A stretch of DNA of 64,000 nt from Methanomicrobiales archaeon HGW-Methanomicrobiales-2 (lineage in GTDB: Archaea; Halobacteriota; Methanomicrobia; Methanomicrobiales; Methanoculleaceae), in assembly GCA_002839645.1 (NCBI GenBank), contig PGYL01000002.1:1-64000 (forward strand), in the 5' to 3' direction. The notes below the pieces were generated by a model. It did no database searches. It worked only from the letters and a program-made list of their open reading frames with translations, and was not told the DNA's origin. Shown one piece after another: positions 1 through 64,000 of this stretch (position 1 is its first letter; every line of letters begins with the position of its first letter). The position numbers and the translations under genes were made by a program.

Positions 1-901
1 CGGGGACGAGCCGTTTGTAGGAGTTGATCGTCGGGTTTGCGACCCGGGTGATGGCCGGCGCGTGGCGGAGCAGCCCGCCGATGAAGTGCATGCAGGTCTC
101 TGAGAGCTGCAGCGGGGCGTCGGGGTCGTAGAAGGCGTTTTTACCGTCTTTAGCAAGCGAACAGTTCACGTGCATCCCGCTCCCGCAGATGCCGTAGATC
201 GGCTTTGCCATGAACGATGCGTGCAGGCCGCGCATCAGCGCCATCGTCTTGGCCGCAAACTTGAAGGTGATGACGTTGTCCGCGGTGTGGAGGGCGTCGC
301 TGTACTTGAAGTCGATCTCGTGCTGGCTCTCGGCGACCTCGTGGTGGGACGCCTCGATCTCGAACCCCATCTCGATGAGCGCGAGGATGATCTCGCGCCG
401 GAGATCCTCCGCGAGATCGGTCGGCGCGAGGTCGAAGTAACCCCCGACGTCCTGGAACTGGGTGGTCGGCCGCCCCTCAATCATCTTGAAGAGGAAGAAC
501 TCCAGTTCCGGCCCGGTGTTGAAGACGTAGCCGTCCTTCGCGGCGTCCTCCATCGCCATGCGGAGCACGTGGCGCGGGTCGCCCTCGAAGGGTTTGCCGC
601 TGCTGGCCTTGTAGACGTCGCATACGAAACGCGCCTCCGCATACTTCCCCGACCGCCAGGGCAGGAGAGTGTAGGTGGAGAGGTCGGGTTTGAGCACCAT
701 GTCGGACTCCTCGATCCGGACGAACCCTTCGATCGACGACCCGTCAAACCCGATACCATCGGTCAGGGCCTTTTCAGCCTGCTTCACCGGGATGGCGACA
801 TTCTTGGGCATGCCGAGAAGGTCGGTAAACTGCAGGCGGAGGAATCGGACGTTGTCCTGTTCGATGCGCTCAAGCATCGCAGAAGTGGCATCACGGGGCA
901 T
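1..901 (-). CDS. glnA: Glutamine synthetase, type I (3' end outside window)
   Basis: Makes glutamine from glutamate, ammonia and ATP in the cytoplasm; with the divergent glutamate synthase operon it forms the GS-GOGAT ammonium assimilation route. The first 300 codons are visible and the gene runs off the window start. The beta-grasp domain carries DGSSIEGF at residues 53-60, and the catalytic domain carries PELEFFLF at 131-138 (metal-binding Glu) and later [10 protein letters not shown], the ATP/glutamate loop of the family. The start at 901 is the ATG closest to a TATA-like box at 925-935, so the leader is nearly absent. A near match to the methanogen NrpR operator lies directly upstream. 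The identity is secure; the C-terminal part, which would show adenylylation or feedback residues, is not in view. Confidence 0.96.
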
Positions 902-903
902 GT

Positions 904-917
904 GGAACTCTACTTCT
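904..917. promoter_or_regulatory. Possible NrpR-type nitrogen operator
   Basis: Sequence GGAA, six bases, then TTCT. The NrpR repressor of methanogens binds GGAA-N6-TTCC near the starts of glnA and other nitrogen genes, so this differs at one base. It sits between the glnA TATA-like box and the glnA start, where a repressor would block transcription. Single-site matches of this length occur by chance, and nrpR itself is not in the window. Confidence 0.4.
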
Positions 918-924
918 ATCCGAT

Positions 925-935
925 GAAATAAATAC
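925..935 (-). promoter_or_regulatory. TATA-like box of glnA
   Basis: Read on the minus strand this is GTATTTATTTC, an A/T block 24-34 bases ahead of the glnA ATG, the spacing expected for an almost leaderless archaeal mRNA. The same AT-rich stretch may also serve the divergent glutamate synthase operon. Confidence 0.5.
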
Positions 936-1006
936 CTATTGACATAAATGGTATCCAAGCAGAGTTCTAGAAGACGGCAATAGAACATTAACTTACCGAG
1001 GTTACC

Positions 1007-2059
1007 ATGTGCGGCATATTTGGTGTAATGGATAAGAGGCGCCAGCTGATGGACGGTTCCAGCATCCGGCAGGCCCTCTCCATGATGAACGAGCGCGGCA
1101 GCGGCGAGGGGGCGGGGTATGTCGCCTACGGCATCTACCCCGACTACCGGGACTGCTACGCGCTCCATGTCCTCCTCGACAACACCTGCGAGAGCAAAGC
1201 GGTTGTCGACGCAACACTGGGGCAGTGGGGAGCGATCGAACACGACGAGGCGATCCCGACCTATGACCAGCCAAATCTCCGGAAAACCTGCACCCCCTGG
1301 CGTTACTTCTTCAAGCCCGACGCCACTCTTGCTCCGGGAAGCGCGTCGCCGGAGAAGGATATCATCACGAACCTCGTGATGCAGATCAATGCGGCACCGA
1401 ATGGTGCCGAGATCATCTCGTCCGGCAAGAACGTCGGCGTCTTCAAGGCCAGTGGGTGGCCCGAGGACGTGGCGGACTACTACCGTATCCAGGACTACGA
1501 GGGTTACATCTGGCTCGCGCACAACCGCTACGCGACGAGCAGCCCGGAGAAGTGGGAACGGCCCGACCCGTTCAACCTGCACGACTGGAGCGTCGTGGAG
1601 AACGGGAAGACCACCACCTATGGGACCAACCGGCGCTACGTCGAGAGTTTCGGCTACCAGTGCTCGATGTCCACCGACAGCGAGGTCATCGCCTGCTTAA
1701 TCGACCTCCTGGTACGACGGCACGGCCTTGACATCAACCTCGCCATCCGGGCGCTCGCCCCGCCCTTCTGGGAGGATATCGACCGGATGCCCGAAGCCGA
1801 GCAGAAACTGAACCGCGCTCTCCGGTTCGCCTACGGCTCTGCGACGATGAACGGACCGTTCACCGTCGTTGCCGCGAACCCCGATATGATGGTCGGGTTC
1901 ACCGACCGGGGCAAGCTCCGGCCGATGGTCGTCGGCGAGTGCGGCGACCGTCTCTATATCGCAAGCGAAGAGGCGGCGATCCGGGCCATGGAGCCCGGCG
2001 TCGAGTCGATCACGCGGCCGGCTGCAGGAGAGCCGGTTATCGGGAGGGTTGCCCCATGA
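1007..2059 (+). CDS. Glutamate synthase, glutamine amidotransferase subunit
   Basis: Class II (Ntn) glutamine amidotransferase that releases ammonia from glutamine for the GOGAT reaction. It starts MCGIFG, so Cys2 would be the N-terminal nucleophile after Met removal. In bacteria this is the first domain of the large GltB chain; in archaea it is a separate protein, here 350 residues. Asn/Asp-rich stretches typical of the family ([11 protein letters not shown] and later STDSEV) follow. It overlaps the next subunit by ATGA at 2056-2059, which suggests translational coupling. ATG 1007 is the only start that leaves Cys at position 2. Confidence 0.93.
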
Positions 2060-3573
2060 GCAGCAACTTCGGCAGCATGCCCCTCCGCTACCGGGTCGCG
2101 ATCGACCGTGAGCAGTGCATGGAGTGCGGACGGTGCATCGATAACTGTTCCTACGGTGTCTTCCGGCGGGACGGCGACAGAATCCTGATCAACTCCCGGA
2201 ACTGCACCGCCTGCCACCGGTGCCTCACCTACTGTCCCCGGGACGCCATCATGCTCCAGGAGCATCCCTGCGATTACCGGAACCATCCGGTCTGGACCCG
2301 GGAGGTGCGGGAGTCGATCTACAACCAGGCCCGGACGGGGAAGATCATCCTCGCAGGGATGGGCAGCGTCTCAAAACTCCCGATCATCTTCGATCACCTG
2401 ATGCTGGACGCCTGTCAGGTCACCACGCCTCCGACCGACCCGCTCCGTGAGCCCGTAGAACTCCGGACCTACCTCGGAAAGAAGCCTTCGAAACTCGACT
2501 TCCGGCAGAGATCGAACGGCGATGTCGAACTCTCCACGGAACTCACACCGAACCTCATGCTCGAGACGCCGATCATGCTCGGCCACATGAGTTACGGTGC
2601 GCTCAGCCTCAACGCCCACGTGGCAATGGCCCGGGCGGCAAAGGAGACCGGCACCTTCATGGGTACCGGTGAGGGCGGACTGCATCCCGGTCTTTATCCC
2701 TACCAGGACCGGATGATCGTTCAGGTCGCTTCCGGGCGGTTCGGCGTGAACGTCGACTACCTGGAGCGGGGCGCCGCTATCGAACTCAAACTCGGGCAGG
2801 GCGCAAAACCCGGCATCGGCGGGCACCTCCCGGGAGAGAAGGTGAGTGCGGACGTCTCCAGAACCAGGATGATCCCACAGGGTAGCGACGCGATCAGCCC
2901 TGCGCCGCACCATGACATCTACGGCATCGAAGACCTCCCCCAGCTCGTCAACTCCGTCAAGGAAGCGACGGAGCGGAAGAAACCAATCTTTGCGAAGATA
3001 GCGGCCGTCAACGGCAACGCTGAGAACGTGGCGGCCGTTGCCCGTTCCGGGGTGGACGCCATCGCCATCGACGGGTTCCGGGGCGGCACCGGTGCTGCGC
3101 CGCGGGTCTTCCGCGACCACGTCGGCATCCCGATCGAGGTCGCCATCGCGACCGCCGACAGAGAGCTCCGCAAGCAGGGCCTCAGGAACGAGGTCTCTCT
3201 CATCGCCTGCGGCAGCATCCGGGAGAGCACGGACGTCGTCAAGGCGATAGCCCTCGGTGCGGACGCAGTCTACATCGCAACCGCAGCGCTCGCGGCGATG
3301 GGATGCCGGGTCTGCGGGAACTGCTACCAGGGTCTCTGTCCCTGGGGTATCGCCACCCAGCGTCAGGATCTCGTGGACCGCTTAAACCCCGACGTGGCAT
3401 CGAAACAGGTGGCAAACCTGATCCACGCGTGGACGCTCGAGATCACCGAACTGATAGGTGCGGCCGGCATCAACAGCATCGAGAGCCTGCGGGGCAACCG
3501 TGACCGGCTCCGGGGTTACATGCTGGACGAGGGGCTCCTCGAAATTCTCGACGTCAAGTCGGTGGGAGCGTGA
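2056..3573 (+). CDS. Glutamate synthase, ferredoxin-FMN catalytic subunit
   Basis: Catalytic core of archaeal glutamate synthase: reduces 2-oxoglutarate plus ammonia to glutamate on an FMN barrel. Residues about 15-65 form a 2[4Fe-4S] ferredoxin-like domain (CMECGRCIDNC at 21-31 and CTACHRCLTYC at 50-60). The FMN-binding GOGAT barrel follows, with GHMSYGALS, GGLHPGLYPY and AKPGIGGHLPGEKVS. Cysteines in CRVCGNCYQGLCPWG near residue 418 match the 3Fe-4S region. The protein is 505 residues. ATG 2056 was chosen over the longer open frame upstream because it overlaps the preceding stop and gives the conserved N-terminus. No NADPH-binding subunit is nearby; the FrhB-like gene downstream is the likely electron-entry partner. 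Confidence 0.94.
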   Translation: MSSNFGSMPLRYRVAIDREQCMECGRCIDNCSYGVFRRDGDRILINSRNCTACHRCLTYCPRDAIMLQEHPCDYRNHPVWTREVRESIYNQARTGKIILAGMGSVSKLPIIFDHLMLDACQVTTPPTDPLREPVELRTYLGKKPSKLDFRQRSNGDVELSTELTPNLMLETPIMLGHMSYGALSLNAHVAMARAAKETGTFMGTGEGGLHPGLYPYQDRMIVQVASGRFGVNVDYLERGAAIELKLGQGAKPGIGGHLPGEKVSADVSRTRMIPQGSDAISPAPHHDIYGIEDLPQLVNSVKEATERKKPIFAKIAAVNGNAENVAAVARSGVDAIAIDGFRGGTGAAPRVFRDHVGIPIEVAIATADRELRKQGLRNEVSLIACGSIRESTDVVKAIALGADAVYIATAALAAMGCRVCGNCYQGLCPWGIATQRQDLVDRLNPDVASKQVANLIHAWTLEITELIGAAGINSIESLRGNRDRLRGYMLDEGLLEILDVKSVGA

Positions 3574-3578
3574 GCAAA

Positions 3579-4316
3579 ATGGCAAAGAAAGTCACGATCG
3601 ATGCGAAGGGGATGCACTATACTCCCTTAAACCAGCAGGTCCGCAAAGCTATCGAGGACGGAGCCGACGAGATCGTCGTCAACAACGTCCTCGGGCAGCG
3701 GTTCATCGGTGACGGCCTCCGCGGGAACGCCACCATTCGGGTTAACGGTGTCGCAGGCGGGGATCTCGCCATGTTCATGAGCGGGCCAACCGTCATCGTC
3801 CACGGCAACGCGGAGCACGCGCCCGGGAACACAATGGATTCCGGGAAGGTGGTGATCCACGGGAGCGCCGGCGATGCAGTGGCGCACAGCATGCGGGGCG
3901 GCAAGGTCTTCGTCCGCGGAGACATCGGCTACCGGGGCGGGATCCACATGAAGCAGTACGAGACGCAGCGGCCCATACTGGTCGTCGGAGGGTCGGCACA
4001 GACGTTCCTCGGCGAGTACATGGCAGGCGGCCTCCTGCTCGTTCTCGGTCTCGACGGGGTCATGAAGGCCCGCGAGATCGGGAGCGGGATCCACGGCGGC
4101 GAGATCGTCATCCGCGGAGACGTGGACGACGCCTGCCTCGCTGCAGGGGCAAAGAAACTGCCGCTCACCGATGAGGACAGGGCACGGATCGCCCCGGTCA
4201 TCCGGGAGTTTGCAGCCGACTTCGGGCTCGATGCGGAGCCGCTCGTAAAGGCGAACTACACCCGGATCGTCCCTGCGAGCGCAAGGCCCTTTGCCGGGAA
4301 GTACACGTGGGAGTGA
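3579..4316 (+). CDS. Glutamate synthase, GXGXG-domain subunit
   Basis: Stand-alone version of the C-terminal right-handed beta-helix of bacterial GltB, which is structural and holds the FMN domain and ammonia tunnel in place. The protein has regularly spaced Gly-rich turns (GGDLAMFMSGP, GNTMDSGKVVIHG, GDIGYRGG and similar) over residues 25-190, typical of the family, and is 245 residues long. A GTG at 3570 overlaps the upstream stop, but the Shine-Dalgarno-like GGTGGGAG at 3561-3568 is properly spaced only for ATG 3579. It is the third gene of the GOGAT operon and is followed within 6 bases by the FrhB-like gene. Confidence 0.92.
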   Translation: MAKKVTIDAKGMHYTPLNQQVRKAIEDGADEIVVNNVLGQRFIGDGLRGNATIRVNGVAGGDLAMFMSGPTVIVHGNAEHAPGNTMDSGKVVIHGSAGDAVAHSMRGGKVFVRGDIGYRGGIHMKQYETQRPILVVGGSAQTFLGEYMAGGLLLVLGLDGVMKAREIGSGIHGGEIVIRGDVDDACLAAGAKKLPLTDEDRARIAPVIREFAADFGLDAEPLVKANYTRIVPASARPFAGKYTWE

Positions 4317-4321
4317 GAGGC

Positions 4322-5341
4322 ATGGAGATGAAGACATTCAAGGACCTGAAGTCAGAGGTCTGGGATACGGAACTCTGCTCAGGGTGCGGGGCGTGCGTGG
4401 CGGTATGCCCGGCGGACGCCCTCCGGTTCGCGCCGGGAAACACCGATGCACCGGTGAACATCGGCTACTGCAAGGCCGAGAACGACAGCGTACCCTGCGG
4501 GGCATGCTACGCGGCCTGCCCGAGGGTCGACCTCGCGGCGCAGGGGAAGATGCTCGGGTCGTACCAGGATATTGTTGCAGCCCGATCGGTATTCACCGTT
4601 GAGCGGAAGCAGAGCGGCGGTGCAGTAACGGCAATCCTCGTGAACGCCCTCGATGAGGGGTTGATCGACGCCGTCGTCACCGTGACGAGGGACCCCTGGA
4701 CGATGAAGCCGTCCTCAACGTTGATCACCGCTTCAGAGGAACTCGTTCTGCACGCCGGGAGCCGCTACGCCTGGTGGGTGCCGCTCCTGGCCTCCTTGAA
4801 GGAGGCAGTCGTCACCCGGAAGTACCGGCGGATCGCCGTCGTGGGCGTGCCCTGCGTGGCGCGGGCGACGCAGGCGATCCGGGCGAGCGAGCATGAGCTC
4901 CTCCGCCCCTACGCAAAGGCGATCCGGCTCGTGATCGGCCTCTTCTGCACGGAGACCTTCGACTACGCGAAACTGGTCGAGGGGAAACTGCAGTCCGAGC
5001 GTAAGATCGAGCCCTGGGAGATCAACCGCCTGGACATCAAGGGCAAACTGGACATCTACCTCCAGGACGAGCGGCAGGTATCCATCCCGCTCGCCGAACT
5101 GGAGGAAGCGGTCCGGCCCGGGTGCCGGGTCTGCACCGATTTCACGGCGGTGGAAGCGGACGTCTCGGCCGGAGCCGTCGGGTCGCCGGGAGGCTACACG
5201 ACGCTCATTATCAGGAACGATATCGGCAGGGGATTCGTCGACCGCGCGGTCTGGCAGGGAAAACTTGCGACCGGCAGCAGCGCCGACCTCTCTATCATCG
5301 AGCGCCTGGCGGCGAAAAAAGCAGAGCGCCGGCAGGAATAA
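4322..5341 (+). CDS. FrhB-family F420/flavin iron-sulfur protein linked to glutamate synthase
   Basis: Belongs to the coenzyme F420 hydrogenase/dehydrogenase beta subunit family, which pairs FAD with 4Fe-4S clusters and usually oxidises reduced F420. The N-terminal ferredoxin part has CSGCGACVAVCP and CGACYAACP. The FrhB core shows KQSGGAVTA, GVPCVARATQ, GLFCTETFDY and CRVCTDFTAVEADVSAGAVG, the hallmark Cys/Asp/Gly pattern. ATG 4322 has GGGAG eight bases upstream; ATG 4328 is an alternative. It is the last gene of the glutamate synthase operon and is followed by a T8 run. From context I infer that it feeds electrons to GOGAT from F420H2, though a ferredoxin-only role or a separate function cannot be excluded. 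Confidence 0.88.
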   Translation: MEMKTFKDLKSEVWDTELCSGCGACVAVCPADALRFAPGNTDAPVNIGYCKAENDSVPCGACYAACPRVDLAAQGKMLGSYQDIVAARSVFTVERKQSGGAVTAILVNALDEGLIDAVVTVTRDPWTMKPSSTLITASEELVLHAGSRYAWWVPLLASLKEAVVTRKYRRIAVVGVPCVARATQAIRASEHELLRPYAKAIRLVIGLFCTETFDYAKLVEGKLQSERKIEPWEINRLDIKGKLDIYLQDERQVSIPLAELEEAVRPGCRVCTDFTAVEADVSAGAVGSPGGYTTLIIRNDIGRGFVDRAVWQGKLATGSSADLSIIERLAAKKAERRQE

Positions 5342-5345
5342 TACC

Positions 5346-5353
5346 TTTTTTTT
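5346..5353 (+). terminator. Poly-T terminator of the glutamate synthase operon
   Basis: Eight consecutive T on the plus strand, 5 bases after the FrhB-like stop codon; archaeal polymerase terminates at such T runs without needing a hairpin. Confidence 0.65.
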
Positions 5354-5463
5354 AAGCGTCGCCCGGGAGCTCCGGATCCACCCGCTCGTCAGCCTCACCG
5401 TGCTCATGACCGTCATCGGGGCGTATCTACCACAAGATCCGCACCGAGGGCGAGGGACGGGGG

Positions 5464-5862
5464 TTACCCGGCTTCCTGCACGGCCTGTGCGGCCGCATAC
5501 CCGATCCCGACCGCGATGATCGGGATGGTGAGGTAGCGAAGGCCGATCTGCGCCATGTAGGTGCCGGCGTCCATCCCCGAGAGAGGCAGGAGGACGACGG
5601 CGTCGAGCGCCCAGTTGATCAGGAGCCATACCCCGCCGAGCAGGGCGCCTTCCCGGATGAAGTGATCGTGCACGCCCTTAAAGAAGACCAGGATGAGGAA
5701 GGTCCCGAGCGCGGCCGAGAAGACGAGCAGAACCGATTTTATTAAAAATATGTCGTAGAGCGGCTCACCCTCCTGTGAATAGAAGGGAATCGAGAGGAGG
5801 AAGGGGAGGAGCCAGGTGAGAAACCCAAAACCGACGAGTTTTACGCCCGATGCGGGGTTCAT
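5464..5862 (-). CDS. Small integral membrane protein, unknown function
   Basis: 132 residues with four predicted membrane segments, roughly residues 7-27, 40-62, 72-94 and 106-127, joined by short polar loops. No catalytic motif is visible and I do not recognise the family with certainty; it resembles the small four-helix hypothetical membrane proteins common in Methanomicrobiales. It is transcribed alone on the minus strand, with a weak TATA-like GGTATATC about 30 bases upstream. Codon use and GC match the neighbours, so there is no sign of transfer. Confidence 0.7.
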   Translation of the reverse strand: MNPASGVKLVGFGFLTWLLPFLLSIPFYSQEGEPLYDIFLIKSVLLVFSAALGTFLILVFFKGVHDHFIREGALLGGVWLLINWALDAVVLLPLSGMDAGTYMAQIGLRYLTIPIIAVGIGYAAAQAVQEAG

Positions 5863-5947
5863 AAAGAAGAATGATACACCGGTGCAGATATACCATCGGA
5901 TATGCGCCGGGCTGGCAGGCGAGAGTCCGGATTCCGATCAGGACCCC

Positions 5948-7321
5948 CTACTTCCCCGTCGTCCTCTTGATCCTCGCAAGCGGCGACGAACGATCGAGGA
6001 ACCTGGAGACGAACCCGGCAAACTCCTCGTCCCAGCACCCCGCGCCGCCCTTCACCGTCCACCCCTGCTTCATTGAGCGACGGACGTGCTTGCCCAGCGC
6101 GACGTCGAAGAGAACTTTCGATCGCAGCAGGTCGATAGCCCGGGTGAACGGGCGGGGGAGTTCCACCACGTAGCGGCCGTCCTCGACGTAGGGCCCGGCG
6201 AAGACCTCTTCGTGAACGTACTTCGCGAGGAACTTCTCGGCGTTCTCCCGCGCCGAGACCGGCGGCCCGAGATGCCGGCGCATCACCGGAACCTCGCCGG
6301 CCATCAGTTCGAAGAGGAGCATGCACCGCTCCTTTGTCATGCAGACATCGATGCGATTGGCCGGAAACCCGCTCCGTTCCAGGAGTTCACGGATCGACTC
6401 GGCGGACTTCCGGAGTTGGGGAACCACCGTGTCGGGCGTGTAGTCCGGCGTCGCGAAGGTGAGGGAGAAGAGGTGCGTCCCCCGGGCAGAGAGGAGGCGG
6501 GAAAAGACCTCCGGGGTGAGCGGCGGAGACTGCCCCCGGCAGAAAAACGCCTCCGACGGCTCTTCCAGGTAGCCGCGAGCGAGTTCCACGAACTCGAACA
6601 TCCGCGAGAGCGAGAGCGCCGCCGCCACGTTCCTCTCCGGGTCGACCGGGTCGATGACGACGAGCGGGTCCTCGAACATTTTTGTCCCGTGCTTCTCGAT
6701 ATCGACTATCTCCCCGGGCTTCCAGCAGGCGGCAGCCTCGATGAGTGCGTGGAACCCCCCGTAGTAGATCGTCAGGATTTCGCAGAGGTAGCCGGAGAAC
6801 CCCTCGGTCATGTGGTCCGACCCGTAGACCCCGCCCGCCTTCGCGAACTGCTTCGCGAGGAGGACGTCGTCGGCGTAGTCGTTGATGTGCGAGAGGATGT
6901 AGCGGGTGTGAAATGGTGTCCGGTCCACGGCGCTCTGGATCTCGGTGGCACTCAATACGGCGTAGCAGGGGACAAGATCGATATCCAGCGAGTCGATCGT
7001 TGCGTTGACGTAGGGGTGCTCCGCGTATTTCTCGCGCCAGGTTGCCCCGAACTCCTCCGCGATCCGGTGTGCGAGGGCTAATCCCTGCTCCTGCAGTTCC
7101 TCCCGTGAGAGTGCGGGGTCGAAGAGCATGAAGACGTCGAGGTCCCGGTCGCCCCGAACGAAGGTATCGCGGGCGACCGACCCCACCATCATCGCCTTAG
7201 CCATCCCTGACCGCTCTACCGCCTCGATCAGGCGCTGCCCCATCGTCCGGACGTAGGTCCGCTCCTCTGGCGTGGGACGGATCTTCCTGAGCACCTCCTC
7301 CTCACAGGGGCACCGGGTCAA
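5948..7321 (-). CDS. cca: CCA-adding enzyme (archaeal tRNA nucleotidyltransferase)
   Basis: Adds or repairs the 3' CCA of tRNAs using CTP and ATP; needed here because the tRNA genes in this window do not encode CCA. The class I nucleotidyltransferase signature is GSVARDTFVRGDRDLDVF at about residues 47-64, with the metal-binding Asp pair in DLDVF. At 457 residues it has the usual archaeal length. The start is TTG 7321, which overlaps the thpR stop; GGGAGGT lies 7 bases upstream, a strong ribosome site that supports this rare start. An in-frame GTG 27 bases downstream is the alternative. It is coupled to thpR, another RNA-processing gene. Confidence 0.93.
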   Translation of the reverse strand: MTRCPCEEEVLRKIRPTPEERTYVRTMGQRLIEAVERSGMAKAMMVGSVARDTFVRGDRDLDVFMLFDPALSREELQEQGLALAHRIAEEFGATWREKYAEHPYVNATIDSLDIDLVPCYAVLSATEIQSAVDRTPFHTRYILSHINDYADDVLLAKQFAKAGGVYGSDHMTEGFSGYLCEILTIYYGGFHALIEAAACWKPGEIVDIEKHGTKMFEDPLVVIDPVDPERNVAAALSLSRMFEFVELARGYLEEPSEAFFCRGQSPPLTPEVFSRLLSARGTHLFSLTFATPDYTPDTVVPQLRKSAESIRELLERSGFPANRIDVCMTKERCMLLFELMAGEVPVMRRHLGPPVSARENAEKFLAKYVHEEVFAGPYVEDGRYVVELPRPFTRAIDLLRSKVLFDVALGKHVRRSMKQGWTVKGGAGCWDEEFAGFVSRFLDRSSPLARIKRTTGK

Positions 7322-7857
7322 AGCGGGACCTCCCGGAGATCCTCGTAGATTGGCCCGCCGGGCGTCAGCGTGCTCTTCTTGAGTTTGAGGCTCTCCACCC
7401 GGAATCTCCCGAGCGGGTTATGGGGTGTGCGCTCCACCTGTGAACACTGCGAGGGGTGGAACTCTTTCACCCGCGCAAGGGTTACATGGGGACGGAAGGG
7501 GCGGCTCTCCCGCGGGAATCCGAGCGGCGCTAAGAGGTCGTCCACCTGCCGGGCGAGGGCGGCGCTCTCCCCGGTGTCCGCGACGTCGCACCAGACCACC
7601 CGCGGCCTGCGCGGAGGGTTGCAGACCGCATACCCGACCGTCATTTCGAAGGGGGAGGCCCTGACAGCCCGGAGCGCCTCGACGATCGGCTCGATTCGTG
7701 CCGGATCAACCTCCCCGAGGAACTTCACCGTGATGTGGAGGTTCGCAGGGTCGACGATAGCGAGCCGCCCACCAGACGGTCTCAGGATCTCCTGCGACGC
7801 ACGGGCCCTCTCGCGGATCTCCTCGGGCAGATCGATTGCAACGAACGTCCTGACCAT
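7318..7857 (-). CDS. thpR: RNA 2',3'-cyclic phosphodiesterase
   Basis: Two-histidine (2H) phosphoesterase of the LigT/ThpR family, which opens 2',3'-cyclic phosphate RNA ends. Both catalytic HxTx motifs are visible: HITVKF at about residue 41 and HVTLARV at about residue 124. The 179-residue length is standard. It is the first gene of a two-gene unit with cca, sharing a 4-base overlap, which fits joint work on tRNA ends. An ATG start was chosen because the conserved VRTFVAIDLP begins right after it. Confidence 0.93.
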   Translation of the reverse strand: MVRTFVAIDLPEEIRERARASQEILRPSGGRLAIVDPANLHITVKFLGEVDPARIEPIVEALRAVRASPFEMTVGYAVCNPPRRPRVVWCDVADTGESAALARQVDDLLAPLGFPRESRPFRPHVTLARVKEFHPSQCSQVERTPHNPLGRFRVESLKLKKSTLTPGGPIYEDLREVPL

Positions 7858-8005
7858 ACTACCGTACTATCGTGCCTCACCCTACAAAATGGTGATTGTC
7901 CGGCAGAGGCGCATCTGCCATCTTCCGGCGGATGGTGGCGAAAAGCAAGTTCGGCAGGTGTTCACCCCGGGGAACCACGCGAGATGCAGGAATGGGTGCC
8001 TGATA

Positions 8006-8356
8006 ATGAACGATGCTCTGGACCGAATCACAGAGGATATATCCATCCGGGGCCAAAATATAACGACTGAATCTGGGGGTATTATCATTTCCGATACAAC
8101 GCAATTCATCGTATATACACTAGAATTCTGCCCGAATTGCGAAATACTCAAAGAGTTCCTGGCCTCCAGGGGCGTTCCCTTCGTCGAGTGCGACATGGCG
8201 TCCGCCGAGGGGCTGACGGAACTCCGCATGAACGGCGTATTCGTCCAGGAAGCACCGGTGCTGCAGAAGGGCGATGCATTCTATACATCCAGCGATCTCT
8301 TCGTTGGGGGGGCGTTCCGGGAAGACCTTGTCGCCGACCTGATCCTGGGGGCATGA
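8006..8356 (+). CDS. Glutaredoxin-like redoxin, probable NrdH-type reductant of NrdD
   Basis: Thioredoxin-fold protein with the redox pair CPNC at residues 42-45 and the cis-Pro/C-terminal glutaredoxin pattern (VQEAPVL, then LFVGGAFRED). The core of about 80 residues follows a 30-residue N-terminal extension that is unusual; the true start could lie further in, but no other good ATG/GTG exists before the fold. Its stop overlaps the nrdD start by ATGA. In Methanosarcina barkeri a glutaredoxin-like NrdH, reduced through a ferredoxin-linked disulfide reductase, is the electron donor of the class III reductase. The same job is inferred here from operon context. Confidence 0.85.
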   Translation: MNDALDRITEDISIRGQNITTESGGIIISDTTQFIVYTLEFCPNCEILKEFLASRGVPFVECDMASAEGLTELRMNGVFVQEAPVLQKGDAFYTSSDLFVGGAFREDLVADLILGA

Positions 8357-11300
8357 GGTTGACACGCAAGTCAACGCAGACGACCATATTCGGGGATTTC
8401 ATCCCCACGTTCCCGAAAGTCCGGACATCGAGGGGCTATCTCCTCGACTGGAACCGTGATCGGATCGTCAGGCAGATCGTGGAGGAGAGCCGGCTCGTGG
8501 AGGTCTTCTACGGCTACGAGGGAGCCGATGAGGAGACGGCACAGGACATCGCCCGCCGCGTCGAGAGGAAGATCCAGATGCTGGGGCTCCAGTCGCTCTC
8601 CGGCCCCCTGATCCGCGAGATCGTCAACATGACGCTCCTTGAGCGGGGGCTTACGTCCTACCGCAACGTCTGCACCCGGGTGGGAACCCCGGTCTTCGAC
8701 GCGCACCTCATCGATGTGGGCAGGGGCTTTGAAGCCCACGACAACGCCAACCTCCAGGAGAACGCCGAAACCTCGCACAAGAAGAAGGCAGACAAGATCA
8801 GCAAGGAGCAGTACCTCCTGCAGCTCCCCCCGGACCTTGCGGATCACCATCTCCGCGGCGATCTCCACATCCACGACCTGGAATACTTTGGTACTCGCCC
8901 GTTCTGTATCGATGGGAGCACAGCGATACCTGTCCGGATGGAGAACCGCATCCGGAGTATCCGCCCCGACGAACTCCCGATCGAGGGTGACGAGTGGCGC
9001 CCCGAGGACCTCTCCGCGCTCACGCCAAAGGGCTGGAGACAGGTTTCAAAGGTGACCCGCCGGAAGGTGAACCCGGGTGAGATGCTCCGGATCCGGACTT
9101 CGGGCGGGCGTTCGCTGACGGTCACGGGCGAGCACCGAATCCCGGTCCGCACCGGGGATGAGATGACGATTCGCCGTGCCGATGAGGTTCGTGCCGGCGA
9201 CGCTCTCTACAGGGTCTCCGGGACGGATACCATCCGCGGAGAGGCAATAGGGGCAATCGATCTCGTCCGGGAACTGCCGGCATCGGTGCCGGCACATCTC
9301 CTTGAGAATGTCTACGTCCGCGGTGCCCGGGATATCTTTATCGATGCGGTGCGGACCGGACGGGCCACCTCATACACCGAGATCTCGCGGGCGCTCGGCG
9401 TCGAGCACCAGAAGCAGTGGTATACGCGCGGGACCATGCCGGTAACTCTCTTTGGAGCCTTTTGCAGCCGCTATGGCGTCGAGGACTATGCCGGGGTCAC
9501 CATCGGGGTCACCGGGAGCGAACACGAACTGCCCGCTCTTCTCACGCTGACACCCGAACTCATCCGCCTTCTGGGGCTCTTCGTTGCGGAAGGCAACTAC
9601 AACGTTTCTTTAGAGGCCGGGCAGTACAACCTGGCGATCACCGAGAACTGCCAGGCACCCGCCATCCTGGCCTCAGCATGCACCACCCTGAACACGTATG
9701 CAACGATCGCCGGCGGCACTCCCGACACCACGACCATCTACGGGATCGAGGTGGAACACAACCGGGCCCTGCAGGTCTACTTCGGTGGGAAACCGGCCTA
9801 CCTGCTCTTCCGCTACGTCTTCGGCATCCCGGAGAGAGCGGCAGGCAAACGCCTCCCCTGGATCGTATACCACCTCGACGACGTGCTCCTCCACGAGTTC
9901 CTCTCCGCTCTCTTCACCGGAGACGGCTCGGCATATTATCGCCCGGAGAAATCGGACTGCATCGTCAATTATACTACTATATCACCGACCCTCCGACAGG
10001 AACTCTCTCTCCTGCTCACCACACTCGGGATGAACCCCCAGATCGTCGAACTCTACGAGGAGGAAGACCGCCCGACTCTTTACCGGCTCCAGCTCAACGG
10101 GCGGAAGAATATCGAGACGTTTGCCCGATACGCCACCTTCCTCGATGAGCGGCAGGACCACATCGACGGTTTCCTCTCTGCGGTGAAGGAGAGGCAGGGA
10201 AGAGAGCGGGAGGAGACCGTCGTCGAGATATCTCCGGCGGAGCCCACCGGCGCATACGTCTACGACCTCTTCCTCGACGGCGACGGGACCGAGGAGAGCC
10301 ATACGTTCTTCGCTTCCGACGGCCTGCTCATCCACAACTGCCAGGATTGGGACCTGCGCTACTTCTTCTACTACGGCCTGATGCCTGATGGCAACGGGAC
10401 GAAGGCGTCGGTCGCCGGCCCTGCCAAGAGAGCAGAAGTGGCGGTCCTCCACGCGGTCAAGGCGCTCGGCTCCGCCCAGACGAACTTCGCCGGCGGCCAG
10501 GGCTACTACAACTTCCTCACGTTCATGGCGCCCTTCTTCGAGGGAATGGACTACGAGGAGATCCGGCAGCTGATGCAGATGTTCGTCTATGAGATGACCC
10601 AGATGATGGTCGCCCGGGGCGGCCAGGTGGTCTTCTCATCGGTCCAGCTCTCCCCGGGGGTCCCCAACCTCTGGAAGGACAAACCCTGCGTCTACCGCGG
10701 CAAGGTCTGGGACGGGAAGCAGGCACCACTCCGGACCTACAGCGAGTTCGAGCGGGAGGTCAGGCTCCTCTTCAAGGCGCTGATGGAGGTGATGCTCGAG
10801 GGGGACTACTGGGGCAAGCCCTTCTCCTTCCCGAAACCCGAGATCAGCATCGAGCCCGACTTCCTCACCGAGAACGAGGAGTTCAATCGCGAGCACCCGG
10901 ATCTTCCCACCTATCAGGACCTCTACCTGATGACCTTCGAACTCGCGTCCAAGTACGGCACACCCTACTACGACAACCAGATCCCCGGCTACCGGGGCGC
11001 CGGGGAGGGGATTTCATGCTATCAATGTTGCGCGTACCAATTTTCCTCCCTCGCCGACGAGGACGACGAGTTCGAGGACAAACTCTACTTCCGGGAGGGG
11101 AAACACTTCTCGATGGGCTCCTGGCAGGTGATGTCCATCAACTGCCCGCGGGCGGCGTACAAGGCTGAAGGCGACCAGGAACGCCTCTTTGCCGAGCTCA
11201 AGTCGCTCATGGACATCGCCGTCGACCTCTACCGGATCAAGCGGCGGTGGATGTCCCTGATCCGTACGAACGGGCGGATGCCGTTTGCAATGCAGCGCCC

Positions 11301-11982
11301 GAAGGACCCGAACACCGGTGAACGCGGTGCGGTTGCCGTGGACCTCGAAGGGCTCGTCTACACCATCGGCGTGGTCGGCGTCAACGAGATGGTGCAGCAC
11401 TTCACCGGCCACCAGCTCCACGAATCAAAGGATGCGTTCCGTCTCGCCGTCCGGGCCATGACCGAACTCGAGATGTATTCCCGCGAACTCTCGAAGAAGC
11501 ACAACATGACGATTGCCCTTGCCCGCACGCCGGCGGAGACGACCGGCCAGCGGTTCGCGGTCGCCGATCTCCTCGACGAGCGGTTCCGGGACCACGCACT
11601 CAAGGTCATCAAGGGCGACGCCGACAAAGCGCTCGATATGCTCGGCACGACGCTCGATCTCCCCATCTATTACACCAACGGGACCCATGTCACCCCGGCA
11701 GCCCCAGTCTCGCTCACGAAACGGATCGAGATCGAGCATATCTTCTTCCCCATCGTGGACGGCGGCAACATCTTCCACGTATGGCTCGGGGAGGCACGCC
11801 CCGATCCCAGGGGGCTGATGGAAATGGCGATGAACCTCTGCCGGACGACCCAGATCGGCTACTTCGCCTTCACCCGCGACCTGACGGTCTCCTTGAAGGA
11901 GTACCGGGAGTTAAAGCCGGTGCATCCAGATCAGGGGAAGGCAGGCGGGGTCTCCCCGGCGGCAGACCGGGCGGATGCCTGA
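8353..11982 (+). CDS. nrdD: Anaerobic (class III) ribonucleotide reductase, intein-containing, tail-less
   Basis: Reduces ribonucleoside triphosphates to deoxy forms under anaerobic conditions. The precursor is 1209 residues: residues 1-184 (N-extein with an ATP-cone-like start), 185-662 intein, 663-1209 C-extein, giving about 731 residues after splicing. Family motifs include DLHIHDLEYFGTRPF, the active-site region GISCYQCCAYQF, and HIFFPIVDGGNIFH near the end. The usual C-terminal CxxC/CxxC zinc site and the RxxGY glycyl-radical loop after FAFTRDLTV are absent: the chain instead ends in a Pro/Gly/Ala-rich 30-residue tail with no Cys. No frame downstream restores them. The start at 8353 is set by overlap with the redoxin. 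The identity is firm, but activity depends on the missing radical site. Confidence 0.92.
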   Translation: MRLTRKSTQTTIFGDFIPTFPKVRTSRGYLLDWNRDRIVRQIVEESRLVEVFYGYEGADEETAQDIARRVERKIQMLGLQSLSGPLIREIVNMTLLERGLTSYRNVCTRVGTPVFDAHLIDVGRGFEAHDNANLQENAETSHKKKADKISKEQYLLQLPPDLADHHLRGDLHIHDLEYFGTRPFCIDGSTAIPVRMENRIRSIRPDELPIEGDEWRPEDLSALTPKGWRQVSKVTRRKVNPGEMLRIRTSGGRSLTVTGEHRIPVRTGDEMTIRRADEVRAGDALYRVSGTDTIRGEAIGAIDLVRELPASVPAHLLENVYVRGARDIFIDAVRTGRATSYTEISRALGVEHQKQWYTRGTMPVTLFGAFCSRYGVEDYAGVTIGVTGSEHELPALLTLTPELIRLLGLFVAEGNYNVSLEAGQYNLAITENCQAPAILASACTTLNTYATIAGGTPDTTTIYGIEVEHNRALQVYFGGKPAYLLFRYVFGIPERAAGKRLPWIVYHLDDVLLHEFLSALFTGDGSAYYRPEKSDCIVNYTTISPTLRQELSLLLTTLGMNPQIVELYEEEDRPTLYRLQLNGRKNIETFARYATFLDERQDHIDGFLSAVKERQGREREETVVEISPAEPTGAYVYDLFLDGDGTEESHTFFASDGLLIHNCQDWDLRYFFYYGLMPDGNGTKASVAGPAKRAEVAVLHAVKALGSAQTNFAGGQGYYNFLTFMAPFFEGMDYEEIRQLMQMFVYEMTQMMVARGGQVVFSSVQLSPGVPNLWKDKPCVYRGKVWDGKQAPLRTYSEFEREVRLLFKALMEVMLEGDYWGKPFSFPKPEISIEPDFLTENEEFNREHPDLPTYQDLYLMTFELASKYGTPYYDNQIPGYRGAGEGISCYQCCAYQFSSLADEDDEFEDKLYFREGKHFSMGSWQVMSINCPRAAYKAEGDQERLFAELKSLMDIAVDLYRIKRRWMSLIRTNGRMPFAMQRPKDPNTGERGAVAVDLEGLVYTIGVVGVNEMVQHFTGHQLHESKDAFRLAVRAMTELEMYSRELSKKHNMTIALARTPAETTGQRFAVADLLDERFRDHALKVIKGDADKALDMLGTTLDLPIYYTNGTHVTPAAPVSLTKRIEIEHIFFPIVDGGNIFHVWLGEARPDPRGLMEMAMNLCRTTQIGYFAFTRDLTVSLKEYRELKPVHPDQGKAGGVSPAADRADA
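8905..10338 (+). mobile_element. Intein with LAGLIDADG homing endonuclease inside NrdD
   Basis: In-frame protein intron of 478 residues, inserted between PF and CQDW of NrdD. The first residue is Cys (CIDGSTAIPV, block A). Block B is seen as SLTVTGEHRIPV with the TxxH pattern. The C-terminus is LLIHN, followed by the +1 Cys of the extein: all residues needed for self-splicing. Two dodecapeptide endonuclease motifs are present, LLGLFVAEG at about intein residue 222 and FLSALFTGDG at about 332, both with the acidic catalytic residue, so the homing enzyme looks intact. Base composition is similar to the host gene, suggesting long residence or a donor of similar GC. Confidence 0.95.
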
Positions 11983-11996
11983 CCGCGACCATACTC

Positions 11997-12001
11997 TTTT
12001 T
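11997..12001 (+). terminator. Short T run after nrdD
   Basis: CTCTTTTT just after the nrdD stop and before the DUF1786 gene; a weak archaeal termination signal, so partial read-through into the next gene is possible. Confidence 0.35.
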
Positions 12002-12067
12002 ACGCCTCGCGAGGAGACTTAGATAGAACCGCCTGCCATGGGGCTACGGCGGTGCTTGAGGCAACGT

Positions 12068-13105
12068 ATGATCGATCTGACGACCCCCCTCCTCGCCATC
12101 GATGTCGGCAGAGGCACCCAGGATATCCTGGTCTATGAGCCTGGCCGGTCGATCGAGAACAGCATCAAACTGGTCCTCCCCTCCCCGACGGTGGTGGTGG
12201 CGGCAAAGATCCGGCAGGCAACCCGGGCCGGGTGTCCGGTCTTTCTGGACGGGTTTTTGATGGGCGGCGGCGCGAACAGCGGCGCGATACAGGAGCACCT
12301 CTCACGCGGCCTTCCCGTCTACGCCACGCCGGAGGCCGCCGGGACAATCCACGACAACCCGGAAAGGGTGCGGGCGCTTGGAGTTGAGATCCGGGCCGTC
12401 CCCCCGGTGGACGCGGTGACCATCCATACCACCGACTACATGGAACCGGAACTCCGGAGGGCGCTCTCCCTCTTCGGCGTCGGTTACCCGGAGAACGTCG
12501 CTATCGCGGTCCAGGACCACGGCTACTCCCCGCACCGCAGCAACCGCATCCACCGGTTCGAACTGATGCGGGAACGGCTGGATGCCGGCGACTGGGACCT
12601 CCTCTCACTCGCTACCGACCCACCGCTCGCCGATATGACCCGGATGCAGGCAGTCCGACACCAGGCGCCGGGCGCGCTCGTCACCGACACCGGGCCGGTC
12701 GCCCTTATCGGAGCGCTCTGCGACCCTGTGGTTCGGCGCATGGCTGCGACGGGAGTAACCCTCGTCAACGCCGGGAACGGGCACACCCTCTGCTTCACTC
12801 TGAAAGGGCGGGAGATTTACGGGCTCTTCGAGCACCACACCGGCGCGCTCGATCCCGCAAACCTGCAACGCTACATCCGGCTGCTCGCTGACGGGACGCT
12901 GACCTCTGAAGAGATCTTCGACGACGGCGGCCACGGGGCCGCGGTCAGAAAACCCCTCGCTGCCGGTGCCGTGGTTGTCACCGGCCCAAACCGGCTACGG
13001 CTGCTGCCGGAGGCCTACCAGGCGGCACCCTTCGGCGATATGATGCTCTCGGGGTGCTTCGGGCTCGCGTATCTCTGGAAACGGATCAGGGAAGCGACGC
13101 TCTGA
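12068..13105 (+). CDS. DUF1786 family protein, unknown function
   Basis: 345-residue protein whose N-terminus, LLAIDVGRGTQDILVYE, resembles the phosphate-binding strand of the actin/hexokinase ATPase fold. Other Gly-rich loops, FLMGGGANSG and VNAGNGHTLCF, fit the DUF1786 family, which is sometimes labelled a pyruvate-formate-lyase-activating protein without experimental support. ATG 12068 was chosen because TGAGG lies 7 bases upstream; an in-frame ATG 30 bases earlier has no ribosome site. It lies on the same strand 85 bases after nrdD, another glycyl-radical-family gene. A functional link is only a guess. Confidence 0.75.
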   Translation: MIDLTTPLLAIDVGRGTQDILVYEPGRSIENSIKLVLPSPTVVVAAKIRQATRAGCPVFLDGFLMGGGANSGAIQEHLSRGLPVYATPEAAGTIHDNPERVRALGVEIRAVPPVDAVTIHTTDYMEPELRRALSLFGVGYPENVAIAVQDHGYSPHRSNRIHRFELMRERLDAGDWDLLSLATDPPLADMTRMQAVRHQAPGALVTDTGPVALIGALCDPVVRRMAATGVTLVNAGNGHTLCFTLKGREIYGLFEHHTGALDPANLQRYIRLLADGTLTSEEIFDDGGHGAAVRKPLAAGAVVVTGPNRLRLLPEAYQAAPFGDMMLSGCFGLAYLWKRIREATL

Positions 13106-13116
13106 AAGAGGGGAGC

Positions 13117-14742
13117 TCAAGCACCAAACAGCCCGCTTACGAACTCCATGATCTGGTCGAAGAGCGATGACGAGGACGCGGCCGCCTCGCCCGCCCCGAC
13201 CTTCTCTTCTGCGGCGTAGAGGGCCCCTACCTCCTCCCCCCCAAGATCCCTTAAGACCTCAAGGTGCCCGACCGCCCCGGTGACGATTGTGTCGTGACCG
13301 ATGCCCCGGGTCCACGCCCCGGCCATCGTCTCCGACGGGCCGAGCGTCGAGTCCGGGATACCTGCAAACGCGTAGAGTTCGGGAAGGGAAGACGCCTCTG
13401 CTATGCCCGCGCTCCCATCGGGCCGGATGGCGAGGACCGGGTCGGAGACACCCGTCGAGGGGATCTCCTGGGTGCCGGCAAGAGCGTATGCCCGAAAGGC
13501 AAAGAGATCCGGGTTCGACGTCAGGTTGGTGACCAGCCGCTCCTCGGGGAGCGTGAGGTTCGCAAGCGTCAGCCTCCCGGTGCGGGTGGTGACCAGGAAC
13601 TCCCAGACGCCGCGTTCTCCGTCCCGGAGGCCCCCGGGCTCGCGGGTCCGCGCGATCTCGTAGACCCCGGTCTCGCCCGGTGGCGGCACCAGGACGACAT
13701 AGGCCGGGTCCTCCCCCGTGACCGTCAGGTTCCTCGCCTCGATCGTCACGGTGACGGTGAATGTCTCCCCCTCAAACGCTGCCCGCGGGTGCCGGCCGCC
13801 GAGGCGCATGGCCGGGTCAAGCAGCCAGTCGAGGTTCGCGATCTCCACCCCGCTCCGCGTGAGGGCGACGTCTTCGGGAGTCCGGGCGAGGAGCACCCCG
13901 ACACCCTTGACGATCAGGCCGTCGCGTGGCTCGATGATACTGACCGTTGTCGCAGTCTCATTCACCCCGGATGTGGACGGCGATGCGGGGCTGACGATCT
14001 GGTGGCCACTCTGGACCAGCGGTCGATCGTGAGAATAGTGCGCTTTCGCCATCGTCGCGCTCGGTCGCGGCGGGGCATACCGCTCCAGGGTCGGTATCAC
14101 CCCCGGGGTCTCCTCTTCCTCCTCGTCGTCGGAGTCGTCGACGGCAACGGTGGTCTCCGTCTCGGTGGGTTCAGTCGTGTTTGTTGCATTCCAGGACGGC
14201 GCTGCCCCCAGCGCCCCCTCCGTCTCCGCATCGGCGGTTTCGTTGCTGTTTACAACCGTCGCCCCGGTAAACCCCGACAGGGCTGTCGCGGTCGGGGATG
14301 ACCCGGGCGTCGCTGTCTGAACCGGCTCCGATGTCTCCCCCGCCGGTGCGGTCTCTGTCGGTGTGGCCTCTCCGACTGTCAGGGAGACGGGCTCCCTCTC
14401 CGCTACGGCCTTTTCGCCCGTTTCTTCAGGTGCCGGGGTCTCTGCAGACGTGACCGTTACCGGGTCCGAAACTACGACGAGGGTAACCGGCAGCTTCGCG
14501 ATGGCGGGTTTTCCATCGCCTGCCACTCCACCCCCTGAATCCCCGGTGCCGTTTTCACCCGGGTCCGGGAGCGCGGACGCGAGAGGGACGACCATGCCGA
14601 TACAGAGCACCAGAACCACAGATGCGAGGAGCAGACGCTCAAGCTGCACCACCTCCAGGCGTCCGGGAGCCCCATGCCCCCTGTTCGCCGGTTCTACTGC
14701 AGGTAGGGCAGGCTTCACTATCCGGGCGGATCCTCTGTTCAT
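13117..14742 (-). CDS. Membrane-anchored, Thr/Glu/Pro-rich surface protein
   Basis: 541 residues. After a basic 35-residue N-terminus comes one hydrophobic segment at about residues 37-58, a signal anchor or uncleaved signal. A long low-complexity region rich in Thr, Glu, Pro, Gly and Asn (about 60-270) follows, with many potential N-glycosylation sites. A more ordered C-terminal half contains beta-rich stretches such as FEGETFTVTVTIEARNL, as in S-layer-like or archaeal adhesion proteins. The start at 14742 is preferred over an upstream in-frame start because the TATA-like box at 14766-14779 would place the transcript start just before it. The exact role is unknown; cell-surface location is inferred. 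Confidence 0.7.
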   Translation of the reverse strand: MNRGSARIVKPALPAVEPANRGHGAPGRLEVVQLERLLLASVVLVLCIGMVVPLASALPDPGENGTGDSGGGVAGDGKPAIAKLPVTLVVVSDPVTVTSAETPAPEETGEKAVAEREPVSLTVGEATPTETAPAGETSEPVQTATPGSSPTATALSGFTGATVVNSNETADAETEGALGAAPSWNATNTTEPTETETTVAVDDSDDEEEEETPGVIPTLERYAPPRPSATMAKAHYSHDRPLVQSGHQIVSPASPSTSGVNETATTVSIIEPRDGLIVKGVGVLLARTPEDVALTRSGVEIANLDWLLDPAMRLGGRHPRAAFEGETFTVTVTIEARNLTVTGEDPAYVVLVPPPGETGVYEIARTREPGGLRDGERGVWEFLVTTRTGRLTLANLTLPEERLVTNLTSNPDLFAFRAYALAGTQEIPSTGVSDPVLAIRPDGSAGIAEASSLPELYAFAGIPDSTLGPSETMAGAWTRGIGHDTIVTGAVGHLEVLRDLGGEEVGALYAAEEKVGAGEAAASSSSLFDQIMEFVSGLFGA

Positions 14743-14765
14743 GAGACTCTCATGAAGCGCACACC

Positions 14766-14779
14766 CATATAAATAATTT
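14766..14779 (-). promoter_or_regulatory. TATA-like box of the surface-protein gene
   Basis: AAATTATTTATATG on the minus strand, about 25-37 bases before ATG 14742; it decides between two candidate start codons. Confidence 0.6.
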
Positions 14780-14894
14780 CTGGATAGGAACCCGCTCGAA
14801 CCCTCCCTCACGGATCAGGCCCGAAAAAGCTTTCCCTGAGATCGGGATATCGCGCGCAACGCCTCAACCAGGAGAGTTCCAGGAAAACTACGAC

Positions 14895-14900
14895 AAAAAA
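14895..14900 (-). terminator. T6 terminator of the RNA polymerase operon
   Basis: Six T on the minus strand, 12 bases after the nusA stop codon, marking the likely end of the polymerase operon. Confidence 0.5.
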
Positions 14901-14912
14901 GAAGGGGAACGT

Positions 14913-15362
14913 TCAGGCAAGTTCGTTCTGCATCAGCTGGACATCGGCGATGTCATGCTGCCGCTGTGCAAGAACCTTTGCCTTGAAGATGTTCTTCCCC
15001 GCTTTGCCGATGGCAAGGCCCCGGTCCTCGTCCCGGACCTCAATGAGAGCGACCTGCTGATCCTCCTCATTGGTGTCGAGATCGATATCGGTGACCTGGG
15101 CGGGAAGGAAGCAGTTCCGGAGGAACTGAATCGGGTCTGTAGAGTACTCCACGACCTCGATCCTTTTGCCCATCACGTCTGAAGCCTTCTTGATACTCGA
15201 CCCGCTCTTGCCGATGGCAAGTCCCATGTCGCCGGGATTTATCACGAAGATGATCCGCTCGTTGCGGTTATCAACGATGCAATCGCGGCTGCCTGCGCCA
15301 GTAAGACTCTCAAACTGGGAGATGAGGCGCATGCACTCCTCAGTCAGCGTGACCTGTGGCAT
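14913..15362 (-). CDS. nusA: NusA-like transcription factor (archaeal, two KH domains)
   Basis: RNA-binding factor made only of the KH pair of bacterial NusA, 149 residues. The two KH GxxG-type loops are visible: GLAIGKSGSSIKKA at about 48-61 and GLAIGKAGKNIFKA at about 115-128. The archaeal form lacks the N-terminal polymerase-binding and S1 domains, so its length is normal. It lies 3 bases after rpl30e at the end of the RNA polymerase operon, the classical archaeal order. In many archaea rps12, rps7 and elongation-factor genes follow; here they do not. Confidence 0.94.
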   Translation of the reverse strand: MPQVTLTEECMRLISQFESLTGAGSRDCIVDNRNERIIFVINPGDMGLAIGKSGSSIKKASDVMGKRIEVVEYSTDPIQFLRNCFLPAQVTDIDLDTNEEDQQVALIEVRDEDRGLAIGKAGKNIFKAKVLAQRQHDIADVQLMQNELA

Positions 15363-15365
15363 TGT

Positions 15366-15653
15366 CTACACTCTCGCAGCACTCAAGATATCGGATTCAC
15401 CCGGCTCGACCACGGCGAGCGCGCTGACGACATACGGCATACCGCATGCTTTCCCGAGCTGGACACTCGAGCCTTCGAAGACGTAGACAGGGGTATCGAT
15501 CTCTTTCACGAGATTTTTGACAGATTCAGGGCTGTTCTTGGCTACTACGACAAGTTTTGCCTTGCCTTCCTCGATGCATTCCCGGGTCTTGTTCTGACCC
15601 AGGAACACTGTACCAGTCTTCACGGCTTTACGTAGTGAAGCATTAAAGTCCAT
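15366..15653 (-). CDS. rpl30e: Ribosomal protein L30e
   Basis: 95-residue large-subunit protein of the L7Ae/L30e/S12e RNA-binding fold. NKTRECIEEGKAKLVVVAKN and the later GKACGMPYVVSALAV are family hallmarks (kink-turn-contacting loop). It sits between rpoA2 and nusA as in most euryarchaeotes, and is separated from rpoA2 by 11 bases, so it is cotranscribed. Confidence 0.96.
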   Translation of the reverse strand: MDFNASLRKAVKTGTVFLGQNKTRECIEEGKAKLVVVAKNSPESVKNLVKEIDTPVYVFEGSSVQLGKACGMPYVVSALAVVEPGESDILSAARV

Positions 15654-15664
15654 AGATGATTCTC

Positions 15665-19482
<3,818 letters not shown>

Positions 19483-19503
19483 AATTTGATTGTGCCCCCT
19501 CTC

Positions 19504-21318
19504 TTATACCATATCGTCGAGTCTCAGGCGGGGAGCAATGCCCATACTCTTCATCTCATCGAGGAGGAGCTTGAACGCATAGCTCATCTCGACGGGGTAG
19601 ATGTCGGTCTCGCCACCGCAGGCAAGGCACCGCGTGACTTTCCTCTTCCGGTCAAGCATCGCCACCATGCCGCACTTCGCACAGACCCACTGGGTCACCT
19701 TATCCGACTCGTCAAGCAGCCGCTCTTTCAAGGCCATGGCCGCACCGTGACCGATCATCACATCCCGCTCCATCTCACCGAACCGGAGACCACCCTCACG
19801 GGCACGTCCTTCGGTCGGCTGGCGGGTGAGTACCTGCACCGGACCGCGCGACCGCGCATGCATCTTGCTCGATACCATGTGGTAGAGCTTCTGGTAGTAG
19901 ATGACGCCGATGTAGATGTCGGCTGCAAACTGCCGGCCGGTGATACCGTCGTACATCACTTCGCGGCCGTTGTGCGCGAACCCGAGTTCCCTGAGCGAAC
20001 CCCGGAGGTCTGCCTCGCGCGCGCCGCGGAAGGCTGTCGCATTGACCCGGTGACCCTCGAGGGAGCCGACCTTGCCCCCCAGCATCTCGAGCATGTGCCC
20101 GATGGTCATACGGCTCGGGATTGCATGGGGGTTGATGACCAGGTCGGGCGTCATGCCCGACTCGGTAAACGGCATATCCGCCGAGGGCTGGATGAGCCCG
20201 ATGACACCCTTCTGCCCGTGCCGGGAAGCGAACTTGTCGCCCACCTCCGGAACACGGAGGTCCCGGGTCCGGACTTTCACGAGACGCGAGGAGTTCTCGC
20301 CCTCGGTGATGATGACGGTATCCACGATGCCGTGCTCGTTGCTCCGCATCGTGACCGAGGTGTCGCGCCGCTTTTCGACGGCGATCAACTCGCTCGTAGG
20401 CTCCTCGAGGAACCTCGGCGGGGAGGTCTTCCCTATCAGCACATCCTTCTCGCGGACAACCGTCTCGGGGTTGATGACGCCGTCGATGTCAAGGTTCGCA
20501 TAGTACTCGGAGCCGTGCGCGCCGGAGACCTCTTCGTCCGGAACCTGGATCCGGTCGACCTGACCGCCCGGGTAGCGCCGCTCCTCGCCGTCGTAAGTGC
20601 GGAAGAAGTGCGAGCGTCCGAGGCCCCGGTCGATGGAGGCCTTGTTGATGATCAGCGCATCTTCAATGTTAAATCCCTCATAGGAGATGATCGCGACGAC
20701 GAAGTTCTGGCCTGCAGGCCGGTCGTCGGAACCGATCACATCGGAGGTCTGGGTGAAGGTGAGCGGCTTCTGGACGTAGTGGAGCATGTGCCCCCGCGTG
20801 TCGGGGCGGAGTTTCATGTTTGCAGAACCGAACCCGAGCGCCTGCTTGACCATCCCGGCACCCATGGTGACACGGGGGCTGGCGTTGTGCTCGGGGAACG
20901 GAACGTGCGCCGCACCGATACCCAGGATGAGCGAGGGGTCGATCTCGAGGTGCGTGTGCTCGGGGGTGAGATCCGCTTCGTTGATAGCGATGAAGAGATC
21001 TTCCTCCTCTTCGGCATCGACAAACTCGATCGCACCCTTCCGCGCCACGTCTGCGAAGGTCATCTCGCCGTTTCGGAGGTGTTCGATATCGTCATTGGTC
21101 ACCTGCGGTTTGCCTTCCCGGACCACGACCAGGGGCCGGCGTGCTCTGCCGCGATCGGTGTGGACGATGACATCGTTGTTGAACTCCTTGTAGGAGACGT
21201 TGACCTCGGCGGGGATCTCGCCGCGCCGGCGCATATCGCGCATCCGCGCCACCAGGTCCCGGGGGTCATCCACGAGCCCGATAAGAGCTCCGTCAACGAA
21301 GACACGTGACTGTCTCAT
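19504..21318 (-). CDS. rpoB1: DNA-directed RNA polymerase subunit B'
   Basis: C-terminal half of the beta-like subunit, 604 residues, with catalytic-cleft regions such as [24 protein letters not shown] (nucleotide-contacting lysines) and a C-terminal zinc site CAKCG and CLACGG. The splitting of B into B' and B'' is typical of methanogens, halophiles and Archaeoglobus. The ATG overlaps the rpoB2 stop (ATGA), indicating coupled, equimolar translation. Confidence 0.97.
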
Positions 21319-22856
21319 GTCGTCTCTCTCCGGAGGGCGATGACGCCCATATCATACAGAATATTCTTCACTTCCTCTTCGTTGATAACGCCCTTGCTGA
21401 TCTCGACCATCTGGGCGAAGTTCTTCACCAGTCCACAGTTCGGACCCTCAGGGGTCTCGCTCGGACAGATCCGGCCCCACTGGGTGGGGTGCAGGTCACG
21501 GGCCTCGAAGTGAGGCTGCGACCGGGAGAGCGGGGAGATGACACGCCGGAGATGCGAGAGCACCGCCATGTGGTCCACCCGGTCCAGGAGCTGCGAGACA
21601 CCGGTGCGCCCGCCCACCCAGTTGCCGGTGGCAAGCGGATGCAGCAGCCGTTCGGTCAGAACGTCCGCGCGCACGGCGGTGCCTATTGAGAGGTCGCGGT
21701 GGCGCATGCTGGCCCGCTCGAGCTGATACTTCACGTCCCGTGTTAAGCGGTTGAGCGAGATCCGGAAGAGGTCTTCCATCAGGTCGCCAGCGAGTTTCAG
21801 TCGCTTGTTCGCGTAGTGGTCCTTATCGTCGATCCGGCGCCGGTCCAGCACCAGATCGAAACATGCCTCGGCCATGCGGCCGAGGAAGTGCGCCTTTGCG
21901 AGGCGGACACCCTCGACTGTCGCACGGTACGTGGGGTCTTCCTCTTTCAAGCCCACCGGCATCAGGTAGTTTAAGTGCGGAAGGAGGTAGTTGTCGAGGA
22001 CAAACTCCGCCCTCTTGCGCTGGTAGTCCTTCGTCTGGTTGGGAGCGAGTTTTTTCCCGACATACATGACGCCGTCGTCAACGGTGTCGCACTCGCTCTC
22101 TTCCAGATTCTGCATCATGAACGTGAGGATCTCCTCGTCGGTCGAGACCGCTTCCACGATGTCGTGGTCGCCCTGGAGCCCCAGCGCCCGCATCAGGTCA
22201 ACGAAACGGAGGTGCCCGGCGACCGAGGGGAACGAGACCTCGAGCAGGTTCTTCCTGTTCCGCTCGACGATCACGAGCGCCCGGTAGCCCCGGTACTGCG
22301 AGAAGACTTTGGCAACGTAGATCCGCTCGTTGTAGCGCTCGGTGAACTCGGTCATGATCTTGTTGGAGGCAAGGTCTTCGAGGGTCATCAGCACCCGCTC
22401 TGTGCCGTTGACGATGAAGTAGGCGCCGGGGTCGAGGGGATCTTCGCCGTGCTCGGTCCGCTCGGCGTCGTTCATGTTGTAGAGGTTGCAGGCGGCCGAA
22501 CCCACCATCACCGGCAGCTGCCCGATGGTGGTGACGATCGGGTCCCGCGGCTCTTCGCCCTGGATGAGCGTCATATCGAGTTGAATGGGTGCCGCATACG
22601 TGAGGTTCCGGAGGCGTGCCTCGCTCGGGAAGAGCTCGGATTGCGACCCGTCCGCCTCACGGACACGGGGTTTTTTCACCTCGATCTTGCCCAGTTCAAC
22701 CCACACGGCCTCTTTTCCCTTCCCACGGGTCTCAATATCGGTCTCGATAACACGTTGTTCGTCGACGACTTTCTGAAGGTTGTACAGGAGGAAGTTATTA
22801 TAAGAGTCTAACTGGTGGCGCGCTACATGCTCCCGTGAAAAATATGCTCTCGACAA
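21315..22856 (-). CDS. rpoB2: DNA-directed RNA polymerase subunit B''
   Basis: N-terminal half of the beta-like subunit, 513 residues from the TTG at 22856, with the protrusion/lobe and fork regions ([20 protein letters not shown] near the C-terminus, followed by [15 protein letters not shown]). The start is uncertain. The reading frame stays open upstream to the rpoH stop and encodes [15 protein letters not shown], and residues before the TTG (DRSVL) look like the usual N-terminus of the family. The frame has no ATG or GTG there; a CTG at 22874 has GGGAG nine bases upstream. The true start may therefore be non-canonical. Confidence 0.96.
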
Positions 22857-22898
22857 AACACTTCTGTCTAACAGATGGATCAGCTCCCGGCCTCTGAA

Positions 22899-23150
22899 TT
22901 ATTTCTTTGGTCTCTTCACAACGAGCCTGTAGGCTTCGGCTCTGCCTGCCGTGCGACTGTCTCGAGTGATCCGGATGACGTTCCCGACATCGCCCCCGAT
23001 AGCCTTTACTGCAGGATCGTCATGATACATTTTTGGCAGTTGCTCTAAAGAGATGTGGTACGTCGCAAGAAGGTTCGTGACCTCTTCTCCGTCCATAATC
23101 TGATGGTCCGGAACCATCTCATGGCTAAGTACGTCAAGTGAAGTGCCCAT
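22899..23150 (-). CDS. rpoH: DNA-directed RNA polymerase subunit H
   Basis: Archaeal homologue of the Rpb5 C-terminal domain, 83 residues; helps form the polymerase lower jaw. [14 protein letters not shown] at about residues 9-22 and the C-terminal [19 protein letters not shown] are family hallmarks. ATG 23150 was chosen over GTG 23165 because the GTG lies inside the ribosome site GGTGAGGTG. It is the first gene of the polymerase operon, lying 78 bases downstream of tRNA-Lys on the same strand, so the tRNA and rpoH may share a transcript. Confidence 0.94.
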
Positions 23151-23228
23151 CGCCCTACACCTCACCGACGAAAAAGTTGCGTATCAATGCATCACCTTGT
23201 TAAAATCCATAGACATCGCCCATGGCAA

Positions 23229-23302
23229 CGGGCCCAAGGGGATTTGAACCCCCGACCACCTGGTTAAAAGCCAGGCGCTCTACCTAACTGAGCTATAGAC
23301 CC
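23229..23302 (-). tRNA. tRNA-Lys (anticodon TTT)
   Basis: Folds as a standard cloverleaf: acceptor GGGTCTA pairs with TGGGCCC (two G-U pairs), anticodon stem CCTGG/CCAGG around the loop CTTTTAA, and a T arm with GGTTCAAATCC. The 3' CCA is not encoded. There is no intron. Confidence 0.96.
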
Positions 23303-23341
23303 CGCTCGTACTGCCATCCAGCATTATTACAACGCGAGAAT

Positions 23342-23357
23342 AGTATAAATAATTTAC
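23342..23357 (-). promoter_or_regulatory. TATA-like box before tRNA-Lys and the polymerase operon
   Basis: GTAAATTATTTATACT on the minus strand, about 40-55 bases before the tRNA 5' end, in an AT-rich stretch; probably drives tRNA-Lys and possibly rpoH and the genes after it. Confidence 0.55.
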
Positions 23358-23457
23358 TTGCAGGCGTATCATATCATTCGCAGTCTAACGATATAAACTT
23401 TTCAATACGCCACCCGTTGCAGGCCTACCGGAATGTTTAATGCCCTCAGAATATCCT

Positions 23458-23466
23458 GTTTATAGG
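23458..23466 (+). promoter_or_regulatory. TATA-like box of the PsiE-like gene
   Basis: GTTTATAGG 27-35 bases before ATG 23493, which would give a nearly leaderless transcript. Confidence 0.45.
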
Positions 23467-23492
23467 TATATTCTCCCGGACAGGGTGCCCGC

Positions 23493-23924
23493 ATGAGTCC
23501 CTTGAAAAACCGTGCCGATGCGGCCATATCTGCCATATCATGGGTGACGCTGGGCGTATACCTGCTCATCGCCGCCTCACTCTCCCTGCTCGCGATCTTC
23601 TCCTTCTACGACGTTATCCTGCAGGTAGCGGCGCTCATCTATACCGAGGATATGACGCAGGGTGTGCTCCAGGTGCTGCACGCGCTCCTCCTGACCCTCA
23701 TCATCGTAGAGATCCTGGAGACCGTCACGGTGTACTTCAGGACCAACAGGGTACAGGTGACACCGATCCTGATCGCGGGCATCACCGCAATGGTGCGGCG
23801 GGTGCTGACCTTCGGGGTTGAACCCGTCGCGCCCCTCGACATCGGCATGACGCTTGTCGCCATCCTCGTGCTGACGATCGCGATTGTCTTTATCGGGAGA
23901 CAGGAACGCGCGGATAATTATTAG
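23493..23924 (+). CDS. PsiE-family membrane protein
   Basis: 143-residue inner-membrane protein with four predicted helices at about 15-38, 55-77, 87-104 and 116-136, matching the PsiE (phosphate-starvation-inducible) family in length and topology. The conserved VEILETVTVYFRTN between helices 2 and 3 is typical. Its biochemical role is unknown in any organism, and phosphate control cannot be inferred here. It stands alone between the tRNA-Lys/polymerase unit and the signalling pair on the opposite strand. Confidence 0.8.
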   Translation: MSPLKNRADAAISAISWVTLGVYLLIAASLSLLAIFSFYDVILQVAALIYTEDMTQGVLQVLHALLLTLIIVEILETVTVYFRTNRVQVTPILIAGITAMVRRVLTFGVEPVAPLDIGMTLVAILVLTIAIVFIGRQERADNY

Positions 23925-24048
23925 GGGGGCCGGAAGAAGAGAAGGAGCCCGGAAGGTTGCCCGGACCCGCCTGCCGCCTCATGATTCTTCGCAACCGCAA
24001 GCGCGCCGGTCCGGGAAGGGCCCCTTCAGAGCAGGGAAACGAGGTCGA

Positions 24049-24687
24049 TCAATGGGCCTCGAAGAGATCTGCAAACTGGGCCCGGACCTGGTTCAGGCGC
24101 TCTTCCTGGAGCCTGATGCTTGCTGCCATGCTCTTAATGGCCCTCGTGATGTCCTCACCCATTCCCGCCCGGGCGTCCTTGATGCTGTAGGTGGTCTCCA
24201 GGATCTTCAGGAGGCGCCTGTTGATATCGACACTTTTGGAAAGGCGTTCGTATTCATCGACAATCCGGGGGTCCACGCCGGCCTCGCGCGCCCGCTTGAT
24301 GTCAGCGGCGATGGAATGTCGGCGTGCCAGCACGTGCTCGATGGCCTCGTAGAGTTGATGGTGGGTGGTGGGTTTGAGGATGTAGTCCTCGATGTAAGCG
24401 CCGTATTCGTTGGCCTCCTCGGGCGTGAGGGGTTTGGCGGTCAACATGAGGACGGGGATATCCCGTGTCGCGGGGTTGGTCTTGATCCTCCCGAGCGTCT
24501 CCCAGCCATCCATCGGCTCCATCATGATATCCAGAAGGACCAGATCCGGGGGGGTCGCATTCAGGACCTCCAGACACTCCTCGCCGCTAAAGGCGGTGAT
24601 CGGCCTGTATCCACCACGCTCCAGCATGGTAACAAAAACATCGACGATCATGGGGCTATCATCGACAGCCAGTATTGTGTACATCAC
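24049..24687 (-). CDS. Response regulator with C-terminal helical domain
   Basis: Receiver domain at residues 1-125 with the acidic pocket VDD at 8-10, phospho-acceptor Asp in LVLLDIMMEPMDGW at about residue 54, the Thr in LMLTAKP and Lys in YILKP. The C-terminal 85 residues are predicted helical with coiled-coil character and contain no DNA-binding motif, so output is probably protein interaction. It overlaps the upstream roadblock gene by 4 bases, and the two probably act as one signalling unit. No histidine kinase lies next to it. Confidence 0.9.
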   Translation of the reverse strand: MMYTILAVDDSPMIVDVFVTMLERGGYRPITAFSGEECLEVLNATPPDLVLLDIMMEPMDGWETLGRIKTNPATRDIPVLMLTAKPLTPEEANEYGAYIEDYILKPTTHHQLYEAIEHVLARRHSIAADIKRAREAGVDPRIVDEYERLSKSVDINRRLLKILETTYSIKDARAGMGEDITRAIKSMAASIRLQEERLNQVRAQFADLFEAH

Positions 24688-25061
24688 GCCTCCTCTCCGA
24701 TTCTGACGGCTATATCTGATAACTGTCTCTGTACCCTTGGGAGATCTACAGACTTATCTATTACCGCTGTGATCAGGGTGGCCTCCCCGGCACTCAGAAT
24801 GAGGATTGTAGCGTTGGCCGCGGTGATCGTGACCATAGACGGCCGCTCTATGTTGGCACTGCCACAGGCCGCCTCCGCCGATGCAATGACCGTTGCACAC
24901 ATCGCTGCGAAAAGAGACGACGAAAGGCCCCCTTCCGGGAAGTATTTGCCCAGAATTATGCCCTCACTGGATACGAGGGCGCATGCAGCGACACCGACGA
25001 CGGATCGGATCTCATCGATGCGCCTATAGGCGCTCTCTTCCACGAAGGGATGAAAACTCAT
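24684..25061 (-). CDS. Roadblock/LC7-domain protein
   Basis: 125-residue protein of the roadblock/LC7 fold (alpha-beta sandwich that dimerises and binds small GTPases or other signalling partners). The pattern of a helix, then VVGVAACALVSSEGIILGKY and the late strand ATILILSAGEATLITAVI fits the family. It is translationally coupled to the response regulator. Archaeal roadblock proteins often sit beside Ras-like GTPases, but none is found here, so the partner may be the response regulator itself. Confidence 0.82.
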   Translation of the reverse strand: MSFHPFVEESAYRRIDEIRSVVGVAACALVSSEGIILGKYFPEGGLSSSLFAAMCATVIASAEAACGSANIERPSMVTITAANATILILSAGEATLITAVIDKSVDLPRVQRQLSDIAVRIGEEA

Positions 25062-25376
25062 CAGATTAACCCCAATATATCTTATTGAGATATCTTCGTC
25101 GCATCATATATCAATATCGAATCAGTATTGCCCCAGGCCTGCCTTCGACTCGTTTTTCGCCACACATAAAGGGGGATCGCTGCTGCCGCGGATCAAAAAT
25201 CCTTACGGTATCCGCACGGGACTAAATCGAGGGAGCACCTTCGGGCGCTTATCCGCAGGATTTGCCCGCTAAGCGGCGCATCGTGGTTCTAAAAACACAA
25301 TTAAGTCCCGCTAGCTCCAAAATCAAACAAATAAGTTTAAGTTTGACTACTACGATCTATCCTTGAGACGGTTTTG
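25062..25376. other. Gene-free divergent spacer between roadblock gene and minD
   Basis: About 315 bases without a supportable gene. It holds AT-rich promoter-like patches for both flanking genes (TTGATATATGATG for the minus side near 25105; TAAGTTTAAGTTTGA near 25332 for minD) and a short perfect palindrome CCGCTAAGCGG near 25267. No RNA gene is recognised. Confidence 0.5.
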
Positions 25377-26162
25377 ATGATCAGGGCCTACACCATCGCC
25401 TCCGGGAAAGGCGGAACAGGGAAGACGACCGTCACGGCAAACCTGGGAACAGCGCTGGCTCAACACGGCAGGGAGACCTGCATTGTTGATATGGACATAG
25501 GTATGGCCAACCTCGGGCTGGTGCTGGGGCTCGCAGAGACGCCGGTCACGCTCCACGAGGTCCTGGCAGGAGAGGCGCGGATCCAGGATGCAATGTACGA
25601 GGGGCCGTACGGCCTCAAGGTCGTGCCGAGTGGCCTGTCGCTCCGGGGGTTTCAGAGCGCAGACCCCGAGCGGCTCAAAGATGTCATGTGCGATCTCACC
25701 GATCGCTGTGACTTTCTTTTCTTTGATGCGCCTGCCGGCATCGGCACTGATGCAGTTGTACCACTCACCGTGGCAGACGAGGTTCTGCTGGTTGTGAACC
25801 CTGAGATCTCCTCGCTCGTGGATGCCTTAAAGATCAAGATCCTGACGGAGATGATCGGCGGCACCGTCGGTGGGGCTATCCTCAACCGGGCAACCCTGGA
25901 AGAGAATGATCAGGATCGGAGAAAGATCGAGAAGAATCTTGGTGTGTCTATCATCGATACGATTCCCGAAGACGCAAATGTACGGAGGGCAGCAGCGGCT
26001 AGGACTCCGGTTGTCGTCAAATCACCAGGATCCGAATCGTCAAAAGCGTTCCGAAGAATTGCAGCCTCACTGGCGGGCTTCCCGGTCCAGGAAGAGCCCC
26101 AGGAAGTACAGGAAGGGTTTGTCGAGCGGTTTGCCCGCGCACTATTCAGGAGAGAACCATGA
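25377..26162 (+). CDS. minD: MinD/ParA-family cell-division ATPase
   Basis: P-loop ATPase of the MinD/ParA group that dimerises on ATP and positions or partitions cargo, often on the membrane. The deviant Walker A GGTGKTT (in ASGKGGTGKTT) is at residues 9-19, switch I DMDIGMANLG follows at about 40-49, and Walker B is FLFFDAPAG. The length of 261 residues is normal; the C-terminus (RFARALFRREP) could form a short amphipathic membrane-targeting helix. ATG 25377 was preferred over the TTG directly before it. It overlaps a tiny membrane-protein gene, suggesting a dedicated membrane partner. Confidence 0.92.
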   Translation: MIRAYTIASGKGGTGKTTVTANLGTALAQHGRETCIVDMDIGMANLGLVLGLAETPVTLHEVLAGEARIQDAMYEGPYGLKVVPSGLSLRGFQSADPERLKDVMCDLTDRCDFLFFDAPAGIGTDAVVPLTVADEVLLVVNPEISSLVDALKIKILTEMIGGTVGGAILNRATLEENDQDRRKIEKNLGVSIIDTIPEDANVRRAAAARTPVVVKSPGSESSKAFRRIAASLAGFPVQEEPQEVQEGFVERFARALFRREP

Positions 26163-26362
26163 TGACTGATATTAATGCGATCATGATAGTCTTGCTCTCG
26201 GTAACCATCATCTGCCTGCTGTTTATTATGTACGTGATGTACGTGCGCATCCAGCAGCTCCTCACGGAGGTCAATGCGTTGACGGGCAGAATGGAGATCA
26301 CCGGCAGTGAACTGGAACAGTTGACACGAAGCGTCGAGGAGTACAAAAACATGCGAATATAG
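26159..26362 (+). CDS. Small membrane coiled-coil partner of MinD
   Basis: 67 residues: one membrane helix at about 8-30 (IMIVLLSVTIICLLFIMYVM), then a charged helix of some 35 residues with heptad-like leucines, likely a cytoplasmic coiled coil. The ATG overlaps the minD stop (ATGA), so it is coupled to minD. Such bitopic proteins could anchor or regulate the ATPase, as MinC/MinE-like partners do in bacteria, but no homology to those is visible. The family is not recognised. Confidence 0.75.
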   Translation: MMTDINAIMIVLLSVTIICLLFIMYVMYVRIQQLLTEVNALTGRMEITGSELEQLTRSVEEYKNMRI

Positions 26363-26426
26363 AAGGGCTGATCCCCGCCCCCCTAAGCGAAGATATATGT
26401 GCAATCCGAGCACATATTATGAGAGA

Positions 26427-26500
26427 GGGGCCATAGGGTAGCCTGGCCATCCTAGGAGACTGGGGGTCTTCTGACCTGCGTTCAAATCGCAGTGGCCCCA
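26427..26500 (+). tRNA. tRNA-Pro (anticodon GGG)
   Basis: Acceptor GGGGCCA pairs with TGGCCCC, followed by discriminator A. Anticodon stem GGAGA/TCTTC encloses CTGGGGG with anticodon GGG, and the T arm is CTGCG-TTCAAAT-CGCAG. CCA is not encoded. There is no intron. Confidence 0.92.
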
Positions 26501-26542
26501 TCAGACCATTTTTTCTCTTCCCCGGAACCAGTTATCTGCAGT

Positions 26543-27400
26543 ATGAGATTCTATCCGGGCTGTACGGATTGCCTGATCAGCCGTGTCGAGTATGAAAGCA
26601 GACTCTGTACCGATGATTCGGCGCGCGTAGGGGAGACCGTCAGGGCGTGCCGGGATCTTCTCCGGCGCAGCTCCGCCGACCAGGTGCCCGCACCCGTCAT
26701 CGCGAGCCGGGTACATCGACTTGCCTACCGGATGATCGGCGACGCCGACCCTTACCGGTCGTTGAAGAAGGCCAACAATGAGGATGCAGCGGCGGTCTGC
26801 CGGAGGGTGCGCGGCGATCTCTCGACGTTCCATGACCTCGTGCTTGCGTCGGTCATCGGCAACACGCTGGACTACGGTTCGAAAGCCCATACTGTCACCG
26901 ACAACTTCGTTGAGTTCTTTCGCCGGGAGTTTGCGGCGGGACTGACCGTTGACGATACCGGCGCGATAGAAGCCCTCACCTCCCGGGTGGTCTACCTCGC
27001 CGACAACTGCGGGGAGATCGTCTTTGACGCCCTCCTCGCCGATTACCTCAGGAAGAACGGATCGCACGTCACCTTTGCCGTCCGGGGCGCGCCGATCTTA
27101 AACGACGCGACGATGGAGGATGCGGTGGCGCTCGGGCTCGACCACCGGGTCGACCTGCTCACCGCCACCACGGACGGCATCGCCGAACTCGGCCTGAACC
27201 GGGAACTCATCCCGCCCCCCCTTGCCGACGCTCTCGACCGTGCAACGCTCGTCATCGCCAAGGGCATGGCCAACTACGAATCGCTCTCCGATGAACGCGA
27301 CCTCCCGCCCGTGGCGTACCTGATGTCGGTCAAGTGCGGCCCGATCGGCGCGGACATCGGGATCCCGGTCGGCTCCCGGGTCGCTCTCCTCCGCGAGTGA
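26543..27400 (+). CDS. DUF89 (ARMT1-like) metal-dependent phosphatase
   Basis: 285-residue member of the DUF89 family, whose characterised members are metal-dependent damage-control phosphatases acting on reactive phosphometabolites. N-terminal CTDCL and the metal-site stretch YLADNCGEIVFD at about 154-165, followed by FAVRGAPILNDATMEDA, are hallmarks; the late VIAKGMANYESL is also typical. The substrate is unknown. ATG 26543 follows tRNA-Pro by 42 bases; the open frame extends back into the tRNA, so the upstream starts are rejected. Confidence 0.87.
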   Translation: MRFYPGCTDCLISRVEYESRLCTDDSARVGETVRACRDLLRRSSADQVPAPVIASRVHRLAYRMIGDADPYRSLKKANNEDAAAVCRRVRGDLSTFHDLVLASVIGNTLDYGSKAHTVTDNFVEFFRREFAAGLTVDDTGAIEALTSRVVYLADNCGEIVFDALLADYLRKNGSHVTFAVRGAPILNDATMEDAVALGLDHRVDLLTATTDGIAELGLNRELIPPPLADALDRATLVIAKGMANYESLSDERDLPPVAYLMSVKCGPIGADIGIPVGSRVALLRE

Positions 27401-28057
27401 GCCCCGGGGACCCCGGTCCCCGCGCTGCCGGGGGGTTCTCCCGGTCACCGCCTGACAACCCCGGGTGCATATAAAGACCTGGGCCGTGATTTCCCGAGAA
27501 ACCATCCATCCTTTTGCTTAAAAGAGAGAAATAAAAGATCCATTTGGCATTCAGGCCAATTTATTTGCCGATATAATTAGAGGAAAATAATATATAATTG
27601 GCTCAATAGATACTGGATCGGGGAAAGACCACGCCCAGCGATCAGCAGTCATTCAATTCCATCAGCAACTACCACATCCAATCACCCCCATTCACACACC
27701 CAATCAGACCATACCTACCAGAGCGATACGAGGGTTCGGTCAGGGGCATACAGTGCCCCTGCACCAGCGTTCAGCGATCACAAGGTGTAACACACCGGAC
27801 CATGGAGTCTTCGGGTGTGGTCCCCCACCTCATTCCGTGAGGCCAAACCCCACCTCATTTTTTTCGGACCAGTCCTCAAGGAATCCTGCCAGACATTACG
27901 ATTGAGCCCCGGCGATACCCGGGGCGTAACCTGCCATCGGCACTCATGTTGTACGAGGAGAATAAACGGCCGGACACCAGACGGTCGCGCAACAGACTAT
28001 AGCCATGCCGGGCGATGCCAGAAAAGAACCCTGAAGAGATGAGGAGCCTCGCGCCCC
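27401..28057. other. Gene-free region with promoter-like and structured elements
   Basis: 657 bases with no credible protein gene. From left to right it holds a TATA-like GCATATAAAG near 27467, a hairpin TTGGC-ATTCAG-GCCAA near 27546, strong AT boxes at about 27570-27600, a G-poor tract and then several hairpins ending in T7 (see the candidate RNA). Beyond 27870 nothing is recognised. Confidence 0.6.
27610..27864 (+). ncRNA. Candidate structured noncoding RNA
   Basis: The locus begins just after a TATA-like block (AATAATATATAATT, 27583-27596). A 70-base tract at 27651-27720 has only two G, suggesting an unpaired linker. Then follow CAGGGGCA-TACAG-TGCCCCTG (27741-27761, perfect 8-bp stem), GGTGT/ACACC, GGACCA...TGGTCC and CCTCA-TTCCG-TGAGG, and finally a T7 run at 27858-27864. 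CAGCGATCA occurs at 27636 and again at 27772. It does not match the conserved cores of RNase P, SRP RNA or box C/D RNAs that I can recall. Boundaries and strand are inferred. Confidence 0.5.
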
Positions 28058-29272
28058 TCACCCGAAGATCTTTTTGGACATCTCCAGCGCCTCGATGGCG
28101 GGCATCTTCTTCCCGGTCAGGAACTCGATAGCCGCCCCCCCACCGGTGGAGATGTGCGTGAACTCGCCCTCGAGGCCGAGCCGCTCGATGGCCGCGCCGG
28201 AGTGCCCGCCGCCTACAACCGAGAACTCCACAGTGGAGGCCGCCTTGAAGATTTCGAAGGTGCCGACGCCGAACGCTTCCTCCTCAAAGAGGCCTGCCGG
28301 CCCGTTCACCACGACCGTCCCGGACCCCGAGATCTCCTGCGAGAGGAGGTTTATCGACTCGCTCCCGATGTCAAGCACCTGGGCATCCTCGGGGACGGCA
28401 TCTACCGGGTACTCGACCCGTTCGCCATTCTCGCGGACGGCGACCGAGTGCGGCAGAGAGAGTCGGTCCCGATAGGTCTCAAGGAGGTCTTTTGCCGTAT
28501 CGACCTCGTCCCGGTAACCCAGTTGATCGATCAACTGGGTGGAAGGCCGGCCGATATCGTAGCCTGCCGCGAGCAGGAAGACGTTTCCTACCACACCTAC
28601 CACGATGACGCGGTCGGCCGTCCCCCGCTCGAGGACGTTCTCTGCGACCGCTATCGAGTCATCCACCTTTGTCCCGCCGAGCACGAAGGTGACGGGGCGT
28701 GGAGCTCCGGTAAAAACCCGGGAGAGATTCGCGACCTCCTTTTCCATCAGGAGGCCACCGACCGACGGGAGCGCGAGCGGCAGCCCCACGATCGACGGCT
28801 GTGACCGGTGGGCCGTCCCGAAGGCGTCGTTGACGTAGAAATCGGCCATCGACGCCAATCTCCGGACAAGGAGGGTCTTCTTCGCCTCCTCCGGCTTTAA
28901 CGTCAGGTTCTCCTCGGCGGCAAACCGGAGGTTCTCAAGCATCAGGACGTCTCCGCGCTTTGCGTTCCGGATCTCCTCACGGGCGCACCGCCCGAAGATA
29001 TCCTCGACGTATGTCACCGTGCGGCCGAGCAGCCGCTCCAGTTTCGCCGCGTGCGCCTCAAGCGTCGTAAAGTCCTTCTTGCCGGGCCTGCTCTGGTGCG
29101 TGAGGACGACAAGCCGCGCATCCTCGAGCGCCTGCACCGTCGGCAGGTGCTCCCGGAACCGTTTGTCATCCAGAATCTGGTTTGACGAGGGGTTGATGGG
29201 AGAGTTGAAATCAACCCGCAGCATCACCGTTCCCGTCAACTTCCCAGCATCAGCGAGCGTACCGATCTCCAC
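28058..29272 (-). CDS. pgk: Phosphoglycerate kinase
   Basis: Interconverts 1,3-bisphosphoglycerate and 3-phosphoglycerate with ATP/ADP in gluconeogenesis. The N-terminal substrate-binding MLRVDFNSP is at about 17-25, THQSRPGKKDF near 58, LENLRFAAEEN near 111 and the C-terminal nucleotide loop TGGGAAIEFL. 404 residues, archaeal type. The start is a GTG at 29272 with AGGTGAT upstream. It lies only 22 bases after atpD on the same strand and could be the last gene of the ATP synthase transcript. Confidence 0.96.
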   Translation of the reverse strand: MEIGTLADAGKLTGTVMLRVDFNSPINPSSNQILDDKRFREHLPTVQALEDARLVVLTHQSRPGKKDFTTLEAHAAKLERLLGRTVTYVEDIFGRCAREEIRNAKRGDVLMLENLRFAAEENLTLKPEEAKKTLLVRRLASMADFYVNDAFGTAHRSQPSIVGLPLALPSVGGLLMEKEVANLSRVFTGAPRPVTFVLGGTKVDDSIAVAENVLERGTADRVIVVGVVGNVFLLAAGYDIGRPSTQLIDQLGYRDEVDTAKDLLETYRDRLSLPHSVAVRENGERVEYPVDAVPEDAQVLDIGSESINLLSQEISGSGTVVVNGPAGLFEEEAFGVGTFEIFKAASTVEFSVVGGGHSGAAIERLGLEGEFTHISTGGGAAIEFLTGKKMPAIEALEMSKKIFG

Positions 29273-29294
29273 CGGGTATCACCTGTTCCCTTGA

Positions 29295-29921
29295 TCAGGC
29301 GCTCCGCGCCTTAACCCTTTTCAGGCGGAAGAGCTCCTCACGTTCCATCTCATCGAGCCGCATCTTGATAAAGTCTCTGGCCTCGGTGAGTTCGGGAATC
29401 ACCTTGAATTCGAGCGCGTTCACGCGCCGCTTGGTGCCCTCGATCTCATCGAGCAGCCGCTTCATGGTCGTCTCGATCTCGGCAGCCTCGATGATGGCCT
29501 CGAGCAGGTTCTCAAACGACTCCGCGGTCTCGTCGATGACGGCGGAGGTGCCGAGCACCCCGTAGCCACGGTCAAGGACGCCCTTCCGGACCGAAGACGA
29601 CTGGATCTGCGGGACGACGACGCCCATGATATTCTTGCTCGTTAAGGAGATGGCGGGGACGTCCGCCGTCGAGAAGGCGGCGGCCTTCACCCCAACCGCA
29701 CCCTCGACCGTCTCGGCGAGAGCGATCATCTCCATCGCACGCGCATACCGTTCCAGCAGTGCACCACGGCTGTCTTTAGCCTGCTGCAGCACCTTGAAGA
29801 ACTCCAGGATCAGCCCATCGCGCTTCATCTTGAGGATGTTATAGCCGCGCTCCGAGAGCTTGATCCTTCGCTTGATGTTGATCAGTTCCGAACGGGTCGG
29901 CTTGATATCTCGCAGCGCCAT
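29295..29921 (-). CDS. atpD: A-type ATP synthase subunit D
   Basis: Central rotor stalk subunit, 208 residues, almost entirely helical: long N- and C-terminal coiled coils with a less regular middle. RDIKPTRSELINIKRRI at the start and RVNALEFKVIPEL near residue 168 are family hallmarks. ATG 29921 has GGGGT 9 bases upstream; a GTG two codons earlier is the alternative. It is the last synthase gene, directly after atpB. Confidence 0.95.
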   Translation of the reverse strand: MALRDIKPTRSELINIKRRIKLSERGYNILKMKRDGLILEFFKVLQQAKDSRGALLERYARAMEMIALAETVEGAVGVKAAAFSTADVPAISLTSKNIMGVVVPQIQSSSVRKGVLDRGYGVLGTSAVIDETAESFENLLEAIIEAAEIETTMKRLLDEIEGTKRRVNALEFKVIPELTEARDFIKMRLDEMEREELFRLKRVKARSA

Positions 29922-29927
29922 GGACAC

Positions 29928-31313
29928 TTACCCCTGGGCCTTCTTCCGGTACTTCGGGTGATACTTCTGGATAAGTTCGCGGTCGATACGCACGAGCTGC
30001 TCTTCGGGCAGCGTCGCGAGGAGGTCCCAGCCGAGGTCGAGCGTCTCCTCGATCGACCGGTCCTCGTACAGGCCCTGCCTGACGAACCGGTCCTCGAAGA
30101 GATCGGCGAACTCGAGGAACATCCGGTCGCGCTCCGAGAGCGCGTCCTTGCCGACGATGGCCACAAGACCACGGAGATCGTTACCCTCCGCGTATGCCGC
30201 GTAGAGCTGGTCCGAGACCTTCTTGTGGTCTTCGCGGGTGTGCCCCTTCCCGATACCGAGGTTCATCAGACGGGAGAGCGAGGGCAGCACATTGATCGGG
30301 GCGTAAATGCCCTTCCGGTGCAGCTCACGGTTGACCACGATCTGTCCTTCGGTAATGTAGCCGGTCAGGTCCGGGATCGGGTGGGTGATATCGTCACCCG
30401 GCATCGTCAGGATCGGGATCTGGGTCACCGAGCCCTTGACACCCTTGATGATACCGGCACGCTCGTAGATACTCGCAAGGTCCGTGTACATGTATCCCGG
30501 GTAGCCACGCCGTCCGGGCACTTCTTCACGGGCCGCGCCGATCTGACGGAGCGCCTCACAGTAGTTGGTCATATCCGTCAGGATGACCAGCACGTGGTAG
30601 CCGAGGTCGAACGCCAGGTACTCCGCCGTTGTGAGCGCGAGACGCGGCGTGATGATCCGCTCGACAGCCGGGTCGTCTGCAAGGTTCAAGAAGACGACCG
30701 CCCGCTCGAGGGCGCCGGTCTTCTCGAAGTCGGCCATGAAGTAGTTGGCCTCTTCACGGGTGATACCCATGGCCGCAAAGACCACGGCGAACTCTTCCGT
30801 CGATCCGGGCACCTTTGCCTGCCGCGCGATCTGAAGCGCCACATCGTTGTGGGGCAGACCGGAAGCCGAGAAGATCGGAAGTTTCTGACCCCGGACGAGG
30901 GTGTTTGTCCCGTCGATTGTCGAGATACCTGTCTGGATGAAGTCCGCAGGGGGCGCCCGGGCGTAGGGGTTGATGGCCGCACCGGTTGTCTCGAGCCGCT
31001 TTTCGGGCACGATCTCCGGGCCGCCGTCGATCGGCTTACCGCCGCCGGAGAGGATACGACCGAGCATATCCCTCCCCACCGGCATCTTGATCGTCTCGCC
31101 GGTGAAGCGGATGCCCGAGTCCCTGCCGATGCCTGCGGTGGTCTCGAAGACCTGGACGACGACGATCTCATCGCTCGTATCCAGGACCTGGCCGCGCTTG
31201 ACTGTGCCGTCGGCGGTCACGATGTTGACCAGCTCGCTGTAGCCTACCGGCTCTGTCTTCTCGACAAAGACCAGGGGCCCTGCAATCTGTGCAATCGTTC
31301 TGTACTCCTTCAT
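29928..31313 (-). CDS. atpB: A-type ATP synthase subunit B (non-catalytic)
   Basis: Regulatory subunit that alternates with A in the A1 head. 461 residues; it lacks a GKT P-loop, having [15 protein letters not shown] where the catalytic subunit has Walker A, as expected. Typical stretches include PTDFIQTG-like [24 protein letters not shown] and [17 protein letters not shown] 31313 follows the atpA stop; GTG 31319, which overlaps it, is possible. Confidence 0.97.
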
Positions 31314-31315
31314 GA

Positions 31316-33070
31316 TCACGCCGCCCTCATCGCATCAAATTCAGCTTCCATATCCTTCAGGATCTTGGCGAGCATGGGCTCGTAATCCCTGGTGAACTTG
31401 ATCTGCGGAAGCTCGTTTTTGCTCTTTATGGTGACAACCTGCTGCGGGGTCGCTCCCCCGAGTTGGGCAGTACGGGCGAGATCGGCGTAGTGCTTGATCG
31501 CCTTCATCATGTCGTACTGCTTGGACATCGAGCAGTAGGTGTCCACCGCGTCGTAGGCGTTCTGTTGCAGGAAGATCTCACGGATCATCCTGGCCACCTC
31601 GATGGTGATCTGCTCCTCGTCGGGCAGGGCATCGGAGCCGACCAGCTGGACGATCTCCTGGAGTTCGGCTTCCTTCTGGAGGACGCCCATTGCCCAGGAC
31701 CGGAGAGGGTTCCACTCAGGCGAGACTTCGCGGTCGTACCACTCGTTGAGCGAGTCGAGGTACAGTGAGTAGGAGTTCAGCCAGTTGATGGCCGGGAAAT
31801 GCCGGCGCTGGGAGAGCTTCGCGTCCAGTGCCCAGAAGACCTTGACGATACGCAGGGTGTTCTGGGTGACCGGCTCGGAGAAGTCGCCACCAGGCGGGGA
31901 TACCGCGCCGATGACCGAGACCGAACCGCTCGCGTCGTTTAACGTGATGACGCGACCTGCCCGCTCGTAGAACTCCGAGAGGCGTGCCGCAAGGTATGCG
32001 GGGTACCCCTCTTCGCCGGGCATCTCCTCAAGACGGCTCGAGATCTCACGCATCGCCTCAGCCCACCGGGAGGTGGAGTCGGCCATCAGGGAGACATCGT
32101 AGCCCATGTCACGGAAGTACTCGGCGATCGTGATGCCCGTATACACGGACGCTTCACGGGCTGCGACGGGCATGTTCGAGGTATTCGCGATCAGCACCGT
32201 CCGCTCCATCAGCGGCCGGCCGGTCTTGGGGTCCTCCAGTTCCGGGAACTCAGTCAGAACCTCGGTCATCTCGTTGCCGCGCTCGCCGCAGCCAATGTAG
32301 ACGACGATCTCGGCATCGGACCACTTCGCAAGCTGCTGCTGGGTGACCGTCTTGCCGCTCCCGAACGGTCCGGGGATGGCCGCCGTTCCGCCCTTGGCGA
32401 TGGGGAAGAGGCCGTCCAGAATCCGCTGACCGGTGATCAGCGGGATGTCCGGGTTCAGTTTCTGTTTCACGGGACGGGGCACACGGACCGGCCAGCGCTG
32501 GAGCATCGCGATCTCGGTGCCGTCCTCGAAGGTGCAGATGGTCTCGTCCACCGTGAAATTGCCGCCCGCGATCTTCTTGATCTTGCCGCCCTTTGACCGG
32601 GGCGGGACCATGACCTTATGGACGATGTTCGTCTCCTGGACCGTGCCGAGGATATCGCCGGCCTTGACGACGTCGCCCGCCTTCATGACGGGTACAAACT
32701 CCCACTTCTTCTCGTGGGAGAGACCGGGGGCCGAGACGCCGCGCTCGATGAAGTTGCCCATCTTGTCCACGAGCACCTCGAGCGGCCGCTGGATCCCGTC
32801 GTAGATACTGGTCAGCAGGCCGGGCCCGAGCTCCACTGCGAGCGACAGGCCGGTATTGCTGACCGGCTCACCGGGCCTGATGCCGGCGGTATCTTCATAG
32901 ACCTGGATGATGGTGTTATCACCCTGGATCTTGATGACCTCCCCCATCAGTTCCTCATTGCCGACCTTCACCACGTCGTACATGTGTGCGCTGAGACCAA
33001 CAGCAGTGACGACCGGCCCTGAAATCCTTTTCAGGGCTCCCTGAGCCCCGTTCTCTTTCTCTTTCTTCAT
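31316..33070 (-). CDS. atpA: A-type ATP synthase subunit A (catalytic)
   Basis: Catalytic subunit of the A1 head. Walker [13 protein letters not shown] at about residue 234, followed by [13 protein letters not shown] (catalytic Glu) and [16 protein letters not shown], all conserved. 584 residues is the normal intein-free length; vacuolar-type A subunits are a known intein site but none is present. ATG 33070 overlaps the atpF stop (ATGA), indicating coupling. Confidence 0.98.
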
Positions 33071-33372
33071 TGCTTCCACAGATCAACACCCACCGATCTC
33101 TTGATTCTCTCTCTCATCGACAGGCCGCCCTCTTCTCCGCCAATAGCGATCACCGTCGGCTTAACGGAGTTCTCGAGGGTGGTGCGAAGCCGGAGGGGGA
33201 TCCGCTCCATGTCGCTGCCCTTCAGCACGAGAATGCCGACGTCCCTGTCCTGGAGCACCTGATTGATGTGTTCGACCAGCCGCTCGTCGGTCTCGGCCGC
33301 GTAGGTCTTTCTGACGCCCGCGAGCCTGAAACCGAGGATGAATTCACCGGTACCGACAATTGCGATCTCCAT
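33067..33372 (-). CDS. atpF: A-type ATP synthase subunit F
   Basis: Small Rossmann-like central-stalk subunit, 101 residues, starting [20 protein letters not shown] and continuing with a Val/Leu/Ile strand and helix pattern ([11 protein letters not shown]). It couples the D subunit to the head. It sits in the standard order between atpC and atpA, with 1-4 base junctions on both sides. Confidence 0.93.
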
Positions 33373-33373
33373 T

Positions 33374-34429
33374 CTACATCACCAGGTAGCCCTGTAATCG
33401 CTCACCGGGGAGGCCGGCTTCCTTACCCCGGGCGAGGGCGCGAAGGTTCGCGACCTCGTACTTCTTCTCCTCCAGGTAGACTACGATGGGAAGGATCGAG
33501 AACGGATACCGTTTCGACATCCGCACCATCTGGTCCAGCTGAACCCGGGTCAGCGCAACCTCGACCTCATGGAGGGCACTCTTGCCCCGGATAGCCTCGA
33601 GCGTGTTTAAGAGCGGGGTCGTCCTCACCTGCCTCTTTAAGGCGTCGATGAACTCGTCCCGGTCCTCAAGCGCTGAGAGCCGCTGCAGTTCCTCCACCGA
33701 GAACGAGCCGCCGGGGATCATCAGTTCCCGCACGTCCTCACGGACGTGCCCGGCTTGAAGGCGGAAGAGGTTCTGGATGTTCCGGGTATCGATCTCGAGC
33801 TCGATGTACTTCAGGAATATATTCCCGCCCTTGATGCCTTCCGTGGCATCGGCGATGAGTCGTGCGTAGTAGCCCTTGTAGAGTTCGTTCTCCAGGTGGG
33901 CAAACGACCCGGTCTCCATCGCGCGGGGGAGTTCCTTCTCGAGGACGGGGTAGAACCGCTCGCCCTTGAGTGCCTCGACGACCCGCTCCGGTGACTCTTC
34001 AGTGAGAAGACGGTCGAGAGCGACTTTGTCCAGCCTGCCGGCCGGGATCAGAACTTCCTTGAGCTTGCCGGGCTGCACACCCTGCAGTTTACCGCGCAGG
34101 ATAGTGACGACGTTCTGAATATCCCACCGGCGCAGGTAACTGGCGGTGAAATACTTCAGTTCCCCGGGCACAAGATCCAGGATGCTCTGATACTCCTTGG
34201 CGAGGTTCCAGTTCAAAGCCTCCTCGACGAGGTTGATCCCGGAGAAGGAGGTGCCGAGTTCATCGATCTCGGGCCGATAGTTGGTCTCGCCGATGAACCG
34301 GGTGATCTCAGGCAGGCTCATATTCAGCATCCGGAGATAATCTTCTCGCGGTATCAGCATTGAACGCCGTACCCGCATGCGGGTGCAGGCGTAGATGTAG
34401 GTTGCTGGTCCGCTACTTATCCCTGCCAT
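33374..34429 (-). CDS. atpC: A-type ATP synthase subunit C
   Basis: Funnel-shaped d/AC39-type subunit that sits on the membrane rotor ring and holds the central stalk; 351 residues, mainly helical. [15 protein letters not shown] at the start and [10 protein letters not shown] and [14 protein letters not shown] further on are characteristic. ATG 34429 has GAGGAGG 9 bases upstream; an in-frame upstream start is rejected because it lacks a ribosome site. Confidence 0.95.
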
Positions 34430-34442
34430 GTATGAAACCTCC

Positions 34443-35021
34443 TCATGCAAACAAGATGTCTGAAGCATCCTTCAGGCCGGATTCCCAGACTTCACCCAGG
34501 AATGTGCCGTAGCTGTAGTCGATCTGCAGCGCGCCGTCGTTGCTCTCGACGATGACGCCACCGGGAATGTCAACCGGGTCGCCCACGGTGTAGCCCGAGA
34601 GAGTCTTTAGACGGGAGAGGATCTCTTCGACAACCGGGATGTCTCGCTTGTTTGTATGCACGACACCCTTCTTGATCTCCTTTGCCGCTCTCTTTAACAG
34701 GTCTGTGAGCGCCTTCTCCTGGAACTCAGCAGGCAGATCACCGACAGCAGCGAGCGAGGCCGAATAGACCTGATCGAGGAGCATCTTCTGGGCATTCAGG
34801 ACCTGTCGTTTGACGACGAGGTTCGCTGCGGAGACTTCCTGGTTGGTGATGTGGGTGGCCGCACGGCCCGCCTCTTCATCAGCCGAGGCTTTGAGCTCGG
34901 CGGCGCGGGCCTGTGCGTCCTTCAGGATCTCTTCGACTTCGGCACGGGTCTCTGCCCGGACCGCCTCGACCTCCCTTCGCCCTTTCTCCCGGATCTCGTT
35001 GACAACTGCTTCGAGTCCCAT
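34443..35021 (-). CDS. atpE: A-type ATP synthase subunit E
   Basis: Peripheral stalk subunit, 192 residues. The N-terminal 100 residues are a charged Ala/Glu/Lys/Arg-rich coiled coil, which pairs with subunit H; the C-terminal globular domain ends with GGVIVESNDGALQIDYSYGT, a family hallmark that contacts the head. GGAG lies 8 bases before the ATG. Confidence 0.94.
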   Translation of the reverse strand: MGLEAVVNEIREKGRREVEAVRAETRAEVEEILKDAQARAAELKASADEEAGRAATHITNQEVSAANLVVKRQVLNAQKMLLDQVYSASLAAVGDLPAEFQEKALTDLLKRAAKEIKKGVVHTNKRDIPVVEEILSRLKTLSGYTVGDPVDIPGGVIVESNDGALQIDYSYGTFLGEVWESGLKDASDILFA

Positions 35022-35032
35022 GGTTCACTCCA

Positions 35033-35281
35033 TCAGAACAGAAGCAGCAGTGCAACCACAAGACCGAAGATAACGATGGTTTCGGGGATAACCGTGAGCA
35101 GCAGTGCCAGACCGAACATATCACGGTTCTCTGCCGTCGCTCCGACGGCCGCGGAACCGATGCCCATCTCTGCGACACCCGCACCGATGCCGGTCAGACC
35201 TACTGCGAGGCCTGCACCGAGTGCTTTCATTCCCAACTGCGATGCCTGTGCGATTTCAAGAGTTGTGCCAACATCTACCAT
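35033..35281 (-). CDS. atpK: A-type ATP synthase subunit K (proteolipid c ring)
   Basis: 82-residue, two-helix proteolipid (single hairpin) that forms the ion-translocating ring. Helix 1 (about 18-46) is very Gly/Ala-rich; helix 2 carries the ion-binding Glu in TVIPETIVIFG near residue 67. A Pro before and Thr after the Glu resemble Na-binding rings of some methanogens, but ion specificity cannot be settled from sequence alone. GGAG sits 8 bases before ATG. Confidence 0.95.
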   Translation of the reverse strand: MVDVGTTLEIAQASQLGMKALGAGLAVGLTGIGAGVAEMGIGSAAVGATAENRDMFGLALLLTVIPETIVIFGLVVALLLLF

Positions 35282-35285
35282 TTTA

Positions 35286-37229
35286 TTACTCCTCCGTAAA
35301 CTTCGATTTCATACCGAATGGATTGTACTTTTTGCCTCCACCTTTGTAGAACTTGGTGAAGAACTCAACATAGTGAAGACGAATCGAATGCAGACCGCCG
35401 CCGAGGAGGCCGAGTGCCGTGTTCAGCACGTGCCCCACCAGGAGGACGAGAATGCCGACGATGATGATGATCACGCCGACCGGGGTGATCGCTTCAAGCT
35501 GGGGCTGTATCATCATGCCGATCGCGATGAAATTGATCACCATCGCGATTGCGACCGAGGATAAGCCCACCGCCACAAGACGGGCGTAAGACAATACGTG
35601 ACTGATGATCGTCGGAAGTTCGACGATCTCAAGCGGGTTCTCCTGCGCGATCCCGATTATGCCTGCCACCGCAAGGACGACACCCACCGCAACGGCAACA
35701 GGGAAACCTGTCAGGTCGGGCATCATCGGGATGGCGTAGAACGACCAGATCAGGATGAGGATACCCCACATCGTTCCGAGCCATCCGGCGTTGGCGATTG
35801 CCGCCTTCGTCGCGTGTCTCCCGTGGTAGAGTCTCCGTGCGTTGACTATCCCAAGGATGCGCCCGAGCGTGATATGCAGGATACCGATCCAGATCGCGAC
35901 GATCATGAGTTCGGCTACCTGGGGGCCGTGACCGCCCGCTTCTCCTCCGATGTTGAGATGCCGGGAGAAGATCAGCGCCGGCCACGGGAGCGCGAATCCG
36001 AAAAACTCACTGTAGATAATCCCGAAGATGATGCTTGAGATGCTTGCGTAACTGAGCACCTTGAGGAGCATTCTCCCCTCGTCACCCTTCAGGAACTTCC
36101 GCAGCCCGAGGCTCAGGGCGAGCAGGACTGCTCCATAACCCACGTCTCCGAGGATCATGCCAAAGAAGATGGGAAACACGATGGCTACCATCAGCGTCGG
36201 GTCGATCTCGGAGTACCGCGGCCGCGCGTAGATATCCATGAGCATCTGCGTCGGCGAAGCGAACGACGGGTTCTCGTACTCCACCGGGACTCTGGTGTCG
36301 TCGTCGACTTCCAGTTCCTCGATGTAGATCCTGCCGTTGGTTGCTTTCTCCAGTGCTTCCCGGATCCTGTCCGCGCGATCGCCAGGCACCCATCCTTCGG
36401 TAATGAAGGTCTCCTCCGTGGTAGCAAACCGCAATGGGGCTTCCGCCCGCTCTACGTCAGCCGTGAGTAGTTCATCACATGCTACCAGGAAGTCGGTGTG
36501 CCTCTCCCGGATCCCCGCGATCTTCTGATTGACCGCGGCGATCTCGCCGTTGATCTGCTGGGCTTCGCCGTTATGAGCCCTCAGGCGGTCCGCCGGAGCC
36601 CCGGTCTCTTCCGGGACGGGGATCGCCTGAAACCCGGCGTCGAGAAGAGTCCGCTCGACCTGTTCGCGGTGCTCGTTCTGCACCACGACAACGATCATGT
36701 TGCCGGCTACCTTGTCGGAAAAGTATTTCTCATGAGGGACGTCGATAGCGACGTCGTGCATGACATGTCCGGTAAAGACAGCAAACCGCGCATACCCGCG
36801 GTAGAGTTCCAGATCTAGAGGGATCGCAGCAAACGGTTCAAGTTCTCTTGCCCGCTGCTCGTGCTCTTTCTGCCGCGTCTCCAGTCTCGAGCGCGAACCG
36901 ATGAGATCTTCCGCCTCCTTCTGGATGGCCGGAAGATCCGTCCGGATCATCTCCCTGACCTTCGATGCGGGGAGTTTTCCTCTGACTTCTACGTTGTCCG
37001 GGTCTATCCCGCACGCATTTTCGATTGCCCTGACCTTGATGAGCGCCGAGGCTGCATCGCTCGCCCCGGGAAGCGGGTGACCGATCGACAGCGCTTCAGG
37101 AGCTTCGCTCTCTGCCACGAAATCTTCGATGTGGTAGATATTGTGGCGATAGAGTTCACTGATGATGGTGTCGATCTCACCCTTCGGGGCCGCGATGAGC
37201 AGCCGGCGCATCCGTTCAGGCCTTAACAT
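35286..37229 (-). CDS. atpI: A-type ATP synthase subunit I (membrane a-type)
   Basis: 647 residues: an N-terminal cytoplasmic stalk of about 340 residues with coiled coils, then seven to eight membrane helices that form the stator half-channels. The conserved Arg region near the end lies in ISHVLSYARLVAVGLSSVAIAM, where the Arg of LSYARL is essential for ion transfer. ATG 37229 was chosen because of GGAG upstream; the frame is open further upstream. It overlaps atpH by 14 bases. Confidence 0.96.
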   Translation of the reverse strand: MLRPERMRRLLIAAPKGEIDTIISELYRHNIYHIEDFVAESEAPEALSIGHPLPGASDAASALIKVRAIENACGIDPDNVEVRGKLPASKVREMIRTDLPAIQKEAEDLIGSRSRLETRQKEHEQRARELEPFAAIPLDLELYRGYARFAVFTGHVMHDVAIDVPHEKYFSDKVAGNMIVVVVQNEHREQVERTLLDAGFQAIPVPEETGAPADRLRAHNGEAQQINGEIAAVNQKIAGIRERHTDFLVACDELLTADVERAEAPLRFATTEETFITEGWVPGDRADRIREALEKATNGRIYIEELEVDDDTRVPVEYENPSFASPTQMLMDIYARPRYSEIDPTLMVAIVFPIFFGMILGDVGYGAVLLALSLGLRKFLKGDEGRMLLKVLSYASISSIIFGIIYSEFFGFALPWPALIFSRHLNIGGEAGGHGPQVAELMIVAIWIGILHITLGRILGIVNARRLYHGRHATKAAIANAGWLGTMWGILILIWSFYAIPMMPDLTGFPVAVAVGVVLAVAGIIGIAQENPLEIVELPTIISHVLSYARLVAVGLSSVAIAMVINFIAIGMMIQPQLEAITPVGVIIIIVGILVLLVGHVLNTALGLLGGGLHSIRLHYVEFFTKFYKGGGKKYNPFGMKSKFTEE

Positions 37230-37545
37230 GCAGCTGCTCCTTAAATCGTGTAACAATAAAGTCTACAGCTTTTGCAAGGTTCTTGTTCCCCGTTGCTTTC
37301 AACGCCTCTGCGCGCGCTTCACCCTCCCTGACAATCTCTGCATATCTGTTCTGCGCCTGGGCTCGTGCGTCTGCAAGGCGCTGATTCCTGTACTCCCCGG
37401 CATCCTTCTGTGCCTTAAGGACCAGGCTCTCAGCCTCCAGCTCGGCATCCGAGAGGCTCTTCTTCCTCTCAGCCTGCGCATCACGGATCATCGCCTGATA
37501 CTCTTCTTCAGTTTCCCTGATGCTTTTCAGGACATCGGTCTTCAT
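37216..37545 (-). CDS. atpH: A-type ATP synthase subunit H
   Basis: 109-residue peripheral-stalk subunit, an extended charged helix (Glu/Lys/Ala/Arg-rich) that pairs with E as a right-handed coiled coil. It is the first gene of the synthase operon, preceded by GGAGGG and a TATA-like box. The TTG just before ATG 37545 is less likely. Confidence 0.88.
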   Translation of the reverse strand: MKTDVLKSIRETEEEYQAMIRDAQAERKKSLSDAELEAESLVLKAQKDAGEYRNQRLADARAQAQNRYAEIVREGEARAEALKATGNKNLAKAVDFIVTRFKEQLHVKA

Positions 37546-37588
37546 CAAACCCTCCTTCTCACGGCGTATGAATATTTGATGAAATTGA

Positions 37589-37602
37589 GCATATATTTAT
37601 TG
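37589..37602 (-). promoter_or_regulatory. TATA-like box of the ATP synthase operon
   Basis: CAATAAATATATGC on the minus strand, 44-57 bases before atpH and overlapping the end of the preceding unknown gene; it probably gives the synthase operon its own promoter. Confidence 0.6.
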
Positions 37603-38133
37603 TTGTTTGTCCGCTGAGGAATTTTCCGTTTCCAGATGCTCCACTACCACCCCGAAAGGCAGCTGTTTGATGGCAACACCTCCGGAGATCCCGGCAAGCG
37701 AAAGCCCCGATAACTCCGCCGATGAGCAAAGCAAGTGCTGCTCGGGATGGGTTCCCCGCCGGATATCGCAGGCGAGGAGGATCTCCGGGGCGACCGAGAC
37801 GACCATCGATAGCCGTTTCGTCCCCGGATGATCTTTTCCGAGGACGACGAGCGGGATGTGGTATCGCCGAACCAGCTCGAGCATCATGCGTGCCTGCTCA
37901 ACCGGGCCGCCTTCCGGCATGGAAACGACGACCAGATCGTCGGGGTCGACTGCGAGGCAGTACTCTTCGTCCGGGGTCTCGATGCAGAGGGGAAACCGGG
38001 AACCGGCCTTCCCCACGAGCAGAAAAGAGCGTTCTCCCTGGATGAGGAGGAGCTCGCTGCCGAGGGGTACGGTCTCCACACCCGGCCCGGCAGAGGAACC
38101 CCCGGAGGAGCTGCTTTCAGACTTCTTCGACAT
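37597..38133 (-). CDS. Unknown protein upstream of the ATP synthase operon
   Basis: 178 residues. A Ser/Gly-rich N-terminal tail (about residues 2-20) precedes a domain of alternating strands and helices (LLLIQGERSFLLVG; LVVVSMPEGGPVEQARMM; HIPLVVLGKDHPG) and an acidic C-terminus. No catalytic motif or membrane helix is seen and I do not recognise the family. ATG 38133 lies inside the end of the zinc-ribbon gene (17-base overlap in a different frame), so the two are probably coupled. Its position directly before atpH suggests, but does not prove, a link to energy metabolism. Confidence 0.6.
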   Translation of the reverse strand: MSKKSESSSSGGSSAGPGVETVPLGSELLLIQGERSFLLVGKAGSRFPLCIETPDEEYCLAVDPDDLVVVSMPEGGPVEQARMMLELVRRYHIPLVVLGKDHPGTKRLSMVVSVAPEILLACDIRRGTHPEQHLLCSSAELSGLSLAGISGGVAIKQLPFGVVVEHLETENSSADKQQ

Positions 38134-38272
38134 CTTCCGACTGGCAGCTTGGACACATGGGCCGCTTTCCAACGCCCTTGAAGCGCTCGCCACACTCCTT
38201 GCAGCGGTAATTCGTGCCCTTCACCCGATCGTCATCGAACTCGATATCCACAGGTCCACCGACTGTACACAT
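38117..38272 (-). CDS. Small zinc-ribbon protein
   Basis: 51 residues, too short for routine ORF calling, starting MCTVGGPVDIEFDDDRVKG. Two CxxC knuckles, CKEC and CPSC, separated by 16 residues (ERFKGVGKRPM between them) form a rubredoxin-like zinc ribbon. GGTGAT about 8 bases upstream serves as ribosome site. Such stand-alone ribbons often bind nucleic acid or act as adaptors. It is followed by an overlapping unknown gene and then the ATP synthase operon. High confidence that it is coding; the role is unknown. Confidence 0.75.
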   Translation of the reverse strand: MCTVGGPVDIEFDDDRVKGTNYRCKECGERFKGVGKRPMCPSCQSEDVEEV

Positions 38273-38343
38273 CTGGCATCACCAGGAGAGAGGTGGGAGG
38301 CAGAGAATATAAAACCCTATCGCGGCAGCCCCGAGGGGCAGGC

Positions 38344-40272
38344 CTATAGAAAGACCGTGAAGATCGCGAACGCAATGAGGACCATCATGGCCGCGTGTTT
38401 GACTCCCGCCCGGAGCGACCCTTCCCCCATCTCCCCGGCGATCAGGCCCGAGAAGAGTGCCTGGATGAGGCATGCGTGGAAGAGGAGACGCTCGAACGTC
38501 GCGATGGAGGTGTTCCCGAACGCGATCCCGCCGGGCATGCTGCCGGAAGCGAGCGTATCGACTCCGGCCAGCGCGGAAAGGAACTGGGCGTCGATGACGG
38601 CCACGACGAAGATGAAGACGATGAAGACCAGATAGACGATGGCGGTGTAGATGAACATCTCGGCCTGCCTCTCCCGCTTGAGAGTCTCCGAGATCGCTGC
38701 ATCCCGGGCCGCGATGTTCAGGACCACGCCAATATCCCCGGTCATCCGGCTCGCCGTCGTGATCAGGGTGACCGCCCGGGCGATGGTGGGGGTGCGTATC
38801 CGCTCCTCGAACCTGACGAGAGCGTCCTGGACACTCGCGCCCCATTCGATGTCGCGTTTGATCTTCCGGATCTCGTAGGTCAGCACCCCGAGGTCCGCCT
38901 TCACGATGATCGTGATCGCCTGCGCGAGCGTCAGGCCCACCTGGTTTATCCCCGAGAGGCGGTTGAGGAACTCAGGGATGCCCGCCTCGAGCCCCATCAC
39001 CTTCGTCCGCCAGACCTGGTAACAGATACCGAATGGGAGAAGGACGATCAGCAGCGCCACGATCAGGTGGTCGTCGAGGACGTCGATCAGCACCTCGACA
39101 TCGGGGTAGGCCGGGGTCGCGAGGACAGCGAGGAGGATATAGGCAAGCGCGACCGGCACCGCCACAAAGAACGTCCGGTTCGGCTCGATGAGGAACGCCT
39201 GGAAGGGGTGGCGCAGGAACGACCGAAGGTTCCGGATCCGGTCGTAGTGCGCGAGCTGCCGGACGAGCGGTTCTTCGCCGGTCCGCTCTTCGACCCGGGC
39301 GTCGCCGAACTCATGGAGCCATCGCATCCCGGTATACCGCTCGATCCCCTCGGTCTTGATCGAGATCGCGTCGACGAAGAGAATGAAGAAGAGCGAGCCG
39401 ACCGGGATAAGGAGGTAGATGATGACCGAGAGCTGCATGACGGACGTACTGCTCACAAACCCCATGACAACCATGACGATGATGATGAAGAGCGGGCCGG
39501 CGACGAAGAGTGTCACGTAGGCTTCGGCTACCAGCTGAAGCGTGGAGAGGAAGGTCTTCTGCTCGAACCGGGCCTCCTCCTGATAGGTGCGCACCCGGGT
39601 TTCAAGAAAGGCGAGCATATCTCCTCCGCTCTCGACGACAGAGATGAGGTCCTGCACGAACTCCTGCAGTTTCTCCGACGGGGTCGTCTCCTGCAGGTGC
39701 CGGAGCGCCGTGATCACGTCATAGCCGAAGTAGTCGGCGTCCCTCACGACTCGCCGGAACTCGTGGGCAACTTCACCGTAGACCGACGAACTTCCACTGA
39801 TCGCCCGGAAGACCCCCAGCATCTCCGCCCCGCCCTGGCGCATGGCATACATGTAGGCGACGGCGTGGTGGAGCAGGAGGTTGATCCGGGTCGTCCGATT
39901 TTTCTTCGCCAGGGACGGGTAGCGCAGGAAGAAGTTGTAAGCCGTATAGGCGGCGAGGACGAAGACGAGCACGCTCACGGCGATCTGCAGGGTGTCTGTC
40001 GGCACGAACACCGGCAGGCGAATGGAGAAGACGTTGTAGATCCCGACGCTCACCTGCGGGAGAACGGGAAGGTGCATCGCAAGGAACGCTGCAATAGCCC
40101 AGAGCGTGCCGAAGAGCCCGGAGACGAGGAACGTCCGCAGGAGGTAGCGGTCGAGGGTCACTCCCATATTCGCCGCAACAAGGTCTTCGCGGAGACCCCG
40201 GTAGCGTACAGGATCGCGCTTCACCCACCGGCGGGCGAGGTGGCGGATCTTCGTGCAGCCGGGCAGCATCAC
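38344..40272 (-). CDS. Type IV filament platform membrane protein (FlaJ/TadC/GspF-like)
   Basis: 642-residue integral membrane protein of the type II secretion F / archaellum J family, the platform on which pilin-like subunits are assembled. Membrane clusters lie at about 48-115, 240-290, 370-420 and near the C-terminus, with two cytoplasmic domains between them containing ALRHLQETTPSEKLQEFVQD and GLTLAQAITIIVK, the T2SF repeats. Two T2SF copies, as in archaeal FlaJ/TadC proteins, explain the length. It overlaps the ATPase gene by 4 bases. No pilin genes are adjacent. Confidence 0.88.
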   Translation of the reverse strand: MMLPGCTKIRHLARRWVKRDPVRYRGLREDLVAANMGVTLDRYLLRTFLVSGLFGTLWAIAAFLAMHLPVLPQVSVGIYNVFSIRLPVFVPTDTLQIAVSVLVFVLAAYTAYNFFLRYPSLAKKNRTTRINLLLHHAVAYMYAMRQGGAEMLGVFRAISGSSSVYGEVAHEFRRVVRDADYFGYDVITALRHLQETTPSEKLQEFVQDLISVVESGGDMLAFLETRVRTYQEEARFEQKTFLSTLQLVAEAYVTLFVAGPLFIIIVMVVMGFVSSTSVMQLSVIIYLLIPVGSLFFILFVDAISIKTEGIERYTGMRWLHEFGDARVEERTGEEPLVRQLAHYDRIRNLRSFLRHPFQAFLIEPNRTFFVAVPVALAYILLAVLATPAYPDVEVLIDVLDDHLIVALLIVLLPFGICYQVWRTKVMGLEAGIPEFLNRLSGINQVGLTLAQAITIIVKADLGVLTYEIRKIKRDIEWGASVQDALVRFEERIRTPTIARAVTLITTASRMTGDIGVVLNIAARDAAISETLKRERQAEMFIYTAIVYLVFIVFIFVVAVIDAQFLSALAGVDTLASGSMPGGIAFGNTSIATFERLLFHACLIQALFSGLIAGEMGEGSLRAGVKHAAMMVLIAFAIFTVFL

Positions 40273-41999
40273 CGGATCAACCCGCCGAGGTCATCGAGGG
40301 AGGCGAGCACCCGGTCCCGGTCGATAGTGAACGCCTGGATGATCCGGGCGACCGCCCTGTAGTCCCTGATACCCTGTTCGCCCATCGCAACGAGGACCGT
40401 TCGCCGGATCCGTAGCTCCTCGTCGAGTCGGGCCCGGCTCCAGCCGCGGTACTCCATGATCTCGCTGAGGATCCGCGACCGCCCCGAGTAGGAGAAGGTG
40501 TCGGGCACGGGGTTGTACTCATAGACTGTGTTCACCAGGAGGTTGCCGGTGAGCGGGTCGATCCCGGCGAGCTCGACGATCTCCCGGCACCTTCTCACGC
40601 GGTCGCGCCCCCGGTGCGTGAGCGCCTGGACGGATATGACGTCGAGCGCCTGAAGCATGTTTCTCGGCACATTGAGCGGTTCGTTCTCCAGGCGGTGGAT
40701 CGCCGCGTCGACGACGCCGGCGTGCATGGTGGAGAACGTCGTGTGTCCGGTGCTCATCGCCTGAAAGAGGGTCTGGGCCTCGCTTCCCCGGACCTCTCCG
40801 ACCAGAATGTACTCGGGGCGCTGCCGCATCGCGGCCTTGAGGAGGTCGAACATCCCGATGGTGGCGCCGAGCCCCTCGAATACCGTCTCGCGCGTGACGT
40901 TCGCAACCCAGTTCTCGTGGTAGAGCGTGATCTCCCTGGTGTCCTCGATCGAGACGACCTTTGCGAGCGGCGGGATGAAGAGGGCGACCGCGTTGAGCGA
41001 CGTGGTCTTTCCGGAGGCGGTGCCACCAATGAAGAGCAGGCTTTTGTTGTTCTCGATCGCCATCCAGAAGTAGACGAGCTGGTCGACGTCGAAGGTGTTC
41101 GTCTCCATCAGTTCTACAGGCGTAAACGGCGCTTCGCGGAACTTCCGGATCGTGAACGCCGTGCCCCGGGTGGTGACCTCGCTGCCGAAGGTGAGCTGCA
41201 GCCGTGACCCGTCGGGGAGGGTCGCGTCCACGAGCGGGCTGCCGATGGAGACGTGCTTGCCTGAGCGCTGGGCGAGCGCGATCCCGAGCGAGTTTAAGGC
41301 CGGCTCGTCGAACAGGATGTTTGTCTTGATGTTCTGGTACTTTCGGTGGTACAGGAAGAGCGGGATTTTTGTACCGTCGCACGAGATATCCTCGATCCGG
41401 GGATCCTTCATCAACGCGTCAATGCGTGACCAGCCGAGGAAGTTGCGCTCGAGGTAGTAGCGGAGTTTGAAGGTCGAGGCATCGTCGAGGATGAGACCGT
41501 ACTCCGTGAGCAACTCCTGTGCCTTGCCAGAGAGGACCCCCCGGCGGTCGGAGGCCATGTCGTGGTCGTCGAGGATCAGGACGTCGCGGAGGTCATCGAA
41601 GAGCCGTTCCAGGAGTTCGTACTCGAAGTCAGAGAGCACCGGCTCGAAAAGGAGATATTCTGCCTGGTTCGTCTGCGTGTTCCGGCCAATTACCGCGACC
41701 GCGAGGCCCTCGATGATCCAGTAGCGGTCGAGTTCGTCGTAGGCCGGAGGGACCGCCGCCTCCACGAGGGGGCCATGTGCCGCGGGGTCGTACTCGCTCG
41801 TGGTCCCGCCGCCCTTCCGGAAATGGAGAAGACGATCCAGAAGACGGGCCGGACCGGACCACCCTCTGGTGGGAGGTTCATGAGCCACCGGGCCTTCTCC
41901 CTCCGGCGTCATCGCGGCATCCAGACCGGGGGCATGCACCGGCACGTCTTCGCCATTACAGGATCCCTGGCTGTTTTCTGCATATTCACTGTGATCCAT
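40269..41999 (-). CDS. Type IV filament/secretion ATPase (FlaI/TadA-like)
   Basis: Hexameric motor ATPase that powers filament assembly on the platform protein encoded next to it. Walker A GGTASGKTTSLNA at about residue 325, Asp box SIEDTREITLYHEN, Walker B LVGEVRGSEAQTLFQA and His box STGHTTFSTMHAG are all intact. 576 residues; the first 90 are poorly conserved and acidic, so the true start may be later. The nearest promoter is a TATA-like GATTTATATGC at about 42105-42115, leaving a roughly 85-base leader to ATG 41999. Confidence 0.92.
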   Translation of the reverse strand: MDHSEYAENSQGSCNGEDVPVHAPGLDAAMTPEGEGPVAHEPPTRGWSGPARLLDRLLHFRKGGGTTSEYDPAAHGPLVEAAVPPAYDELDRYWIIEGLAVAVIGRNTQTNQAEYLLFEPVLSDFEYELLERLFDDLRDVLILDDHDMASDRRGVLSGKAQELLTEYGLILDDASTFKLRYYLERNFLGWSRIDALMKDPRIEDISCDGTKIPLFLYHRKYQNIKTNILFDEPALNSLGIALAQRSGKHVSIGSPLVDATLPDGSRLQLTFGSEVTTRGTAFTIRKFREAPFTPVELMETNTFDVDQLVYFWMAIENNKSLLFIGGTASGKTTSLNAVALFIPPLAKVVSIEDTREITLYHENWVANVTRETVFEGLGATIGMFDLLKAAMRQRPEYILVGEVRGSEAQTLFQAMSTGHTTFSTMHAGVVDAAIHRLENEPLNVPRNMLQALDVISVQALTHRGRDRVRRCREIVELAGIDPLTGNLLVNTVYEYNPVPDTFSYSGRSRILSEIMEYRGWSRARLDEELRIRRTVLVAMGEQGIRDYRAVARIIQAFTIDRDRVLASLDDLGGLIR

Positions 42000-42214
42000 G
42001 TTATTTTGAATCCAGGTCCCCTGCTACCGTCCACCCGGGTTTCGGGGGCGAGCCGGCAACGCACGGGAGAGCATCTAAGACTGTACGTGATGTGAACGGG
42101 CATGCATATAAATCTGCTTTTTGAACAGAAGGTGCCTTCTGTGGTCCCAACTCTCTCTAATACCACAGTGAACCAGAACGTTTTAATCGTTCTCCTCATA
42201 TACGTGGTGTATCT

Positions 42215-43051
42215 ATGCACGACCGCCTCCAATTACGGATGCCGACGGGAATCCCCTCGCTCGATCCTGTGCTGGAAGGGGGCGTCCCGCCAGGTTCGGC
42301 GGTGTTGCTCCTCGGCGAGCACGGTGCCGGCAACGTCGAGTTTGTGCAGACTTCGCTCATGCAGCTCTCCATCCGCAAACAGACCGGGACGACCGGCGAA
42401 AACCTCTGCCTCCCGGACGGGATCTCGTACGTGACGTTCACCCGGATGCGGGAGGATATCCTGAAGGAGATGGCCCTCTCGTTCGACCCGGGCCTCTACG
42501 AGCGGCTCGAGGAGGAGATTGTCTTCCATGACCTCTCGGAGCTCTACTTCGACGCCAGCATCGTCCCCCCGGACTGGTATGGGGAGGGAAGCGTCATCGA
42601 GCGCCTGCAGAAGAGGCAACGCAAGGAAAACGGGGACATCCTTGCCGAGATCGCCCGGGTGCTTGACGGGAGCCCGAAGAACAGCCTGATCGTCCTCGAC
42701 TCGCTGACCGACATCGCTCCGCCGCTTGCGGAGGGACCCCGGTGGCATGCATTCATTGCCTTCCTGCGCGGGTTGCAGCGGGCGTCAAAACGCTGGAATA
42801 CCACAGTTTACCTCCTGCTCACCTCCGGTATCCTGGACAGGTCACGGGAACTTGAGATCGCCGACTGCGTCGACGCCACGCTCCTCTTCCGCTGGGAGGA
42901 GAACAGCGCGCAGCGCCGGCAGCGGGTCATGCACTTTGAGAAGTTCCGGGGGGTGATGCCCCGCCTCGAGGATAAGGATCTGGTGAAGTTCGCGGTGAAG
43001 GTCTCGGCGGCGGGTGGATTCGAGGTGCGGAATATCCGGGTGGTGGTCTGA
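42215..43051 (+). CDS. RecA/KaiC-like ATPase homologue with degenerate P-loop
   Basis: 278-residue RecA-superfamily protein of the KaiC/FlaH group. Its fold is recognised from GIPSLDPVLEGGVPPGSAVLLLGEHG and the Walker B strand SLIVLDSLTDI. The Walker A position reads GEHGAGNVEF, with Asn-Val in place of the Lys-Thr/Ser pair, so ATP hydrolysis is unlikely. It has an insertion around residues 85-130. It lies 2 bases before an intact paralogue and diverges from the filament ATPase/platform genes. By analogy with FlaH it could be a regulatory partner; this is inference. Confidence 0.8.
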   Translation: MHDRLQLRMPTGIPSLDPVLEGGVPPGSAVLLLGEHGAGNVEFVQTSLMQLSIRKQTGTTGENLCLPDGISYVTFTRMREDILKEMALSFDPGLYERLEEEIVFHDLSELYFDASIVPPDWYGEGSVIERLQKRQRKENGDILAEIARVLDGSPKNSLIVLDSLTDIAPPLAEGPRWHAFIAFLRGLQRASKRWNTTVYLLLTSGILDRSRELEIADCVDATLLFRWEENSAQRRQRVMHFEKFRGVMPRLEDKDLVKFAVKVSAAGGFEVRNIRVVV

Positions 43052-43053
43052 CG

Positions 43054-43743
43054 ATGAGCCGGGTGAAGTTCGGGGTCGAAGGGCTGGATGCGATGCTCTC
43101 GGGAGGCCTTCTTGAGGGGAGCATCTGTGCACTCGTCGGCACCTACGGCACCGGAAAGACGACGTTCGCCCTCCAGTTCGCGTACGAGGGACTCTGCCGG
43201 GGCGAGAAGGTGATCTATATCAGCCTCGAAGAGCGGGAGGAACTCCTCCGCGCCACCATAGCGCAGAAGGGGTGGGATATGAAGGTCTTCGGCGAAGGGT
43301 TCTATCTCCTCAAGCTGGACCCGACCGACTTCAACCTCGCGATCAGCAGCATCAAGAGCGAGCTTCCCGCCCTCATCGAGAACACCCGGGCCTCAAGGGT
43401 GATCATCGACCCGATATCGCTCTTCGAGGGGCTCTTTGAGGACGAGTCCACCCGGCGGCAGGAGATGTTCAGGCTCATCGAGGTGATGCGGGACGAGGCC
43501 TGCACCCTCGTGCTGACGAGCGAGACCGACGCAACAAACCTGGAAGGGAGCAGGTACGGCCTTGTGGAGTACCTGGCAGATACGGTGGTCCTCCTCCGCT
43601 ATATCCGGTCTGCAGGGCTCACCGAGGTGCATCTGGCCCTCGAGGTCGTCAAAATGCGCCGTTCCGCCCATTCCCGGGAGATTAAGCCGTTTGAGATCCT
43701 CCAGGACCAGATCATGGTTTATTCGGAAGCGAGTCTATTCTAA
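43054..43743 (+). CDS. RecA/KaiC-like ATPase
   Basis: 229-residue RecA-superfamily ATPase of the KaiC/RadA-like group. The Walker A GTYGTGKTTFALQFAYEG is intact at about residues 30-47, preceded by GVEGLDAMLSGGLLEGS; Walker B is RVIIDPISLFEG. The ending SREIKPFEIL is typical of KaiC-like single-domain proteins that act as signalling or filament-regulatory ATPases. It is cotranscribed with the degenerate paralogue just upstream, with which it may form mixed rings. Confidence 0.87.
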   Translation: MSRVKFGVEGLDAMLSGGLLEGSICALVGTYGTGKTTFALQFAYEGLCRGEKVIYISLEEREELLRATIAQKGWDMKVFGEGFYLLKLDPTDFNLAISSIKSELPALIENTRASRVIIDPISLFEGLFEDESTRRQEMFRLIEVMRDEACTLVLTSETDATNLEGSRYGLVEYLADTVVLLRYIRSAGLTEVHLALEVVKMRRSAHSREIKPFEILQDQIMVYSEASLF

Positions 43744-43827
43744 GAGCGACGGGCCGCAGGGCCGGAACTCGAGAAGGTGCGAAGCATTTCCAAGCAGCGA
43801 AGCGTGCGTGCCCCTCCGGGGCAGGCG

Positions 43828-43846
43828 GAGCTTGAGCACCGTCAGG
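43828..43846 (+). repeat. Dispersed repeat copy 1 (19 bp)
   Basis: GAGCTTGAGCACCGTCAGG, followed in the same window by an inverted near-identical copy 1 kb away at 44828-44846 (one mismatch). Both lie in intergenic sequence either side of the ferric-reductase-like gene. Confidence 0.5.
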
Positions 43847-44456
43847 CCCTCCGACCGGATGCCCTCTCCTTCTGTAACTTCTGCCACCGCTTAAGGACGA
43901 ATGCTGCAACGACAAGGACGAAGAGCGTATTGAAGAGTGCCCATATGATCGGGTCTCTAAAATCGTCGCCGAGCAGATTCCCATGCACGATGGCAAAAAG
44001 GAGCGCGACGTACATCAGGCCGTGCACCCACCGCCAGTATTTCGGGATGTACTTCCGGAGCAGCACGCCGGCAAACGCAATATAGAGGAGATAAAGAGCA
44101 GGCCGGCCTGCGAGTGCCCAGAACCTCCCCCAGGGGGAGAAGACCGGGACGAATACGGCGGGGTTCATCGCCCCTATGGCGAGGGTAACCGGATGCAGCG
44201 TAGGGAGGAGAAGGCCGATGGCGGCGAAGGTGTGGTGCACCGCGAGAAACGGCCTGCCGAAGACCTTCATGATCTCCCGGAGGAACGGTGTCAGGATGGC
44301 TGCGATGGCGAGGGCAAGGAAACCCCACAGAGCGGCGAGGCGCGCTATGACATGGATCGGATCTTCGTAGGGCGTGGTCAGCACCACCGCGGCAGTGATC
44401 GCGTACAGCGCCAGAACGACGGTTGCAAGAAGCACACCCGCCCGGGGCAGAGTCAC
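43842..44456 (-). CDS. Ferric-reductase-like heme-binding membrane protein
   Basis: 204 residues, six membrane helices, resembling the heme-b-binding domain of ferric reductases and MsrQ. Paired histidines at HHTF (about residues 74-75), LHPVT (about 88), WVHGLMY and IVHGNLL are well placed across helices to bind heme. No cytoplasmic flavin/NAD domain follows, so an external partner is needed for electron input. The substrate is unknown. It stands alone between repeats; the start at 44456 is the first ATG of the hydrophobic N-terminus. Confidence 0.82.
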   Translation of the reverse strand: MTLPRAGVLLATVVLALYAITAAVVLTTPYEDPIHVIARLAALWGFLALAIAAILTPFLREIMKVFGRPFLAVHHTFAAIGLLLPTLHPVTLAIGAMNPAVFVPVFSPWGRFWALAGRPALYLLYIAFAGVLLRKYIPKYWRWVHGLMYVALLFAIVHGNLLGDDFRDPIIWALFNTLFVLVVAAFVLKRWQKLQKERASGRRA

Positions 44457-44721
44457 TGTTCTTGAAGACTTACCGAGAAGAGATAAGTGTTTCGCCCGGA
44501 TGCTTCATGGGAGCGAACCGGCCGGGTCCGGGGGACATCCGGAGTTCGAGCACTTGAGAGGTGCAACGTGCAAGCATTCGGAGCCTCAGACATTCGGAGG
44601 GATTGAATAACGGTGCACAGAGATAGACGCCGCTCTCTTTGGGGTTGTTTGACTGAATGGGCTTGAGCGCCCTCAGATTGCACTCCGGGCACGGATTTCG
44701 AGGGGATATCGCCACGCACTG

Positions 44722-44743
44722 CCCCCGCCCCAGGGGGCGGGGG
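44722..44743. repeat. Perfect GC hairpin
   Basis: CCCCCGCCCC, a two-base spacer, then GGGGCGGGGG: a 10-bp all-GC stem, unusually stable even in a GC-rich genome, lying within the inverted-repeat element. Confidence 0.7.
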
Positions 44744-44827
44744 AGGAGGCCGAAGGCCGGGCGGGGTGGGGGTTACATGTTTCCTTATGGGATGGAGACA
44801 GGGGAGGGGGAATGCTCCCCCCTCGCA

Positions 44828-44846
44828 CCTAACGGTGCTCAAGCTC
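44828..44846 (-). repeat. Dispersed repeat copy 2 (19 bp)
   Basis: Reads GAGCTTGAGCACCGTTAGG on the minus strand, differing at one base from the copy at 43828-43846 on the plus strand. Confidence 0.5.
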
Positions 44847-45030
44847 GCTCGCACTCCCCGTCAGTCCCTCCCCCCGTGGCGATATCCCCACGGTCCACTG
44901 TACGGGGCTTTCCAACGCTTCGGTTTTGCCTTCACTATGGTGGACAAACGAAACTTTCCGACTGTCGAGTAATAGACCAAAAGTCAAATCCCGGCCAACG
45001 GGGCGGCCGGGAATCATCTGGAACCACCCC

Positions 45031-45294
45031 TCAGAGTGGAATCCCGACGAGGTGGAGCAGGATCAGCACCAGGGCGCCCGGCAGCCCCCCGAGGGCACAG
45101 ATGATGAACGTCACCAGGTTGATCTGGATATCGGGTGCGCCGAACCATGCGAGAACATTGAAGTAATTCAGGAGCCAGAGAACAACGAGCCCGGCGATAC
45201 CATTGATGACGAGCGTCAGGGACTTCTTCAGGAGGTAGTAGAGTGCGGCGGCTATCGCAACCGCTAAAAGGATGGCGAGGATCTCTTCCATCAT
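45031..45294 (-). CDS. BofA-family small membrane protein
   Basis: 87 residues with three hydrophobic helices (about 4-20, 27-43, 61-82) and the central NGIAGLVVLWLLNYFNVL typical of the BofA/pro-sigma-K-inhibitor family. In Bacillus BofA restrains a membrane protease; in archaea the function is unknown. Here it directly follows TldE (the ATG abuts the tldE stop) and lies in a cluster with TldD and membrane LonB, so a protease-related role is plausible. Two adjacent ATGs make the exact start uncertain by one codon. Confidence 0.78.
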   Translation of the reverse strand: MMEEILAILLAVAIAAALYYLLKKSLTLVINGIAGLVVLWLLNYFNVLAWFGAPDIQINLVTFIICALGGLPGALVLILLHLVGIPL

Positions 45295-46587
45295 CTATTT
45301 ACCAATGATCTGCTGGTTATTTAATCGTATTGATGGAATCGTCAGCCGTCCGACGCGTCTTGTATCTTTTCCGAACCCCCCTATCTCCCGAAGCATCTCA
45401 AAGACGTTTCCGGCGAACATCGCCGTCCTGATGGGTTCGGTCTGTTCCCCGCCTTCCATCCAGAAGGGGTTCGAGATCTCCACCGAGAAATCCCCGGAGA
45501 AGGGGTTCGCGGTATGGGCTCCCACGACGTCGTGGATCCAGACCGCCCGCTCATCACCGGGCTCTTTCATACGCGGCCCGTCGACGAAGAGGTTGTGGAA
45601 CCCGATCCCGGGGCCTTCGCTCCCGGACCGGACAGCGCTCCCTGTGCTCCCCTCGCCGTAGCGGTAGCCGGTCTTGAGATCGTAGGCGAACCGCTGGAGC
45701 ACCCCCTGCTCCACAAAGACCAGGCGCCGCGTGGGGACGCCTTCCGCATCCCAGGTGGTGCTCCCGAGGCCGGGAGCAAACGGGTCGTCGTATATGGAGA
45801 GGTGCTCATCAAAGACCTGCTCGCCGATCTTCTCCGCAAGGAACGACCGGCCGGCTTTCACGTTCCGTCCGGAGAGCGCCGGGAGGAGGACCTGGCCGAG
45901 GATACTCGCCGCCGCGACCGGAGAGAGGACGATGTCATAGCGCCCGGTCTCGATATCGCGCCCCGAAAGGGAGCGTGCGGCAAGCGAGGCCGCCTGTTCC
46001 CCGACCGACCGGGCGTCGATATCGGCAAGGAACGGGGAGGCGTCGAACTCGTAGCCCGTGGACTGCTCTCGTATCGTTTCGAGGGAGACCGCCGCCACCG
46101 TCCGGTCCATGCCGTAGAAGACGCCGCTCGTGTTTGCGCCGGGGAGATACGCCGGGGGGGGCCCCGCGCCCCCGCCGATGACCTCCACCGGGTGCTCCGC
46201 CGCACCTGCAAGGAGGTCGCCGACCATCTCCGCCGCGTTCTCCACCGCGACGATCAGGTCCGGGTCCGACGAGGATGCAGTGCCGGTCACATCTGCCGGT
46301 TTCGGGAATCCTCCCCACTGCTGCGGGGTGGCGATCCGTCCGCTTGCAAGCGCCGCGTTGAGACACTCCTTCCACCGGTCGGGGTCGCCGGTGCTTGATG
46401 ATCCTATCCGCCCGTCCTTGACGGTCCGGATGGCCATACTCCAGGCCTCCGACTCCTCGGCGATGCCCAGGATCCCCTTCTTGATCTCGGTGCTGATGCT
46501 CTCTCCCCGGGCGTAGAAAACCTCGACCTCGTCGGCCTGGCGCTCACCCTCCCGGAGGACTCTCTCGATAAGGTCTTCGCCGTTCAT
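45295..46587 (-). CDS. TldE/PmbA-type subunit of TldD-TldE protease
   Basis: 430-residue partner of TldD in the heterodimeric zinc protease that trims small peptides (microcin maturation in bacteria). The fold is recognised from the N-terminal VEVFYARGES and ISTEIKKG stretch, the middle YDIVLSPVAAASILGQ and the C-terminal FSGDFSVEISNPFWMEGGEQ. As expected for TldE it lacks the HExxxH metal motif, which lies in TldD. It overlaps the TldD stop by 4 bases, fitting a 1:1 complex. Confidence 0.93.
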   Translation of the reverse strand: MNGEDLIERVLREGERQADEVEVFYARGESISTEIKKGILGIAEESEAWSMAIRTVKDGRIGSSSTGDPDRWKECLNAALASGRIATPQQWGGFPKPADVTGTASSSDPDLIVAVENAAEMVGDLLAGAAEHPVEVIGGGAGPPPAYLPGANTSGVFYGMDRTVAAVSLETIREQSTGYEFDASPFLADIDARSVGEQAASLAARSLSGRDIETGRYDIVLSPVAAASILGQVLLPALSGRNVKAGRSFLAEKIGEQVFDEHLSIYDDPFAPGLGSTTWDAEGVPTRRLVFVEQGVLQRFAYDLKTGYRYGEGSTGSAVRSGSEGPGIGFHNLFVDGPRMKEPGDERAVWIHDVVGAHTANPFSGDFSVEISNPFWMEGGEQTEPIRTAMFAGNVFEMLREIGGFGKDTRRVGRLTIPSIRLNNQQIIGK

Positions 46588-47912
46588 TCCCCGCGCCCCC
46601 CGATGGTTGCACTCTCAAGCAGGAGGTGGGGCGCGCCGTCGCTGACCGGCACGCTCTGTCCGCCTTTGCCACAGTACCCCGGGCTCATCTTCCGGTCGTT
46701 CCCAAGGAGGGTGATGTTGTGGAGCGTCGAGAGGATCTCACCCGTGAGCGAGACGTCCCTGACCATATCGGTCGTCTCGCCCCCCCTGACCAGGTAGCCG
46801 TATTCCGCATTGAACTGGAAGACGCCCCGGCCGGGGTCGACCTGGCCGCCCCTTGATCCGATCAGCAGGATGCCGTCCTTACACTCGGAGAGGATCTCGT
46901 CGTAGGTCGCATCCCCGTTTTCGATGAAGGTGTTGCTCATCCGGACGATGGGCGGTGCCCCGAGCTCCGCCCGGGCGTGACCGGGGATACCGTGCCCGAC
47001 CGCCGCGAGGGTCTCCCGGTTGTGGAGGTAGGATGAGAGGATACCGTCACGGATGACCTCGGTCCGCTGCACCGCCACCCCCTCGGCGTCCACGGGGATG
47101 AACCCAAACTCGTGAAGCGTCGGGTCGTCGACGATGACCAGTCCCTCGCACCCGATCCGCTCGCCGATCCTCCCCGCAAGAACCGATGCGCCTTCGCGGA
47201 CGAGGTCGCCCTCGCTCGCGTGGCCGACCGCCTCGTGGGTGAAGACACCCGCCAGTTCCGGGTCGAGCACAGCTCGCCCCGCCCCGCCTTTCGCGAGCTT
47301 TGCGTCGAGCAGGGAGACCGCGATCTCGCCCGCCTTCCGTCCGAGGTCCTGCTTATCGCGGAGGTTGAACCCGGTGATGATATGATCGCGTTCGCTCCCC
47401 ATCTGCATCATACCGCTCCGGGACGCAATCGCGAGGACAGAGAACCCCGACCGGACCGCTTCGTACGAGAACTCGTTCCCGCTTGAGTCCAGGAACCGGA
47501 CCTGGTCTATCCCTTCGGTGTAGCGGGCCCGGGTGTTTGCCACCTCGGGAACCCGTGCCGCTGCCTCGATGCCGGCAAGCAGCCGGGTCTTCTCCTCGAG
47601 GTCGATATCCCGGGGGTCCTCCCCGAGGCGCGGGACCGGGAGAGCGCTGCGCGGTGCATCGGCCAGGTCGATCTGGTCCTGTGTGACCGCAGCGAGACGC
47701 GCTGCCGCCTCGATGAGGGCGGTTAAGTCGCGCTTCGAATCGATGTCAACGTGGTCGCGAGTGAGGATACCCCAGCCTTTCGGCCCCAGCACCCGTATCA
47801 CGGCTTTGTCAAAAAATGAGGTGCCTGCGGACTCAACCACACCATTGTCGATATCGACGAGAGTGGTCTCGCCCCGTACACACCGTATATCATAGTATCT
47901 TGGTTCAGCCAT
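46584..47912 (-). CDS. tldD: TldD zinc metalloprotease subunit
   Basis: 442-residue catalytic half of TldD-TldE. The HExxxH zinc motif is HEAVGHASEGD at about residues 229-239, with FTHEAVGHA typical of the family, and the C-terminal GQVDPGRGVFQFNAEYG follows. The active cleft is closed by TldE, so only unfolded small peptides can enter. It is the first of three coupled genes (tldD, tldE, BofA-like) and lies 6 bases after the lonB stop. Confidence 0.94.
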   Translation of the reverse strand: MAEPRYYDIRCVRGETTLVDIDNGVVESAGTSFFDKAVIRVLGPKGWGILTRDHVDIDSKRDLTALIEAAARLAAVTQDQIDLADAPRSALPVPRLGEDPRDIDLEEKTRLLAGIEAAARVPEVANTRARYTEGIDQVRFLDSSGNEFSYEAVRSGFSVLAIASRSGMMQMGSERDHIITGFNLRDKQDLGRKAGEIAVSLLDAKLAKGGAGRAVLDPELAGVFTHEAVGHASEGDLVREGASVLAGRIGERIGCEGLVIVDDPTLHEFGFIPVDAEGVAVQRTEVIRDGILSSYLHNRETLAAVGHGIPGHARAELGAPPIVRMSNTFIENGDATYDEILSECKDGILLIGSRGGQVDPGRGVFQFNAEYGYLVRGGETTDMVRDVSLTGEILSTLHNITLLGNDRKMSPGYCGKGGQSVPVSDGAPHLLLESATIGGRGE

Positions 47913-47918
47913 AGGGCA

Positions 47919-49856
47919 TCAGACCAGAGAGCGTCCAAGGTTCGGGTCGAAGATGCCGGTCGGGTTGACCGCCATCTTCTTGAGCTTCGAGAGGAATCCT
48001 TCGCGGTTCTCGGGCACGAGCGCGTTCTGGAGGACCTCCTCGATGTGGTCGACCGGGATAACCTCGATCATCCCACGGTAGCGGTCCTCGATGAGAACGT
48101 CGTCTAAGTTCGACCGCGGGATGATCACCGTCTTGATCCCGGCCTTCGCAGCCGCCTCGATCTTGTAGGTGACCCCGCCGATCGGGAGGACGTCGCCCCG
48201 GACCGAGAGGGAACCCGTCATCGCGACGTCCTGGCGCACCGGGATGTTTTCGATGGCGCTGATCACCGCCGTCGCGACGGTCACGGAAGCTGAATCTCCC
48301 TCAACGCCGCCGTAGGTGCCGATGAACTGAACGTGGATGTCCATATTCCTGACATCCTTGCCCGTGAACTTCTTTATCAGGGCGCTGACGTTCGTGATCG
48401 ACTCTTTGGCGATCTCCTTGAGCATACCGGTCGCGATGACCGTGCCGGTCGCCCCCTGGCTCGGGGTCACCTCGGCCATCACCGGGAGCACCGAGCCCGA
48501 GTCGCTCCCCATCACGGCAAGCCCGTTCACCCGTCCTACCCGGGTGCCCTCGACGACGGTGATGTCGTAGTCGCGGCTCCGCCGGATATACTCATCGGAG
48601 ATCTGATCCTCGATAGAACGCGAAGCCGATTTTGCGGCGAGGACATGCTTCACCGAGGTGAACTCCGCACCTTCCTGTCGGGCGAGGTCCCCCGCCACCC
48701 GGATGAGCCCGCCCATGTCACGGAGTTTCAAGGTCAGGTGACCTTTCCGGTTCGAGCGGCGCCGGGCTTCGCGAAGCACCTCGATCATGGCGCTGCGGTC
48801 GAAGTGGGGGATCTTCCCGTCGTTCTTGACTTCCTGGGCGATGAACCGGAGGAACTTCTTCCGGTTCTCCGCGGTATCCTCCATCGTCTCCCGCATGTAG
48901 ACTTCGTAGCCGTAGCCCCGGATACGCGACCGGAGTGCCGGGTGCATCCCCTGGATGGCATCGATGTTGCCCGCCGCGATCATTACAAAGCGGCAGGGAA
49001 CCGGCTCCGTCCGGACCATCGCACCGCTCGAACGCTCGCTCTGGCCGGTGATCGGGAAGGTGCCCTCCTGGAGCGCGGTCAGCAGATTCTGCTGGGAGTG
49101 CGGGGTGAGGGTGTTGATCTCATCGATGAAGAGCACGCCTCCGTGCGCCCGGTGGATAGCCCCTCCCTCGACGCGGTCGTGGGAAGGGGTCTCGAGGCCG
49201 CCGCTCTGGAAGGGGTCGTGCCGGACGTCGCCGAGCAGGGCGCCCGCGTGCGAGCCGGTGGCATCGATAAAGGGCGCGGGGATATTGGGGTCATGGGAGA
49301 TCAGGAGTTTCGGGACCATCGTCTCTTCGCGGGGCGTCGAATACTTCAGTGCCATGAAGATGAATGCGGCGGCGATGATGCCCATGAGCCACTGGTAGGT
49401 GATAATCGCGTAGCCGATGATACCAATGATGAGGAGCATGATAAGGGTGCTCCGCATCTGGATCTTCTTTCTGGCCTCCACTTTGTGGGCGTTGACGATC
49501 TGTTTGCCGCGGCTCGCCGGCACGGTCCTGATGATGGGGTTATTATTATCCTCGGGATTTGGGTAGACAAGAATGTCCTGCAGTTCCTCTTTGGGGAGGA
49601 GCTCGGCCATAGCCTTCGCCAGCATAGATTTCCCGGTTCCGGGGGTGCCGATCATCATCACATGCCTGCGCTGGACCGCGGCCTTCCGGATCACCTCGAC
49701 AGCATGTTCCTGACCGATGACCTGATCGATGAGACTCGGGGGTACGTCGATATCTGAAGATGCGCTCAGCTCAGAACCGGAGAAGACGTCCGTCTCCACC
49801 AGTTCGTCGTTCGTGAGCTCGATATTTGGGATTTCTTCTGGAGTCGTTGAATCCAT
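47919..49856 (-). CDS. lonB: Membrane-bound archaeal Lon protease (LonB)
   Basis: ATP-dependent quality-control protease, 645 residues. Walker [14 protein letters not shown] lies at about 75-87; two membrane helices inserted after the first part of the AAA domain ([17 protein letters not shown] and [13 protein letters not shown]) anchor it in the membrane, as in all archaeal LonB. Walker B is LFIDEINTL. The C-terminal Ser-Lys dyad is in EGDSAS and [13 protein letters not shown] 49856 was chosen because the TATA-like box at 49887-49898 lies downstream of an in-frame ATG at 49904. Confidence 0.95.
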
Positions 49857-49886
49857 CGTCGAGTTTACCTCTTTGCTGCACTGATA

Positions 49887-49898
49887 CTTATATAATTT
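49887..49898 (-). promoter_or_regulatory. TATA-like box of lonB
   Basis: AAATTATATAAG on the minus strand; transcription would begin near 49865, just before ATG 49856, which excludes the longer start. Confidence 0.6.
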
Positions 49899-49937
49899 AT
49901 TCATGCTCGTTCAAATACTTTCTAGCAAAGGTGTTCT

Positions 49938-50795
49938 ATGAGAATAATCAGCACGGAACGGTCCCAGGTCCTAGCAGCCCGCATCGCCGAAAAGTTGGGA
50001 ATACCACTGGTCGAGACGAAATTCACCCGGTTTCCCGACGGAGAAATGTATCTCCGGTGCGGAGAACTGGACGATGAGACCCTGATCGTCAGCAGCGTCG
50101 TGGATAATGATATGTTCGTGCAGACCCTCCTCGCGATCGATGCCGCCGACCAATCAAGGAACACGCTGGTGATCCCTTACCTCGGCTACTCCCGGCAGGA
50201 CAAACGCTTCTTCTCCGGCGAGCCGATAAGCGCCCGGGCGATCGCGCGAGCCCTCTCGGCCGGCATCGAGCGGGCGTTCGTGGTCGATGTCCACGACCCG
50301 GGCGTGCTCGCCCATTTCAGCGTTCCGGCGAAGGATGTCACCACCGCCCCGGCCATCGGCGGGTACATCGGCGACCTGCACCTGAAGAACCCCCTGATCC
50401 TCGCTCCGGACGAGGGGGCGATCGAGTTTGCGATGGATGTTGCGGCAATCGGCGGGTGGGACTGCGATCACCTCGAAAAGACCCGGCTCTCGGGTGAGGA
50501 GGTCCGGATCGCCCCAAAGACCATCGATGCCGCCGGGCGGGAGGTCGTGATCGTGGACGATATCATCTCCACCGGCGGGACCCTTGCAACCGCCGCCTGC
50601 ATGCTCCAGGAGCAGGGAGCCGCATCCATCCACGCGGCCTGCGTTCATGGGGTGCTCGCCAGCGGCGCCTATACGCGCCTGCGGGCAGCGGGGGTCTCTT
50701 CGGTCGTCTCAAGCGACACCTACGAGAACGCCTCAAGCTTCATATCGGCCGCGAGCGCAATCGCTACCGCGATCAGGGAAGATGCTCACCGTTGA
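49938..50795 (+). CDS. prs: Ribose-phosphate pyrophosphokinase (PRPP synthase)
   Basis: Makes PRPP from ribose 5-phosphate and ATP for nucleotide, histidine and methanopterin synthesis. 285 residues, the short archaeal (class III-like) form. Conserved YSRQDKRFFSGEPIS at about 80-94, DVHDPGVLAHF near 115, and the PRPP loop VIVDDIISTGGTL at about 201-213. It is the first of three overlapping genes (prs, rtcA, nob1); AGGTG lies upstream of the ATG. Confidence 0.95.
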   Translation: MRIISTERSQVLAARIAEKLGIPLVETKFTRFPDGEMYLRCGELDDETLIVSSVVDNDMFVQTLLAIDAADQSRNTLVIPYLGYSRQDKRFFSGEPISARAIARALSAGIERAFVVDVHDPGVLAHFSVPAKDVTTAPAIGGYIGDLHLKNPLILAPDEGAIEFAMDVAAIGGWDCDHLEKTRLSGEEVRIAPKTIDAAGREVVIVDDIISTGGTLATAACMLQEQGAASIHAACVHGVLASGAYTRLRAAGVSSVVSSDTYENASSFISAASAIATAIREDAHR

Positions 50796-51765
50796 CGGAT
50801 CGCACCTGGAGGGAGGAGGGCAGATCCTCCGCCTGGCAGTCGCTCTATCGGCGATCTCCACAACTCCGGTCACCGTCACCCGAATCCGGCAGAACCGGGA
50901 CAAACCCGGGCTCGCGCCCCAGCACATCGCTGCGGTCCGGGCGGTCGCCGGAGCCTGCGATGCCGAATGCACGGGGCTTTCGCTCCGGAGCAATCAGATC
51001 ACCTTCACCCCCGGCCGACTCCGGCGAGCCGACCTGGAGATCGATCCCGGAACCGCCGGGAGCACCCCCCTCATCCTCCAGGCATGGCTCCCGGTCGCTC
51101 TCCACGCCGGCGGGAGTATCATGGTCACGGGCGGGACCGAGGTAGTGTGGAGCCCGACGATCGACTACCTGGACCGCGTCCTCGCGCCGGTGCTCCGCCG
51201 CGCCGGGGCCTCGATAGAGATCGAGGTGCTCGAGCGGGGTTACTATCCACAGGGAGGCGGGCGGGTGCGCGTCCGGGTGGAGCCGGCCCGGCCCGACCCG
51301 ATCGCGATCCCGGAGGAGGAGCCGGGGTGCGGCATCGTCTCCTGCTCGGCAGGCCTCCCGGGCCACGTTGTGGAGCGGCAGGCGGCAGCCGCCCGGGCCC
51401 TCCTCGAGAGCGACCTCGGCCTCTCCTGCACACCGACCCTGGACCCCCGGGAGGGCGGGGCGAGCACCGGGAGTTCCATCACCGTATGGAGCGGAGCGAA
51501 GGGTGCCGTCGCTCTCGGGAAGAGAGGGCTTCCTGCCGAAAAGGTGGGCCGGGCGGCCGCACGGAATCTGATCGAGGAGTGCCGCAGCCCGGGCACAGTC
51601 GACGTCCACCTCGCCGACCAGCTCCTCGTCTACCTCGCCTGCTACGGTGGGGAGTACAGCACCCACACCCTCTCGATGCACGCGAAGACGGCCCGCCATC
51701 TCCTTCTGGAGTTCGGGTATGAGATCCGGTGCAGGGAGAACGATATCGTGGAGTTCTCGGCATGA
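50782..51765 (+). CDS. rtcA: RNA 3'-terminal phosphate cyclase
   Basis: Converts RNA 3'-phosphate to 2',3'-cyclic phosphate using ATP. 327 residues; LEGGGQILRLA at about 7-17 is the nucleotide-binding loop, and HLADQLLVYLACYGG near 279-293 holds the catalytic His of the HxxDQ motif that becomes adenylylated. ATG 50782 overlaps prs by 14 bases and gives the family start MLTVDGS. It is coupled to nob1 by ATGA. Confidence 0.95.
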   Translation: MLTVDGSHLEGGGQILRLAVALSAISTTPVTVTRIRQNRDKPGLAPQHIAAVRAVAGACDAECTGLSLRSNQITFTPGRLRRADLEIDPGTAGSTPLILQAWLPVALHAGGSIMVTGGTEVVWSPTIDYLDRVLAPVLRRAGASIEIEVLERGYYPQGGGRVRVRVEPARPDPIAIPEEEPGCGIVSCSAGLPGHVVERQAAAARALLESDLGLSCTPTLDPREGGASTGSSITVWSGAKGAVALGKRGLPAEKVGRAAARNLIEECRSPGTVDVHLADQLLVYLACYGGEYSTHTLSMHAKTARHLLLEFGYEIRCRENDIVEFSA

Positions 51766-52217
51766 CGCTCGTCCTCGACGCCTCGATATTCTTCTCGGAG
51801 ATACCGGTCGAAGGCCCGGCATGGACCACCCCGTCGGTGGTGGAGGAGCTTGGCGACCTCCACGCGAAGTGCCGGTTTGAGGTGCTCGCGGCGACAGGCC
51901 TCCGGGTCCGGGAACCGCGAGAAGAAGACCGGGTGCGGGTTGAAGCAGCCGCCCTCGCGACCGGGGATACGGGCGTGCTCTCCGGGACCGACCGCGACAT
52001 TCTCGCGCTGGCGCTGGAACTCTCGGCCGTCCTCTTCACCGACGACTTCGCGGTTCAGAATGTGGCGCACCGCCTCGGTATCGAGACCCGGAGCATCCGG
52101 CAACGGCCCGCACGGGCGATCCGGTGGCGTTACCGGTGCAGCGGGTGCGGGCGCTACTGGCGGGAGCCGGGAGACTGTCCGGTCTGCGGCGCAGCAATCA
52201 AAAGAAAACTTAAATAG
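51762..52217 (+). CDS. NOB1-like rRNA-processing endonuclease
   Basis: 151 residues: an N-terminal PIN nuclease domain (acidic residues in VLDASIFF, VVEEL, GTDRDILALA and FTDDFAVQNVA) and a C-terminal zinc ribbon (CSGCG and CPVCG). In archaea NOB1 cuts pre-16S rRNA at its 3' end. ATG 51762 overlaps the rtcA stop (ATGA), so an upstream in-frame start is rejected. Being beside rtcA fits RNA-end processing. Confidence 0.92.
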   Translation: MTLVLDASIFFSEIPVEGPAWTTPSVVEELGDLHAKCRFEVLAATGLRVREPREEDRVRVEAAALATGDTGVLSGTDRDILALALELSAVLFTDDFAVQNVAHRLGIETRSIRQRPARAIRWRYRCSGCGRYWREPGDCPVCGAAIKRKLK

Positions 52218-52239
52218 ATTATCTGGCGATCTCTTCTCC

Positions 52240-52851
52240 ATGTCCGCCCTTGAAGAGTTGATCATGAAGGCAAAGGCACTCCAGGCAGAAGGGCACACTC
52301 CCGGCCAGATCTCCGATGAACTGGGCCTCTCGATGGAGACGGTCACCTGGCTGCTCACCCAGCAAAAGGGCATGGAGGCCCCAAAAGACGTCCACATCGA
52401 CTGGACGACGATAGGGAGCCATGGAACGCTCCTCGGCGACATGGCAATGATGATGCTCAAGCGCTTCCTCTACCTGGCAGAGGAGGGAAGTTATTCCACC
52501 GGGGAGGTCCCGGATACGGTCGTCGGCATCGCGCTCTCGGGTGTCCCGCTCGCCACCCTCATAGCCGCGGAGGAGGGGCTGAAACTCGCGGTTTACCTCC
52601 CGGCGAAACACAGTCGGAGCGAGACTCCCACCGGATCCCTCTCGGGCACCTTCTCCACGATCACCGGTCAGCGCTGCATCATCATCGACGACGTCGTCAC
52701 GACCGGGACGACGCTCGCGGAGGCAATAGCGTTCCTCCGGCGGCATGGAGCCACGCCGGTGGGAGTCTGGTCGCTCTTCGACAAGCAGGGGGTCCGGGAG
52801 ATCGACGGTGTCCCGATCCACTCGCTCTTCGCGATATCGAGGCTCGGGTGA
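52240..52851 (+). CDS. PyrE-like HTH/phosphoribosyltransferase regulator (GfcR type)
   Basis: 203 residues. An N-terminal helix-turn-helix (TPGQISDELGLSMETVTWLL at about 20-39) is joined to a type I phosphoribosyltransferase fold with the PRPP loop IIIDDVVTTGTTLAEA near 146-161. True PyrE lacks the HTH; haloarchaeal GfcR, a transcription regulator, has this domain order. A TATA-like TTAAATAG lies 23-30 bases upstream, over the nob1 end, giving its own promoter. An enzymatic orotate PRTase is less likely. Confidence 0.88.
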   Translation: MSALEELIMKAKALQAEGHTPGQISDELGLSMETVTWLLTQQKGMEAPKDVHIDWTTIGSHGTLLGDMAMMMLKRFLYLAEEGSYSTGEVPDTVVGIALSGVPLATLIAAEEGLKLAVYLPAKHSRSETPTGSLSGTFSTITGQRCIIIDDVVTTGTTLAEAIAFLRRHGATPVGVWSLFDKQGVREIDGVPIHSLFAISRLG

Positions 52852-53005
52852 GGGCTTCTAACTCACGTCTTTTTTCGAATACTCCTGGTGCAGGGCGATG
52901 CGACCGGTTCGCCCGACAGGGGTAAGAGGCGCGTAGCGTCAACCGGAAGGCGATCCACCCCCGCCGTTTGGTCCGGTCACCCCGGGAGAGCCGGGCCCTA
53001 TCGAC

Positions 53006-53017
53006 TAATATATATAG
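53006..53017 (+). promoter_or_regulatory. TATA box of the thermosome gene
   Basis: TAATATATATAG, the clearest TATA element in the window, 41-52 bases before the ATG; the ribosome site AAAGGAGGA is at 53042-53050. Confidence 0.75.
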
Positions 53018-53057
53018 AACCTCTGAACAAATCTAACGAACAAAGGAGGATTATACA

Positions 53058-54647
53058 ATGCTTGCAGGACAGCCCATCATTATTTTACGGGAAAATGTTG
53101 AGCGCACGCGCGGATTCGAGGCGCAGCGCTCGAATATCATGGCTGCAAAGGCGATTGCGGCCGCCGTTCGGACAACGCTCGGTCCCCGGGGAATGGACAA
53201 GATGCTGGTCAGCTCCAGCGGTGATGTGGTGATCACGAACGATGGGGCAACCATCCTGCACGAGATGTCCGTGCAGCACCCCGGCGCCAAACTGGTCGTC
53301 GAGGTTGCAGAGACCCAGGACGGAGAGGTCGGCGACGGCACCACAACCGCGACCGTACTCGTCGGGTCGCTGATGGAAGAGGCAGAGCGACTGCTCGCCC
53401 AGGAGGTTCATCCCACGATCATCGCGAACGGCTACCAGCTCGGCATGGAGAAGGCCCTTCTGCTCCTCGACGACCTGGCCATCACCGTCGGGTTCGGCGA
53501 CCGCGACGACCTCTTGAAGATCGCCGACACCGCCATGACCGGCAAATCGATCGAAGCGGCCAAGGACAAGATCTCCGGCATCGTGGTGGACGCGGTGCGG
53601 CAGGTCGCCGTCGAGGGCGCCCGGGGCACCTACGTCGTGGACGAAGACGACGTCAAGATCAAGACGCAGGTCGGCGACTCGATGCACGACGCCGAGCTGA
53701 TCCGGGGAGTTGTCATCGACAAGAAGCGCGTCTCCGAGCAGATGCCCACCAAGGTCGCGGATGCTAAAGTAGCCCTGCTGGCCCTGCCGCTCGAGGTCAC
53801 GAAGACCCAGGTGAAGTCGAAGATCAAGATCACCTCCTCCGACCAGATGAAGGCGTTCTCCGAGCAGGAGCGCGAGTCCCTCCGGAAGCTTGCTGACCAG
53901 ATCGTTGCCTCCGGCGCGAACGTCGTCCTCTGCCAGAAGGGGATCGCCGACGCGGTGCAGTTTTACCTGGCCAAAGCCGGGATTTACGCCATTGAAGACG
54001 TCAAAGAGGGCGACATGAAGTTCGCCGCCAAGGCGCTCTGCGGCACCATCGTCAACAAGCCCGAAGAACTCAACGCAGCGGCGCTCGGCCACGCGGAAGC
54101 GACCCGGGAGGTCCCTGATGCCGACCTGACGATCATCTCCGGCTGCGACAACCCGAAATCCGTCACGATCCTCCTGCGGGGGACATCCCAGCTGCTGCTG
54201 GACGAACTCGAGCGGGCGGTCTACGACGCGGCCCGGGTAGTCCAGGACGCCATTGAGGACGGTAAGTTCGTCGTCGGCGGCGGTTCGGTGGAGACCGAGC
54301 TTCAACTCCGCATGCGCGAGTACGCCGCAACCATCGGCGGGCGGGTCCAGCTTGCCATCGAGGCGTTCGCGAACGCGTTCGAGGTCATCCCGAGGACGCT
54401 CGCAGAGAACTCCGGGTTCGACACGATCGACAAGGTCGTCGCCCTGAGGAAGGCCCACGCTGACGGCGCGAAGTACGCCGGGCTCAACGTCTACACCGGC
54501 GAGGTCGTGAATATGCGGGAGGCCGGCGTCATCGAGCCCCTGCGGGTGAAGACCCAGGCGATCAAGAGTGCGACCGAGACGGCCATGCTCCTCGTCCGCG
54601 TCGACGACATGATGGTCACCCAGTCCGGAAGACCGGGCCCACAATAA
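53058..54647 (+). CDS. Thermosome (group II chaperonin) subunit
   Basis: ATP-driven double-ring chaperonin subunit, 529 residues, folding cytoplasmic proteins. Motifs include [23 protein letters not shown] and [10 protein letters not shown] (ATP site) at about 38-95, and [11 protein letters not shown] near 400. The C-terminus is GRPGPQ without the usual GGM repeats. A strong TATA box and perfect ribosome site suggest high expression. Only one subunit gene lies here, so a homo-oligomer or paralogues elsewhere are possible. Confidence 0.96.
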
Positions 54648-54648
54648 G

Positions 54649-54852
54649 TCACCCGCGTGAGGAGGTCAGGAAGATGCCGACCTCCTCTTCTTCGATTTTC
54701 TTATCCTGCGACAGGCTTCTTCCAAGGTAAAAGACCAACGCCGCATCGGGTTTGAACCCAAAGGAGAGAAGAGCGGTCTCATAGGTATCGCCCGATCGCC
54801 CCCGGTAGATCGGCACGTTGCCGTCCGGGATGAGGGTGAATCGACAGAGCAT
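54649..54852 (-). CDS. Small beta-grasp (ThiS/MoaD/SAMP-like) protein, tentative
   Basis: 67 residues. The pattern near the end, ALVFYLGRSLSQDKKIEEEE followed by VGIFLTSSRG, resembles the late strands of ubiquitin-like sulfur carriers, in which a loop precedes a short strand and a terminal Gly. The chain ends Arg-Gly rather than Gly-Gly, so conjugation or thiocarboxylation is uncertain. Its own TATA-like GTATTTAG lies upstream. It converges on the thermosome gene, with only 1 base between stops. Confidence 0.6.
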   Translation of the reverse strand: MLCRFTLIPDGNVPIYRGRSGDTYETALLSFGFKPDAALVFYLGRSLSQDKKIEEEEVGIFLTSSRG

Positions 54853-54903
54853 ATCTCGATACTATTATAGTACAGGAACCTAAATACTATAGGCTGATTC
54901 TGT

Positions 54904-54988
54904 GCCGAGGTAGTCTAGTCCGGGAAGGCGGTGGCCTCGAAAGCCACTGGTGCCTGGCACCTCGGGAGTTCAAATCTCCCCCTCGGCG
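54904..54988 (+). tRNA. tRNA-Ser (anticodon CGA)
   Basis: Type II tRNA of 85 bases: acceptor GCCGAGG/CCTCGGC, discriminator G (the serine identity base), anticodon stem GTGGC/GCCAC with loop CTCGAAA, and a long variable arm GGTGCC/GGCACC. CCA is not encoded. Confidence 0.96.
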
Positions 54989-55139
54989 TCCAATTTGATG
55001 GTTCAAGTCCTCATGGGCTCGATAGACAAGTACACACCCGATGATCCCGTTCCTCGGACAGAGGGCTTGCCAGAGGAGAGAGGGGGGTTTTCCTTCCGGC
55101 GCGGGCCAGGCAACCGGGATGGGTGCGGGGGTGCTCCCC

Positions 55140-56030
55140 TCAGTGCTTAAATTGTCTCTTATAGAACGTCGCCTCGTCTGACCGCACCACGAGCACGGGG
55201 CACCGGGCATGCCGGATCGTCTTCTCGGCCACGCTCCCGAGACGCAGGTACTCAAGCCCGGTACGCCCGTTGGTCCCCATGACAATGAGGTCGTGCTCGC
55301 TGGATGCCTTGATGATCTCGTTTGCGGGCGATCCTGTGACGATCACGGGTTTGACAGCAATACCGAGCTTCCGGCCCTCGCTCGCCACGTAATCCACGGC
55401 GGTACGGCAGACTTCGGGAGGGAAGTGTTCGATATCACCTCCCGAAGCGAATGTCCTGCCTCTGACGCTGCTGGCAGAGAGTGCGGTCACTTCCGCATTG
55501 AAGGTCCTGGCCATCTCAAGCCCATACCTGACGGCGGTCCTGGTATTGTCGTTTCCGTCCGTGGGGATCAGGATCCGGCGACACTTTAATCCGACCGGGT
55601 GATGGCTGCTGACGACAAGCACCGGACAGGAAGAAAACCGAATCACCTTTTGCGCCACGCTCCCGAGGAGCAGAAGAGAGACTCCGGTACGGGCAGCGGT
55701 TCCCATGACGATAAGGTCGTAGTCCTCGGAGGCATCGACGATCTCCTTCGTCGGGATGCCGTTGACCACCAGGGGTTCGACCTCCACGCCCATCTCCTTA
55801 CCCAGGTCGACCACCTTGTTCACCGCGGCCACGCACTCCTGGTAGAGCGGCGAGACCACATCCGAGGCGGCATACTTCCCCGTGGTTGCATAGGTGCTGA
55901 CGTCGTTGACGCACATCGCCGTGACAACGGCCCTGGTGGTCTTTGCCATCTCCAGGGCAGAAGAGATCGCAGCCCTGGTGTTATCACTCCCGTCTGTCGG
56001 GATCAGAATTTTCTTCCTGTAGGGTATCAT
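55140..56030 (-). CDS. Tandem universal stress protein
   Basis: 296 residues made of two UspA domains (about 1-145 and 155-296). Each starts with KILIPTDGSDNT- or RRILIPTDGNDNT-like strands and ends with the ATP-binding loop: GTAARTGVSLLLLGSVAQKV in the first, GTNGRTGLEYLRLGSVAEKT in the second. The G-2x-G-9x-G-S pattern predicts nucleotide binding. The start is ATG 56030 with GGAGAAG upstream; the frame is open further upstream but only over degraded sequence. A TATA-like box near 56120-56130 would leave a leader of about 65-70 bases. Confidence 0.92.
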   Translation of the reverse strand: MIPYRKKILIPTDGSDNTRAAISSALEMAKTTRAVVTAMCVNDVSTYATTGKYAASDVVSPLYQECVAAVNKVVDLGKEMGVEVEPLVVNGIPTKEIVDASEDYDLIVMGTAARTGVSLLLLGSVAQKVIRFSSCPVLVVSSHHPVGLKCRRILIPTDGNDNTRTAVRYGLEMARTFNAEVTALSASSVRGRTFASGGDIEHFPPEVCRTAVDYVASEGRKLGIAVKPVIVTGSPANEIIKASSEHDLIVMGTNGRTGLEYLRLGSVAEKTIRHARCPVLVVRSDEATFYKRQFKH

Positions 56031-56499
56031 GAACTTCTCCTTCCGCCTGTACCTCATCAGGGAAAGGTGCGCGCTCGGGAATGTTCTCGCGCTTAAGAAT
56101 AACATGCACTCTTGATACCCATTTATTTTTGTGTCACCCGGGAACAGACGGGTCATTTTGGCATGTCGCTCAACCTCTTGTGCTCCACGATCTGATGGCA
56201 AATCAACCCTGCCAGGATGCCTGTCATGGGTTCTAGAGCCCAATATGAACGCCATGATGGCCGCCTCCATCCCGACATCCACGAGCTGCCAAACGACCCC
56301 CGAAGGGTTGGGGAAGACGCGCTATGGGTGGAAGGTAAGTACCTGTAAAATCGTCTGCTCCATCCGGCACAGGCCGGATCGTCGGGAGCACCAACAGTTC
56401 CGGCGAGAGATCGCACAGAGAGATCCGCTATCTTCACAGACCCGTGTTCAAGAAAAAATCTCAGCGGTCGGGTTTCCCGGATATCTGGTAGCTGCCCAT
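56031..56499. other. Spacer with promoter and degraded coding remnant
   Basis: 469 bases. Near 56118-56130 an A/T box serves the universal stress gene. A two-frame coding remnant lies at 56157-56321 (listed separately). Nothing else is recognised. Confidence 0.5.
56157..56321 (-). pseudogene. Frameshifted remnant of a small membrane protein
   Basis: Read on the minus strand, one frame gives FPNPSGVVWQLVDVGMEAA then IMAFILGS, and a second frame continues LEPMTGILAGLICHQIVEH up to KRLSDMPK and a stop. Joined, the two make a plausible hydrophobic C-terminus of a membrane protein, so a one- or two-base indel near 56235 probably broke a former gene. No start or full-length frame survives. The family is not recognised. 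Confidence 0.4.
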
Positions 56500-57270
56500 T
56501 CAGGCTCCCCTGCACGATCTCTCAACCGGTTGAATTTCCTGCACAATTTTTCGCGACAGATAGCCGGCATAAATATCAGGATATATGAAGATCCCCGTCA
56601 ATCTCCCGTTTTCTTCAAGAACTGATAGAGATTCCCGGCGGTCGGCCATCAATAACAATTTCATCGAGAGCCCGATGTTTTCTCCCTCGTCATGGTGAAA
56701 GAGGGACGACTCAATATCACTCCCGCCAACATAGCATTTTATCGGCGCGGATTCGGCAAGCTCCTTTCTTCCGACCACAAGGTATACATTAACCTGTTTT
56801 GCGGCACGTGCAATATCGCAGCCATACCGGGTTAAAAATTCTTCATCATTGCAGAGAAGGATAATTTCTGATTTCGCCCGACGCAGCATCATTCGAATTT
56901 GATTATCCCGGGTCCATTCTGTACACAGTTTATATCCCTGCATGAGCGGTTCTGGTGTTTCGGTCTCCAGGGCTTTCAGACGCTGGTACAATCCCTCAAG
57001 CGACGCCACAGATTCGCGTTTCAACCGCTCAAACGTCTGGATAACATCAACAGGCGAGTACCGCACCGGCGACTTGCCGGAAGAGACAACAAACCCTTTC
57101 CGGGCTAACGAGGTAAGCGTTTCATAGATTCTGCCGCGGGGGATCTTCGTCTGTTCATGAATTTCACGGGCACTTGCCACCCGCAAGGCCGACAGAATCA
57201 CATACACCTTCGCCTCATATTCGCTCATTCCTATTCCCTTCAGTTGCAAAAGTAACGAATCATCAATCAT
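56500..57270 (-). CDS. TrmB-family transcription regulator
   Basis: 256 residues: an N-terminal winged helix-turn-helix (SEYEAKVYVILSALRVASAR, then IPRGRIYETLTSLARKGFV) followed by a coiled linker and the TrmB effector domain. TrmB proteins sense sugars and control transporter or sugar genes. It diverges from an MFS transporter gene with overlapping promoters, so that gene is the natural target. Codon use and GC are lower than in the flanks, suggesting acquisition with the transporter. Confidence 0.88.
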   Translation of the reverse strand: MIDDSLLLQLKGIGMSEYEAKVYVILSALRVASAREIHEQTKIPRGRIYETLTSLARKGFVVSSGKSPVRYSPVDVIQTFERLKRESVASLEGLYQRLKALETETPEPLMQGYKLCTEWTRDNQIRMMLRRAKSEIILLCNDEEFLTRYGCDIARAAKQVNVYLVVGRKELAESAPIKCYVGGSDIESSLFHHDEGENIGLSMKLLLMADRRESLSVLEENGRLTGIFIYPDIYAGYLSRKIVQEIQPVERSCRGA

Positions 57271-57333
57271 AGTACGAGCTACTGTATTCAGGAGCGTTTG
57301 CTTAATATTTTTACATTGACGATTATATAGGAC
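57271..57333. promoter_or_regulatory. Divergent promoter of the TrmB regulator and MFS gene
   Basis: 63 AT-rich bases. TTAATATTTTTAC at about 57301-57313 is TATA-like on both strands and suitably placed for each gene; AGTA-N5-TACT close to the regulator start is a possible operator half-site pair. Confidence 0.45.
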
Positions 57334-58554
57334 ATGACCCGGCCATTCAAACCAACGAAATGGACACTACTTTTCCTCTTGCTTTCGGCCATGATGATTC
57401 TCATGGGGGGAGCAGCCATCGCACCGGCTCTGCCATTAATCAGCGAAGCATTTCCCGATGCACCCGACTCACTCATCTCCTTAATTGTTACGCTCCCTTC
57501 GCTTGCAATTGCCCTCACCGGCATTTTTATCGGTGCGCTTTCGGATAGAATCGGCAAAATTAAAGTCCTTGTCGCCTCCGTTGCTATCTTCACCATCGCA
57601 GGATGTTCCGGATATTTCCTCACCTCGCTCTATGCAATATTAATCGGCAGGGTCATTCTCGGAATCGGCATCGCCGGCATCACCTGCACGACATCGTCTC
57701 TGATTCCCTGTTATTACGAAGGTATTACCCGCGCCAGGGTTCTCGGATATCAGGCAGCTGCTATGGGTTTTGGGGTATTAATTCTTGAAATGAGCGGGGG
57801 ACTTCTCGCCGGTATCTCCTGGCGTGCGACATTCCTCATCTATCTGATTGGAATTGTCATCCTCGCAGGTGTTCTTCTCACGATGAAAGAGCCCGTCCTC
57901 CTGAAGAATGAAAGGAACACAGTGGCATCCGATGAAAAGTTCCCTATCACTCCCCTCCTCCTGGGCTATATAACCCTGTTTCTGGGTAGCATGCTCTTCT
58001 TCCTGATGCCGACAAAGTTCCCCTACTTTATCGCAACTCTGGATGCAGCACGGATCCTGGGTGAGAACACCGCGCTTACCAGCGGATTGTTCCTGGGAGT
58101 CATGGGCTGTGCCGCATCAATCATAGGGATCTTCTACGGGAGGCTCACCTGGAGATTCCACCGATACACGATCCTCGCCCTTACGTTCATCCTGTTCGGC
58201 GTCGGGTACTGCAGCCTGGGACTGGCCACGTCGCTTGCCGTTGTTGCGTTTGCGGTAATCTGTATCGGCCTGGGTAACGGTATTTTGATGCCGACGATCT
58301 TAACCTGGATTGCCGCAATCACGCCGAAACAGTTCCTTGGCAGGGCAAGTGGCGGGTTCTCAGTATCCCTGAACATTGGCCAGTTTACCTCCACACTTGC
58401 TATCGTGCCGGTCATCGCCATTGCTGGAACATACAGTAATATGTTCCTTGCATTCGGCTGTGCGGCGTTCGTGCTCGCTCTGCCGTATATTTTCGCGATG
58501 ATAAAGGTGAAGGACAAGGTTACCCTCCCACAAACAGTCAAAATTGAAAATTGA
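57334..58554 (+). CDS. MFS transporter
   Basis: 406-residue major facilitator protein with about 12 membrane helices and a central cytoplasmic loop (about 188-205). The signature after helix 2, GALSDRIGKIKVL at about residues 68-80, matches the MFS G-x-x-x-D-R motif. The substrate is unknown; drug/sugar efflux-type families are similar. It is regulated by the adjacent TrmB gene in the likely model. The sequence is visibly less GC-rich than the rest of the window, a sign of transfer. Confidence 0.9.
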   Translation: MTRPFKPTKWTLLFLLLSAMMILMGGAAIAPALPLISEAFPDAPDSLISLIVTLPSLAIALTGIFIGALSDRIGKIKVLVASVAIFTIAGCSGYFLTSLYAILIGRVILGIGIAGITCTTSSLIPCYYEGITRARVLGYQAAAMGFGVLILEMSGGLLAGISWRATFLIYLIGIVILAGVLLTMKEPVLLKNERNTVASDEKFPITPLLLGYITLFLGSMLFFLMPTKFPYFIATLDAARILGENTALTSGLFLGVMGCAASIIGIFYGRLTWRFHRYTILALTFILFGVGYCSLGLATSLAVVAFAVICIGLGNGILMPTILTWIAAITPKQFLGRASGGFSVSLNIGQFTSTLAIVPVIAIAGTYSNMFLAFGCAAFVLALPYIFAMIKVKDKVTLPQTVKIEN

Positions 58555-59093
58555 ATATCGAAAGGATATACCAGGGGGCAGGCTCCCGGGTGAGGATGGC
58601 ATTCTTCACCCGGCTCCCGTTCGGTACCCACGGCAACCGAGACCCTCATGAAGGCTTTCCGTGCGCGACCAGTTCGTTCACAGTACCAGTCACCTGCGAC
58701 TACGCCGGTGAACCCGGTCGAAACACGCAGACTGCACGTCCCGGTTATCGCGAGCGCGTCAGGAGATTGCCGGCACTGTCACGCGGGCGGCCCGACGTCG
58801 CCCGGCTCGCTGGTACGGCCCGCCTCATTCCCCTCGGCGTTTTAACGCCGACCCGGGAACACAACTTCGAGTTTCGCACCGGGAGCCCGATGCGACCCTG
58901 CGACATCGCTTCATCATGGGACGGCCCATATCGGCAGAGCACTATTATCCAGGATTTTACCCCGTGCTCCCCGTATCACCGTGGATACAGAGATTTTGAA
59001 AAGAATTATGTCAATGACCATCAGAGTACTATTGATATATGCGGCACCCGCATTCCGGGTTCCCGCACACCGCTGGCATGATGGAGGTCCCGA
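58555..59093. other. Gene-free spacer
   Basis: 539 bases without a supportable gene; open frames here lack codon bias and family motifs. It has a CGGCGTTTTAACGCCG palindrome at 58835-58850 that could be a hairpin, and AT patches just before the PAS gene. Confidence 0.5.
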
Positions 59094-60986
59094 GTGTACC
59101 GTTGCTTTGATGAACTGGACGAAGCCGTCGTCATCCTGGATCAGGATACCGCTGTTGTGCGGTTGAACCGGGCGTTTCAGGAGACGTTCGGCATCAGCGG
59201 CGACGCGGTCTCCGACATGGGGATAGGGGATCTCTTCGCCCACCATCTTGCGCCTCTCATCAGAGAAGACGGTGTTGCCGACCGGATGCTCGAGGCTCTC
59301 TGGTGCCGGCAGGAGGTGGCGCACGTCACCTGCCAGATGCGAACCTCCACCGTGGGGGTGCGCCGGTTCTCTTTTTCGTGCCGGGTGATGACCGGCGAGC
59401 CGTACGCCGGGATGGTGCTTGCCCGGTTCCGGGACGTTGCTCCCGAATGCGACGAAGCAGTGCGGAGCGCCTGGAATGCGAGGGCAAAAGTCAGTGCCGA
59501 GTTGGTCTTTTCCGGCATCGGGGAACTGATCCCCTATGGCATCTGGGCCTGTAAACCGGACGGCGCCGTGCTCTATCTTTCGGCCTCGTTCCTCGACCTC
59601 GTGGGGATGACTATCGAGGAATGCCAGCACGCCGGGTGGCTTGAGTCTATCCGGCTAGAGGATGCGGCGGAGGTGCTTGCCGACTGGAAACAGTGCCTCA
59701 AGACCGGATACCGGTGGGATCGCGAATTAAAGGTCCGGGGCACCGACGGGGAATGCTATATCGTCCTCTCCCGGGGGGCCCCCGTCCGGGACGAAACCGG
59801 CAGAATCACCCTCTGGGCCGGGGTCAATCTCGACGTCACCGCGAGAAGACGCGCCGAACGCCTCACCGCCGACCGGGCAGCACAACAGGCAGCCATCGCG
59901 GAACTCGGCCAGTTCGCTCTTGCAGGGGCAGAACCTTCCGAGCTGATGGATGCCGCGGTCCGGGAGGTGGCCGAGCACCTGGGGGTCGATTACGCCAAAG
60001 TGCTCCGATACCTCCCCGACGAGAATGCATTCGTGCTCGAGGCGGCGGTTGGGTTCAACGGATGCGGTGCCGGCACGAAAAGGGTGGAGGGGGGGACCGA
60101 CTCCCAGGCAGGGTATACACTCCTCTCCCGCGAACCGGTGATCGTCGAAGACCTCAGGACCGAGGCACGATTCCATGGCCCGGCCCTCCTCAGGGATGAG
60201 GGGATCACGAGCGGTATCAGCGTCATCATCCAGGGTGATAAAGCGCCATACGGGGTATTCGGGGCCCACACCCGGGAGCAGCGAGCATTTACACGTGACG
60301 ACATCAGCTTCGTCCAGGCGGCCGCAAACATTCTGGCACAGGGGATCGAGCGGAGAGCGGCCGAAGAGGCGCTCACGAAGAGCGAGGAGAAGTTCCGCGA
60401 GATCGCGCAGCGGAGCTTCGATATGATCTACACCTGCTACACTGACGGCGGGATCTCCTATATGTCTCCGGCAGTGACCCGTATCCTCGGCTATACTCCC
60501 GCTGAACTCATTGGCTCCCGCTGCCGTGACTACATCGCCCCCTTATCGCTCCCTGCGTGGGAGGAGGGGCAGAAGAAGATGGCCAGAGGCGAGCCGATCG
60601 AGGGGCTCGAGGTAGAGTTCCGCCGCAAAGACGGGTCCGTGGCATTCCTCGAACTGAACGGGTCCCCGATCATCGAGCATGGAAGAGTGGTCGGGGTCCA
60701 GGCGGTGGGCAGGGATATCACCGGGCGAAAGCACGACGAGGAACTCAAAAACCGGGCCTTCGGGCAGATCGAGCGAAACATCGAACAGTTTGCCGTCCTC
60801 GGCGACCACATCCGCCAGCCCCTGCAGGTGACCCTGGGGAGAGCGGAACTGCTCGACGACGAGAAGGCGACAGCGATCATTCGTGATCAGGTCGAGCGGA
60901 TCAACGAGTATATCAGACAGCTGGACCGGGGATGGGTGGAGTCCCGGATGGTCCGCGATTTCCTCCGGCGGCATGAGCGGGGGTGA
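59094..60986 (+). CDS. PAS-GAF-PAS sensor protein without kinase domain
   Basis: 630 residues. PAS domains occur at about 1-105, 143-250 and 427-545, with a GAF domain at about 270-415. The C-terminus (EQFAVLGDHIRQPLQVTLGR and later RINEYIRQLDRGW) resembles a histidine-kinase dimerisation helix with its H-box, but no ATP-binding domain follows, a form common in Methanomicrobiales. Start GTG 59094 has GGAGGT 5 bases upstream. The signal and partner are unknown; it may phosphorylate only through a partner kinase. Confidence 0.88.
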   Translation: MYRCFDELDEAVVILDQDTAVVRLNRAFQETFGISGDAVSDMGIGDLFAHHLAPLIREDGVADRMLEALWCRQEVAHVTCQMRTSTVGVRRFSFSCRVMTGEPYAGMVLARFRDVAPECDEAVRSAWNARAKVSAELVFSGIGELIPYGIWACKPDGAVLYLSASFLDLVGMTIEECQHAGWLESIRLEDAAEVLADWKQCLKTGYRWDRELKVRGTDGECYIVLSRGAPVRDETGRITLWAGVNLDVTARRRAERLTADRAAQQAAIAELGQFALAGAEPSELMDAAVREVAEHLGVDYAKVLRYLPDENAFVLEAAVGFNGCGAGTKRVEGGTDSQAGYTLLSREPVIVEDLRTEARFHGPALLRDEGITSGISVIIQGDKAPYGVFGAHTREQRAFTRDDISFVQAAANILAQGIERRAAEEALTKSEEKFREIAQRSFDMIYTCYTDGGISYMSPAVTRILGYTPAELIGSRCRDYIAPLSLPAWEEGQKKMARGEPIEGLEVEFRRKDGSVAFLELNGSPIIEHGRVVGVQAVGRDITGRKHDEELKNRAFGQIERNIEQFAVLGDHIRQPLQVTLGRAELLDDEKATAIIRDQVERINEYIRQLDRGWVESRMVRDFLRRHERG

Positions 60987-61330
60987 GCCCGGCGGGCCGG
61001 CCCGGCCGTGCATCGCCGGAGAATTGCCGGGCCGCTTCCGGGGAAGGGAACTCAAAGGTCCGTTCCATAGGTTCACCTCACGGCCACGGTCTTCTGTGCT
61101 CTCCGGACGAGGGCTCGTGATGTCCGGGAGAGACCGGCGGCATACCGCGGCCTCGTGCAGACGCACCGGGAGGCCGGTCGTGCGGTCCCGTTGCAGGGAG
61201 GCTATAGAAGGTGAGACTCACGGGAGGATGGCCGCCCCGGTCGCAGATGGGAGGACAGGTGAACGCCCGGAACGGGTGTGTTCCATCTTCCCGGCAACGT
61301 CAATTTTATGCAACTGCCGCAGAAACCAGT
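60987..61330. other. Gene-free spacer before thiM
   Basis: 344 GC-rich bases with no credible gene. A TATA-like AATTTTATGC at about 61301-61310 likely serves thiM; no TPP riboswitch consensus was found. Confidence 0.5.
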
Positions 61331-62179
61331 ATGGTACTTATGCCGGGCAACACGACTGAAGACTCAGCGGCACGTCTCACGGACGGCGCGATCCCCGCCG
61401 GCCTCCTCGCCGCAGTGCGGGAACAGCGGCCCCTGGTGCACCATATCACGAACAGCGTCACGATCAACGACTGCGCAAATATCACGATCTGTGCCGGGGC
61501 CGCCCCGGTGATGGCCGAGGCTCCCGAGGAGGTCGCCGCGATGGTTGCCGCCGCCGGCGCCCTCGTCCTCAACATCGGGACGCTTACGCGAGGCCAGATC
61601 GACGCCATGCTCATCGCCGGCCGCCGGGCAAACGAGCTCGGGATCCCGGTCATCCTCGACCCGGTCGGTGCGGGGGCGACGGAGTTCCGGACCGCGACCG
61701 TCCAACGGCTCCTCGACAGCCTCGATATTGCCGTCCTGAAGGGGAACGCCGGGGAGATCGGTGTCCTCGCCGGGACCGGCGGGAGCGTCCGGGGCGTGGA
61801 CTCCGGCGGAGTTGCGGGTGATCCCGTCGAGACGGCGCGGGAGTGCGCCCGGGCGACCGGGACGGTCGTCTCGATGACCGGGGCGGTCGACGTCGTCACC
61901 GACGGGAGACGGGTCTTCCTGGTCAGGAACGGCAACCCGGCGATGGACCGCCTCTCCGGGACCGGGTGCATGGCCGCTTCGGTCACGGCGGCGTTCGCCG
62001 CGGTCGCCGACGACTACGCGGTTGCATCAGCGGCGGCACTCGCGGCATTCGGCCGGGCCGGGGAGCGTGCCGCGGCCGGGGCACGCGGGCCCTACTCGTT
62101 TCGGACGGCGCTCTTCGACGAACTTGCCGGGCTCGCACCCGACGACCTCGCCCGATACGCGCGGATCGAGGAACGGTAA
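61331..62179 (+). CDS. thiM: Hydroxyethylthiazole kinase
   Basis: Phosphorylates the thiazole alcohol of thiamine for salvage. 282 residues, ribokinase-like fold with [15 protein letters not shown] at about 36-50, [11 protein letters not shown] and the late catalytic [15 protein letters not shown]. The first ATG at 61331 gives an almost leaderless mRNA; an ATG 9 bases further is possible. It is coupled to thiE, with the stop and next start sharing one base. Confidence 0.95.
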
Positions 62180-62814
62180 TGGCGTATGACCTCTACGTGA
62201 TCACCGACGAGGGGATCGGGCATGGCCTCTCCCATGCAGAGCTCGCCCGCCGGGCCGTCGCCGGCGGTGCGGACGTAGTCCAGCTCCGCGACAAGAGGTT
62301 CTCCGGCCGGGACCTCCTTGATGCGGCCTTCGCTATCCGCGAGGTCACCCTCGATGTCGGCGCACTCTTCATCGTGAACGACCGCCTGGACGTGGCCCTC
62401 GCGGCCGGTGCCGACGGCGTCCACCTCGGCGAGAGCGACCTCCCTATCGAACACGCCCGGAGGATCGCTCCACCGGGGTTCATCATCGGGGCCTCGGTCG
62501 GGTCCGTGGCCGCGGCAGTCCGGGCTCGGGCGGGGGGTGCCGATTACGTGGCGCTCAGCCCGACGTTTGCGACCGCATCGAAGGATGACGCAGGGGAGGG
62601 GCACGGGCTCGCCATGCTCTCGGCGGTCCGTGCCGCGGTCTCCCTCCCTCTCATCGCGATCGGCGGCATCACCCCCGATAATGTCGGCGACGTCATCGCC
62701 GCAGGGGCGGACGGCGTTGCGGTGATATCGGCCGTCGTGGGAGAGGACGACGTCACGGCCGCCGCACGGGACCTCCGGGCCCGGATCGCCGCCGCGAAGG
62801 TATTAATCCGTTAA
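62179..62814 (+). CDS. thiE: Thiamine-phosphate synthase
   Basis: Joins hydroxymethylpyrimidine pyrophosphate and thiazole phosphate to thiamine phosphate. 211-residue TIM barrel with VVQLRDKRFSGRDLL at about 32-46 (pyrophosphate-binding), FIVNDRLDVALAAGADGVHLG and IAIGGITPDN. It forms the thiM-thiE salvage pair. ATG 62179 overlaps the thiM stop. Confidence 0.95.
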   Translation: MAYDLYVITDEGIGHGLSHAELARRAVAGGADVVQLRDKRFSGRDLLDAAFAIREVTLDVGALFIVNDRLDVALAAGADGVHLGESDLPIEHARRIAPPGFIIGASVGSVAAAVRARAGGADYVALSPTFATASKDDAGEGHGLAMLSAVRAAVSLPLIAIGGITPDNVGDVIAAGADGVAVISAVVGEDDVTAAARDLRARIAAAKVLIR

Positions 62815-63179
62815 TCCACCCCTCCGGCTCCCGGGGCAGCAGGCGTCCGCTGGTGGAAAGCCGCCCGCCATCGGCTGTCGCTCCGGGTATACACCGTCGA
62901 TACAAAGAGTGTCTGCCCGCCGAGGGAGACGGTATACGCGAGGACGGCACCCTCCTCCCCGAGGGGTACGACCTTCGGGTCGGCGATGGTGTACGCCGGC
63001 AGTTCGTGGGGGTTCTGCACGATGTCTTGGAGGATCCCTTCCCTGTCGAGGACGCCCGGGGGGCTGACGACAAGGGCTTCCGGCGAGAGGTACTCCCGAT
63101 AGAACTCGACATCCCGGCGGTCAGCGGCTTCCCAGGCCCGCTTCTCGATCTCCAGCAGAATGGTTAAGAGGTCTTCCAT
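62811..63179 (-). CDS. NTF2-like (DUF4440/SnoaL-type) protein
   Basis: 122 residues of the cone-shaped NTF2-like fold: an N-terminal helix pair (EDLLTILLEIEKRAWEAA), the DVEFYREYLSPEALVVSPPG turn, then beta strands AVLAYTVSLGGQTLFVSTVY and RWRAAFHQRTP. Members are small enzymes or binding proteins with varied ligands; no catalytic residue set can be read here. ATG 63179 was preferred over a frame opened 36 bases upstream. Its end overlaps thiE by 4 bases on the opposite strand (convergent). Confidence 0.82.
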   Translation of the reverse strand: MEDLLTILLEIEKRAWEAADRRDVEFYREYLSPEALVVSPPGVLDREGILQDIVQNPHELPAYTIADPKVVPLGEEGAVLAYTVSLGGQTLFVSTVYTRSDSRWRAAFHQRTPAAPGAGGVD

Positions 63180-63273
63180 AAGGAGCACGTGAACGCACGT
63201 CTCGATAATAACCATTCTCCTGCAACCTACCCCGGACGCAAACCCTCTTTATCCCGCCCGGAGAGTAGTATCC

Positions 63274-63756
63274 ATGACCGGGATCACCTTCACCCCCATC
63301 GGCACCGTCCGCTCCCCCTTCCGCGACCCCCGCGATATGCCCATCCAGCCCGTCGGAGCCAGGGGGATCCGGGGCACTATCGAACTCGACCCGACCTATG
63401 CCGCGGGTTTGAAGGATCTCACGGGGTTTTCACGGATCGTCGTTATCTACCACCTCCACCGCTCGGAGGGTTACGTGCTCGAGGTGGTGCCGTTCCTCGA
63501 CAACACGCCCCACGGCATCTTTGCGACCCGGGCGCCCCGCCGCCCCAACGCGATCGGGCTCTCGGTGCTGCGGCTGGTCGCCGTCGACGGCGCGACGCTC
63601 ACCATCGAGGATGTGGATATCCTGGACGGCACCCCGGTCCTCGATATCAAGCCTTACGTTCCGGCGTTCGACGCCTACCCCGACGAACGCGCCGGCTGGC
63701 TGGCCACAGCCCCCAAGGACCCCCGCACCATGCGATCGGACGGCCGGTTCTGCTGA
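63274..63756 (+). CDS. trmO: tRNA N6-threonylcarbamoyladenosine methyltransferase TrmO
   Basis: Methylates t6A37 of certain tRNAs with SAM. 160 residues, UPF0066 beta-barrel; FTPIGTVRSPFRDPRDMP at about 5-22, VLEVVPFLDNTPHGIFATRAP and RRPNAIGLSVLRLV are the defining motifs. It ends at TGA 63754; the same frame then continues open through a Mop-like sequence (see the remnant). Confidence 0.94.
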   Translation: MTGITFTPIGTVRSPFRDPRDMPIQPVGARGIRGTIELDPTYAAGLKDLTGFSRIVVIYHLHRSEGYVLEVVPFLDNTPHGIFATRAPRRPNAIGLSVLRLVAVDGATLTIEDVDILDGTPVLDIKPYVPAFDAYPDERAGWLATAPKDPRTMRSDGRFC

Positions 63757-63906
63757 CTTCAGGAGGAGGGCAACATCCGGGTCGTGGTGGGCGCCGGAGT
63801 GCCCTTCGTCGCCGTCCTGACCCGGCAGAGCATCGCTCGCCCGGGCCCCGTCGAGGGGGGACCGGCCCATGTCACCTTCAAGGCCTCGACGTTCATGTCT
63901 TCGCCC
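63757..63906 (+). pseudogene. Remnant of a molybdate-binding (Mop/TOBE) domain
   Basis: In frame with trmO directly after its stop, codons read GNIRVVVGAGVPFVAVLTRQ, then SIARPGPVEGGPAHVTFKAS and TFM, the shape of a Mop/TOBE domain (as in ModE or molbindins). There is no start codon of its own within the domain that would give a whole Mop unit, and the N-terminal part of any parent gene is missing. It is most likely a decayed fragment of a molybdate/tungstate gene; a fused or read-through extension of TrmO is less likely. Confidence 0.45.
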
Positions 63907-64000
63907 GGTGACTCCCGAGGGTCCGGAATGTTCCGGAAAGAAAAGGATATAGGAGAAGCCCGGGCCCCAACAACCCCCTTCAAATTTTCGTAAACCGGCT

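Follow-up and report, generated by a model that had tools for sequence, protein, structure and literature searches.

The class III ribonucleotide reductase of Methanomicrobiales is very likely a two-polypeptide enzyme with a separately encoded glycyl radical domain

Across the methanogenic order Methanomicrobiales, the core of the class III ribonucleotide reductase (RNR) NrdD, an enzyme that produces DNA building blocks in the absence of oxygen, ends without its glycyl radical domain, and the part that completes the family profile is a stand-alone domain with its own gene at another locus. The catalytic cysteines of the core and the radical glycine of the small protein are invariant, three unlinked genes, for the core, the small protein and the activase NrdG, are inherited and lost together, and both the core and the small protein are under strong purifying selection. 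We consider it very likely that the window (the whole 64,000-nucleotide stretch of DNA that we analysed) encodes the barrel chain of a class III RNR built from two polypeptides; docking of the two chains, activation by this NrdG, catalysis and the identity of the reductant are inferred.

The nrdD core gene lies at 8353..11982 on the + strand and encodes a 1209-aa, intein-containing precursor of a class III RNR that lacks the C-terminal glycyl radical domain. The protein matches the Pfam family NRDD with an E-value of 5e-130 and reaches only position 510 of the 562 in that profile (in a whole-genome search, it covers positions 1-60 and 53-510). Against NCBIfam TIGR02487 it scores 460 bits (cut-off 326), with the match running to 529 of 581. 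The last codons and the stop, at 11880..11982 on the + strand, encode a Cys-free C-terminus that breaks off at the point at which a zinc site and radical loop are expected to start. The first-pass annotation had claimed just this, and the claim held: about 31 residues follow FAFTRDLTV (...IGYFAFTRDLTVSLKEYRELKPVHPDQGKAGGVSPAADRADA), without Cys or RxxGY, and the translation stops with FAFTRDLTVSLKEYRELKPVHPDQGKAGGVSPAADRADA. A CxxC/CxxC zinc site and an RxxGY loop in the same chain are thus not met by this protein. Also upheld was the claim that no downstream frame restores the motif and that a simple indel is no explanation, because a scan for R-x-[ST]-G-Y in six frames of the whole 64 kb window found nothing.

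The active site, on the other hand, is intact, and the protein has the catalytic cysteines and finger loop by which a class III RNR barrel is recognized. The finger loop ISCYQCC (11011..11031, + strand), which carries the presumed thiyl-radical cysteines, is invariant in 30 tail-less relatives; in an alignment with five fused NrdD proteins, four have ISCYQCC and one has VSCYQCC. The conserved barrel cysteine (codon 10339..10341, + strand), the first residue 3' of the intein, is invariant in the same 30 relatives and in all five fused proteins. Since dN/dS of the core against relatives is only 0.06-0.09 and both cysteine sites are kept in all 30 tail-less cores, we infer that the reductase is most likely active, for which there are no biochemical data. 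An inactive enzyme, one of the options raised by the first-pass annotation, is opposed by these results, and another, a different radical chemistry, is not needed.

The intein (478 aa, LAGLIDADG type; 8905..10338, + strand) sits directly 5' of the conserved barrel cysteine (RPF/CQDWD). Alignment to intein-free relatives places its boundaries at CIDGSTAIPV...LLIHN/CQDWD, and profile searches of the insertion give LAGLIDADG_3 and intein matches. Several congeners (G004, G040, G084 and others) have open reading frames of about 1700 aa with an extra large insertion near NRDD position 260, which likely represents another intein, at a different conserved site. Immediately upstream of nrdD, a glutaredoxin-like (NrdH-like) gene with a CPNC motif (8006..8356, + strand) overlaps the nrdD start with its stop (ATGA). 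Its match to Pfam Glutaredoxin is weak (E 1.7e-4; 22.2 bits, just below the cut-off of 22.9), and its NCBIfam matches to NrdH (E 1e-3) and to a YruB-type family (E 1.5e-6) both fall below their cut-offs; we infer that this protein is likely the electron donor to NrdD. The gene 3' of nrdD, at 12068-13102, encodes a DUF1786 protein (E 1.6e-78). Pfam names this family 'putative pyruvate formate-lyase activating enzyme', and it has no established relation to a glycyl radical system.

To ask how general this ending is, we examined 150 genomes of the order, comprising 24 of genus g20 and 126 others. Every intact core in the sample stops at the same place: matches end at NRDD positions 510-516 of 562, with one at 524. 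An alignment of tails, a check that the first-pass annotation had proposed, shows 30 relatives ending alike, with TV[SCA]L[KRHN]xF/Y... followed by a short variable tail of 25-35 residues. In some draft genomes the core is present only as fragments. One could object that the ending is a sequencing, assembly or frameshift artefact at 11880-12000. We found no support for this and regard it as all but excluded, because 30 relatives, each assembled independently and several of them with closed genomes, have the same ending. The only full-length NrdD in the order sample is an extra copy in G001. This copy (L082, C1:589000-594000) is a complete NrdD of 569 aa that belongs to a divergent type; a radical-SAM frame lies just upstream of it, and it was likely gained by transfer.

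Searching the complete genome, as the first-pass annotation had also suggested, recovered a small RxxGY protein, an nrdG and a class II RNR, all in the genome of the window (G000). The small protein, P0001 (MNWSPEQQ...CHTCHFVVDETPCPHCGE...CPLDHCDCHHSIVEKIEYCPLCGHAVCPECGSHDVVQISRVTGYLQDVAGWNAGKQQELKDRVHYSVV), is 120 aa long and is encoded at C41:1920-2282, on a different contig from nrdD. It was found as a 131-codon frame and is the only other NRDD match in the genome. That match spans positions 503-562 (57.4 bits, cut-off 26.2), the very part that the core is without; lying on another contig, it was beyond sight in the 64 kb window. P0001 has the expected order of a radical domain, a four-Cys zinc site, CxxC-x4-CxxC (CPLC-x4-CPEC), and then R-x-x-G-Y (RVTGY...GWNAGKQQELKDR), with WNxGK...ELKDR (SRVTGYLQDVAGWNAGKQQELKDR). 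No match to the PFL-type glycine-radical family was found for it in Pfam or NCBIfam; its match is to NRDD. On the solved Prevotella copri NrdD (8p23, 743 aa), the alignment of the window core runs up to residue 676 and that of the small protein covers residues 697-737, so that, in sequence coverage, the two jointly complete the enzyme by both the family profile and this alignment. Its gene is flanked by genes for deoxyhypusine synthase and pyrF on one side (read from the sequence, without a search) and by cbiZ on the other. As a small unlinked gene encodes the radical part, the 'missing tail' represents relocation and not loss.

The small protein is itself well conserved. Fourteen diverse orthologs all keep the last four cysteines and four N-terminal ones, as well as Arg92, Thr94, Gly95 and Tyr96, R-[VI]-T-G-Y is kept in 80 of 80 collected stand-alone domains, and dN/dS against relatives is 0.06-0.13. 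Could post-translational ligation, such as trans-splicing by a split intein, unite the two chains? Cis inteins do occur in NrdD of this genus. However, neither the variable C-terminal tail of the core nor P0001 has an intein match, the small protein has a start Met of its own and a conserved N-terminus resembling a zinc ribbon, and the open frames are too tight for intein halves; this possibility is all but excluded.

The G000 NrdG (C63:22260-22955) scores 148.6 bits to TIGR02495 NrdG2 (cut-off 131.15), so the dedicated radical-SAM activase expected of a class III RNR is present. Outside g20, the core is absent only in drafts of 62-85% completeness. The small protein, about 120 aa and about 63-100% identical, is found in 123 of 126 non-g20 genomes (absent only in G136, G038 and G086; present in G061 only as a contig-edge fragment), and an NrdG ortholog is likewise found in 123 of 126 (absent only in G061, G090 and G110); all six of these genomes are incomplete assemblies (56-93%). 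Core, small protein and NrdG are retained together across 34 genera. In genus g20 (family f6, e.g. G042 and G054), which we take, by inference only, to be Methanocorpusculum, 0 of 24 genomes have an NRDD match, a P0001 ortholog or an NrdG ortholog (E<=1e-25); weak P0001 matches (E ~5e-4) in g20 frames of ~1140-1165 codons were excluded from the orthologs. Class II RNR is present in nine of nine order members tested, G000 and eight others, four of g20 among them. The three genes are mutually unlinked in G000 (contigs C29, C41 and C63) and in closed genomes such as G004, G007, G025 and G034. That an unlinked trio is lost together while nrdJ is kept is the strongest sign that the three genes form one system. 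The closed genome G034 carries two tail-less nrdD genes about 15 kb apart (C1:285076-286791 and C1:300796-302511) and one small-domain gene.

These data also bear on a rival reading, in which the tail-less NrdD is a pseudo-enzyme or regulator, the cell relies on class II NrdJ, and the RVTGY protein does something else. In its favour, a class II RNR occurs in all nine members tested, which means that dNTPs do not strictly depend on class III activity, and the small gene and the core are unlinked. Against it, the catalytic cysteines are invariant in 30 cores evolving at the low dN/dS given above, the three proteins are kept and lost jointly, and a pseudo-enzyme would have no need of an activase. 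We consider it unlikely. Of the options listed by the first-pass annotation, a radical supplied in trans, as by YfiD, is strongly supported by a conserved RVTGY protein that is inherited and lost with the core and NrdG, with action in trans remaining an inference.

Outside the order, the radical domain is mostly built in. In 295 genomes of the phylum it mostly ends NrdD frames of 690-830 aa or longer and is thus fused, and because sister lineages carry fused NrdD (~760-830 aa) the split is derived. Stand-alone homologues beside a full-length NrdD, a co-occurrence stated for the stand-alone-bearing genomes checked, were found in five g60 genomes (Methanococcoides indicated; loci L131, L132, L133 and L134), G316 (L109), G203, two genomes of f24 (Candidatus Alkanophaga; L110 and L139) and a Ratteibacteria-named MAG (L135). 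These and the Methanomicrobiales proteins share the pre-domain pattern C-x11-CPxC-x4-CPxC...SR[VI]TGY, with small differences in spacing. Beside a full NrdD, such a protein may be a YfiD-like spare part for class III RNR; this is inferred. In an unrooted tree built from 67 columns of the radical segment, nine fused archaeal domains group in a single supported clade (99/99), separate from every stand-alone. This is consistent with one old stand-alone family, but the segment is too short to date the split. A plausible order of events, again inferred, is that a stand-alone spare part came first and the built-in domain was then lost in Methanomicrobiales.

It might instead be argued that in Methanomicrobiales, too, the small protein is only a YfiD-like repair part, with the core working otherwise, without a stored glycyl radical. 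The stand-alones beside full-length NrdD in Methanococcoides, G316, Alkanophaga and the Ratteibacteria MAG fit repair in those organisms. In Methanomicrobiales, however, NrdG is conserved alongside the small protein, and the small part would be obligatory and not spare because the core there has no other radical domain. We find the repair-only reading very unlikely.

Stand-alone domains also occur in viruses. Two IMG/VR contigs encode one with an intact RVTGY and without an NrdD core, and both records may be fragments. The first, L212 (64 kb, IMGVR_UViG_3300027887_000012; domain at 2959-3303), is a tailed virus with terminase, portal and tape measure genes; the second, L211 (7.6 kb, IMGVR_UViG_3300031260_000062; domain at 2932-3363), has Sak4-like, SSB, Cas4-type exonuclease and helicase genes. 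Two matches in a plasmid collection were rejected: the one in Prevotella is an ordinary fused NrdD when its frame is read, and the one in Methanomethylovorans falls under an annotated nrdD. In a phage collection, the annotated matches inspected are nearly all nrdD, a statement that leaves out five records that lack annotation or are called hypothetical.

In the two-chain model that we favour, NrdG and SAM would generate the radical on the small protein at Gly95, the glycine of RVTGY. The small protein would then dock at the empty radical-domain site of the tail-less barrel, and the radical would pass to the finger-loop cysteine (ISCYQCC) and on to the substrate, with the coupled glutaredoxin-like protein as the probable reductant. 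A fused enzyme lets NrdG reach the glycine by flipping its radical domain out of the core (PMC12662201); with a separate chain, dissociation and docking would replace this flip. Against the model, the genes are unlinked, and structural, expression or biochemical evidence is lacking. AlphaFold gave a poor, uninformative model of the small protein over its radical segment (pLDDT ~50), and a Foldseek search of this model against the PDB gave no significant fold match, only weak zinc-ribbon matches.

A bolder reading, to which we lean slightly less than to its negation, treats the NrdD radical domain as an exchangeable subunit. It would have existed first as a stand-alone beside complete NrdD, a state that persists in Methanococcoides and Alkanophaga, with a possible function there in the repair of oxygen-cleaved NrdD; it would have become obligatory once the Methanomicrobiales core lost its own domain, and viruses of these archaea would carry it to keep or take over host dNTP synthesis. 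If the two-chain model is true, this would be a radical enzyme of DNA precursor synthesis that is naturally and obligatorily two-chain across an order, and it would have candidate repair counterparts in sister lineages and viral ones as well. Because its halves are separate natural proteins, radical-domain docking, NrdG activation and oxygen repair are directly testable. The model also corrects annotation, in which such NrdDs would otherwise pass for truncated or dead proteins.

Glycyl radical enzymes are described with radical and active site in one chain. RNR-family papers place the glycyl radical domain at the NrdD C-terminus (PMC9531940, PMC9669993), the stored radical is given as a 'glycine in enzyme' (PMC4390871), and a survey of class III RNRs for unusual radical residues returned the canonical Gly only (PMC11528403). 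Our search of the open-access literature, which did not cover subscription papers, turned up no account of a class III RNR split across a whole order. A separate radical domain already known as part of NrdD would have counted against the first-pass annotation, and this is half met: the domain exists, and no report of it turned up in that search.

The known systems nearest to the proposed enzyme each differ from it. Canonical fused NrdD of sister lineages, such as Methanococcoides, has a barrel 67-69% identical, the loop ISCYQCC, RVTGY...GWNAxKxQELxDR and an NrdG2-type activase, but its single chain has a short zinc-site segment, TVCMDDFHMMAGLKxxCENCGS, before RVTGY, whereas Methanomicrobiales encode the two parts in unlinked genes, and their small protein has an additional Cys-rich stretch at its N-terminus. 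The split class II RNR NrdJa/NrdJb (PMC9669993) likewise pairs a barrel chain with a chain bearing a C-terminal zinc-finger domain, but uses adenosylcobalamin, and its NrdJb chain carries no radical. Phage nrdD can be encoded in pieces (PMC3653736), there through interruption by introns, inteins or fragmentation, in contrast to the order-wide, unlinked genes found here. Also comparable are YfiD/GrcA and phage T4 Y06I, small stand-alone glycyl radical domains, virus-borne too, that act in trans on a barrel without its own (PMC8683613). They are the only validated spare parts, those for other enzymes being speculated (PMC8683613), and Y06I, a PFL-type spare part (PMC8683613), is a functional parallel to the viral stand-alone NrdD domains. 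The gene content of Methanomicrobiales fits such a role in trans, without binding data. However, YfiD and Y06I are PFL and not NrdD domains, and they rescue an oxygen-cleaved, normally complete enzyme, whereas here the partner never has a radical domain.
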